A stretch of DNA of 41,645 nucleotides from contig PLGI01000125.1 of NCBI GenBank assembly GCA_003139775.1, positions 1 to 41,645 of the forward strand, given 5' to 3'. The position numbers were made by a program, and so were the translations under genes. Under the pieces are notes generated by a model that saw nothing but the letters and a program-made list of their open reading frames with translations, was not told the DNA's origin and searched no databases. Source of the stretch: Syntrophaceae bacterium (GTDB taxonomy: Bacteria > Desulfobacterota > Syntrophia > Syntrophales > Smithellaceae). Below are positions 1-41,645 of the stretch, piece after piece; positions within the stretch are counted from its first letter, which is position 1; every line of letters starts with the position of its first letter.

Positions 1-32
1 AAAGCTGCTGACCTCTAACTTAACATGTGGTA
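1..32 (+). repeat. Dispersed repeat family E, copy 1
   Basis: A ~32-bp sequence with the core CTCTAACTTAACATGTGG. It recurs at 1844-1875 (one mismatch over 32 bp) and, shorter and more diverged, at 3061-3085. The copies sit in the spaces before and after the first two genes and all face the same way. No transposase or inverted end is visible. Confidence 0.75.
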
Positions 33-54
33 TGAATAACGGTAGTAGGTCATT

Positions 55-1734
55 ATGTTAAATAAGATAAATATCAGCCCCAGTAGACAGAAACTTATTG
101 TTTGTATAGTTCTGACAATATTGACGCTTGTCGTTTTCTGGCAGGTGAATCAATATGACTTCGTCTTTGATGATTTAGCTTACGTCACCGGGAACAGTCA
201 TGTCCAGTCTGGAATCACGCTGGACGGATTTAGTTGGGCATTCAGCACAACCGATTCCGAATTTTGGCACCCCCTTACGTGGCTTTCTCTGATGTTTGAT
301 TATCAACTCTACGGCCTTAATGCCGGCGGTTATCATTTGACCAACCGTATCCTGCATATCCTGAGTACATTGTTGTTATTCTGGCTCTTTTGCCGCATGA
401 CTGGAGCTATCTGGAAAAGCGCTTTTGTCGCGGCTCTTTTTGCTCTTCATCCCCTCCATGTGGAATCAGTCGCCTGGATAGCTGAACGCAAAGACGTCTT
501 AAGCGGTTTTTTCTGGATGCTCACTCTGTGTCTTTATGTATATTACACTGAAAAACCGGCCATAAAAAGATATCTGCTTGTTCTTTTTTCCTTTGTCTGC
601 GCTCTTATGAGCAAGCCCATGGTTGTCACTTTGCCTGTCATTATGATTCTTCTCGATTACTGGCCGCTGGGACGTTTTCAGTCACATAAGAGTAATTTGA
701 TATTATGGCAACTGAAAGAAAAAATACCTTTTTTTATCTTTTCAATAATTATTTCCATCATCACGCTCTATGCTCAGTACAAGCCATTTGTAAAACATTT
801 TTCTTTTTATTCACGAATAGCGAACGCGCCTGTTTCTTTTGTAACTTACCTGGAGAAGACATTCTGGCCTCATGATATGGCTGTTTTCTACCCTTTCTCA
901 ATTCAAATTCCGGTCTGGCAAGTAGTTGGCTCCATTTTACTGATTATCGTTATCAGTATTGCAGTTGTTGCCATGATGAAACGTATGCCGTATCTCTTTG
1001 TTGGATGGCTATGGTATGCGATAACGCTTCTGCCAGTTATTGGAATCATTCAGGTTGGAGATTTTGCGATGGCTGACCGCTACCATTACCTGCCATCTAT
1101 CGGCATTGCTGTTATGCTGGCATGGGGTGTCCCGCTTTTGTTTCCACATGAAGACATGCGCAAAAAAATATTATGTCCGGCAGTAATAATTGCCTTGGCC
1201 ATCCTGGCAGTTTTAACATGGCAGCAATGTGGTTACTGGAAAAACAATACTACTCTCTTTAGCAACGCTTTGCAGGTAACAAAAGACAATTATCTAGCTC
1301 ATAACAATCTTGGTCTTACTTTGTTTACCGAAGGAAATACTGAGGAGGCTATTTATCATTATAACAAAGCAATCCGTATAAAAACTGATTATACCTACGC
1401 CTACAACAACAGAGGAGTTGCTTACAATAAACTTGGCCAGTATCAGCGAGCCATAGAGGACTATAACGAAGCCATACGCCAGGAACAGGACTCAGTTTCC
1501 TACTACAACAGGGGTATTGCTTACAATAACCTTAGCCAGTATCAGCGAGCCATAGAGGACTATAACGAGGCCATACACCAGAAACCAGATGTTGCCAATG
1601 CCTACAACAACAGGGGATTTGATTATTTGAAGCAGGGTAACAAAAATCTTGGCTGCCGTGATGCACAAAAGGCATGTGCATTGGGAATCTGCAAAACGTT
1701 AGAATGGGCTAGAGGCAAAGAATACTGCCGTTGA
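55..1734 (+). CDS. Polytopic membrane GT-C-like protein with C-terminal TPR repeats
   Basis: A 559-residue inner-membrane protein. The N-terminal ~400 residues form many hydrophobic helices. The first large loop carries an acidic pair, D39-D40, as in GT-C glycosyltransferases that use a lipid-linked sugar donor. Residues ~411-540 hold about four TPR units with the typical A-Y-N-R-G and A-I-x-D-Y-x-x-A-I pattern. This TMTC-like layout (membrane transferase plus TPR) suggests protein or lipid glycosylation, but the substrate cannot be read from the sequence. Two TPR units are almost identical in DNA: a 34-bp stretch at 1436-1469 recurs at 1535-1568, so they were duplicated recently. The ribosome site is weak (GTAGG 5-9 nt before the ATG). 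Family E repeats flank the gene. Confidence 0.8.
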   Translation: MLNKINISPSRQKLIVCIVLTILTLVVFWQVNQYDFVFDDLAYVTGNSHVQSGITLDGFSWAFSTTDSEFWHPLTWLSLMFDYQLYGLNAGGYHLTNRILHILSTLLLFWLFCRMTGAIWKSAFVAALFALHPLHVESVAWIAERKDVLSGFFWMLTLCLYVYYTEKPAIKRYLLVLFSFVCALMSKPMVVTLPVIMILLDYWPLGRFQSHKSNLILWQLKEKIPFFIFSIIISIITLYAQYKPFVKHFSFYSRIANAPVSFVTYLEKTFWPHDMAVFYPFSIQIPVWQVVGSILLIIVISIAVVAMMKRMPYLFVGWLWYAITLLPVIGIIQVGDFAMADRYHYLPSIGIAVMLAWGVPLLFPHEDMRKKILCPAVIIALAILAVLTWQQCGYWKNNTTLFSNALQVTKDNYLAHNNLGLTLFTEGNTEEAIYHYNKAIRIKTDYTYAYNNRGVAYNKLGQYQRAIEDYNEAIRQEQDSVSYYNRGIAYNNLSQYQRAIEDYNEAIHQKPDVANAYNNRGFDYLKQGNKNLGCRDAQKACALGICKTLEWARGKEYCR

Positions 1735-1843
1735 TTTTTTAACATTACTATCTTTCTATCCGTAATCCTTAATTCTGATAACTGCACGCTACTGAAACTT
1801 TGCAGGTGTAACACATAAAATACATTTGACAACTTTCTTTATA

Positions 1844-1875
1844 AAAGCTGCTGAACTCTAACTTAACATGTGGTA
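1844..1875 (+). repeat. Dispersed repeat family E, copy 2
   Basis: Matches positions 1-32 at 31 of 32 bases. It lies downstream of the TPR gene and about 10 bp before the family C element. Confidence 0.75.
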
Positions 1876-1884
1876 CAATTTCTA

Positions 1885-2009
1885 ATACCATTTCTAAATC
1901 AAAGATGATATTGAGGCGGCTAGGCGGAAGCAACGAGGCGTATTAATAATACGTTGAGAAAGCCGACAACGACGCCAACAAAAATAGCGCTTTGATTTAA
2001 AATTGGTAT
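1885..2009. mobile_element. MITE-like element, family C copy 1
   Basis: A 125-bp element bounded by 20-bp terminal inverted repeats. ATACCATTTCTAAATCAAAG (1885-1904) pairs with the complement of 1990-2009 at 18 of 20 positions. The interior has a palindromic core (CGTATT-AAT-AATACG). On the minus strand it contains a GTCGGCTTTCTCAACGTATT-type segment shared with 3741-3947. There is no coding capacity, so any movement would need a transposase elsewhere. The right end is 17 bp before the next start codon, so it now forms that gene's leader. Confidence 0.7.
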
Positions 2010-2026
2010 AAGGCAGGTCAGAGTAT

Positions 2027-3058
2027 ATGAACTATATCAGCTTAGGTAAAACCGGTTTAAAAGTTTCAGCCGTTGGTTTTGGCGGAATTCCGATAATCCG
2101 TCTGCAAACCGATGAAGCCGTGAAAGTATTGCGCTGTGCGTTTGATCGGGGAATAACTTTTTACGATACCGCCAATATGTACCGGGATAGCGAAGCTAAA
2201 ATCGGTCAGGCCTTATCCCATGTCCGCGATAAAATAATAATCGCGACAAAAACCACCCAGCGTAATGCCGCAGAGTTTCGGCAAAATCTTGAAGGCAGCC
2301 TCAAAGCAATGAAAACCGACTATATTGATCTGTATCAATTTCATCAAGTGGCCAATGATGAAGAGTGGAAAAAGATCACGAAAGACGGCGGCGCCTGGGG
2401 CGAAGCTGTTAAGGCGAAGCAGGAAGGGAAAATTAGATTTTTGGGTGTCACTTCGCACAACTTGCAGATGGCCATCAAACTGGCCAAGACCGGGCTGTTC
2501 AGTTCGGTTCAGTTTCCTTTCAATCTTATCGAACAGGAAGCTAAAGACGAGTTGCATAAATATTGCCGGGAAAAGGGAATCGCAACTATTGTCATGAAAC
2601 CATTTGCCGGCGGAGTGATTGATAATGCCGATATAGTTTTTAAGTATCTGAGACAGTTCTCAGATATTATACCAATTCCCGGTTTTGATTCGGTAAAAAC
2701 GGTAGATGAAATAATCTCCATATACGAACATCAGAATGATATCACCAGCCATGATTTAGAGATCATGGAGAAATACAGGCAGGAATTGGGCAAGGTCTTC
2801 TGCCGCCGTTGTGAATATTGCCAGCCTTGTCCCAATGGCGTTCTAATTACACCAGCAATGGGCTATCCGATTGTCGCCAGCCGTATGTCACCCAAGGTGT
2901 CGGTTGAGTTTTTGAAAGTTCCTATGGAGTCAACGCAATTATGTGATGAATGCGGGGCATGTATCGAGAAATGTCCTTACGATTTACCCATACCGGATTT
3001 GCTTAAAAAGAATTACGATTTATTCGAAGCCCATCGTTCTCAGGCCGGATTAAAATAA
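2027..3058 (+). CDS. Aldo/keto reductase with C-terminal 4Fe-4S domain
   Basis: A 343-residue cytoplasmic oxidoreductase. Residues 1-~240 are an AKR barrel with the expected tetrad D47, Y52 (in YDTANMY), K75 and H106. The C-terminal part holds eight cysteines in two sets: C259, C262, C265, C268 and C306, C309, C312, C316. The second is a classic CxxCxxCxxxCP 4Fe-4S site. Proteins of this architecture are common in anaerobes and probably join NAD(P)H-linked carbonyl reduction to an iron-sulfur electron carrier. The natural substrate is unknown. The start is the ATG just after the family C element; its ribosome site (AGGCAGG) is weak. The next gene is also a redox flavoprotein, but a repeat and ~100 bp lie between them. 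Confidence 0.88.
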   Translation: MNYISLGKTGLKVSAVGFGGIPIIRLQTDEAVKVLRCAFDRGITFYDTANMYRDSEAKIGQALSHVRDKIIIATKTTQRNAAEFRQNLEGSLKAMKTDYIDLYQFHQVANDEEWKKITKDGGAWGEAVKAKQEGKIRFLGVTSHNLQMAIKLAKTGLFSSVQFPFNLIEQEAKDELHKYCREKGIATIVMKPFAGGVIDNADIVFKYLRQFSDIIPIPGFDSVKTVDEIISIYEHQNDITSHDLEIMEKYRQELGKVFCRRCEYCQPCPNGVLITPAMGYPIVASRMSPKVSVEFLKVPMESTQLCDECGACIEKCPYDLPIPDLLKKNYDLFEAHRSQAGLK

Positions 3059-3060
3059 AG

Positions 3061-3085
3061 AAGCTGAACTCTAATTTAACATGTG
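3061..3085 (+). repeat. Dispersed repeat family E, copy 3 (shortened)
   Basis: AAGCTGAACTCTAATTTAAC followed by ATGTG. It lacks the CTG duplication of copies 1 and 2 and differs by one base in the core. It begins 3 bp after the aldo/keto reductase stop codon. Confidence 0.65.
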
Positions 3086-3161
3086 AGAAAACAAACATAA
3101 GAGTAGATTACCCTCTTCCTGAAAACTTTAATAATACCTCTTAACGAAAAGGAGAATTAAT

Positions 3162-3728
3162 ATGAAGGTTATCGGCTTCAACGGCAGTCCAAGGAAAGAC
3201 GGCAATACCACCACTTTGATAGGCTATCTTTTACGGGAGATCGAGAAAGAAGGCATTGAAACCCAACTCGTCCAACTCTCGGCAAAAACGATTCACGGGT
3301 GCATTGCCTGCTACAAATGTTTCGAGAATCAGGACCAGAGGTGCGCAGTCAAGAACGATGCGGCAAACGAGTATATCGAAAAGATGACGCAGGCTCAGGG
3401 TATCGTTTTGGGTTCCCCTTCCTATTTTCAGGATGTCACAGCAGAGATGAAGGCCTTGATCGACCGGGCGGGTTTCGTCGGATTGGCAAATGGGAAGATG
3501 TACAAGAACAAAGTCGGGGCTTCTTTATCCTGTTTTCGTCGCACCGGAGGGATGCACACCATCGAAACTATGAACCATTTCTTTTTTGGCAACGAGATTA
3601 TCATCGCCGGCAGGGCTTTGAGCGTTGCCAGAGACAAGGGCGAGGTGGAAAAAGATGAAGAAGGCGTCCAGGGTGCACAGACTTTGGGGCACAAGATCGC
3701 CTGGTTAGTGAAGAAGCTTTATGGCTAA
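3162..3728 (+). CDS. Iron-sulfur flavoprotein / NADPH-dependent FMN reductase family
   Basis: A 188-residue flavodoxin-fold protein. It starts with the FMN phosphate-binding loop GFNGSPRKDGNT (residues 5-16) and has the second flavin motif GSPSYFQDVTAEMKALIDR near residues 86-104. A compact cysteine motif C47-x2-C50-x2-C53-x7-C61 matches the 4Fe-4S site of archaeal and bacterial Isf proteins, which move single electrons between ferredoxin and acceptors. The ribosome site AAGGAG lies 7 nt before the ATG. It probably acts as a soluble electron-transfer or stress-reducing protein in an anaerobe; the partner is not encoded nearby except perhaps the preceding ferredoxin-tailed reductase. Confidence 0.87.
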   Translation: MKVIGFNGSPRKDGNTTTLIGYLLREIEKEGIETQLVQLSAKTIHGCIACYKCFENQDQRCAVKNDAANEYIEKMTQAQGIVLGSPSYFQDVTAEMKALIDRAGFVGLANGKMYKNKVGASLSCFRRTGGMHTIETMNHFFFGNEIIIAGRALSVARDKGEVEKDEEGVQGAQTLGHKIAWLVKKLYG

Positions 3729-3740
3729 TACCGGCATCTG

Positions 3741-3947
3741 ATACTAATTCGCTTTCTTTGGCTAACTTTGTTGGCTGCGTCGTCGGCTTCCTCAACGTAT
3801 TTTCATATACGCTTACGGAGCCTCCTCCTTGCCGCCTCGTTATCCTTTGACCGGATGCGTAACCAAAGGGCGCGCAATATGAATAAAACTTTTTACCATA
3901 CCAGGAAGTGACGCCTTGCAGGCGGCATCTTCCAATCGAAATGGTAT
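3741..3947. mobile_element. MITE-like element, family C copy 2
   Basis: About 207 bp between ATACTAATTCGCTTTC (3741) and the complement of the ATCGAAATGGTAT end (to 3947). These are imperfect terminal inverted repeats. The interior segment TTGTTGGCTGCGTCGTCGG followed by CTTCCTCAACGTATT (from 3769) aligns with the reverse strand of 1885-2009, so the copies are in opposite orientation. This copy is longer and carries an extra part with a GCCTTGCAGGC hairpin. Confidence 0.6.
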
Positions 3948-4002
3948 AAATCGGAACGTGTTTTTTCACGGTTTTTCAATTCATTATAAAGAGAGGTGCA
4001 AG

Positions 4003-4650
4003 ATGAAGGAAAGAAATGGAATCATAGTGTATGAAAGTCTCAGAGAGATCGTTGAACCGGAGCATTCCTGCCTTGTTGTTTGGGATGTACAGAATGGTTT
4101 GGCCGATCGGATATTTAACAAGGAAGAATTCATGATCAATCTGAAAAACTTCATAGAAAAATTACGCGGCAGGATGCCTGTAGTCTATACATTGATTACT
4201 CCAATGCACAGAGATTTCACCTCTTCCTGGAGTTACTTCTCGATGATGAGGCGTTTCAATGTAGACGACATAAATAAGTTACCGTCTTTTATGGCGGCTG
4301 GTTCGAAAGAACATGAAATACCCGAAATGGTTCAGCCCAAGCATACCGATATAGTCCTTGAAAAATCGACGGCAAGTATCTTTATAGGGACAAATTTTGA
4401 ACACATGATGCGAAATCATAATGTAACAACTCTTATATTGACCGGTATTGCTACCGAGATGGGCATTGAATCGAGTGCACGGGATGCTTCCAACAGGGGC
4501 TTTTATCCGGTGGTGGTCTCGGATTGTGTTTCTTCTTTAGATAAGGATGCGCATGAGCGGTCTTTAAAAACAATGGCCAAACTTTTTATCGTAGAGACCG
4601 CAGATAACATTTTAAATAATTATGAAACTGGAAATAGCAAATCTGCGTGA
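4003..4650 (+). CDS. Isochorismatase-superfamily hydrolase lacking the catalytic cysteine
   Basis: A 215-residue cytoplasmic alpha/beta protein of the isochorismatase / cysteine hydrolase superfamily. The triad Asp is D28 (VVWDVQN) and the Lys is K121 (VLEKSTAS). The position of the nucleophilic Cys, in the TGIATEMGIESSARDA block, is Gly154 (codon 4462-4464). EntB and PhzD isochorismatases also lack this Cys and cleave a vinyl ether by acid chemistry. So this is either a true isochorismatase-type enzyme or an altered relative, not a nicotinamidase or amidase. The start was chosen at the ATG with GAGAGG 7 nt upstream. The last ~9 codons overlap, in another frame, a relic copy of the 24458 gene, so the present C-terminus may be acquired. 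Confidence 0.8.
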   Translation: MKERNGIIVYESLREIVEPEHSCLVVWDVQNGLADRIFNKEEFMINLKNFIEKLRGRMPVVYTLITPMHRDFTSSWSYFSMMRRFNVDDINKLPSFMAAGSKEHEIPEMVQPKHTDIVLEKSTASIFIGTNFEHMMRNHNVTTLILTGIATEMGIESSARDASNRGFYPVVVSDCVSSLDKDAHERSLKTMAKLFIVETADNILNNYETGNSKSA

Positions 4651-4705
4651 AGGCCTTATCCTCATCAGCGCCATTATCATGTTGGTTGGTTTGCAATGTT
4701 TTTAA
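4622..4705 (+). pseudogene. 5' fragment of a duplicate of the 24458 membrane-protein gene
   Basis: The first ~75 bases match the start of the gene at 24458 at close to 90 percent (same ATG, same frame) and then similarity ends. The reading frame gives 27 residues, MKLEIANLREGLILISAIIM and a few more, then a stop at 4703-4705. No ribosome site precedes it, and it overlaps the end of the hydrolase gene. It is most likely a truncated paralogue left by recombination. Confidence 0.75.
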
Positions 4706-4741
4706 ATTACTTTCTATTTTTTTGTTATTAAAAGGAGATTA

Positions 4742-5227
4742 ATGATGACGAAATATTGCATAAAAAAACCTATAGCCACACTCAGTGCCATTATTCTCAT
4801 ATGTTGTAGCGCTTCCTACAAGATCATCAAGAACGAGCCGGTGAAAAACATACCGGATAAGAAGTACGAGACAATCATAAGATTGAACACCCCGGAAAAT
4901 GAGCCGTTGAAATCGGAAGCCGGTTTTGTCTATATTGAACCGGAAGGAAAAGTGACGACTGACTTTCCGCGTGAGGAGTTTGTAAAAAACCTCGATATGT
5001 TGGACAAATACGCGCGGCTGAACAGAAATAATATGAGTAAATTCGTCATAAAAGACAGCAAGGGCAAGGTGCGCGGCTACTTTGAAATGCTGGCCGAATA
5101 CACAGTAATCATCTGGGAACGTGGGGATGATATCCTACTACAGGTTATAATTCCCAATATCATGGGCGAAAACAGCGGCGAAGCTGGCGATGGTAGAAGA
5201 TCGGGAGGAAAACATGGCGGCAAATGA
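4742..5227 (+). CDS. Small exported protein with Gly-rich tail, unknown function
   Basis: A 161-residue protein I do not recognise. Residues 1-~24 are a basic and hydrophobic export signal ending in LICCSAS. This could be a non-standard lipobox, but the residue before either Cys is atypical. The middle part is polar with mixed charge (FVYIEPEGKVTTDFPREEF and FVIKDSKGKVRGYFEM look like beta strands). The last ~15 residues are Gly, Lys and Arg rich (GDGRRSGGKHGGK). A strong ribosome site AAAGGAG (4731-4737) precedes two adjacent ATGs at 4742 and 4745; spacing slightly favours the second. It follows the relic at 4622-4705 and is probably a single-gene unit. Confidence 0.65.
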   Translation: MMTKYCIKKPIATLSAIILICCSASYKIIKNEPVKNIPDKKYETIIRLNTPENEPLKSEAGFVYIEPEGKVTTDFPREEFVKNLDMLDKYARLNRNNMSKFVIKDSKGKVRGYFEMLAEYTVIIWERGDDILLQVIIPNIMGENSGEAGDGRRSGGKHGGK

Positions 5228-5539
5228 ATTCGTCAGTTCAATATTTCTATTTAATAATTTTCAATTGCTTCAATTATCCTAAAGCGAAATTGTAGGAAAC
5301 TCTAATGAGTACCGGTAGTGGTAGAATGGCGCGTCACGCCTTTTATTTGCCGCACTTTTTTGCTGGAAACGTATTATCCTTTTTCGACCGCGGAGGCGTA
5401 TTATATTTTTTTTCGCGCAAAAGCCGGGAGATGTCTTTTTGCCTTCGGGTTACCTTTTGTCCGGCCATAAACATTGATACCATTTTTTATTCTATACACA
5501 TTCTTCCAGAGGAAACGTGTAACGTCTCAAAACAATCCT
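5228..5539. other. Intergenic stretch, no supported gene
   Basis: This space separates two converging transcription units. It holds a weak hairpin GGCGCGTCACGCC at 5328-5340 followed by TTTTATTT, a possible terminator for the 4742 gene. Near 5478 there is an ATACCATTTTTTAT segment resembling a family C end, without a partner end. The frames open here show no recognisable protein. Confidence 0.4.
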
Positions 5540-6946
5540 TCACTCACCCCCGCCCAGCACCTTGTAGAATATGACCTGATTGACGAGGCGGGCAAGATGG
5601 AGGGAGATCAGTCCCTGTTGTGCGCCATAGAGAGAACGTTGTGCATCAAGGACGCTCAGATAACTGTCAATTCCCTTGGTATAGCGAGCATTGGAGAGGC
5701 GATAGGTTTCTGCAAAAGCGTCGACCAGCGATTGTTGTGCCGCTATTTGTTGGTTCACTGTGCCCCGCACGGCAAGGGCATCAGCCACTTCCCGAAAAGA
5801 CGTCTGGATTACTTTCTCGTATTGGGCCACGGATATTTCCTTCTCTACCTTTGTTTCATCGTATGCCGACCACGTGCGGGCATCAAAAATTGGCATAATT
5901 ATCTGCGGCGTGAAACCCCACGTACCCTGGCCGGCTTTGAAGAGCCCGGATAGATCTGCGCTGGCGGTTCCAATGAAGGTTGTCAGGGAGATGCGGGGAA
6001 AGAAAGCAGCACGGGCAGCGCCGATATTAGCGTTGGCCGCCTTGAGCTGATGTTCCGCCGCCAGTACATCCGGCCGGCGCAAGAGCAGTTCGGAGGACAG
6101 GCCGGAAGATATCTCTTTAGGTGGGTTGACACTACCCAACTCCGCCGGCAAAAGCTCTTGCGGCATCGGGGAGCCGACTAGAAGATTCAAGGCGTTTTCA
6201 TCTTGCGCTGTCAGTTGCGTATAGCGGGCAACGTCTCCCCTGGCCGTATCCACCTGGCTTTGCGCTCGCAGTAAGTCCAATTCGGACGCAAGCCCCACGT
6301 CATAACGTTTCCGGATCAATTTGTAGGAGGTCTCCTGATCCTCCAGAGTAGAGGCCACCAGTTTGAGGGTTTCCTTATCCGCAGCCAGCGTCAGATACGC
6401 CTGCGCTACCGCTGACACCAGCATGATCTGTGCGCTGCGGCGGGCATCCTCCGTAGCCAGGTACTCCTCCAACGCTTGGTCTTTCAGGCTGCGGATACGG
6501 CCGAAGAAGTCAATTTCCCAGGAACTGATGCCGAGACTGACACCGTATTGTTCGGAGGTCGCCTCATACCCGGTGGTCGAAATATCAGCCGGAACATGCT
6601 CTTTATCCCAAATCCCGGCCGCATTGACTGAAGGCAGAAGTTCGGCCCGCTGAATGCCGTAAAGTGCCCGCGCTCTTTCCACATTCAAGGCCGCCACTCG
6701 CAGATCGCGATTGTTGTTCAGGGCGGTCTCAATAATTTTTTGCAGGCGTTCATCGGTGATAAACTCCCGCCACGGCAGTGCCGGTCCTGCAGGAGCAGAT
6801 GAGGCGGTCTTCGTTTCGCTGTAGGCCGCACCGGTCGGCCAATCGGCAGGAACGGGAGATGCAGGTCTCGTGTATTTGGGGGCCAGTGTGCAACCACCCA
6901 AAAATAAAATTATTATAGTCAGGAGAAGAAACATATTTCTCTTCAT
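5540..6946 (-). CDS. Outer-membrane efflux lipoprotein, OprM/NodT family
   Basis: A 468-residue outer-membrane channel of a tripartite RND pump. It begins with a lipoprotein signal ending in the lipobox LGGC followed by TLAPKYTRP, typical of OprM/CmeC/NodT channels. Two repeated OEP halves follow, including the LLLRRPDVLAAEHQLKAANA and IGAARAAFFPRISLT motifs in the middle. The start was set at the ATG at 6946: GGGAGG, which lies in the last codons of the pump gene, is then 9 nt away. An upstream ATG at 6955 would leave no room for a ribosome site. Translation is probably coupled to the pump gene. It is the last gene of the leftward operon, which also encodes a separate TolC-type channel. Confidence 0.93.
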   Translation of the reverse strand: MKRNMFLLLTIIILFLGGCTLAPKYTRPASPVPADWPTGAAYSETKTASSAPAGPALPWREFITDERLQKIIETALNNNRDLRVAALNVERARALYGIQRAELLPSVNAAGIWDKEHVPADISTTGYEATSEQYGVSLGISSWEIDFFGRIRSLKDQALEEYLATEDARRSAQIMLVSAVAQAYLTLAADKETLKLVASTLEDQETSYKLIRKRYDVGLASELDLLRAQSQVDTARGDVARYTQLTAQDENALNLLVGSPMPQELLPAELGSVNPPKEISSGLSSELLLRRPDVLAAEHQLKAANANIGAARAAFFPRISLTTFIGTASADLSGLFKAGQGTWGFTPQIIMPIFDARTWSAYDETKVEKEISVAQYEKVIQTSFREVADALAVRGTVNQQIAAQQSLVDAFAETYRLSNARYTKGIDSYLSVLDAQRSLYGAQQGLISLHLARLVNQVIFYKVLGGGE

Positions 6947-6947
6947 A

Positions 6948-9900
6948 TCATTCATCCTCCCTTGATGGCTTTACGACACTTGTTTGGGCCGCTTTATTCT
7001 TTCTGCTTTTGCCAAATGTTTTTTCGATCAATACATAGAAGAGCGGAGCAAACAAGGTTACCAGGAAGGTAGCAGTTATTACCCCGCCCAGCGCACCGGT
7101 GCCGATGGCTTTTTGCGCGCCCGCGCCCGCGCCGCTTGCCAGCATTAGCGGCAAGATTCCAAATCCAAAGGCAAGCGATGTCATGACGATAGGACGCAGC
7201 CTTAGTTTGGCGCCTTCCAGTGTCGCCTCGGTCAGCCCCATTCCCTGTTCCACACGTGCCTTGGCAAACTGGATGATCAGGATGGCGTTTTTTGTAGTAA
7301 GGCCCAGGATGGTCAGAAGGCCAATCTGAAAATAAACGTCGTTGGGCATTCCGCGCATGCTTGTGGCGATAGCGCCGCCGACCGCCCCCAGTGGGAGGGC
7401 AAGAAGGATCGCAATAGGAATGGTCCAACTCTCATACAGGGCCGCTACGCATAAAAAGATGATCAAAATTGAGAAGGCATAGAGCGGAGCAGCCTGAGTG
7501 CCGGCTTGCCGCTCCTGATAAGAAAGCGCTGTCCAGTCAAAACCGATCTCCTTGGGCAACTTCGAAGTTATCTCTTCCATGGCCTGCATCGCCTCGCCGG
7601 AACTTCTGCCCGGTGCCGCCTCTCCCCATATCTCTACGGAGGAGAACCCATTGTAGCGCTCCAGTTTGGGAGAACCGAATGCCCAGTGCCCGGAGGCAAA
7701 AGTGGAATAGGGAACCATCTTGCCCGCGTTGTTGCGCACATAGAGTTTTTCCAGATCACCGGGCAGCATACGGTAGGGAGCGTCGGCCTGAATGTCCACG
7801 TGCTTGACCCTTCCACCTCTGACAAAGTCGTTGACGTAGGCACTGCCAAAAGCTATCGAAATAGTGTCGTGGATGGCTGTGATGGGAACCCCCAGGGCGC
7901 CGGCCTTTTCCCAATCCACATCAATCCGGTATTCGGGGCAATCTTCCAGTCCATTGGGCCGCACCCGGGCCAATCTCGGATCCTTGGCCGCCATGCCGAG
8001 GAGTTGGTTGCGGGCCGCCATTAGTCCTTCGTGGCCCAGCCCCCCGAGATCCTGCAACTGGAAATCAAAACCCTTGGAATTGCCCAGTTCGATAACCGCC
8101 GGCGGTGTGAAGGCGTACACCTTGGCGTTGCGAATCTGTGAAAACGCCCGCATGGCCCTGTCGGCCACGGCGCCGGCCTTCAGATCTTTCCTATCACGCA
8201 GCTTCCAATCCTTGAGCTTGATAAAGGCCATACCGATATTTTGTCCCCGGCCGGCTTGATTCTGACCGCTAATTGTCATAAGACCTTCCACCGCATCTTT
8301 TTCTTTCACCAGGAAATAATCATTGACAATCTTCATTACATCCCTGGTCTGTTCCAGCGAGGAACCCGGCGGAAGCAAGGCCTGAACATACATTATCCCC
8401 TGATCTTCATCCGGTAGATAACTCTTAGGTAAATGCAGAAACAGCAATACCATCACCGCTACAATCAGCAGATAGAAAAACATATAGCGCGTGATCCTGT
8501 TTAACGAGTAACCGACCATTTTCAGGTACAGATCACGGAACCGGAAAAAGGCGCTATCAAACCATCTGAAAAACGGACGAAGGAAAGATATCCCGCCTTC
8601 CGCCGATTGATGCCCCTTGGGCACCGGTTTGAGCAGTGAGGCGCAGAGTACCGGCGTCAGAATCAAGGCCACCAATAGCGAAAGGAGCATGGAGGAGATG
8701 ACGGTTACGGAAAACTGGCGATAGATGACGCCGGTGGATCCGGAGAAAAATGCCATAGGGCCGAACACTGCCGACAGCACCAACCCGATACCGATCAGAG
8801 CGGGGGTAATTTGTTCCATGGACTTGGCGGTGGCTTCTTTGGGGGAGATTCCTTCCTCGCTCATGATGCGTTCGACGTTTTCCACCACCACAATAGCATC
8901 GTCCACCAAAAGGCCTATGGCCAGCACCATGGCAAACATGGTCAGCATGTTTATGGAGAATCCGAACAGTCCCAGCACCGCAAAGGTGCCGAGAAGCACC
9001 ACCGGCACGGCGATCGTCGGAATAAGGGTGGCCCGCATGCTTCCCATGAAAAGGTACATAACCAGAAAAACTAAAAAGATGGCCTCAAAAAGTGTCTTGG
9101 CCACCTCCTCAATCGCCACTTTTGTAAAAGGAGTAGTGTCGTAGGGATAAATGACCTTCACGCCGTGGGGAAAGTACCGGCTTAATTCCTTCATCTTCGC
9201 CTTAATCGCATTAGCCGTATCCAGCGCATTGGCGCCGGGTTCCTGCCGGATGGTCAATCCGGACGCAGGCATGCCGTTATAATAAGTAAAGGTATCGGCA
9301 AGGTCGGTCCCCAGTTCCGTCCACCCTATATCCTTGATCCGTACTCTGGATCCGTCCGGATTGACGCGGACAGGAATATTGGCAAATTCCTCGGGAGTCT
9401 TGAGTAGGCTATGGACAATGATGGCGGCATTGAGACGCTGGCCCGGTACCGCCGGTGCGCCGCCGAACTGGCCACCCGATATCTCCACGTTGTAGGCTTG
9501 AAGCGCCGCAATTACATCGTCCACCGTCAAACCGTAGTCCGTCAGCTTAGTAGGATTGTACCAGATCCGCATGGCGTATTCGCCGCCGAATCCTTCCACC
9601 TCCCCAACGCCCGGCACCCGCGACAGCACCTGCTGTATAACGGTAAGAGTGTAGTCTCTCAAATCAATATCACTCATGCTGCCGTCTTCGGAAACCAAAC
9701 CCAAAATCATCAGGTAGTTTGCGGTGGATTTTCGCACTCCTATGCCCCGTTGTTGTACCACCAGCGGCAGCCTCGCCATGGCCAGTTGCAGCTTGTTTTG
9801 CACCTTGGCCCAGGCGAGATCCGGATCTGTTCCCGGATTGAAGGTAAGCGTGATTGTAGTAATGCCGGACGAATCACTGGTGCTGGCCATGTACATCATT

Positions 9901-10124
9901 TGATCCAGACCGGTCATCTGCTGCTCGATGATCTGCGTTACGCTGTTTTCCACCGTTTCCGCAGAAGCACCGGGATAAAGGCAGCTAATCCTGATGGAAG
10001 GCGGAGCGATGGGGGGATACTGTGTGATGGGCAAGTTGTAAATCGCCAGGCCCCCCAACACCATAATAATCATAGCGATGACCCAGGCAAAAACCGGACG
10101 TTCCAGAAAGAATTTTGATAGCAT
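6948..10124 (-). CDS. acrB: RND multidrug efflux permease, AcrB/MexB (HAE1) type
   Basis: A full-length 1058-residue inner-membrane proton/drug antiporter. The N-terminus MLSKFFLERPVFAWVIAMII is typical of HAE1 pumps. There are twelve membrane helices and two large periplasmic loops. The proton-relay pair D408-D409 sits in helix 4 (LAIGLLVDDAIVVVENVERI), and the helix-10 Lys is in LTTKNAILIIQFAK. The partner adaptor is encoded 12 bp upstream and the outer channel overlaps its end. The ribosome site is CGGAG. It probably exports hydrophobic drugs, bile-like compounds or solvents; the real substrates cannot be told from sequence. Nothing suggests a defect. Confidence 0.96.
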   Translation of the reverse strand: MLSKFFLERPVFAWVIAMIIMVLGGLAIYNLPITQYPPIAPPSIRISCLYPGASAETVENSVTQIIEQQMTGLDQMMYMASTSDSSGITTITLTFNPGTDPDLAWAKVQNKLQLAMARLPLVVQQRGIGVRKSTANYLMILGLVSEDGSMSDIDLRDYTLTVIQQVLSRVPGVGEVEGFGGEYAMRIWYNPTKLTDYGLTVDDVIAALQAYNVEISGGQFGGAPAVPGQRLNAAIIVHSLLKTPEEFANIPVRVNPDGSRVRIKDIGWTELGTDLADTFTYYNGMPASGLTIRQEPGANALDTANAIKAKMKELSRYFPHGVKVIYPYDTTPFTKVAIEEVAKTLFEAIFLVFLVMYLFMGSMRATLIPTIAVPVVLLGTFAVLGLFGFSINMLTMFAMVLAIGLLVDDAIVVVENVERIMSEEGISPKEATAKSMEQITPALIGIGLVLSAVFGPMAFFSGSTGVIYRQFSVTVISSMLLSLLVALILTPVLCASLLKPVPKGHQSAEGGISFLRPFFRWFDSAFFRFRDLYLKMVGYSLNRITRYMFFYLLIVAVMVLLFLHLPKSYLPDEDQGIMYVQALLPPGSSLEQTRDVMKIVNDYFLVKEKDAVEGLMTISGQNQAGRGQNIGMAFIKLKDWKLRDRKDLKAGAVADRAMRAFSQIRNAKVYAFTPPAVIELGNSKGFDFQLQDLGGLGHEGLMAARNQLLGMAAKDPRLARVRPNGLEDCPEYRIDVDWEKAGALGVPITAIHDTISIAFGSAYVNDFVRGGRVKHVDIQADAPYRMLPGDLEKLYVRNNAGKMVPYSTFASGHWAFGSPKLERYNGFSSVEIWGEAAPGRSSGEAMQAMEEITSKLPKEIGFDWTALSYQERQAGTQAAPLYAFSILIIFLCVAALYESWTIPIAILLALPLGAVGGAIATSMRGMPNDVYFQIGLLTILGLTTKNAILIIQFAKARVEQGMGLTEATLEGAKLRLRPIVMTSLAFGFGILPLMLASGAGAGAQKAIGTGALGGVITATFLVTLFAPLFYVLIEKTFGKSRKNKAAQTSVVKPSREDE

Positions 10125-10136
10125 TGTGCGTCTCCG

Positions 10137-11342
10137 TTAATTTGATTTTGCCGGCGGCGGTGATGCACTCTTACGTTCACCGCTGTTTTTTCCGCCACTG
10201 ATTTCAAAAGGAACAACCTTTACGGGAGCGCCGGGTTTCACCTTTTGCATACCTTCGATAATCACCCGTTCTCCGGGCGCAAGACCCGATGAAACAAGCC
10301 ACTTATCGCCGATGGCCCGATCCAGCGTGAGCATCCGCAATTGAACATTGCTCTGTGCGTCCACGATCAATGTGAGCGGGTTCCCTCTCGGATCGCGTGA
10401 CACGGCCTGCTGGGGAATGAGGATGGCCTGATTATTGACACCTTCCTGCACTACTGCCCGGACAAACATGCCCGGCAGCAGAACGGCTTTCGGATTAGGA
10501 AAGACGATCCGCAGAATGACCGATCCGGTTGTCGGATCAACCGTGACGTCTCGGAATTGAAGGGTTCCCTCCAATGGGTACATTGTACCGTCTTCCATGA
10601 TGAGTTTAACCTTTTTCTGATCTGCTCCACTTTGCTCCAGACGGCCTTCCTTCAAACCACGCCGCAATCGCAGCACTTCGGCCGTGGATTGGGGAACATC
10701 CACGTACATGGGATCCAGTCGTTGAATTGTTGCCAGGACCGTGGGTTGCTGCGCCGTCACCAGAGTACCCTCTGTTACGTTGGATCTTCCGATGCGGCCC
10801 GAAATGGGTGCAGTAATGGATGTATATCTCAGATTGATACGGGCCATATCGACATTAGCCTTTCCAAACTGTATATCCGCCTGAATCTGTTTCAGCGCGG
10901 CAGCCGCATCGTCATAGTCCTGCTGGCTGACCGCTTTCTCGGCCAGCAATTCCCGCAGGCGATCAGCCTTCAACTGGATTGCCGACAAATTGGCCTCGGA
11001 CCTGGCAAGCGCGGCCTTGGCATTGTCGAGCGTCGACCAATAGATGGCCGGATCGATCTTAAAGAGCGTCTGGCCGGTTTTGACATCGGCGCCTTCCGTA
11101 AACAGGCGCTCCTGGATGATACCATTAACCTGAGGACGCACTTCAGCTACTAAATTGGCGGATGTCCGCCCGGCCAATTCGGTCGTGATAACCACCTGCT
11201 TCGATTGTATCGTCACAACGGAGACTTCGGGAGTAATGTTTGGAGGGCCTGTGGCCTTCTTTCCGCAACCGCCCAGAATCAAACCCACAGCTAGAACGCT
11301 CGCGGCGGCAATCAGCCATCCGGATCTGTTATTGTTTTTCAT
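10137..11342 (-). CDS. acrA: RND periplasmic adaptor (membrane fusion protein), AcrA/MexA type
   Basis: A 401-residue lipoprotein adaptor that links the AcrB-type pump to an outer-membrane channel. The signal ends in LGGC (Cys26). Then come the beta-barrel and lipoyl segments (LAGRTSANLVAEVRPQVNGI, VKTGQTLFKIDP), a coiled-coil hairpin at about residues 100-160, and the second lipoyl half (YTSITAPISGRIGRSNVTEG). The C-terminal membrane-proximal domain ends in a Ser/Pro/Lys-rich tail. The ribosome site AGAGGTG precedes the ATG. The close spacing to the pump gene (12 bp) shows they are cotranscribed. Confidence 0.95.
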   Translation of the reverse strand: MKNNNRSGWLIAAASVLAVGLILGGCGKKATGPPNITPEVSVVTIQSKQVVITTELAGRTSANLVAEVRPQVNGIIQERLFTEGADVKTGQTLFKIDPAIYWSTLDNAKAALARSEANLSAIQLKADRLRELLAEKAVSQQDYDDAAAALKQIQADIQFGKANVDMARINLRYTSITAPISGRIGRSNVTEGTLVTAQQPTVLATIQRLDPMYVDVPQSTAEVLRLRRGLKEGRLEQSGADQKKVKLIMEDGTMYPLEGTLQFRDVTVDPTTGSVILRIVFPNPKAVLLPGMFVRAVVQEGVNNQAILIPQQAVSRDPRGNPLTLIVDAQSNVQLRMLTLDRAIGDKWLVSSGLAPGERVIIEGMQKVKPGAPVKVVPFEISGGKNSGERKSASPPPAKSN

Positions 11343-11399
11343 TCGGCACCTCTGTTATTTTAATATAAATATCGCAAATATAATCCACATACGACAAAA

Positions 11400-12749
11400 C
11401 TACGGCCAAATAGTTCCCATGGCTCTTTGCAGCTTCGCATAATTTACATTATAATCGCCCAAAGCATTGGCGTATTCCGATTTTGCTTTTGTCAATAAAG
11501 TTTGGGCATCAAGAACCTCCGTTGAGGTAGCCACTCTTTCTTTATATCTTTCCTCGGAAATGCGGAAATTCTCTTCTGCCTGTTCAATAACTTTCTGCCA
11601 AACAACAATTTGACTTTCCGTTTCCTGCAAGATCAGGTAAGCATTTTTTATTTCCAAAGTAACTTGGTCATTTAATTCTTTGGACGCTTCTATAGCTTGG
11701 TTCTCTTTGGCTTTACTGGCATCGACCCTGAATTTCGTTTTGCCCCATTCCCAGAAATTCCAACTGGCCACCGCCATCACGTACCAGCTTTCCGCATCTT
11801 GATAGTCACTACCGGAAACAGATGGATTATCGCCAAACCTTGAATAATTGCCAACCAGACTTAAAGTGGGGAAATAATCGCTTTGCGCTATCCGAACTAA
11901 TTTTCCCGCTTGCGCCGCCTTGAGTGATGATATTTTGAGCTCCGGACGTGCTTGCTGGGCAACATTCAAACATTCTTCAAACGATTGATTGAGTGGATGA
12001 TAGGCTAGAATGTCCACTACTTCTACCGGCGCAAATATCTTGCGTTTCAAAACCGTATTAAAACTGGACTTAGCCAGTTCCACCGCATTTTTTGCTCTGA
12101 TCAAGGCTTGCTTTCCATTAGCTAACTCAACCTCGGCATGCAGTAAATCATTTTTGGGGATCATACCTACCTCGAAATAATTTTCAGCAACATCGCGGTG
12201 CGCGCTGAGCATCTCGACCGACTGTCGCGCCGCATCCTGAATCCTCTGCGCCCGCAGAATGTTGAAATAAGCAATTTTTACTTCCTGTACCACGTCTTGA
12301 TATTTAGCCGTTTCCTCTAAACGGGCGGCATCTTCGCCAATACTGTTTGCCTGATAATTAGCCAGAATACCGCCGCCTGCAAACAGCGGCTGCTTTGCTT
12401 CTATGGCCCAGTTATAATTATTCTGAGTTCCTGCTATCAGCTCCGTGCCGTTTGGAATAATAGTGTTTAATGGCGGGGGAACATCAACAAACTTCATAAA
12501 AGGAGCTTCGTTCAATCGTGTATAGCTGTATGAAGTGCTGAACTTCGGCAAAAATCCGGTAAACGCTTCCCTTTTCTGGGCATTGGCGCCCTTGGACCCT
12601 TCTTTGGCAATGTTTATGACTATGCTGTTTTTCAAGGCGATATCAATGCTCGCCTCCAACGTCAATGGCTCTTCGGCAAAAACCAGATGTGGGAAAAAAG
12701 CAACTGTGAAAAGCGTTAAGATCATTATGCACCAATTTTTTTTAATCAT
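11400..12749 (-). CDS. TolC-family outer-membrane channel protein
   Basis: A 449-residue outer-membrane factor with an ordinary signal peptide (cleavage likely after LVFA, residue ~25), so it is not a lipoprotein, unlike the two OprM-like channels in this window. Two OEP repeats are visible, with the conserved LEASIDIALKNS start, QPLFAGGGILANYQ in the first half and ARPELKISSLKAAQ leading into the second. The gene overlaps the end of the upstream tetR gene by 8 bp, and GGAGTG precedes its ATG, so the two are cotranscribed. It may serve the AcrAB-type pump or another exporter; the operon ends with a second channel. Confidence 0.93.
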   Translation of the reverse strand: MIKKNWCIMILTLFTVAFFPHLVFAEEPLTLEASIDIALKNSIVINIAKEGSKGANAQKREAFTGFLPKFSTSYSYTRLNEAPFMKFVDVPPPLNTIIPNGTELIAGTQNNYNWAIEAKQPLFAGGGILANYQANSIGEDAARLEETAKYQDVVQEVKIAYFNILRAQRIQDAARQSVEMLSAHRDVAENYFEVGMIPKNDLLHAEVELANGKQALIRAKNAVELAKSSFNTVLKRKIFAPVEVVDILAYHPLNQSFEECLNVAQQARPELKISSLKAAQAGKLVRIAQSDYFPTLSLVGNYSRFGDNPSVSGSDYQDAESWYVMAVASWNFWEWGKTKFRVDASKAKENQAIEASKELNDQVTLEIKNAYLILQETESQIVVWQKVIEQAEENFRISEERYKERVATSTEVLDAQTLLTKAKSEYANALGDYNVNYAKLQRAMGTIWP

Positions 12750-13359
12750 ATTTTTTCACTCCATTTAAAAAAATGTCCAGAATAAACCCCTTTTTAGAAC
12801 GGAGGGACTCTTTTGCCGGCACTAACATCCATTCCATTGATGATGCTCTGATCAAGTGAAATAATGCCGAAGCCATCTCATGTGGCGGCAAGGCACGTAA
12901 TAAGCCTTTTTTTATACCATCTTTTAATAAATTTTCAATGAAGTTTATATGTTTGAAATAATCATCAATAATTTTTTGGCGCAGCGATGTCATAACTTCC
13001 GATAAAGCGGCATTTTCTCCTTTTATAAATAATCGGCAAAAATCTGTGTTTTTCTCAATAAACTGCAAGTGCGCATCAATCAGCGCTTCAATTTTACCGG
13101 TTATATTTTTGGCCGCGTTCGTTGCTTTTCTAATGTCAGCGTACATCAAATCGAGTTTTTCGCTGATCATCGTCGTGTAAAGATTCTCTTTGCCTTCAAA
13201 AAACTGATAAAGAGATCCGATGGAAAAACCGGAAGCATTGGCAATTTCCGCCACAGTGACGTTATGAAATCCTTTCGTGGCGAATACTTTTTCCGCCTGT
13301 TTTAGAATTTCCGCCCGGCGCATATTAAACTCGCGCTTTTTTCTTTCCAACCTTTCCAT
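12742..13359 (-). CDS. TetR-family transcriptional repressor of the leftward efflux operon
   Basis: A 205-residue regulator. The N-terminal helix-turn-helix (about residues 17-62) shows ILKQAEKVFATKGFHNVTVA, IANASGFSIGSLYQFFEGKE and the closing NLY. The C-terminal ligand domain is divergent, as usual for the family. It is the first gene of the leftward operon and overlaps tolC by 8 bp. Autogenous repression is likely, because inverted repeats at 13377-13415 lie between its start and its presumed promoter. The ribosome site is AAGG, 9 nt from the ATG. The ligand is probably a pump substrate. Confidence 0.92.
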   Translation of the reverse strand: MERLERKKREFNMRRAEILKQAEKVFATKGFHNVTVAEIANASGFSIGSLYQFFEGKENLYTTMISEKLDLMYADIRKATNAAKNITGKIEALIDAHLQFIEKNTDFCRLFIKGENAALSEVMTSLRQKIIDDYFKHINFIENLLKDGIKKGLLRALPPHEMASALFHLIRASSMEWMLVPAKESLRSKKGFILDIFLNGVKKYD

Positions 13360-13376
13360 TTATCAGAACCTTATAT

Positions 13377-13396
13377 TTTTGAATTAGCATTCAAAA
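13377..13396. promoter_or_regulatory. Operator-like palindrome upstream of the leftward tetR
   Basis: TTTTGAAT-TAGC-ATTCAAAA, perfect 8-bp arms around a 4-bp spacer, 18 bp before the leftward tetR start. This is the size and form of TetR-family operators. It adjoins a second inverted repeat. Confidence 0.65.
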
Positions 13397-13415
13397 TTTG
13401 AATAGAGGCTCAAAT
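13396..13415. promoter_or_regulatory. Second operator-like inverted repeat
   Basis: ATTTGA-N8-TCAAAT, sharing the TTTGA half-site with the palindrome at 13377-13396 and touching the presumed -10 box of the leftward promoter. Tandem sites would allow cooperative repressor binding. Confidence 0.5.
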
Positions 13416-13439
13416 TATAGAATATTTATTATTTGTCAA
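13414..13439 (-). promoter_or_regulatory. Candidate leftward sigma-70 promoter
   Basis: On the minus strand TTGACA (13439-13434) and TATAAT (13419-13414) are both perfect hexamers, but the spacer is only 14 bp. Such a short spacer would be weak, or would need an activator or DNA distortion. The boxes overlap the inverted repeat at 13396-13415. Confidence 0.4.
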
Positions 13440-13469
13440 GGGGAATGTGTAACACTTAGTAAAAAAATC

Positions 13470-13497
13470 TTGACAAATGAGAAAATATTAATACAAT
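13470..13497 (+). promoter_or_regulatory. Sigma-70 promoter of the rightward efflux operon
   Basis: TTGACA at 13470-13475, 16-bp spacer, TACAAT at 13492-13497. It lies 26 bp before the rightward tetR start codon, so the leader is very short. An operator-like repeat covers the -10 box. Confidence 0.65.
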
Positions 13498-13513
13498 TGT
13501 TTCAATCGATTGT
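13493..13513. promoter_or_regulatory. Operator-like repeat over the rightward -10 box
   Basis: ACAATTGTTT-C-AATCGATTGT, an imperfect 21-bp palindrome (7 of 10 arm positions match). A repressor bound here would block the -10 region and the start site, as expected for autoregulation by the adjacent tetR. Confidence 0.5.
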
Positions 13514-13522
13514 TTAATTTAT

Positions 13523-14149
13523 ATGAATTCTAAAATTAAAGAAAAGCCTAAAGTTGAATTGATCCTTGAAACTGCAGGAGAAGTCTTTGCAGAACAAGGT
13601 TACAATAAAGCCACGATAAGGGACATTTGCAAACGTTCCGGTGTGAATCTTGCGGCAATAAACTATTATTTCGGCGACAAAGAAAGATTATATCTGACCG
13701 TTTTAAAATACTATCGTGAACTTGCCATACAAAAATATCCCCTTACTTTCGGCATCAATGAAACGGATACTCCCGAAGAAAAACTCAGCAATTTTATTCA
13801 TACTTTTATCTGCCGTTTTTTGGAAGAAGGAAAAACAGCATTATTTGGCAAACTCCTTGCCCGTGAATTTACCGAATCTACCGGGGCGTTGGATGTTTTA
13901 GTGGAAGATTTCATCAGGCCAACGTTCATTAAATTATCCTCCATCATTAGAGAAATTATGGGCAATAAATCTCCTGACAAAAAAGTAGAACTTTGTGCTA
14001 TGAGTATTATCGGCCAATGTCTTTATTTCCGCAATGCCCGGCCTGTTGTTTTCCGGCTGCGGCATAAAGAAGGATATACTGACAAAGACATAAAAGAAAT
14101 AACCAAACATATAATAAATTTTTCACTAAAAGGATTGGTTAACAACTAA
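13523..14149 (+). CDS. TetR-family repressor, CecR/YbiH-like, of the rightward efflux operon
   Basis: A 208-residue regulator with an N-terminal helix-turn-helix: ILETAGEVFAEQGYNKATIR, then DICKRSGVNLAAINYYFGDK and RLY (about residues 12-57). The C-terminal half (LFGKLLAREFTESTGALDVL ... FIRPTFIKLSSIIREIMG) resembles the CecR/CerR-type ligand domain. It is followed after 21 bp by the adaptor gene, so it heads the mdtABC-like operon. The start is the ATG at 13523; no good ribosome site is visible and the leader from the promoter at 13470-13497 is short. Autoregulation through the palindrome at 13493-13513 is inferred. Confidence 0.9.
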   Translation: MNSKIKEKPKVELILETAGEVFAEQGYNKATIRDICKRSGVNLAAINYYFGDKERLYLTVLKYYRELAIQKYPLTFGINETDTPEEKLSNFIHTFICRFLEEGKTALFGKLLAREFTESTGALDVLVEDFIRPTFIKLSSIIREIMGNKSPDKKVELCAMSIIGQCLYFRNARPVVFRLRHKEGYTDKDIKEITKHIINFSLKGLVNN

Positions 14150-14170
14150 AACATAAAAAGGAAATTTAGT

Positions 14171-15442
14171 ATGAATCAAACATCAAAGTTTGAAACGCCC
14201 ACTGGACCCCATTTAACCAGGATTCAAAGATTCTTTCATTTTGTCCGCCGCCACTGGGTAATAATTATTGTAACCATTGTCATTGTTGTTGCGGGCATAA
14301 TATTCATCAGATCAAATATGACAGGTAAAAAATCTCTCAATGGTGAGCGTCCACAGCCTGTGACCGCCGTAATGACCAATAAGGCGGATTTTGATGTATA
14401 TCTAAAAGGGTTGGGCACTGTCATTCCCACAAACACCGTAACTGTCAAATCTCAGGTCAGTGGCCAGCTAATGAGTGTACGCTTTAAAGAAGGACAACAT
14501 GTCAGTAAAGGCGACCTCATTGCAGAAATTGATCCACGCCCCTTCCAGGTTCAACTGATGCAGGCCGAAGGGCAGCTTGCCCGTGACGAAGCGTTTCTAA
14601 AAAACGCTGAGAGTGATCTGGCGCTTTACAAGCAGTTGATTGCTCAGGATTCTATTGCCGCGCAACAGGTCACGACGCAGGACTCATTGGTTAAGCAATA
14701 CCGGGGTGTGATTGAAACAGACAAGGGTCAAATTGCCAATGCTAAACTTCAGCTTATTTATGCCCGCGTTATCGCCCCGGTTACAGGACGCGTCGGTTTG
14801 CGGCAAGTTGATCCCGGCAATATGGTTCAGATTACCGACTCCAACGGTATAATAGTGATTACACAACTGCAACCGGTCACGGTTGTCTTTTCACTGCCTC
14901 AGGACAATTTGACGATTTTGTTGAAACGCTGGAATGCCGGGGCAACCAATTTACCTGTCCAAGCTTTTGATCAGGAAGGCAAGGTATTACTGGCCAGCGG
15001 CAAACTGCTCGCCATTGATAATCAGATCGATACTACAACGGGAACAGTTAAACTGAAGGCGATATTTGACAATAAGGATAACCAACTCTTTCCTAACCAG
15101 TTTGTTAATGTCCGGCTGAAAGTGGATACTCTTCATGATGCAACTGTAATGTCTTCTGCCGCAGTGCAGCGCGGAAGTATTGGCACTTTTGCTTATGTGG
15201 TCAAGGATGACAAAAGCGTAACCGTAAGGATGTTGAAACTAGGTCCGGCTGAAGGCGATAATGTAGTTGTAATGGAGGGCCTGGCGCCTGGAGAATCGGT
15301 GGTGACCGTCGGAGGCGATAAACTGCGCGAAGGCACCAAAGTTGAGCTTATAACGCCGGACAGTAAAGGGGCAGCCGTGCGCAATGGAAAAACAAACGCC
15401 GCGGCTGGACAAAAAAAACGGCCGTCTTCAGCAGCAAAGTAG
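14171..15442 (+). CDS. mdtA: RND periplasmic adaptor, MdtA type
   Basis: A 423-residue membrane fusion protein. It has a single N-terminal membrane anchor (about residues 27-50) instead of a lipobox. Then come the MdtA-like segments VTAVMTNKADFDVYLKGLGT and GQLMSVRFKEGQHVSKGDLI, a coiled-coil hairpin at about 120-190, IYARVIAPVTGRVGLRQVDPG, and the beta-barrel domain. The tail is Lys/Ala rich. The ribosome site is AAAAAGGAAA. It is followed by two RND genes, the gene order of the MdtABC system, whose pump is a B2C1 heterotrimer in E. coli. Confidence 0.94.
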   Translation: MNQTSKFETPTGPHLTRIQRFFHFVRRHWVIIIVTIVIVVAGIIFIRSNMTGKKSLNGERPQPVTAVMTNKADFDVYLKGLGTVIPTNTVTVKSQVSGQLMSVRFKEGQHVSKGDLIAEIDPRPFQVQLMQAEGQLARDEAFLKNAESDLALYKQLIAQDSIAAQQVTTQDSLVKQYRGVIETDKGQIANAKLQLIYARVIAPVTGRVGLRQVDPGNMVQITDSNGIIVITQLQPVTVVFSLPQDNLTILLKRWNAGATNLPVQAFDQEGKVLLASGKLLAIDNQIDTTTGTVKLKAIFDNKDNQLFPNQFVNVRLKVDTLHDATVMSSAAVQRGSIGTFAYVVKDDKSVTVRMLKLGPAEGDNVVVMEGLAPGESVVTVGGDKLREGTKVELITPDSKGAAVRNGKTNAAAGQKKRPSSAAK

Positions 15443-15503
15443 GTTGGGTCAACCTTGACTTTCGTTCACATAATTCTTGCCCCAAAATTAAGATAGGCAA
15501 TAT

Positions 15504-18500
15504 ATGAATCCTTCACGTCCTTTTATCTTGCGTCCCGTGGCTACATCACTGTTCATGGCAGCGATCCTGCTTGCGGGTATCATTGGTTATCATGTATTGC
15601 CGATTTCCGCGCTGCCCCAGGTTGATTACCCGACTATTCAGGTTGTGACACTTTACCCCGGGGCAAGTCCGGACGTTGTTACTTCCTCAATTACTGCGCC
15701 AATGGAACGCCAATTCGGCCAGATGCCGGGCTTAAACCAGATGTCTTCGACAAGCTCGGGTGGAGCATCGGTAATCACTCTGCAATTCAGCCTCAGTTTG
15801 AGCCTTGATGTCGCAGAGCAGGAAGTGCAAGCGGCGATCAATGCGGCCACTACATTTCTTCCCACAGATCTGCCGATGCCGCCGATATACAGCAAAGTAA
15901 ACCCGGCGGATGCGCCGATTATGACCCTGGCCATAACATCCAAAACCTTGCCGTTGCCGAAAATTCAGGATCTCATCGACACGCGTGTCGCCCAGAAGAT
16001 ATCACAATTGCCGGGTGTCGGACTGGTCAGTATCAGCGGCGGACAAAAACCGGCTGTTCGCATTCAGGCCAATCCCAAAGCACTGGCATCCTATAATCTC
16101 ATGCTGGAGGATTTGCGCACGGCCATCGGTAATTCCAATGTCAACCAGGCCAAGGGCAGTTTCGACGGACCGGAACGCGCCTCGACAATCGACGCCAATG
16201 ATCAGCTCAAGTTAGCTGCGGAATATGAAAAAGTTATTGTGGCCTACCGCAATGGCGCGCCGATACGCCTTACCGATGTAGCGGATGTCCGTGATGATGC
16301 GGAGAATGTAAGCTTAGCGGCATGGAGCAATCAAACTCCGGCTGTCATAGTGAATATTCAGCGTCAACCGGGCGTCAATGTCATCGAAGTTGTCAACCGT
16401 ATCAAGAATATAATTCCGCAATTGCGTTCATCGCTGCCTGGTTCGGTTGACGTTATCATGCTGACCGACCGCACCACGACCATCAGGACATCAGTGAATG
16501 ACGTTCAGTTTGAACTGTTTCTGGCCATTGCCCTTGTCGTTATGGTCATTTTCCTTTTTCTGCGCAATCTATCCGCAACGATTATTCCGAGTATCGCCGT
16601 GCCGCTATCGCTTGTCGGAACATTCGGAGTAATGTACCTTTTCGGCTTCAGCATCAACAATCTTACTTTGATGGCTTTGACGATCTCGACCGGTTTTGTC
16701 GTGGATGACGCCATTGTTGTCATAGAAAATATAGCCCGTTATATCGAACAGGGCTTATCTCCAATGGAAGCCGCCCTCAAGGGTTCGGCGCAGATTGCCT
16801 TTACAATCATTTCACTTACTTTTTCCCTGATCGCCGTTTTGATTCCTCTTCTTTTCATGGGAGATGTTGTGGGCCGCCTTTTCCGGGAATTTGCAATCAC
16901 CCTGTCCGTCGCTATATTGATTTCGGCCGTTATTTCATTGACGCTTACACCGATGATGTGCTCCAAACTGCTTAAGCATGTACCGGAAGAAAAGCAGGGA
17001 CGTTTTTATCATCAAAGCGGCTTGTTTTTTGAGAGGACAATTGCCCGCTACGGTAAAATGCTCACGTGGGTTCTTGATCATCAGAGGACTACGTTGATAG
17101 TGGCTATTTCAACGCTGGTGCTGACAATCCTTTTGTATATCGTCATCCCCAAAGGTTTCTTCCCCGTGCAGGATACGGGCATGATCATCGGCATATCGGA
17201 AGCTCCGCAATCGATTTCATTTTCCGCCATGGCCGCACGCCAGCAGGAGTTGGCTAAATTGATTCTGCAGGACCCGGCGGTAGAGAGCCTTTCCTCCTTC
17301 ATTGGTGTGGATGGAACAAATGTAACATTAAACAGCGGACGAATGATGATTAATTTGATACCGAAGAATAAACGCGGTCTTGATGCTTCCGGCGTTATCC
17401 GCCGTTTACAGAAAAGGCTTGCCGCGGCGGAAGGTATAACCCTATACATGCAGCCGGTGCAGGACCTGACGATTGAAGACAGGGTAAGCCGCACACAATA
17501 TCAATTTACACTGGAGTGCGCCGATCCTGACGAACTCGGCCTTTGGACGGGCCGCCTCGTCGATCGCATTTCTCACTCACCGCACCTTACTGATGTGGCC
17601 AGTGATTTACAGGATCAGGGTCTGCAGGCTTATGTGGACATCGACCGCAATGCGGCCGGCCGTCTCGGTATTACGACTGCTGCTATTGATAATATTCTTT
17701 ATGACGCTTTCGGCCAGCGTCTTGTTTCCACTATATTCACGCAATCAAACCAATACCGTGTGGTTCTGGAGGTAAAGCCGGATTATAAAAAAGGACCGGC
17801 AGCCCTGAACGATTTGTACATAACTTCCCAGTCGGGAACACAGGTCCCTCTGGGGGCAATCGCGCGGATATCGGAAAAACCCACGCCGCTGGTCGTCAGT
17901 CACCAGGGGCAATTCCCCTGTGCCACAATTTCTTTTAATCTGGCACAGGGAGCATCACTGGGGAATGCCGTTTCAGCTATCGAAGGGGCCGAGCGCGAAA
18001 TCGGCATGCCGATCAGTGTCAAGACCGGCTTTCAGGGAGCGGCGCTGGCTTTTAGGGCATCGCTTACCGGCACACTGTTTTTGATTCTGGCTGCCATTAT
18101 AACGGTGTATATCGTCCTGGGCATTCTCTATGAAAGTTATATCCATCCGATGACGATTCTATCCACTCTGCCTTCCGCCGGAGTCGGCGCGCTGCTCGCT
18201 CTGATGATTTCCGGAACAGATCTGGGAATTATAGGCATCATCGGCATCATTCTGCTCATCGGCATAGTGAAGAAGAATGCCATTATGATGATTGACTTTG
18301 CCCTGGACGCTGAACGCAAAGAGGGCAAACCACCGCGGGAAGCTATTTATCAGGCATGCCTGCTGCGTTTCCGGCCGATTATGATGACCACAATGGCTGC
18401 GCTACTTGGCGCGCTGCCACTGATGATCGGTACCGGAGTGGGATCGGAGTTGCGCCATCCTCTGGGCATTACGATGGTGGGAGGGCTTATTTTGAGTCAG

Positions 18501-18623
18501 ATACTGACACTTTTTACAACTCCGGTAATTTATCTGGCCTTTGACCGCCTGAGCCGTCGAATTCGGGCCAAAATAGGACGTCTTCCAGTAATGGCCGGTC
18601 AAGGCGACGGGACTGTATTATGA
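15504..18623 (+). CDS. mdtB: RND efflux permease, MdtB type
   Basis: A 1039-residue inner-membrane RND subunit. The start [20 protein letters not shown] is typical of MdtB. The helix-4 acidic pair is D401-D402 ([20 protein letters not shown]), and [12 protein letters not shown] in helix 10 supplies the Lys. It is full length. Its stop overlaps the start of the next RND gene by 4 bp (ATGA), which ties the synthesis of the two pump subunits together. In E. coli the paired MdtB and MdtC form a mixed trimer exporting bile salts, novobiocin and similar compounds; that role here is by homology. Confidence 0.94.
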
Positions 18624-21600
18624 GCATCTCCACTCCTTTCATTCATCGTCCTGTAGCAACAACATTGATCACGCTGGGTATTGCTCTGGCCGGCCTGGTC
18701 GCGTTCAGACTATTGCCGGTAGCGGCACTGCCGCAGGTTGATTTTCCAACAATATCCGTTTCCGCATCGTTTCCCGGAGCCAGCCCGGAAACAATGGCCG
18801 CCACTGTGGCCACGCCTCTGGAGCGGTCGCTGGGACGCATTGCCGGCATCACGGAAATGACTTCGTCAAGCTCGCTTGGTTCAACAAGAATTACTTTGCA
18901 ATTTGACCTTGACCGGGATATAGATGGGGCGGCGCGTGATGTGCAAGCGGCTATCAATGCGGCGCGCAGCCTTCTGCCTTCGGGATTACCCAGCAATCCG
19001 ACCTATCGTAAAGTAAACCCGGCGGACGCTCCTATTCTCATTTTAGCTCTTACCTCGGATACAATGACCAGAGGCCAGCTCTATGATGCAGCTTCTACTA
19101 TTTTGGCGCAAAAACTTTCTCAGATAAAAGGCATCGGCCAGGTCTCCGTCGGCGGCAGTTCGCTTCCTGCTGTGCGCGTGGAATTGAACCCGGCCTTGCT
19201 CAACCATTATGGAATAAGTCCGGAGCAGGTGCGCGCATACATTGCCGCTTCCAATGCCAACCGGCCCAAGGGAGCCGTGGAATCAGGCGATAAGCACTGG
19301 CAGATCTATGCCAATGACCAGGCTAAAAAAGCGTCCGAGTACATTCCATTGATTGTGTCCTATCGCAATGGCGCGGCGGTGCGTCTTTCGGATTTAGGCG
19401 AGGTGGTCGATTCAGTAGAGAATGTGCGCAATGCCGGGTTATACAACAGCAAGCCCTCTGTTTTGTTGATCATAACCAAGCAGCCCGGCGCCAATGTCAT
19501 CGAAACAGTCGATCGCATCAAAGCAATTTTGCCGCAGTTGCAAGCATCCATTCCGGCGGCGATCAATCTACAGATTGCCTCAGATCGCACCCCATCAATT
19601 CGTGCATCATTGACCGAAGTTGAACGCACCTTAATGATCTCCATCGCGCTGGTGATTCTTGTTGTCTTTTTGTTTTTGCGCAATATTTATGCGACATTTA
19701 TTCCCAGCATTGCTGTGCCAGTCTCACTGATCGGCACCTTCGGCGTCATGTATCTGGCAGGCTACACATTGGATAATCTATCTCTCATGGCGCTCACCGT
19801 CGCCACCGGTTTTGTAGTTGATGATGCCATTGTTGTTCTGGAGAATACCTCCCGCCATATCGAGGCGGGCATGACTCCTTTTCAGGCGGCACTGCTCGGA
19901 GCAAAAGAAGTCGGTTTTACCGTTCTTTCGATGAGCCTCTCCCTTATCGCCGTATTTATCCCCATATTGCTTATGGGTGGCGTTGTGGGCAGGCTTTTCC
20001 GCGAATTTGCAGTTACGCTTTCCGCGGCCATTATGGTTTCTCTGATTGTATCGTTGAGCACAACACCAATGATGTGCGCCCGCCTGCTGCAATCAAAAGA
20101 AGATCTGAGCACCGGATGGTTCTATCGGAAAAGTGAGCGGATATTTGAGACGGTTCTTGGCTTTTACAGACGATCGCTTCGCTGGGCACTACGGCATGGC
20201 CGGCTGATGATGGCTATACTATTTGTTGTTATCTGCCTGAATGTTTTTCTTTACATCAAAATTCCCAAAGGTTTCTTTCCTCAGCAGGATACCGGTGCTC
20301 TTGTCGGCACAATCCAGGCTGATCAGAGCATTTCTTTTCAGGCTATGCAACGTAAACTGATCAGCATTATGGACATTATTCGTGCCGATCGGGCCGTTAG
20401 CAGCATAGCCGGGTTTACAGGAGGCAGTAACTCCGGTTTCATGTATGTTGCTCTGAAGCCGGTTCGTGAGCGCAAGGCTTCCCCTGATCAAATAATGGCG
20501 AGATTAAGGCCAAAACTGGCGCGCGAACCGGGCGCCAGAATGTTTCTGCAATCAGTGCAGGATATTCGCGTTGGCGGTCGGGCGGGCGGGGCTACCTATC
20601 AATATACTTTACAAGCCGAAGATCTTGCTGAATTGCGGCTATGGGATAAGCGCATCAAGGATGCATTTAATGAACTTCCCGAATTGACGGATGTAAATAC
20701 AGATGAGCAGGACAGAGGATTGCAGACTTCCGTTGCCTTTGACCGGGACACAGCATCGCGCATGGGAATCACTGCGGCGCTAATTGATACGACATTAAAT
20801 GATTACTTCGGTCAGCGTCAGGTATCCACAATTTATGATCCTCTCAATCAATACCATGTCATTATGGAAGCATCACCTCCCAATTGGCAAAGCCCGGAAT
20901 CCCTCAAAGATGTTTACCTGATTATTCCTCCCAATGCGGGGCTTCCGAATGGAGCGCAGGTGCCTCTTTTGTCCTTTGCCAAATATAGCTTGACTAATAC
21001 TCCGCTTGCTGTCAACCATCAGGGACAATTTGCCGCATCCACAATTTCTTTTAATCTTCCCTTGGGAGTGTCTCTTTCTCAGGCAACGGTGGCAATTCAG
21101 AAAGCAATGGCCAGTCTTGGCGTTCCCGGTTCCATCAGAGGAAGCTTTCAGGGGACGGCCAAGACATTTCAGCAATCATCACAAAGCATGCCCTGGTTAA
21201 TTCTGGCGGCAATAATTGCCATATACATTGTGTTGGGTATACTTTACGAAAGCTATGTACATCCGGTAACAATTTTATCTACACTGCCCTCCGCCGGCGT
21301 GGGAGCCTTACTGGCATTAATGATATCCAATACTGAGTTTACCATCATGGCTTTGATCGGAGTTATTCTGCTGATCGGCATCGTCAAGAAGAATGCCATT
21401 ATGATGATTGACTTTGCTCTGGAAAGGGAACGTAAAGAAGGGAAAAGCCCCGAGGAATCAATATTTGAAGCCTGCCTGATGCGATTTAGGCCGATCATGA
21501 TGACAACAATGGCGGCGCTTTTCGGCGCCTTGCCTTTGATCTTACTTACCGGAGAAGGTTCCGAATTGCGCAGGCCTTTGGGAATTTCTATTGTCGGCGG

Positions 21601-21721
21601 ACTAATTGTCAGTCAGATTCTCACACTATATACAACTCCTGTCGTTTATTTATACCTTGACCGTTTCCGGCTGTTTTGTTTAAGGGTATTGAGACGAAGG
21701 CCTGAGAGTTTGCCCCAATAG
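18620..21721 (+). CDS. mdtC: RND efflux permease, MdtC type
   Basis: A 1033-residue RND subunit, clearly related to the preceding protein but diverged. It has the start [20 protein letters not shown], the acidic pair in [20 protein letters not shown], and [19 protein letters not shown] late in the protein. In E. coli the MdtC subunit is thought to bind drug while MdtB mainly carries protons; both relay motifs look intact here, so sequence alone does not divide the labour. The gene overlaps mdtB by 4 bp and is followed by an outer-membrane channel after 28 bp. Confidence 0.94.
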
Positions 21722-21749
21722 GTGTTGGAGAAAATTTAAGAGGATAATT

Positions 21750-23159
21750 ATGAAAAATTTATTAATATTTAAAATTCTTCTTGTATTTTTAGTGGTGTTA
21801 TCCGGCTGCTCCGTCGGGCCGGATTATAAGCGCCCTGATGCGCCGGTACCATCATCCTTCAAGGAATTGAAAGGATGGCGGGAAGCACTGCCCCGTGATC
21901 AGGAAATCAGAACAAAGTGGTGGGAAGCCTTCGGCGATTCTATCCTGAACTCACTGGAAGAGCAGGTAAATGTATCGAATCAGTCGATCGCTCTCGCGGA
22001 GTCTCAATATCGTCAGGCACAAGCTTTGGTGCAACTGGCCCGGGCTAATTACTTTCCGACTGTCACTGCGGAGGCAGCCTATACCCGCTCGCTGCCGGCC
22101 GGTGGAGGAGGAACCTATAGCGCAGTAGATCAGCAGCAGGTTTCACTTAATGCCTCTTGGGAAGTAGATTTATGGGGGAAAGTGCGAAGGCAAGTGGAAT
22201 CCAGTAGCGCATCTGCCGAAGCCTCTTTTGCCGATTTGCAGGCTATGCGTTTATCGATGCAAACCGAACTCGCATTGAATTATTTTCAGTTGCGGATTTT
22301 GGATGCCCAAAAGAAAAATCTTGAGGAAGCAGTTGCGGCATACGGAAAAGCTCTGGAGCTTACTCAAAACCGCTATAATGCCGGTGTCGCGGCCAAAGCT
22401 GATGTCGCGGCAGCTCAGACCCAGCTTAAATCTGCTCAAGCTCAGGCTATCGATGTCGGTGTACAGCGGGCGCAATTGGAACATGCTATTGCAATCTTAA
22501 CCGGCAAGCCGCCGGCCGATTTTTCTTTGCCGCTTGTGACATTTATTGCGCCGCAAATCAAAATTCCTGTGGGCATTCCCTCAGATTTGCTGGAACGCAG
22601 GCCGGACATTGCGTCGGCAGAGCGCAAGATGGCGGCGGCAAACGCCCAGATCGGCGTGGCTAAAGCGGCATATTATCCATCTCTTTCTCTTTCCGGATCA
22701 TTGGGATATGCAAGCGCAGAATTGGCCAGCCTGTTTACATCGCCCAGTTTTTTTTGGGCGTTAGGTCCGACGGCTCTGGCGGCAACTTTATTTGACGGAG
22801 GGGCGCGTAAAGCACAGACCGAGCAGGCAAAGGCCGCATACGACGGAACAATAGCTTTTTACCGGCAAACAGTTCTGGCGGGATTTCAGGATGTTGAAGA
22901 CAACCTGGCCGCCCTGCGCATACTGGATGAGGAAGCGCAGTCTCAAGAACTGGCGGTAAAATCAGCACAGGAATCGGTAATATTGACTACCAACCAATAC
23001 AAGGCCGGGATTGTCAGTTACTTGAATGTAGTTACCGTCCAAACTATTGCGCTGACAAATGAAAGAGCGGCCATCAGTATCAGCGGCCAGCGTTTGAACG
23101 CAGCCGTCCTGCTCGTCAAAGCTCTTGGCGGCGGTTGGAGTGCGTCAGACAAAATATAA
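21750..23159 (+). CDS. Outer-membrane efflux lipoprotein, OprM/NodT family (second copy)
   Basis: A 469-residue channel lipoprotein closing the rightward operon. Its lipobox is LSGC followed by SVGPDYKRPDAPVP, the usual start of this family. The second OEP half has LLERRPDIASAERKMAAANA and IGVAKAAYYPSLSLS, and the protein ends in a KALGGGW motif. It is similar in plan but not in detail to the channel at 5540-6946, so the two are old paralogues and not a recent duplication. The ribosome site is AAGAGGA. It is the likely channel for the MdtABC-like pump. No clear terminator follows. Confidence 0.93.
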   Translation: MKNLLIFKILLVFLVVLSGCSVGPDYKRPDAPVPSSFKELKGWREALPRDQEIRTKWWEAFGDSILNSLEEQVNVSNQSIALAESQYRQAQALVQLARANYFPTVTAEAAYTRSLPAGGGGTYSAVDQQQVSLNASWEVDLWGKVRRQVESSSASAEASFADLQAMRLSMQTELALNYFQLRILDAQKKNLEEAVAAYGKALELTQNRYNAGVAAKADVAAAQTQLKSAQAQAIDVGVQRAQLEHAIAILTGKPPADFSLPLVTFIAPQIKIPVGIPSDLLERRPDIASAERKMAAANAQIGVAKAAYYPSLSLSGSLGYASAELASLFTSPSFFWALGPTALAATLFDGGARKAQTEQAKAAYDGTIAFYRQTVLAGFQDVEDNLAALRILDEEAQSQELAVKSAQESVILTTNQYKAGIVSYLNVVTVQTIALTNERAAISISGQRLNAAVLLVKALGGGWSASDKI

Positions 23160-23324
23160 AAAAGGTACCGGTGATAAATTTAATTTTCTCAGGATATATA
23201 CATAAGGTATTTTCTTGGTATGTTATGCAAAAAAATTGTGGTGTCTGAGTTTTTACAGAGATACATATAAATTAGTATACCTCTTCTTCCAACTTATGAG
23301 CCAGTGGGTAATAGGTAGTGAATT

Positions 23325-24170
23325 TTGAACTTTTTAGCTAGTTTTGAGAAACGAAGTAAACCCTTTGTAATAGCAGTAGCATTTGCGCTCATCGGTGTAG
23401 TAGGCATCCTTGACTTCCTGACGGGTTATGAGTTCGAATTTTTATTGTTCTATTTGATTCCTATTTTTCTAGTCACTTGGATCACGGGCCAACGAGTTGG
23501 AATCTTGGCATCTCTTGTCAGTGCCTTAGTTTCGTTTATTTCGGACGTGGCGGCCGGGAAAGCATACTCCCATCCTTTGATCTATGTTTGGAATACCCTC
23601 ATGGAATTCGCTTTCTTTGTTGTAATCGCGCTTTTGTTATCAATGTTAAAAAGAGCACTGGAACATGAAAAAGAATTATCCAACACAGACTACTTGACAG
23701 GCGCAGTGAATTCCCGTGTCTTCTATGATTCGCTGCAGACGGAAATTAACCGCTCCCAGAGATATAAAAATCCGTTTACTATAGCCTATATTGACCTTGA
23801 CAACTTCAAGACCGTGAATGACGAGTTTGGACATAACACAGGTGACCAGGTACTCCGTTTTGTAGTCAATCAAGTCCGAAAGCATTTGCGAAAAACAGAT
23901 ATAGTTGCGCGGCTCGGCGGCGATGAATTTGCGTTGCTCTTGCCAGAAACAAACCAGGAATCTGCGCAAATTGTCCTTGCTAAACTTCAATACGACATTT
24001 TAGCGGAAACGCAACAAAACAATTGGCCGGTGACAATTAGCATTGGTGTATTGACATGCATTGACACGCCGCATGCAGCAGAAGAAGTAGTTAAAATGGT
24101 CGATGATTTGATGTACTCAGTAAAACGTGGCAGTAAGAATGATATCAAATACGCCACTTACACGGACTAA
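23325..24170 (+). CDS. Membrane-bound diguanylate cyclase (GGDEF)
   Basis: A 281-residue protein that makes cyclic di-GMP from two GTP. Residues ~12-108 hold four or more membrane helices forming a small sensor module. Residues ~118-278 are a GGDEF domain with DYLTGAVNSRVF, the substrate-site DLDNFKTVNDEFGH, an intact GGDEF at 198-202 and the product-inhibition site R189-x-x-D192 five residues upstream. It should therefore be active and feedback-controlled. The start is a TTG at 23325 with AGGTAG ~7-12 nt upstream; no in-frame ATG gives the full first helix. It stands alone, with a repeat element downstream. Confidence 0.92.
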   Translation: MNFLASFEKRSKPFVIAVAFALIGVVGILDFLTGYEFEFLLFYLIPIFLVTWITGQRVGILASLVSALVSFISDVAAGKAYSHPLIYVWNTLMEFAFFVVIALLLSMLKRALEHEKELSNTDYLTGAVNSRVFYDSLQTEINRSQRYKNPFTIAYIDLDNFKTVNDEFGHNTGDQVLRFVVNQVRKHLRKTDIVARLGGDEFALLLPETNQESAQIVLAKLQYDILAETQQNNWPVTISIGVLTCIDTPHAAEEVVKMVDDLMYSVKRGSKNDIKYATYTD

Positions 24171-24237
24171 CCCGTGCGTCCAGCCAACGATGCTCCCATA
24201 CAGCGAACACATACGTTCCATTAGAAATTTGTTTGAG

Positions 24238-24380
24238 AATCACTGGTATGAAACCCCAAGGCAAGCTTTGGAAACATATTCCGTAGCAAGCTGCGTGGTA
24301 TTATACCCTCCGCTTTGCGGGATTGTTCAACTTACCAATTCCGCTATGCTTCGCTTTCGGAATTGGAGTTTCACGAATAA
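24238..24380 (+). repeat. Multi-hairpin repeat family B, copy 1
   Basis: A ~140-bp chain of small palindromes: CCAAGGCAAGCTTTGG, a GCAAGCTGC unit, CCGCTTTGCGGG, then AATTCCG...CGGAATT and the end GGAGTTTCACGAATAAA. It closely matches 39725-39866 and, with an insert, 37057-37220. The reading frame through it is an artefact. Confidence 0.8.
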
Positions 24381-24457
24381 AGACTGGAAGCAGGATAAAT
24401 ATTTAGGTATGATAAAGTGAACCATCGTATAAATATAATAGTAACAACAGGAATAAT

Positions 24458-24850
24458 ATGAAACGGGAAATAGCAGATCTGCGCGAAAGCCTTATCCTCA
24501 TCGGCGCCATTATCATACTGGTTGGTTTGGGTAGTTCCATCTTGATTTATCAGTCAGCCGGCAATGATTCGGACGGTGTTTTGGGTTACGAAATAATAAA
24601 TGGATCTGCTTATCCGATCAGGCCTGAAGATTCCAGAATGTATAGACGGGATTTGGAACTCTATGGTGGAAAAGCAGCTGTAGTTGTAGATGATTTCAGT
24701 CGTTGGTTTGTAGGATTATGGCATGGAAAATCACTCGCCTTCACAGTAGCCGGCATTAGCATTTTTATATCATTTATGTTTTTCTTTGCTGCCACTCGCA
24801 TGCCATCCCGCATAAAACCTGATGTCCACAGTGAAAATCATCGGGAGTAA
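24458..24850 (+). CDS. Small two-helix membrane protein, unknown
   Basis: A 130-residue protein I do not recognise. Helix 1 is at about residues 11-31 (ESLILIGAIIILVGLGSSIL). A ~60-residue polar loop follows (SDGVLGYEIINGSAYPIRPE and RRDLELYGGKAAVVVDDFSR), then helix 2 at about 93-113. Both ends are on one side of the membrane, so the loop is probably periplasmic. The ribosome site is AGGA, 6-7 nt before the ATG. The first ~75 bp have a near-identical truncated copy at 4622, so this gene or its 5' end has been duplicated in this genome. It is a single-gene unit. Confidence 0.7.
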   Translation: MKREIADLRESLILIGAIIILVGLGSSILIYQSAGNDSDGVLGYEIINGSAYPIRPEDSRMYRRDLELYGGKAAVVVDDFSRWFVGLWHGKSLAFTVAGISIFISFMFFFAATRMPSRIKPDVHSENHRE

Positions 24851-24997
24851 CCTTAATCCAATTCTCTCCTCTCTGCATATTTATTACCCACTTGGATACC
24901 AATAAGTGGATACATTTTATCCGCTATCGCTTAAGAAATTACCGTGTCTATTAAATAATATTTATTAATATCAAATGCTTGTCATATATTATTCTGA

Positions 24998-25014
24998 TTG
25001 GCATATTTCCTGCT
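24998..25014 (+). promoter_or_regulatory. Sigma-54 promoter (-24/-12) of the Spy-like gene
   Basis: TTGGCATATTTCCTGCT. GG at 25000-25001 and GC at 25012-25013 are exactly 12 bp apart, as RpoN needs. It lies ~43 bp before the start codon. An AT-rich tract upstream, with AATATCAAATGCTT, could hold an IHF or activator site. Confidence 0.65.
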
Positions 25015-25037
25015 GTTCATATGATCAAAATATTTTT
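25013..25037. promoter_or_regulatory. Shared 25-bp leader element, copy 1
   Basis: CTGTTCATATGA at 25013-25024 plus an AT-rich tail. The same 12 bases and a similar tail recur at 25773-25797 upstream of the next gene. The copy overlaps the presumed transcription start. It could be an operator shared by both genes. Confidence 0.45.
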
Positions 25038-25056
25038 GCGAAAGGAGTCTTAGAAA

Positions 25057-25551
25057 ATGAAGAAAATATTTATCGTCATTGCTGTCCTTATCGTATCTGC
25101 AGCGTTTGTGGCATCGGCGTATGCCCTTCAGCCCGATAAAAAACCTGGTTCTCACAAAGAATTCTGTTTTAAAAAACATCTTGGCCTTTCAGATCAACAA
25201 TTAGCCAAGATGAAAGAACTGAAAAACCGCTTCCATAGTGATACGAGAGATTTGAGATACAATCTCGAAATCAAGCAGGTAGAAATGCGCAAACTTTTCA
25301 CAGATCCCAAGACAGATGATGCGACACTTCTTGCAAAGCAGAAGGAAATAAGTGAACTTCGTCACCAATTATCGGACAAAAAGGATGGGATGAAAATCGA
25401 GTGGCGTAAAATTCTCACTCCGGGGCAGATTGCTGAACTTGATAGAATACCTCACAGAAACCATGAAAGGTGGGCACACCATCATAACCATGATAGCCAC
25501 CCCGGCAAAGGCCCTAGCAAAGAGATGAAATCAGCGCCCTCTCGATCCTGA
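25057..25551 (+). CDS. Spy/CpxP-like periplasmic protein (LTXXQ family)
   Basis: A 164-residue periplasmic protein with a signal peptide (cleavage likely after AYA, residue ~23). Mature residues ~35-130 are alpha-helical and follow the Spy/CpxP/CnrX plan, with LGLSDQQLAKMKELKNRFHS as the LTXXQ-like start and a second ILTPGQIAELDRI at the end. These proteins act as envelope chaperones or metal-stress sensors. The last ~30 residues are His rich (HRNHERWAHHHNHDSHPGKG), which suggests metal binding. The ribosome site is AAAGGAG. Its sigma-54 promoter at 24998 suggests control by an envelope-stress activator encoded elsewhere. Confidence 0.82.
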   Translation: MKKIFIVIAVLIVSAAFVASAYALQPDKKPGSHKEFCFKKHLGLSDQQLAKMKELKNRFHSDTRDLRYNLEIKQVEMRKLFTDPKTDDATLLAKQKEISELRHQLSDKKDGMKIEWRKILTPGQIAELDRIPHRNHERWAHHHNHDSHPGKGPSKEMKSAPSRS

Positions 25552-25682
25552 TCTTAATGGGGAAACATGGGCAAAAAACAGGAGAGATCATTTCGTTGTT
25601 AAATAATAGATGTAAGTATAATTTTAATAAATTACTGAGATGAATTTTGCGTCCTCCTTTGTAGTCGCTTCATCAATAGAGG

Positions 25683-25720
25683 ATTTCATAGCCCCGGAGT
25701 GGTGCCTGGGGCTATGAAAT
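25683..25720. terminator. Perfect 13-bp hairpin without a U tract
   Basis: ATTTCATAGCCCC (25683-25695) pairs exactly with GGGGCTATGAAAT (25708-25720) across a 12-base loop, 130 bp after the Spy-like gene. The stem is strong but no T run follows on either strand. It may act as a terminator, an RNA-stability structure or a protein site. Confidence 0.4.
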
Positions 25721-25772
25721 ATTGAATCCATAAATATTTTTTATTTCATCCAATTTATTTTATCTTGCTCAT

Positions 25773-25788
25773 CTGTTCATATGAACAG
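25773..25788. promoter_or_regulatory. Perfect 16-bp palindrome, leader element copy 2
   Basis: CTGTTCATATGAACAG, a perfect dyad 21 bp before the lipoprotein start. Together with its AT-rich tail it is the counterpart of 25013-25037. It has the form of an operator for a dimeric regulator. Confidence 0.55.
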
Positions 25789-25809
25789 AATATATTAGGA
25801 ATTTCTGCC

Positions 25810-26568
25810 ATGAGAAAAAAAATTGTTATCCTGTTTTACGCCTTCGTTATCACCACCTTGATCGGCTGTGAATTACCATATCAAACGAAATCTCAAGGAA
25901 CATACATAATTGCCAATGCAAGTTATGATATATCTCTGCTCTCTGTGGAAAAATCCACTGGAAGTGAAAAGGTATATGAAAAACAAAGAATTGAAATAGT
26001 CCTTGAGGCAGGAATTACAAAATTTTATTTTGAAGATGATATGATGAGAATAAAATGGCGTCCGGCGCCTAACGACATAGTCTTTGTTGTTCATAATAAA
26101 ACGGATAATCCCGTGAAGATTGTTTGGGATGAAGGGAAATTCATTGACGCGGAGGGTGTAACTCACAAATTACTACATTCTGGAATCGGCTATGAAGAAA
26201 GAAACGATTTTCATCCTCCCACTATTGTTTATGCAAAAGACACTCTTGAAGATTTCGTATATCCGGCAGATTGTTGGCAGAAAGAAGAATCCGGCAGAAA
26301 GTCTCATAAAAATCAAGGTCATTGGAAGAGAGGTTCGTTTCTGCCGACTCAAATCAGAGGAACCGCAGAAGAATTAAGAACTAAGGCTGAACCTTTTGTT
26401 GGTAAAACCTTTCAGGTGATCCTTGCTCTGCAGATTAATGGTGTTCGAACTGATTATGTTTGCACTTTTATAGTCAACAATGTGGATGTAACTGAAAAGG
26501 AACAACAACCGGAAAAAAATTCTAACAACGGAGGAGGTAGAAGAGGTAGCAGAGGAGGTGCATTTTGA
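25810..26568 (+). CDS. Lipoprotein with Gly/Arg-rich tail, unknown function
   Basis: A 252-residue predicted lipoprotein; I do not recognise the family. The signal MRKKIVILFYAFVITTLIGC ends in the lipobox LIGC. The start was set at the ATG giving this clean signal, with AGGA ~10 nt upstream; an earlier ATG at 25765 would put 15 polar residues in front. The mature part looks beta-rich. It contains IVFVVHNKTDNPVKIVWDEG and FIDAEGVTHKLLHSGIGYEE, which resemble domains with a conserved asparagine/lysine loop. Near the end is FQVILALQINGVRTDYVCTF. The tail is NGGGRRGSRGGAF. The palindrome upstream suggests coregulation with the Spy-like gene. Confidence 0.72.
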   Translation: MRKKIVILFYAFVITTLIGCELPYQTKSQGTYIIANASYDISLLSVEKSTGSEKVYEKQRIEIVLEAGITKFYFEDDMMRIKWRPAPNDIVFVVHNKTDNPVKIVWDEGKFIDAEGVTHKLLHSGIGYEERNDFHPPTIVYAKDTLEDFVYPADCWQKEESGRKSHKNQGHWKRGSFLPTQIRGTAEELRTKAEPFVGKTFQVILALQINGVRTDYVCTFIVNNVDVTEKEQQPEKNSNNGGGRRGSRGGAF

Positions 26569-26571
26569 TCA

Positions 26572-26590
26572 TTACCTGATTTCAAGGTAA
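26572..26590. terminator. Small inverted repeat after the lipoprotein gene
   Basis: TTACCT-N7-AGGTAA, starting 4 bp after the stop codon. The stem is short and no T run follows, so terminator function is doubtful. Confidence 0.25.
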
Positions 26591-26686
26591 CGGTGTCCGA
26601 AAAGCAAAGAGCACTAAACCTATAAAGAGCAGAAGATTTTATATCGATTTAAATCATTGCGGTATTAGTTATTTTGGAAATTTTTG

Positions 26687-27544
26687 ATGAAAGTAGATAT
26701 CATTGTAGCAACATATAAGCGATACGACCTTTTGCAGGAGGCTTTGAAAAGCGTGGCCAATCAAAGTTATCCGCATTGGAAATGCTGGATTGCAGAAGAT
26801 GGCGAGTCGAAAGAAACTTATGAAGCCGTAAAACCTTTTCTGCGGGATAACCGTTTTGCCTATCTGCCCGGAACGCATGCGGGCTATCCCTCTGTTCCCC
26901 GAAATCGCGCCATTCGACAAGGAACTGCTCCCTATATTGCGTCACTGGATGATGATGATCTCTGGCTGCCTCAGAAGCTGGAAAATCAAATTGCTTTCAT
27001 GGAGAGCCATTCGGATTGTGTATTGCTAGGGTGCAACGGCTTTCTATGGAAAGGAACAAGAGAACTGAATAATGCACAACTATATTTTGAAAGAAAAAAA
27101 ATGTTCGGAAAGATAAATTATGATAATTTTATTAACCAAAATTATCTTATCCATTCCTCTGTAATATTTCGAAGAAACGCTGTTGATAAGTCGGGACTAT
27201 TTAATGAAGACCCTTCCCTGCAGCCAGGACAGGACTATGAATTATGGCTGCGTATCGGTGCGCTTGGTGAAATCTGGAATTTAACCGAACCGCTTGTAGT
27301 GTGTCGAGAAACTCCGTCTACTCATTATAATAAAAACCCTAACCGTCACGATAAATATAAAATATTGGCCAATATCTACGTATCTGCATTAAAGGGTGTT
27401 GAAGGCATACCCAATCCCCTTTCTTATTCTGAAAATGCTCGTCTCGCCGCTGCCTGCCGCCGCGAAAGAGATTTTTATCTTGCAGGCCCCAGATTTCTGG
27501 GAAGATTAAGGCATGAAATGCAATCAAAGATAAGACAAATTTGA
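26687..27544 (+). CDS. Family 2 glycosyltransferase
   Basis: A 285-residue cytoplasmic GT-A enzyme that transfers a sugar from a nucleotide donor. The N-terminal VDIIVATYKRYDLLQEALKS is the nucleotide-binding start of GT2. The metal-binding acidic cluster is in IASLDDDDLWLPQKLENQ (about residues 84-101). The acceptor region has PGQDYELWLRIGALGEIW with the ED-like QDY motif (about 183-200). The ATG at 26687 is preferred to the TTG one codon earlier; the ribosome site GGAAA is weak. It stands alone among envelope-protein genes, without other polysaccharide genes, so the product glycan is unknown. Confidence 0.87.
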   Translation: MKVDIIVATYKRYDLLQEALKSVANQSYPHWKCWIAEDGESKETYEAVKPFLRDNRFAYLPGTHAGYPSVPRNRAIRQGTAPYIASLDDDDLWLPQKLENQIAFMESHSDCVLLGCNGFLWKGTRELNNAQLYFERKKMFGKINYDNFINQNYLIHSSVIFRRNAVDKSGLFNEDPSLQPGQDYELWLRIGALGEIWNLTEPLVVCRETPSTHYNKNPNRHDKYKILANIYVSALKGVEGIPNPLSYSENARLAAACRRERDFYLAGPRFLGRLRHEMQSKIRQI

Positions 27545-27695
27545 TGATCATTAACAATGTGGGTATTTTTTCTACAGGTGTGTACTAAAATTGGATATTT
27601 ATTACTCATATTTATGTCTCGCAAAGAAGTTTACTGATCGTTGAAAAACTATAATAGCAACATTAATTCAATATGTTGCACCTTAAATAATACGA

Positions 27696-27713
27696 CTGGC
27701 ATATCTCTTGCTT
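27696..27713 (+). promoter_or_regulatory. Sigma-54 promoter (-24/-12) of the glycine-zipper lipoprotein gene
   Basis: CTGGCATATCTCTTGCTT with GG at 27698-27699 and GC at 27710-27711, exactly 12 bp apart. It is close to the TGGCAC-N5-TTGC consensus. The leader before the start codon is ~110 nt and contains TATGTA-AAA-TACATA. The rest of the 290-bp space before this gene shows nothing else I can name. Confidence 0.7.
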
Positions 27714-27834
27714 TTAATTGTTATAAGACGTATGTAAAATACATAAAAAGAAAAGGGATGATCAGCAACAGAAAAAACAATCCTTTTGTGACTATAGTTT
27801 ATTTTGTACTTAACTAAGAAGGAGGACATAAATC

Positions 27835-28440
27835 ATGATTTCAATTTGTAATATGATTACAGGGAAACATATACAAAGACGTTGGTTCTCAAAAACATGC
27901 CTTCGGCTTTTGCTTATCTTATTAATCCTTACGCTGGCTGCGTGTTATCCTGCGACTTATCGCGAAATCCCCAGTGCAAGCCAAAGCCCAAAGACTCCCA
28001 TAACTCAGGTCTATTTTTATCCGAAAGAGGGACAGACGACCGAACAGCAGTCGCGAGACCACTATGAATGTTACAACTGGGCGGTACAACAGACCGGCTT
28101 CGATCCGAGTCAATCATCAATTCCACCCGAACAACGCGTAAAAGTTGTACCAATGCCTCCGCCCGGACATGATACCGCAGTCCTGGCAATTACCGGTGCG
28201 GTGCTGGGTGCGTTAATAGCCGGACCGAGACACGCAGGGGCTGGCGCATTGATCGGGGCAGGAAGCGGAGCTATTGCCGGCGCTGCATCTGATGCTTCCA
28301 GGCAGCAAAACGCTCAGCAGTTGGAAGAAGCTTATGTGAACCGCGATCAGGCACTCGATGCCCGCTATGAGGCAAAAGCTAGCGACTTCCGGCATGCAAT
28401 GTCAGCTTGTCTCGAAGGCCGCGGCTACAGTGTGCAATAA
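27835..28440 (+). CDS. Glycine-zipper lipoprotein with YECxxWA domain
   Basis: A 201-residue predicted lipoprotein (lipobox LAAC, Cys37). Residues 58-93 form a module with VYFYPKEGQTTEQQSRDHYE followed by CYNWAV. Residues 117-152 are a glycine zipper (AITGAVLGALIAGPRHAGAG and further Gly/Ala repeats), likely a membrane-associating hairpin. Residues 183-201 (DFRHAMSACLEGRGYSVQ) complete the first module. The next gene has the same two module parts without the zipper. Such proteins sit in the outer membrane or periplasm; a precise role is not known. The ribosome site AAGGAGG and 9-nt spacing fix the start. A sigma-54 promoter precedes it. Confidence 0.8.
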   Translation: MISICNMITGKHIQRRWFSKTCLRLLLILLILTLAACYPATYREIPSASQSPKTPITQVYFYPKEGQTTEQQSRDHYECYNWAVQQTGFDPSQSSIPPEQRVKVVPMPPPGHDTAVLAITGAVLGALIAGPRHAGAGALIGAGSGAIAGAASDASRQQNAQQLEEAYVNRDQALDARYEAKASDFRHAMSACLEGRGYSVQ

Positions 28441-28482
28441 GGAATATTAATATCTACATTTAATTTTATGGAGGTAATAACC

Positions 28483-29160
28483 ATGTCATATAATAGAAAT
28501 AAGAGTTGGTATCTTGTAATCGGGCTTATGCTGTTAGTTTTTTCAGGGATTATGCTTTTCGGGTTTACGCAGGTGGCAGGTGCGGAAGAGCGTGGCTCCG
28601 GACATCATCAGGTCATGGATTCACGTCATGGCCATAACCATGCCTACCCGGCACGCGGTCAGCATTTTGATAGGCTACCCAGCGGCTATCGGGCGGTGGC
28701 CTATGGCCGCTCACGATACTATTTCCATGGAGGTGTCTGGTATCGCCCGTATGGCCGGGGTTTTGTTGTCGATGCGCCTCCATTTGGTCTTATAGTTCCT
28801 TTTTTACCTCTGTACTACACGTCGCTCTGGATAGGCGGTATTCCTTACTATTATGCCAACGACACATATTACACTCAAACCGCGGGCGGCTATGTGGTTG
28901 TTGAGCCGCCGAAAGGTGAAGTCGCGCAGGCGCCACCGGCGACAACAGGACAGTTATTCATCTATCCCCGCAATAGCCAGAGTAAAGAGCTACAGGCAAA
29001 GGATCGTTATGAGTGCCACAGTTGGGCTGTGGGGCAGATACACTACGATCCGACTCAGCCGGCAGTCAATGTTCCCGAGGATCAGACGAATCAGAAGCGC
29101 GCAGACTATCAACGGGCGATGGGTGCCTGTCTTGATGGCCGCGGGTATACCGTGAAATAA
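28483..29160 (+). CDS. DUF6515-type exported protein with YECxxWA domain
   Basis: A 225-residue exported protein. The signal peptide ends near VAGAEE (residue ~34). A His-rich linker follows, then a Tyr/Gly-rich domain (RAVAYGRSRYYFHGGVWYRP and IGGIPYYYANDTYYTQTAGG, residues ~66-140) matching DUF6515-type proteins. The C-terminal ~70 residues (LFIYPRNSQSKELQAKDRYE, CHSWAV, then YQRAMGACLDGRGYTVK) repeat the module of the preceding lipoprotein. The start at 28483 is preferred because GGAGGT lies 8 nt upstream; an ATG at 28468 would place that site inside the gene. The gap to the previous gene is 42 bp, so they share a transcript. Probably outer-envelope; function unknown. Confidence 0.8.
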   Translation: MSYNRNKSWYLVIGLMLLVFSGIMLFGFTQVAGAEERGSGHHQVMDSRHGHNHAYPARGQHFDRLPSGYRAVAYGRSRYYFHGGVWYRPYGRGFVVDAPPFGLIVPFLPLYYTSLWIGGIPYYYANDTYYTQTAGGYVVVEPPKGEVAQAPPATTGQLFIYPRNSQSKELQAKDRYECHSWAVGQIHYDPTQPAVNVPEDQTNQKRADYQRAMGACLDGRGYTVK

Positions 29161-29163
29161 TAG

Positions 29164-29413
29164 AAGACTGCAAAAATAATTACGGCTTCAAAAAATATTG
29201 TTGTCATCGGTTACGCCAAAAGTGTTTGGTCGGATGAGTACAATCTCGATCTTTCCCTGAAACAAGCCAAGACAGTAGCCATAATTCTGGTAAACAAAGG
29301 CGTTGGTAAGGATATCGATGTTATCTATTAAGAAAAAAAGAAATCTGCCTATACCAACGCCTGATGGTGGGTCCGAACCGCAAAATCGCCGGGTTGAGAT
29401 AATTGTCCGTTAA
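29164..29413 (+). pseudogene. Relic of an OmpA-family C-terminal peptidoglycan-binding domain
   Basis: Directly after the DUF6515 gene, a frame reads NIVVIGYAKSVWSDEYNLDL then SLKQAKTVAIILVNKGVGKD. This matches the OmpA domain pattern G-[HY]-T-D-S-x-G-[ST]-x-x-Y-N-x-x-L-S-x-x-R-A. It stops at TAA 29329-29331. A shifted frame continues as TPDGGSEPQNRRVEIIVR to the stop at 29411-29413, matching the family's closing N-R-R-V-E-I. So at least one stop and one frameshift separate the two parts, and no start codon is visible. Confidence 0.75.
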
Positions 29414-29590
29414 ACTAGTCAAGTAATTTTTGTGGTTTGGTCAAAAAAGAGAAAACTATACAAACCTGCTCCTGCAAATTGAATATTTTATTCGATTTCT
29501 TTAAAACATTGAACGTTTCTTTAAATATTTAAAAGTCCAGCAAACTTCTCTATCAATACAACATTAAGCAGGGCAAACTATTTTATAATT

Positions 29591-29650
29591 AATATCAAAT
29601 ACTTAAAAAATATTATTGTATATCAACTCTATTTGGCATACTTATTTCAT
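29591..29650 (+). promoter_or_regulatory. Degraded sigma-54-like promoter region
   Basis: TTGGCATACTTATTTCA at 29633-29649 keeps the -24 element, but the -12 position reads TC, not GC. Upstream AATATCAAATACTT matches the AATATCAAATGCTT before the Spy-like gene's promoter. So the region looks related, and may be weak or inactive. Confidence 0.4.
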
Positions 29651-29703
29651 GATAAAAACTTGAAAAGGAAAATTTTTTAAGATTACATAAGGAGGAACAG
29701 GTT

Positions 29704-29979
29704 ATGAAAAAGATAGTGCAAACAACGCTTCTAACGGTTTTCGTAATTTTGATAACGACATCTTTTAGTTATGCCCAATTCAGCGTTACCGGAAATAATA
29801 ATTTCCCCTTCTTTCATTTGGGCTGTTTAATTATCGGCGGATTGATTATTATTTCTCTAAAAAGAAAATATGCTCAATTATATATGAGCGAAGCTATTGG
29901 ATCATTTGCCCTATATACTGTTTTGGTTGCTCTTTTTACCGTACCAGTGGTCGACGCTCTTAAAACTTTAATTAATTAA
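29704..29979 (+). CDS. Small two-helix membrane protein, unknown
   Basis: A 91-residue protein I do not recognise. Residues 1-24 look like a cleavable signal (TTLLTVFVILITTSFSYA, then QF). Two hydrophobic helices follow at about 36-54 (FHLGCLIIGGLIIISLKRKY) and 68-86 (FALYTVLVALFTVPVVDALK). The ribosome site AAGGAGG is strong, 9 nt before the ATG, and a good terminator follows, so it is a real monocistronic unit. The upstream region shares sequence with that of the Spy-like gene. Confidence 0.7.
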   Translation: MKKIVQTTLLTVFVILITTSFSYAQFSVTGNNNFPFFHLGCLIIGGLIIISLKRKYAQLYMSEAIGSFALYTVLVALFTVPVVDALKTLIN

Positions 29980-30011
29980 CCCCTCCCTTCACCCCTCGAA
30001 GTTGTACCCTT

Positions 30012-30042
30012 AAAAACCCCGTGCAATCCCGGCGGGGTTTTT
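30012..30042. terminator. Bidirectional intrinsic terminator
   Basis: AAAAACCCCG (30012-30021) pairs with CGGGGTTTTT (30033-30042) over an 11-base loop. T runs exist on both strands. It serves the small membrane gene from the left and the DUF484-like gene from the right. Confidence 0.88.
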
Positions 30043-30113
30043 ATCATAATATTTTCTCTTCGGTTCGATCATTTAGTTTGATGGATTTTTTTGACGAATT
30101 GTTCCCGACGCCA

Positions 30114-30629
30114 CTATTTAATTGCCGAAACAAACTCAGTTAGGCACACAGATACTGATTGGGCCAGATTTTGCAAAAGATTGGTTTCCATATCGGGCGT
30201 ATAACGATCATGATAGGCATCGCCATTATTCCAGCTTCCGGCAATTTCATCATTCACTTTAAACGGAACTAAAGCCAAGGATTTGACAAAATACTTTCTA
30301 TTCGAAGGCAATAATTTGTAATACGGCTGTAAATCTTTATTGACTAAAACCGGTTTTAATCCGGCAGGAAGAATTTCGCGAAACAACTCCGGTGTTATTA
30401 CCTTAAGCCTGTCTTGCAAAACATCAGAAGATTTTATTGCCGCGATGATAGACTTGTTATTTACAGTATCCGTTAACGTAAGCCAGACATAAGGAACTTT
30501 AAATTCTTTTTCTATGCCCGCAAAAAGAATTTCAAAAAGCCCGGCAATATTCTTGGCTTCCGACAATCCTGTTTCAATTTTCCCGAAACTGGCGGCAATT
30601 TTTGTATTGATGCGTTCAATATCTTCCAT
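30114..30629 (-). CDS. GAF-fold DUF484-like protein
   Basis: A 171-residue soluble protein. A helical N-terminus (residues 1-~30) is followed by a GAF-like domain: IAGLFEILFAGIEKEFKVPY, VWLTLTD, then SLALVPFKVNDEIAGSWNNG and LLQNLAQSVSVCLTEF. This layout resembles the DUF484 family, whose function is unknown, though the match is moderate. The start is the ATG with ACAGGA ~9 nt upstream; a GTG nine codons earlier would overlap the exonuclease gene. It follows the exonuclease III gene by 14 bp, so both are probably cotranscribed. Confidence 0.68.
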   Translation of the reverse strand: MEDIERINTKIAASFGKIETGLSEAKNIAGLFEILFAGIEKEFKVPYVWLTLTDTVNNKSIIAAIKSSDVLQDRLKVITPELFREILPAGLKPVLVNKDLQPYYKLLPSNRKYFVKSLALVPFKVNDEIAGSWNNGDAYHDRYTPDMETNLLQNLAQSVSVCLTEFVSAIK

Positions 30630-30643
30630 TTTATTCATTCCTG

Positions 30644-31417
30644 TCACATTTCCCACTGCGCATAAACAATCAGATGGTCGGACGGCTTTTCAGCAAGTCT
30701 TGATTCTAAATCAATAGAACAGCTTTTTGATTTTAGGGCAAGTGATTTCGTCGCCAAAATATGATCAACGCGCCAACCCAACTTTCGAGCTACGGAATCC
30801 CGGATACGATAATCGAAAAAAGTATATTGCCCGGCAACACCCGGATGATGTTTACGGAATACATCCGTAAAGCCCCATGATTTAACATCTTCATAAGCTC
30901 TCCATATTTCCGGATTAAAACAAACGTGTCCTAATATTCTCTTCGGGTCGTGCACATCTATATCTTCCGGCGCGACGTTGAGATCACCGCACCAGATTAT
31001 TTTATTTTGCGGCTGAAAATACTTCTGAAGATATTTTTTCAAACGTGCAAACCAGGCCAACTTATATGCAAACTGCGGGCTTTCCATTTCCTGACCTTGC
31101 GGAACGTAGGTATTGATTATCGTCAGATCATTATATGTAGCGATAATTAAACGGTCGGGATCGGCAGGTTCACTATCAAAGCCGAACATTACTTTTTGCG
31201 GTTTTTGTTTCGAGGCAATGGCCACACCTTTATATTGTTTATCGCCTTTGAAAACTACATAGTAACCCAACGCCTCCAATTCGGCCGCGGGAAAGCTGGT
31301 GTCGGCAACCTTTGTTTCCTGCATACAAAAATAATCAGGATTGTTTTTTTGCAGCCACGGCAAAACAATATGCATGCGGGAGCGTATGGAATTTACATTG
31401 TAAGTCGCGATCTTCAA
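30644..31417 (-). CDS. xth: Exodeoxyribonuclease III
   Basis: A 257-residue AP endonuclease / 3' exonuclease of the EEP fold, for base-excision repair in the cytoplasm. Motifs in order: [13 protein letters not shown] (start), FCMQETKV (metal Glu near residue 34), [15 protein letters not shown] (Asp and Asn of the active site), [13 protein letters not shown], and the closing [12 protein letters not shown] with the catalytic Asp-His. The start is a TTG at 31417 that gives the family's usual M-K-I-A-T beginning; the upstream extension to 31459 has no homology. The downstream DUF484-like gene is in the same unit. Confidence 0.93.
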
Positions 31418-31604
31418 AATAAGCTCTGCCTTTCGTAAATTACTGGTGATTAATATCACGACCGAAGATTGCGCTCAAGTTTTTTTGCGGCAGGTATGAA
31501 GATAAATTATAAATCATTCTGTCTGAAGTTATGCCCTTGATATATTTCCATAAATATTATAGATTTCGACCTGCATTCTATAGAGATGAAGGAGTTTTAA
31601 ACGT

Positions 31605-33296
31605 ATGACGCAAGCTATGATCTTGTTCTCAAGCGATTTTATCCGTGATATCATAGAAGATGATCTACAGACGAACAAAAACGAAGGGCGTGTCGCTACC
31701 CGTTTTCCGCCAGAGCCCAACGGCTATATCCATATCGGACATGCCAAATCTGTTTGCCTCAACTTCGGCATTGCCGCGCAATATCAGGGGACATGTAATC
31801 TCCGGCTGGATGATACGGACCCCTTGGGCGAATCCATGGAATTCGTGGAATCAATCATTCGCGATATCCGCTGGCTGGGATTTGACTGGGGTGACCGTCT
31901 GTTTTATGCCTCTGACTATTTCGAAAAGATTTATCAATTTGCCGTTGAGCTTATCAAATCCGGCAACGCCTATGTTTGCAGTTTGAGCCCCGATGAAGTA
32001 CGGGAGCAACGCGGAACATTCACCGAACCGGGCAAGGAAAGTCCCTATCGCAACCGCTCCGTGGAGGAAAATCTGGACATGTTTCAACGTATGCGGGCCG
32101 GCGAATTTGCCGACGGCGCCCATACTCTTCGTGCTAAAATTGATATGGCATCTCCCAACATTGTCATGCGCGATCCCGTAATCTACCGCATCAAACGGGA
32201 ACCGCATTACAGGACAGCAACAAAATGGGTCATTTACCCCATGTACGACTTCGCCCATTGCCTATCCGATGCTCTGGAAGGAATCACCTACTCCATCTGC
32301 ACTCTTGAGTTCGAAAACAACCGTCCCCTGTACGACTGGATCGTGGGAAAGCTGATCACCGGCTTGCGCCCGCGGCAGATCGAATTCGCCCGTCTCAATT
32401 TGAGCTATACGGTTCTCAGCAAGCGGCGGCTCATTGAATTGGTGAAAAAAGACTATGTGCAAGGCTGGGATGATCCGCGTATGCCCACCGTGACGGGAAT
32501 GCGGCGCCGGGGCTACACGCCCGAGGCTATCCGAAAATTCTGCGCGGAAATCGGCGTGGCCAAAAACGACAACCTGATTGATGTAGCCCTGCTTGAGCAT
32601 TGCGTGCGCGAGGATCTCAATGATCGCGCGCCCAGAGCAATGTGCGTTCTGCGACCTCTGCGCGTTGTGATCGACAATTATCCGGAAAACCAGATGGAAC
32701 AGTTCGAGTGCGCCAACCATCCGCAAAATCCCGAAATGGGAACGCGAAAGATTCCCTTTTCCAGAGTGCTGTATATCGAGCGCGATGATTTTATGGAAAA
32801 TCCTCCGAAAAAATATCATCGCCTCGGCCCGGGACGCGAAGTTCGCCTTAGAAACGCTTATGTCATAAAATATGAAAGCATGGTGCGAGACGATCGCACC
32901 GACGAGGTGATTGAACTGCACTGCACCTATGATCCCCAAACCCGCAACGCGTCGCCGGCAGACGGACGCAAGGTGCCGGGCGTTATTCACTGGGTTTCGG
33001 CCCAACAGTCTGTACCTGCGGAGGTTAGGTTATACGACCGGCTGTTTAGTATTGAGGATCCGGGAAGCGAAGGGGAAGATTTCATTAATCATCTGAACCC
33101 GAATTCTCTGGAGATCCTGACGACCTGTTATGTTGAGACAAACCTGAAAAACGCCGGTCCAGAGAGCCAATATCAGTTTGAAAGGCTTGGATATTTTTGT
33201 GTTGATATGGATACTGTCGCGGGAAAACCAGTTTTCAATCGGGTTGTGCAACTGCGGGATTCATGGGCAAAGATTACCGGAAGCAAAGACTATTGA
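31605..33296 (+). CDS. glnS: Glutaminyl-tRNA synthetase
   Basis: A 563-residue class I synthetase that charges tRNA-Gln directly with glutamine. The HIGH motif is at 43-46 ([15 protein letters not shown]), preceded by the GlnRS-typical TRFPPEPNG. The second signature is the KMSKS equivalent VLSKRR (LSKR at 271-274). The DTDP-type loop [18 protein letters not shown] and the C-terminal beta-barrel anticodon domain ([20 protein letters not shown]) are present and full length. These features separate it from GluRS. The ribosome site is AAGGAG; an internal ATG four codons on is possible. A tRNA-Gln gene lies 150 bp downstream on the other strand. Confidence 0.96.
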
Positions 33297-33297
33297 A

Positions 33298-33409
33298 AAA
33301 CGCCCATCTGCTTCGTTGTGCTTCGGCTCTCGCTGCTCACGTACGTTAACAGTACGCTCTGCGTCTCGATCCTCGCGCGCCTTGCATATAAGCAATTTTG
33401 AATAGTCTG
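33298..33409. repeat. Dispersed repeat element D
   Basis: A ~110-bp sequence starting 2 bp after the glnS stop. It has a GC-rich interior around a near-palindrome, GTACGTTAACAGTAC, flanked by CTCGCTGCTCAC and GCTCTGCGTCTCGATCC. Its build (GCTTCGGCT arm, palindromic core, GC-rich second arm) resembles the interior of family C elements, but there is only this one copy here. Its status as a repeat is inferred from that resemblance. Confidence 0.45.
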
Positions 33410-33445
33410 AAAAAATTGGACTTTTGTTATACTTGGATTAAAATT

Positions 33446-33519
33446 TGGCTGGGGAATAAGGATTCGAACCTTAATAAACGGAGTCAGAGTCCGTTGTCCT
33501 ACCATTGAACGATTCCCCA
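33446..33519 (-). tRNA. tRNA-Gln (anticodon CTG)
   Basis: On the minus strand a full cloverleaf. The acceptor stem TGGGGAA/TTCCCCA has the U1-A72 pair typical of tRNA-Gln. The D arm contains AATGGTAGGA. The anticodon stem ACGGA/TCCGT has loop CTCTGAC, which gives anticodon CTG (reads CAG). The T arm is TAAGG-TTCGAAT-CCTTA, the discriminator base is G and the CCA end is encoded. It lies next to the synthetase gene that charges it. Confidence 0.95.
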
Positions 33520-33583
33520 GTAAGGAATGTAAAAAATGTCGCCCGTTCAGTTCTTTTTTAGGAGCCTGCTTTCGGGCGGCGTG

Positions 33584-33612
33584 ACTATAATGCGATTGAT
33601 TTTTTATGTCAA
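33584..33612 (-). promoter_or_regulatory. Sigma-70 promoter of tRNA-Gln with GC-rich discriminator
   Basis: On the minus strand TTGACA (33612-33607), a 17-bp spacer and TATAGT (33589-33584), followed by CACGCCGCCCG. The GC-rich discriminator is typical of stringently controlled stable-RNA promoters. Between promoter and tRNA an inverted repeat (CGCCCG ... CGGGCG) could form a leader hairpin. Confidence 0.75.
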
Positions 33613-33653
33613 CAAATTTTCTTCATAATCGCCTGTAAAAAGGAAACTATGCT

Positions 33654-34391
33654 ATGAAATCACTATACAAGGCAATTTGCATTGCATGGCTTGGTTTGTG
33701 GGCGGGAATTGCCACCATTATCCTGGGTATTCCCGTTATGATCGCGGGCTTGCTGAGCCGTACCGGCAATCTCGCCTTTTCCATTTCGAAGCTCTGGGCA
33801 TATACCATGCTTGCCGTATCCTTTGTCCGCACGGAAATAAAAAACAAGGATAAAATTTTGAAGGAAACATCTTATATCATTATTTCCAACCACCAATCGC
33901 ATTATGACATCATTACGCTGGTTACTACCTTGGGCATCCAATTCCGATGGATCATCAAAAAGGAAATTCTCAAACTCCCGATTTTCGGGTACGCGCTATA
34001 CGCCTCACGGAACATCTTCATTGACCGCTCCAATACCACCAGCGCAATTGAAAGCATCAACAAGGGATTTGATCGTTTACCCAAGGGCATGAGCGTGATG
34101 GTGTTTACCGAAGGGACGAGGTCACCCGACGGGCAGATTCATGAATTCAAAAAAGGGGGATTCATAACAGCCGTCGCGCGGAAGATCTCCATCCTGCCGG
34201 TTACAGTCAATGGCAGCAGGCGCGTCATGCGTAAAGGGAGCTTTACCTTGAAGCCGGGAAAGATTCAGATCGTAATCGGGGACCCCATCGATACCAGCGG
34301 TTATACCACCGATACAGTTCAGAAACTTATCGATAAAACACGTCAGACAATTATGGCGAATTTTAATCCCGAATATATTGGGACGAACTAA
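33654..34391 (+). CDS. plsC: 1-acylglycerol-3-phosphate O-acyltransferase (PlsC family)
   Basis: A 245-residue membrane-bound enzyme that adds the second acyl chain to lysophosphatidic acid in phospholipid synthesis. An N-terminal hydrophobic segment (about residues 8-35) anchors it. Block I is the catalytic H80-x4-D85 in SNHQSHYDIITL, block II is around NIFIDRSN, block III is the substrate-binding FTEGTRSPDG (EGTRS 153-157), and block IV is LPVTVNGSRRVMRKG. The length is normal for the family. The ribosome site AAAAGGA precedes the ATG by ~8 nt. Neighbours give no pathway context. Confidence 0.92.
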   Translation: MKSLYKAICIAWLGLWAGIATIILGIPVMIAGLLSRTGNLAFSISKLWAYTMLAVSFVRTEIKNKDKILKETSYIIISNHQSHYDIITLVTTLGIQFRWIIKKEILKLPIFGYALYASRNIFIDRSNTTSAIESINKGFDRLPKGMSVMVFTEGTRSPDGQIHEFKKGGFITAVARKISILPVTVNGSRRVMRKGSFTLKPGKIQIVIGDPIDTSGYTTDTVQKLIDKTRQTIMANFNPEYIGTN

Positions 34392-34439
34392 CGAAATATT
34401 GATTACAGCGCAACCGGCGCATTACGAGGAAGGCAAAAA

Positions 34440-34664
34440 ATGTCAAAAAGAAAAGTGACCGTGAAATCAGGGAAACGTAAAATTACAGAAATGGATCGCA
34501 AAATGGCGCAGTTCTGTATTAAATGTACAGTATGCAGGTATGCCCGTAAAAAACAACAAGGGGCCGCGTTCTGGTTTGTCAAAAAGATTGAAGGCAAACT
34601 TTGTCCTTTCTGCAAAGCCTATGAACGTGTTTATGGCCGGAAAGCCCACCAGCCGCTTAGTTAA
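34440..34664 (+). CDS. Small basic Cys-rich (zinc-ribbon-like) protein
   Basis: A 74-residue very basic protein I do not recognise by name. Five cysteines follow the pattern C-x2-C-x2-C, then ~20 residues, then C-x2-C (CIKCTVC and LCPFC), which would bind one zinc in a ribbon. The N-terminal 23 residues are Lys/Arg rich. Together they suggest nucleic-acid or ribosome binding, but this is inference. A ribosome site GAGGAAGG precedes the ATG by ~6-8 nt. A family A repeat begins at its stop codon. Confidence 0.62.
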   Translation: MSKRKVTVKSGKRKITEMDRKMAQFCIKCTVCRYARKKQQGAAFWFVKKIEGKLCPFCKAYERVYGRKAHQPLS

Positions 34665-34742
34665 TGAGACCTAAACTTTAGAAACGAAGTGCACTGAAGT
34701 TTTATTGGTCGAATTATCCCCGAAGCGAAGCGTAGTGGGATT
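34661..34742 (+). repeat. Dispersed repeat family A, copy 1
   Basis: TTAATGAGACCTAAACTTTA, then GAAGTGCACTGAAG and GGTCGAATTATCCC. It aligns along its length with the reverse strand of 37098-37169 and more loosely with 36903-36970. It overlaps the stop of the Cys-rich gene and ends ~24 bp before the next start. Confidence 0.65.
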
Positions 34743-34765
34743 GATTAGATAAAAAGGATGCTGAA

Positions 34766-35077
34766 ATGAATATTTCAAAGTGGTTGGATAAAAAAGAAGC
34801 CGAAGGCATTGACGTTTCTCACATCGAATTGCCTGAAGATTTGGCCAATGAAGAAGCGCCGGACGAAACGATCTTTTTTAAGGAGATACGACCTTGCAGT
34901 ATTCTCTGCACCGGTAGCCATCCTTTTTCTACGGTCGAGCGATTCGGGGACTGGTATTATTGTCGAGGCCGTGACAAAGAAAATGGCCCGCACACCACAA
35001 AACCGCAATGGTGGATGTTTACCAAAGACAAAGACTTCGCAATTAAAACAGCCAGGATGCATATAGAAAAAGCCTGA
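34766..35077 (+). CDS. Conserved-looking small protein, unknown
   Basis: A 103-residue soluble protein of no family I recognise. The first ~30 residues are helical and acidic (WLDKKEAEGIDVSHIELPED). The rest holds two cysteines (RPCSILCTGSHPF) and an aromatic-rich stretch, DWYYCRGRDKENGPHTTKPQ followed by WWMF, ending in a helix. The ribosome site AAAAGGA is 9 nt before the ATG, and the next gene starts 27 bp after it, so it may be cotranscribed with the RlpA-like gene. Confidence 0.6.
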   Translation: MNISKWLDKKEAEGIDVSHIELPEDLANEEAPDETIFFKEIRPCSILCTGSHPFSTVERFGDWYYCRGRDKENGPHTTKPQWWMFTKDKDFAIKTARMHIEKA

Positions 35078-35104
35078 TAATTATTACAAGGAGCACGACG
35101 GCAA

Positions 35105-35623
35105 ATGAATTTGCTTTCTTCCAAATTGGGCTTGACATCCAATAAAAAAATGAAGACGCAACGAATATTTGTCCTGACCATTTTATTCCTCGTTATGCTT
35201 TTTATGAGCGTCGGATGCCAGACGATCCCACCGGCACAAAGAACGGAAAAATCAAAGATTGAGCAGACAATAGACCATTATGCTGCACCGGATGGCGCAG
35301 AAGGAATAGCCCGCTACTACGCGAAACGCCACCACGGAGGAAGAACCTCTTCCGGTGAGATCTATAGCCCGCAAAAACTGACAGCAGCCCATCCTTCCCT
35401 TCCGCTTGGCACACGGGTGAAGGTCGTGAATCTTGCCAACGGCAAATCAGTCATCGTAACGGTCAATGATCGTTGCCGCTCGCATGAGGAAGTATTCATT
35501 GATTTATCACGTAAGGCGGCGCGCCAGCTCGGTATGATCCGACAGGGAAAGGCTAACGTACGGATCATCATCGTTGAGAATGATAATCCGTCAGACGAAA
35601 TCTTGACCAGCACACAAAAGTAA
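35105..35623 (+). CDS. rlpA: RlpA-like septal lipoprotein / double-psi beta-barrel protein
   Basis: A 172-residue envelope protein. A long signal region (residues 1-~38) ends in the lipobox-like SVGC. The double-psi beta-barrel domain (about residues 63-155) shows the RlpA pattern: GIARYYAKRHHGGRTSSGEI, LTAAHPSLPLGTRVKVVNLA, VNDRC, then IDLSRKAARQLGM. RlpA proteins cleave or bind naked glycan strands of peptidoglycan at the septum. No SPOR domain is present, as in short RlpA forms. AAGGAG is 11 nt before the ATG. An ATG 15 codons later would give a more usual signal length but has no ribosome site. Confidence 0.87.
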   Translation: MNLLSSKLGLTSNKKMKTQRIFVLTILFLVMLFMSVGCQTIPPAQRTEKSKIEQTIDHYAAPDGAEGIARYYAKRHHGGRTSSGEIYSPQKLTAAHPSLPLGTRVKVVNLANGKSVIVTVNDRCRSHEEVFIDLSRKAARQLGMIRQGKANVRIIIVENDNPSDEILTSTQK

Positions 35624-35664
35624 CTAATGAATTTTTGTCTAAACAAAATAAAGGAGGTATGGCG

Positions 35665-36294
35665 ATGACTTTAAACAACCCGGAAGCAACCCAACAGGCA
35701 TTGAACCTTTTGAGGAGCGGCGATACGTTCCAGTGGTATGTCATCCCTCTCCTTGTGATCGTCCTTTACATCTATGCCAACGAGTATGAAAAGGGCAATT
35801 ATCGCGTTATCGCCGGAGGGCTGGCCCTTTACATGGTCCACTGGTTTGTGGAAATCGGCAATGCACTCATCCAACACTTTTCCGGTCATGCTCTGTGGAC
35901 GGTACCTTCCGGAACAGCATTTGAAATAATGGTGGGTGTCGGAATCGAAATTAATCTAATGTTCGCTATCGCCGGAATAGTTGTTTGCAAGCTTCTGCCC
36001 AAAGACCCGACGCTGAAAATTATAGGCATCAATAACCGTTGGGCCTTTACAGTTGCCAATGCTGGTCTTGCATCCATTCTGGAAATATTTTTAGTGAAGA
36101 CGCCGACTTTTGTGTGGGTTTATGGATGGTGGGGAGCTTTCCCGGTTTTTGTGACGGTTTACATCCCCTTTTTCGCCGCTGCCTGTTACGTGCATGACTG
36201 GCAGCCTCGGGCACAAAAGCTTTTCATCGGTTCTCTTTTCGCCATTAACGCCATTGCACTAATCGTGTTTGCGGGAATCCTCAAGTGGATCTGA
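35665..36294 (+). CDS. Six-helix membrane protein, unknown
   Basis: A 209-residue integral membrane protein I do not recognise. About six hydrophobic helices are visible, for example FQWYVIPLLVIVLYIYANEY, VIAGGLALYMVHWFVEIGNA, INLMFAIAGIVVCKLLP and LFIGSLFAINAIALIVFAGI. Conserved-looking polar residues inside helices (H and E in MVHWFVEIGN, E in GIEINLMF, E in ILEIFLV) suggest a transport or binding role rather than a simple anchor. The start was set at 35665, where AAAGGAGG is 7 nt upstream; earlier ATGs overlap that site. The next gene begins 14 bp after its stop, so the pair is an operon. Confidence 0.7.
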   Translation: MTLNNPEATQQALNLLRSGDTFQWYVIPLLVIVLYIYANEYEKGNYRVIAGGLALYMVHWFVEIGNALIQHFSGHALWTVPSGTAFEIMVGVGIEINLMFAIAGIVVCKLLPKDPTLKIIGINNRWAFTVANAGLASILEIFLVKTPTFVWVYGWWGAFPVFVTVYIPFFAAACYVHDWQPRAQKLFIGSLFAINAIALIVFAGILKWI

Positions 36295-36308
36295 TTTGAG
36301 GGCCGGTC

Positions 36309-36884
36309 ATGAAACTGCTTATCCGTGGTGGAAGTATTGCCGCTGGTCACGGTGTAATCAAAAGTTATGTAGATATTCTCAAAGAATCCCTTCTTAAGAA
36401 AGGGATCGAGGTGATTAACCGATCAAGGTACAGAGAAACTTCTTTTGATGGCATCGGCACATTCAACGAGGACATTGCTAACTTTAGGCCTGATATCCTT
36501 CTTGTCCAATTCGGTGTTGATGATGCTTTCGGGTATGTCTACCGCTCTGAATTTCAGGAAAATCTCGTGCAGATGATCAGGTTGTCGCGCCTGCGTTTCA
36601 ATCCGGTCATCTTCCTGGCTACTTCCCACACTTTCGATAATCCTCATGATATGGATGCTGTTTATATCTTTTACAGGTCTTTGCGGATTGTGGCTTCAGA
36701 CCTGGGCTGTGAATTGATTCCAGTACACAACTACTGGGCTGGTTATCTTGAAAAAAATAATCTGTGCAGTAAGGATTTGGTCCTGTCAGATTCCAGGTAT
36801 CCCAATGAGAGAGGACATCTGGTAATAGCAGAGGCAATACTAACTTGGCTTAGCAAAATCTTTGACCATCGCCAAAACAATTAG
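36309..36884 (+). CDS. SGNH-fold protein with altered catalytic blocks
   Basis: A 191-residue protein with the layout of SGNH/GDSL hydrolases. Block I is RGGSIAAGHG, keeping Ser9 but with Gly in place of the usual Asp of GDS. Block III is QFGVDDAFG, with Asp where Asn is usual (GxND). Block V is SDSRYPNERGH, where the D-x-x-H catalytic His is Tyr164; the His of GH170 is in the place often held by a non-catalytic His or Tyr. So the fold is likely, but ordinary esterase chemistry is doubtful. GAGG precedes the ATG. It is cotranscribed with the six-helix membrane protein, so the two may act on the same envelope substrate. Confidence 0.72.
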   Translation: MKLLIRGGSIAAGHGVIKSYVDILKESLLKKGIEVINRSRYRETSFDGIGTFNEDIANFRPDILLVQFGVDDAFGYVYRSEFQENLVQMIRLSRLRFNPVIFLATSHTFDNPHDMDAVYIFYRSLRIVASDLGCELIPVHNYWAGYLEKNNLCSKDLVLSDSRYPNERGHLVIAEAILTWLSKIFDHRQNN

Positions 36885-36902
36885 GGGCAGTTGTGCCTCA
36901 TT

Positions 36903-36970
36903 TTAATAAGACTCGCTGAAAACGAATGAAGTGAAGTTTGAAGCGCTAGTCGAATTATCCCGCGAAGAGG
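36903..36970 (+). repeat. Dispersed repeat family A, copy 2 (diverged)
   Basis: TTAATAAGACTCGCTGAAAA then AGTGAAGTTTGAAG and AGTCGAATTATCCCGCGAAG. It resembles 34661-34742 in order and spacing. It forms an inverted pair with the copy at 37098-37169, enclosing ~130 bp. Confidence 0.5.
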
Positions 36971-37056
36971 AAAATATGAACACCGCCGCTTGCTTTAGGA
37001 TTCATATTCGTGATTGACAGATAACATATTTCTTCATATATTATTTCCACCGTGAC

Positions 37057-37220
37057 AACGGGTATAAAAACACGAAGCTTGCTTTGATTTTTTATATCCT
37101 CCGCTTTGCGGGATAATTCGACCTGCAAGTTTCAGTGCACTTTTTTTCTGAAACTTGGGTCTCATTAACTTAGCAATTCCTAATAAGCGCCGCTTTCGGA
37201 ATTGGAGTTTCACAAAATAG
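37057..37220 (+). repeat. Multi-hairpin repeat family B, copy 3, split by a family A element
   Basis: The left part (GGGTATAAAAACACGAAGCT ... CCTCCGCTTTGCGGGATAAT) and the right part (AGCAATTCC ... CGCTTTCGGAATTGGAGTTT, then CAC) match family B. Between them, 37098-37169 reads on the minus strand as family A (TTAATGAGACCCAAGTTTCA, AGTGCACTGAAAC, GGTCGAATTATCCC). No gene is supported in 36885-37310; apart from these repeats I see nothing there. Confidence 0.65.
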
Positions 37221-37310
37221 GAGGCTCTTATCAATTATCCATATTCTTAACAGTTTTGATTATTTCGGTTCCATTTAAGCCAAGGCAAAAAAAAACGAAG
37301 GAGAACAAGT

Positions 37311-37796
37311 ATGCCGAAAACCAGAATAATAAAATATGCACTCATAGTATTTTTTCTTTTACCCTTGATCACTTTTGCAGAGACACAGGAAATAAAGGAA
37401 TATAAAGTAATAAAGGGAGATACCCTTTGGGATATCTCTAAGAAGGAATTGAATGATCCCTTCATGTGGCCCAAGATATGGAAAGAAAATTCCTGGATAG
37501 CAAATCCTCACTGGATCTATCCCGACCAGATGATCAAGATTCCTCTCTATTTTATTCAAGAGGAAAAACGCGCGGCGGAAGTCACGCCGAAATCTACAGA
37601 GGAAGTCACTCAAAAACCTGCCATTGTCGCAGAACAGCAATATAAAGGAATAACGGGAATTGTTTTGTATGATGGGACTGTTATTGAAGGACAAATACTC
37701 TTTATGAGTGCTGACATCGTAAAGATTCGCACAAAAGATGGAAATACATCATCATATTCTTTTATTAAGGAAGTCCAATCTTTTATCAAAGAATGA
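37311..37796 (+). CDS. LysM-domain exported protein
   Basis: A 161-residue exported protein with a signal peptide (cleavage likely after LITFA, residue ~24). Residues ~29-80 are a LysM peptidoglycan-binding domain: YKVIKGDTLWDISKKELNDP, WPKIWKENSWIANPHWIYPD and QMIKIP. The form with W-P-x-I-W is common for proteins that carry one LysM near the N-terminus. A Glu/Lys-rich linker follows, then a small beta domain (ITGIVLYDGTVIEGQILFMS), possibly Sm-like. It may tether or sense the cell wall. The ribosome site GAAGGAG is 7-8 nt before the ATG. Confidence 0.85.
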   Translation: MPKTRIIKYALIVFFLLPLITFAETQEIKEYKVIKGDTLWDISKKELNDPFMWPKIWKENSWIANPHWIYPDQMIKIPLYFIQEEKRAAEVTPKSTEEVTQKPAIVAEQQYKGITGIVLYDGTVIEGQILFMSADIVKIRTKDGNTSSYSFIKEVQSFIKE

Positions 37797-37817
37797 TAAA
37801 TACGATTGTTGAAAATG

Positions 37818-37950
37818 GAACTCCGGGGACATCATACTAGTTTTTTCTTGACAATAGCCCGTAAATAACCAAACGGGAAACAGAGTCGCATCCCTACCCT
37901 TGACAATTGCCGCTATGCGTCCCTATTCCTGATTTGTAAGTAGAGCCCCC
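37818..37950. other. Possible relic of a mobile-element border, no gene
   Basis: GAACTCCGGGGACATCATAC followed by TAGTTTTTTCTTGACAATAG and, ~50 bp on, a second CCCTTGACAATTGCC. The two TTGACAAT segments and the CCGGGGACA motif look like a duplicated border sequence of a lost insertion. This is a weak inference; no transposase is readable. Confidence 0.25.
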
Positions 37951-37966
37951 ATGGCAAGTTGCGGGA

Positions 37967-38030
37967 AATGCGCTCACTACCGAAGTCAAACGGCAATAAT
38001 TATTGCCAGCAACAGGAATATCAGCGCATT
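37967..38030. repeat. Nested inverted repeats downstream of the anti-sigma gene
   Basis: An inner perfect palindrome GGCAATAATTATTGCC (37992-38007) is framed by outer arms AATGCGCT (37967-37974) and AGCGCATT (38023-38030) with nearly the same centre. It could be a cruciform or RNA structure at the end of the leftward sigma/anti-sigma unit; a T run is lacking. Confidence 0.45.
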
Positions 38031-38062
38031 ATATTTTTTTGAAAGTTCATGCTGATATCGCC

Positions 38063-39022
38063 TTACTTATTTAAAATCTCTATCATTAAGATAATATTTT
38101 CTACGGCATTATTCAGAGGCGCACTGCCCTCTTCGACCTGCCCGATTGTTTTTAACCGCGCCGTAAAATCATTTATTTTCTGATTTTTCAGTTCAGCGGT
38201 CAGGATAGTTTTACCCTGCATTATTTGCCTGTTTATATTTTTTGCCTCATATTTTATCAGAAGCTTCTCAACCTCTCCTGCAGCAATATTGATATCGTCA
38301 ACTTTTAACAAAACATTTGGCCTTTGCATTACGCTTTGTGCATGCGGAGTTCTGCTTGCCCTTATGGCGGCGTCTAGAATATTGCTTTCTTTTTTCTTTT
38401 CCAATTCAGTTTCTGAGAGTTCAACAGATTTTACCGCCGGAGCGCTTACGTATTTGTCGGCTTTTATATCGGGACCAATTTGCCCGTTTACATCTTTTGC
38501 CGCGTCAACCGCCATTTCACTAACTTTTTTCCGCGGCGTCTCCTTTTTTTCTATTACTTGATCTTCTTTTTGTATATCTTCATCCGTGGATGTTTTCATT
38601 TTTTGTTCCGGCAATTTACTTTTTTGAACTTCCATAACCGGCACCGGAACAGATGAAGGCACAACCTCTTTGATCTGCTCTTCCCCTGCCCTGTAAATGT
38701 AAACGGCCAGCATAGCGATAAATACTGTGGCTAATATCTGAACAGGAATTTTTATCCGTAACGGATAAAACCATTTTTGCACAAGACTTTTCTTTTCGGA
38801 TTCCTCACGCACTTTGGCCATAATTTTTTGCTTGAACCAGGCAGGCGGCTCAACTTCGGCAAGATTATTCACCAGCGCATGTGTCTTACTCAGTTGGACA
38901 AGCACCTTGGTGCATTGCGGACATGATTTCAAGTGTTCCTCAACGGCTTGTTTATCCGCACCGGAAAGCGAATCATCCAGATATAACGACAGGTTGTTTT
39001 CAATTTCTTTGCAATTTTTCAT
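38063..39022 (-). CDS. Membrane anti-sigma factor with zinc finger (zf-HC2, DUF2275-like C-terminus)
   Basis: A 319-residue regulator that holds its ECF sigma factor at the membrane. The N-terminal zinc anti-sigma domain has C4, H30, C34 and C37 (EEHLKSCPQCTKVL). A single helix at about 88-110 (VQILATVFIAMLAVYIYRAG) crosses the inner membrane. The periplasmic part is Lys/Glu rich and then folded, ending with ELKNQKINDFTARLKTIGQV, which resembles the DUF2275-type region seen in related anti-sigma proteins. The start overlaps the stop of the sigma gene by 4 bp, so the two are translationally coupled. A periplasmic or redox signal on the zinc site probably releases the sigma factor. Confidence 0.88.
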   Translation of the reverse strand: MKNCKEIENNLSLYLDDSLSGADKQAVEEHLKSCPQCTKVLVQLSKTHALVNNLAEVEPPAWFKQKIMAKVREESEKKSLVQKWFYPLRIKIPVQILATVFIAMLAVYIYRAGEEQIKEVVPSSVPVPVMEVQKSKLPEQKMKTSTDEDIQKEDQVIEKKETPRKKVSEMAVDAAKDVNGQIGPDIKADKYVSAPAVKSVELSETELEKKKESNILDAAIRASRTPHAQSVMQRPNVLLKVDDINIAAGEVEKLLIKYEAKNINRQIMQGKTILTAELKNQKINDFTARLKTIGQVEEGSAPLNNAVENIILMIEILNK

Positions 39023-39651
39023 AAATCACCAATAACTTTAGTCAGACAATCTTTAAGCGCGTTGCGGGCGCGGGAAAGTCTGGATTTTACAGTCCCCTCA
39101 GATATCTTCAAAATATCGCGTATTTCTTCATAAGAAAACCCCTGTATGTCTCTGAGCACCAGAACTTCTTTGTATTCTTCATCGAGCGAAGTTATGCATT
39201 TCTGCACCTGAGTTTCCCTTTCGCGCCGCTCCATCTGCGTGCCGGGATTGGCGTCATTGATAAACGATTGATTAATTATCCATTCTGTTTTCATTTCTCC
39301 CGAATCATCAAGGGAAATTTCTCTGCGTTTAGCTGAGCGGCTCAGTTGCTTTAAACGGTTTTTGGAATAGTTAACGACGATTCTATACAGCCACGTGGAA
39401 AATTTCGCTTCCGCCTTAAAATTCTTAATGGATTTATAAGCCGAGAGAAAAGCCTCCTGCGTGACATCGCAGGCTTCATCGTAATCACCCGTCATTCTGA
39501 ACGCAATGTTAAACATTTTTTTCTGATGTCGTTCGACCAGCACTTCAAAAGCGTCAGTGTTACCCTTATGACAAGCGAGGACAAATTCAATATCTTCGTC
39601 CGCGTCTATTGTTTTTTTGCTATCTATTATATTAGACATCCACAGCAACAC
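39019..39651 (-). CDS. ECF-family RNA polymerase sigma factor (RpoE-like)
   Basis: A 210-residue sigma factor (from the GTG). Region 2 has FEVLVERHQKKMFNIAFRMT, then DEACDVTQEAFLSAYKSIKN and FKAEAKFSTWLYRIVVN. Region 4 has YKEVLVLRDIQGFSYEEIRD and ILKISEGTVKSRLSRARNAL. There is no region 3, as in all ECF factors. A GTG at 39651 has AAGGGGA 6 nt upstream; an ATG four codons later (39639) is the alternative. It is coupled to the zinc-finger anti-sigma gene. The divergent gene at 40092 has a matching promoter, so it is a likely target. Confidence 0.93.
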   Translation of the reverse strand: MLLWMSNIIDSKKTIDADEDIEFVLACHKGNTDAFEVLVERHQKKMFNIAFRMTGDYDEACDVTQEAFLSAYKSIKNFKAEAKFSTWLYRIVVNYSKNRLKQLSRSAKRREISLDDSGEMKTEWIINQSFINDANPGTQMERRERETQVQKCITSLDEEYKEVLVLRDIQGFSYEEIRDILKISEGTVKSRLSRARNALKDCLTKVIGDL

Positions 39652-39660
39652 TTTTGTTCC
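39632..39660 (-). promoter_or_regulatory. ECF-like promoter motif overlapping the sigma gene start
   Basis: On the minus strand GGAACAA (39660-39654), a 16-bp spacer and GTCTAA (39637-39632), the same spacing as the motif before the 40092 gene. It overlaps the presumed ribosome site and start codons. So it is either a chance match or a sign that translation starts further in. Confidence 0.3.
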
Positions 39661-39724
39661 CCTTAATTTTAGCTCATGTGAGTTGGAATTTATCACAATA
39701 TTGCTTTATATTCATACTGTTTTT

Positions 39725-39866
39725 GAATCACGGGTATGAACCCCAAAGCAAGCTTTGGAAACAGGTTCCACAGCAAGCTGCGGGGTATTTAAACCCTCCG
39801 CTTCGCGGGATTATTCAACTTACCAATTCCGCTACGCTTCGCTTTCGGAATTGGAGTTTCAATAAT
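39725..39866 (+). repeat. Multi-hairpin repeat family B, copy 2
   Basis: Closely matches 24238-24380. It has CCAAAGCAAGCTTTGG, GCAAGCTGCGGGG, CCGCTTCGCGGG, and AATTCCG ... CGGAATTGGAGTTTC. The bases differing from copy 1 often keep the stems paired. It lies in the space between the divergent sigma and 40092 genes; the rest of that ~400-bp space holds the promoter at 40016. Confidence 0.8.
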
Positions 39867-40015
39867 AATTAATTTTTTACAACAGGCTAATTTTATCAAC
39901 TTACTTCCTTAAAGATAGTGGCCCGGAATTTTCACTAATATACGTACTTTCAAGCAACATTCTTAATTCACCTTCAGGCAGTTATGTTTTCATAAGCCTC
40001 TTTTAAAATAATTCG

Positions 40016-40044
40016 GGAACTTTTTTGCCGCTTATCTTGTCTAA
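40016..40044 (+). promoter_or_regulatory. ECF sigma-type promoter
   Basis: GGAACTT (40016-40022), a 16-bp spacer starting with a T run, then GTCTAA (40039-40044). This is very close to the sigma-E-type consensus. It lies 47 bp before the start codon of the secreted protein, leaving room for a ~40-nt leader with AAAGGAGG. Confidence 0.75.
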
Positions 40045-40091
40045 CCGGTAAAAGGCCATCAAAAGCCGAAAAATTCACAAAGGAGGAATAT

Positions 40092-40889
40092 ATGAAAACA
40101 TTGTTATCTGCATGCGTTATTTTATTGATGTGGATAAGCATTGCCGCGGCGGCAACTATCGGCGATGCAGTTGAGGTTAGCGTTATTACTGACAACGGGT
40201 GGGCGCTGCCGTTTTATCCGGAGAAAATCCGACATGATCTTAAGAAGGTTTATGCCGAAGCCTTTAAGGGGGATCATTACCGGATTGTTGTCCGCAATAA
40301 ATTAAATCGCCGGGTCGGGGTTGTTGTTGCAGTTGACGGCAGGAATATCATTTCCGGTGAAAAATCATGGCTAAAGAATACGGAAAGAATGTATATTATT
40401 GACGCGTATTCCACCAATGAATATTCAGGCTGGCGGACCGGACAGGATAAAATTAACCGCTTTTATTTTACCGATGTTCCCGATTCATATGCCGCTGCCT
40501 TTGGTGATGAATCCGCTATGGGAGTGATTGCTGTTGTTGTTTACCCGGAAATTCAGCGCTACGAACCGCCAATGAATTATTCCTATCTGAACCATGCAAA
40601 GAAAATGAAAGAACAATCCAGGGACAAAGCAATGGCTCCTTCTGCGCAAGGCAATACTAAGGCTATAGAAAGCGCCGGCACAGGTTATGGTGCAGAAGAA
40701 TATTCACCTTCATATCGCGTCCAATTTGATCCTGAAAATAGAGCAGTTGAATCTATCCTGATCAAATATGAATGGCACAAAACACTCTGTCATATGAATA
40801 TTATTAACTGTGGCAGGACATATGAACACTCATACAATCGGCTTTGGGGAAATGACGGTTATGCCCCGCCTCCACCATGTCGGCGTTGA
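40092..40889 (+). CDS. Exported protein, probable ECF sigma target, unknown function
   Basis: A 265-residue exported protein. The signal peptide is residues 1-~20 (CVILLMWISIAAAA). The mature part starts with a beta-rich domain: WALPFYPEKIRHDLKKVYAE, YRIVVRNKLNRRVGVVVAVD and GRNIISGEKSWLKNTERMYI. It goes on with SGWRTGQDKINRFYFTDVPD and MGVIAVVVYPEIQRYEPP. This strand pattern, with N-K-x-x-R-V-G-V-V-V-x-V-D-G-x-N, is typical of a family of secreted proteins of unknown role. The C-terminus (about 225-265) has three Cys and a Pro-rich end (YAPPPPCRR). The ribosome site AAAGGAGG is ideal. The ECF promoter upstream links it to the neighbouring sigma factor and thus to envelope stress. Confidence 0.72.
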   Translation: MKTLLSACVILLMWISIAAAATIGDAVEVSVITDNGWALPFYPEKIRHDLKKVYAEAFKGDHYRIVVRNKLNRRVGVVVAVDGRNIISGEKSWLKNTERMYIIDAYSTNEYSGWRTGQDKINRFYFTDVPDSYAAAFGDESAMGVIAVVVYPEIQRYEPPMNYSYLNHAKKMKEQSRDKAMAPSAQGNTKAIESAGTGYGAEEYSPSYRVQFDPENRAVESILIKYEWHKTLCHMNIINCGRTYEHSYNRLWGNDGYAPPPPCRR

Positions 40890-40912
40890 TCATTTTATCA
40901 GAATGGTGCACC

Positions 40913-40943
40913 AAAGGCAGGAGGTGCAATACTCCTGCCTTTT
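40913..40943 (+). terminator. Intrinsic terminator of the 40092 gene
   Basis: AAAGGCAGGAG (40913-40923) pairs with CTCCTGCCTTT (40932-40942) across an 8-base loop and runs into a T tract, 24 bp after the stop codon. Confidence 0.88.
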
Positions 40944-41098
40944 CAAAATAAATCCAGATGGAGTTTCACGATAAACACTATTCACGCCCAAAGACAAACA
41001 GCGACACAACACCCCTCATGAATCGGCAAGAGTGGCGCTGAACCTGGCTTTACAAATTAAAATAGATAAGCGCTGACAGTTTTCACCGCGAGGATAAT

Positions 41099-41257
41099 TT
41101 ATACAAAGACATCAATACAAGGGCTGATCTGATGATAAGGATACCATGCAGCGGGAAGTATCATTCCTTTGATTATATTCCAGTCTTCAGGCTTGAGATA
41201 TTTATTCCAATCCTTATCTTTATTTCCCCTGATCATACGAACCTGGTCGGCCATCAT
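41099..41257 (-). pseudogene. Truncated small gene (LKPEDW ... LPAAWYP motif)
   Basis: A 52-residue frame on the minus strand, preceded by AAAGG 4-7 nt before two ATGs. It reads DQVRMIRGNKDKDWNKYLKP then EDWNIIKGMILPAAWYPY and ends at a stop soon after. The motif resembles the N-terminal half of longer (150-200 residue) proteins of unknown function that I recall from deltaproteobacteria. The following sequence stays protein-like only with a frame change and has more stops. So it is probably a broken gene, or a short protein. Confidence 0.5.
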
Positions 41258-41452
41258 AGTACCTTTAACTCTTTCATCAGATATTTATACCCCCTAATAA
41301 ATAATCACTGTTATATGATAATTCAAAATATTTACTATGAACCTCTATGTCTTTTTGAACCGGTTGCTACACAATATCTGAATTTTTAAGAATATATGAT
41401 AACTTGCCGATGAAAGTAAATATTTTCTAGAGGATTTATTTTATATTTTTTA

Positions 41453-41645
41453 TTAAACAGGTTTATTTCTCGGAATCCTACAAGGAATAAGCATCGGCAC
41501 CCGCGAGCTGTATTCAAGGTATTGGCTTCCGAATTCGCGATGAAGATCTCGATCCTCCAGATATGTGCCGATAACAATCCAGAAAGTCCACTTTATGGAA
41601 TGAATAAAATTGAAGATTACTGTATGAAGAACTAAACCGCTGCGC
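41453..41645 (-). CDS. Isoprenylcysteine/phospholipid methyltransferase-like protein, C-terminal part
   Basis: The gene enters from the right edge; only its last ~63 codons are here. The frame reads SIKWTFWIVIGTYLEDRDLH then REFGSQYLEYSSRVPMLIPC before the stop at 41453-41455. This is the C-terminal signature of ICMT/PEMT/MddA-type membrane methyltransferases: the helix, then E-x-R-x-L-x-x-x-F-G-x-x-Y-x-x-Y-x-x-x-V-P. These enzymes use S-adenosylmethionine on a lipid or thiol. The substrate cannot be told from this end. Confidence 0.75.
   Translation of the reverse strand, partial: RSGLVLHTVIFNFIHSIKWTFWIVIGTYLEDRDLHREFGSQYLEYSSRVPMLIPCRIPRNKPV

Follow-up and report, generated by a model that had tools for sequence, protein, structure and literature searches.

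A very likely ECF promoter links an exported-protein gene to its neighbouring sigma/anti-sigma pair in a Syntrophaceae bacterium, with a second promoter-like site on the sigma start codon

The window considered here is the whole stretch of DNA that was analysed, 41,645 nucleotides of a Syntrophaceae bacterium (contig PLGI01000125.1, assembly GCA_003139775.1). Towards its right end it carries an ECF sigma factor gene and an anti-sigma gene on the reverse strand, from which the gene for a predicted exported protein, here called X, diverges. The sigma gene (39019-39639, reverse strand) encodes 206 residues counted from its ATG, with an in-frame TTG at 39648-39646 as an alternative start. Its product contains regions 2 and 4 (Sigma70_r2 and Sigma70_r4_2, above the Pfam cut-offs) and no other domain, and it scores 116 bits against TIGR02937 (cut-off 42.9) and 142 bits against the RpoE equivalog TIGR02939, below the cut-off of 236.15. 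The anti-sigma gene (38063-39022, reverse strand), whose ATG overlaps the sigma stop codon (ATGA), encodes an N-terminal zf-HC2 domain (47 bits, cut-off 22.2), DUF2275 and one hydrophobic segment at about residues 91-110, a candidate membrane span with its hydropathy peak at residues 92-110. These Pfam matches bear out the arrangement proposed in an initial annotation, in which the secreted-protein gene diverged from an ECF sigma/zinc anti-sigma operon. Beyond the anti-sigma gene lies a gene for a LysM-domain protein with a hydrophobic start (37311-37796, forward strand), where no promoter of the kind described below was found.

The X gene (40092-40889, forward strand) encodes 265 residues with an N-terminal signal-like segment. 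The window protein gave no Pfam or NCBIfam match at E 0.1; 8 of 32 X homologues touch DUF7918 (best E 1.6e-4), the window protein not being among these, and the alignment of the 32 homologues has 49 invariant columns in the list produced by the tool. A second structural model, made for the mature protein (mean pLDDT 72, vs 49 for the first), predicts a beta-sandwich, a disordered linker and a conserved tail. No match at E 0.001 or better was obtained when this model was compared with the PDB by Foldseek; the best VIA-align score, a Z of 6.6 to MSP domains, is weak and within the range of common arrangements, and a sequence search against solved structures returned nothing useful. Those relatives of X that bear a name are from MAGs carrying the label Smithella, which belongs to Syntrophales, or Deltaproteobacteria.

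Upstream of X, on the forward strand, the -35 box GGAACTT (40016-40022) is followed by a spacer of 16 nucleotides (40023-40038) and the -10 box GTCTAA (40039-40044), and a ribosome-binding site, AAGGAGG, is read from the sequence at 40080-40086. Direct reading confirmed what the initial annotation had stated, that is, 47 bp between the end of the -10 box and the ATG of X at 40092. With a third-order Markov model of the window, 0.0025 occurrences of GGAACTT-N15..17-GTCTAA were expected on its two strands together, vs 1 observed. A search of the genome for the two boxes, which had been suggested together with the promoter, located the looser form GGAAC-N18-GTCTAA at exactly three places in the 3.4-Mb assembly. 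The sigma gene is flanked by two of them, 40016-40044 (forward strand) and 39632-39660 (reverse strand); the third, C163:30945-30973, was rejected as a target because it lies within an open frame of the opposite strand and no start was found behind it. The initial annotation had missed the exact copy at 39632-39660, which stands on the sigma start codon and changes the likely feedback of the circuit.

Relaxing the pattern to two mismatches gave 6 places in the window vs a mean of 7.9 in shuffled sequences, with no enrichment, and therefore weight was put on exact sites only. At nine of 30 one-mismatch sites of the same genome that were inspected, one of which had only 68 bases behind it, nothing promoter-like with a fitting start close behind was found, the nearest start lying at 92 nt (C108). 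Near-identical GGAACTT(C/G/A)A...GAAAGTCTCA strings occur seven times among the one-mismatch sites (C18, C55, C138, C149, C188, C193, and C201) and, given these seven copies, probably belong to a repeated element.

X is present in 18 of 99 relatives, and 17 orthologues were tested for the promoter, the fragment in G068 being left out. All 17 carry the site upstream, 15 exactly (GGAAC and GTCTAA matched, with N17 or N18 between them) and two with one mismatch (G038 and G057). Judged by contig and coordinates, eight of these genes adjoin the sigma/anti-sigma pair and nine do not, eight of the latter being located on another contig and the one in G015 about 14 kb away. The proposal that a sigma-E-type promoter links X to the adjacent pair is thus upheld, since the site is kept wherever X lies and occurs together with the pair (see below), and 40016-40044 is very likely the promoter of X and linked to the neighbouring ECF sigma factor. 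In a sample of the phylum, X was detected in 21 of 395 genomes; G000 and G003 were left out, and 18 of the remaining 19 had upstream DNA. The site precedes X in 10 of these 18 (six exact, four with one mismatch) and is lacking in eight. Seven homologues from two families elsewhere in the phylum (f48, and f30 genus g130), L214-L217, L219, L221, and L226, are without the promoter, evidencing that X is not tied everywhere to this type of sigma factor.

The same promoter precedes a second exported protein, with VIT and VWA domains, in 24 of 24 orthologues (23 exact, G087 with one mismatch), orthologues being defined at 68% identity or more, a cut-off set after the lists were seen. Nine VIT homologues were found at 28-57% identity, and none of the six tested has the site. 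The VIT and VWA domains were identified in L101, the only protein scanned, which scores 424 bits over residues 57-629 against TIGR03788, below the curated cut-off of 551.65, and ends in an AgmX/PglI domain (NF033768). A VIT gene was not detectable in the genome of the window. Across the 99 relatives the strict pattern GGAACTT-N15/16-GTCTAA occurs at 43 places. By our own count, 14 of these stand before X, 20 before VIT and two before the sigma operon, 36 in all, and the remaining seven lead other genes or nothing clear. The small regulon claimed at first is retained as regards the link between promoter and pair, but not with X as its sole target, as relatives put VIT-VWA under the same promoter; sequence comparison points to a likely small regulon that, in relatives, includes the VIT-VWA protein. 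A strict site also stands before a 157-residue Cys-containing protein with a signal-like start (L097, G011:C145:2645-2673, reverse strand) and before a 447-residue protein with a hydrophobic start (L106, G084:C1:2891089-2891117, reverse strand), and by their sites these two proteins are possible further members of the regulon. No tie between ECF sigma factors and VIT proteins was found in the open-licence literature searched.

The distribution of the pair agrees with that of its putative targets. X or VIT was found in 33 of 38 pair-bearing genomes vs 3 of 61 others (Fisher p 1.4e-17, with shared ancestry ignored), the pair being called present at an anti-sigma match of E 1e-15, a cut-off also set after the lists were seen. 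Likewise, the pair-bearing genomes hold 40 strict sites vs 21 for reversed-pattern controls, and the 61 genomes without the pair hold 3 vs 22. The pair occurs without X or VIT in G005, G006, G025, G088, and G094, and a target without a detected pair in G068 (84% complete), G072 (67% complete), and G087 (96% complete). A search allowing two mismatches in G005, G006, G025 and five other genomes gave counts like those of the reversed control and no clear target. Based on this evidence, the ECF sigma factor is very probably the activator of X, the exported-protein gene beside it.

The second exact site of the locus (39632-39660, reverse strand) lies on the sigma gene itself, its -10 box (39637-39632) overlapping the ATG (39639-39637) within ATGTCTAA. 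In the window's family, to which MAGs labelled Smithella belong, each of the 23 genomes that bear the pair has the site, 22 of them exactly and G017 with ATCTAA. NTGTCTAA holds the start codon, for which ATG is used in 18, GTG in three, TTG in one and ATA in one. Between this codon and region 2, 22 of the 23 keep a distance divisible by three despite changes in length (78, 84, 87, and 93), and in these 22 the sigma frame contains 0 stops in 569 codons, compared with 41 and 45 stops among 547 codons in the two other frames, indicating that translation enters from upstream. Together with a codon 2 that is TCT in every one of the 22 orthologues, the kept frame indicates that the stretch is under two constraints, the reading of the protein and that of a DNA box. 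The single family sigma gene with this frame broken is that of G060 (L164), in which sigma must start downstream of the site, which would allow positive feedback there. In 19 of 23 orthologues there is a TTG in the same frame at -9, which also lies upstream and may be the true sigma start.

Farther upstream, 58 bp before the sigma ATG, the partly conserved element TGTGATAAATT (39687-39697, reverse strand) is a candidate promoter of the sigma gene. A TGTGRTAAATT-like element is found 56-62 bp before the sigma start in 14 of 23 family orthologues, the nine without it including G074, which lacks upstream DNA, and this element could be the promoter for the full mRNA. A sigma-70 consensus scan made no call at 39687-39697, leaving a sigma-70 promoter for the sigma gene unsupported, and a scan of 19 family loci that took in the 300 bp before the sigma gene showed no further ECF-type site, exact or with one mismatch.

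Altogether, we consider highly probable an explanation in which the neighbouring sigma factor reads the promoter of X, is restrained and released by the anti-sigma factor, and has a second site on the start codon of its own gene. Sequence comparison shows that both sites are conserved, that the promoter is linked to two exported families and co-occurs with the pair, and that the start region is translated; what we infer is that this sigma factor and no other is the reader, that a signal is sensed and sets it free, where transcription begins, and which sign the feedback has. The membrane anti-sigma factor would hold the sigma factor until an envelope signal frees it, as is suggested by zf-HC2, DUF2275, the hydrophobic segment and the usual behaviour of such pairs, and RNA polymerase with the sigma factor would then transcribe X and, in related genomes, VIT-VWA. 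At promoters of the ECF class, transcription usually starts a few bases past the -10 box, and hence the start at the second site would fall past the sigma start codon. The RNA would begin about 13-15 nt beyond the first base of the ATG and carry the anti-sigma gene without the sigma start codon, and holoenzyme bound there would perhaps act as a roadblock to the promoter of the full mRNA. By its position, the site would appear suited to increasing the inhibitor of the very sigma factor that reads it. The anti-sigma protein could be translated from this short mRNA, because its start overlaps the sigma stop and GGTGA stands in front of it in 21 of 23 family orthologues, although the same letters encode a conserved peptide and translational coupling to sigma could limit that translation. 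That the family has in this way an ECF operon with reversed feedback, making anti-sigma mRNA and not sigma, with a possible block of the upstream promoter, is a tentative reading that falls just short of an even prospect.

Positive autoregulation is described for most ECF operons (PMC8103513), and the start-codon site could serve this ordinary loop if sigma were made from a start downstream of the ECF transcription start. Such a start is obligatory in G060, and 13 of the 22 other orthologues have one or two in-frame ATG, GTG or TTG codons downstream. These are found at scattered positions, however, and nine of the 22, the genome of the window included, have none between the site and region 2; in addition, the frame kept in 22 of 23 and free of stops places the entry of translation upstream, which makes this possibility unlikely. 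A different account would see no promoter at all in the site and would take GGAAC as belonging to a Shine-Dalgarno-like AAGGGG and ATGTCTAA as simply where a conserved peptide begins, and it fits the AGGGG found before the site in most orthologues as well as the frequent TTG at -9. It is harder to reconcile with codon 2, which alone among 51 columns with an invariant, degenerate amino acid is always written with one codon, with a spacing from GGAAC of 18 in 23 of 23, as in most X and VIT promoters, and with a TCTAA that stays constant next to a start codon whose first base changes, and it is judged quite unlikely.

With regard to the X promoter, the genome of the window has other ECF-like genes (33-38% matches), and therefore the reader of this promoter is assigned from linkage. 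That one of these other sigma factors reads it would also agree with the near-complete genome G087, which keeps VIT with a one-mismatch site and has no detected pair. Nevertheless, the pair and the targets co-occur, the pair is often beside X or VIT or in one operon with them, and the same boxes stand at the pair's own locus, and recognition by another sigma factor is considered improbable.

Outside the family, 15 pair-bearing genomes were examined, in two of which (G088 and G094) no sigma gene was found. In 10 of the 13 left, the sigma gene lies behind an ordinary ECF promoter, either its own or that of a target gene. In six, a target gene with its ECF promoter precedes the sigma gene in the same orientation (VIT in G081, G084, G037, and G053; X in G054 and G082), and in four an ECF site stands ahead of the sigma gene (exact in G058 and G085, one mismatch in G038 and G057). 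G042 shows a one-mismatch site at the sigma start, and no ECF site was found in the stretch examined in G096 and G093. As the ordinary layout is common outside the family, the positive layout seems to be the older one, an order deduced without a tree.

In promoter form, in a predicted membrane anti-sigma factor and in exported targets, the locus resembles the sigma-E (RpoE)-RseA system of Escherichia coli, whose sigma factor recognizes a GTCTAA-like -10 box. The -35 box GGAACTT is likewise given for E. coli RpoE (PMC8103513). Unlike RpoE, the sigma factor described here stays under the equivalog cut-off (142 vs 236 bits), its anti-sigma factor starts with a zf-HC2 zinc finger and has DUF2275, the targets are X and VIT-VWA, and the site at its own locus overlaps the start codon. 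As regards the VIT-VWA target, L101, the one protein scanned, resembles the marine proteobacterial sortase target proteins of TIGR03788, though below the cut-off, and differs from these by its AgmX/PglI C-terminal domain (NF033768).

For feedback at the sigma factor's own gene, the nearest precedent found is, by analogy, HrpL of Pseudomonas syringae, for which negative autogenous control by a block from the neighbouring hrpJ promoter has been described (PMC5263251; PMC8999054). There too the ECF sigma gene diverges from a target, and the sigma gene is transcribed less when HrpL holoenzyme is bound close by, the likeness to the present locus being one of anatomy only (PMC5263251). In HrpL the block is exerted at the hrpJ promoter and on a sigma-54 promoter, and no anti-sigma factor is known (PMC5263251); at the present locus, instead, the site overlaps the sigma start codon, and transcription from it would also cover the anti-sigma gene. 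Sigma-E of Streptomyces coelicolor is described as activator or repressor, and the two cases share the bound holoenzyme as a possible roadblock to overlapping or upstream promoters, with the difference that the description for S. coelicolor concerns other target genes and not the factor's own start codon (PMC10771440). A sigma-gene start codon joined to an ECF promoter had no precedent in the open-licence literature searched.

For X and VIT-VWA, two exported families with no function assigned, the analysis provides a probable regulator together with its promoter and a phylogenetic profile. Should the start-codon promoter work as proposed, it would provide a natural circuit in which a sigma factor feeds its inhibitor and not itself, unlike the usual positive loop; reversed feedback, if true, would make of this ECF switch a device for a short, self-limiting pulse, and the near relatives with the usual layout would be a ready control for such a circuit.

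In the intergenic stretch between the sigma gene and X, no inverted repeats were detected at the settings of the tool. The window contains two copies of a 26-base repeat, CCGCTACGCTTCGCTTTCGGAATTGG, at 39829-39854 and 24341-24366, one copy being exact and the other having one mismatch, with 0 expected, and in some relatives CTTCGC-rich letters resembling it were seen by eye ahead of X or of the sigma gene.
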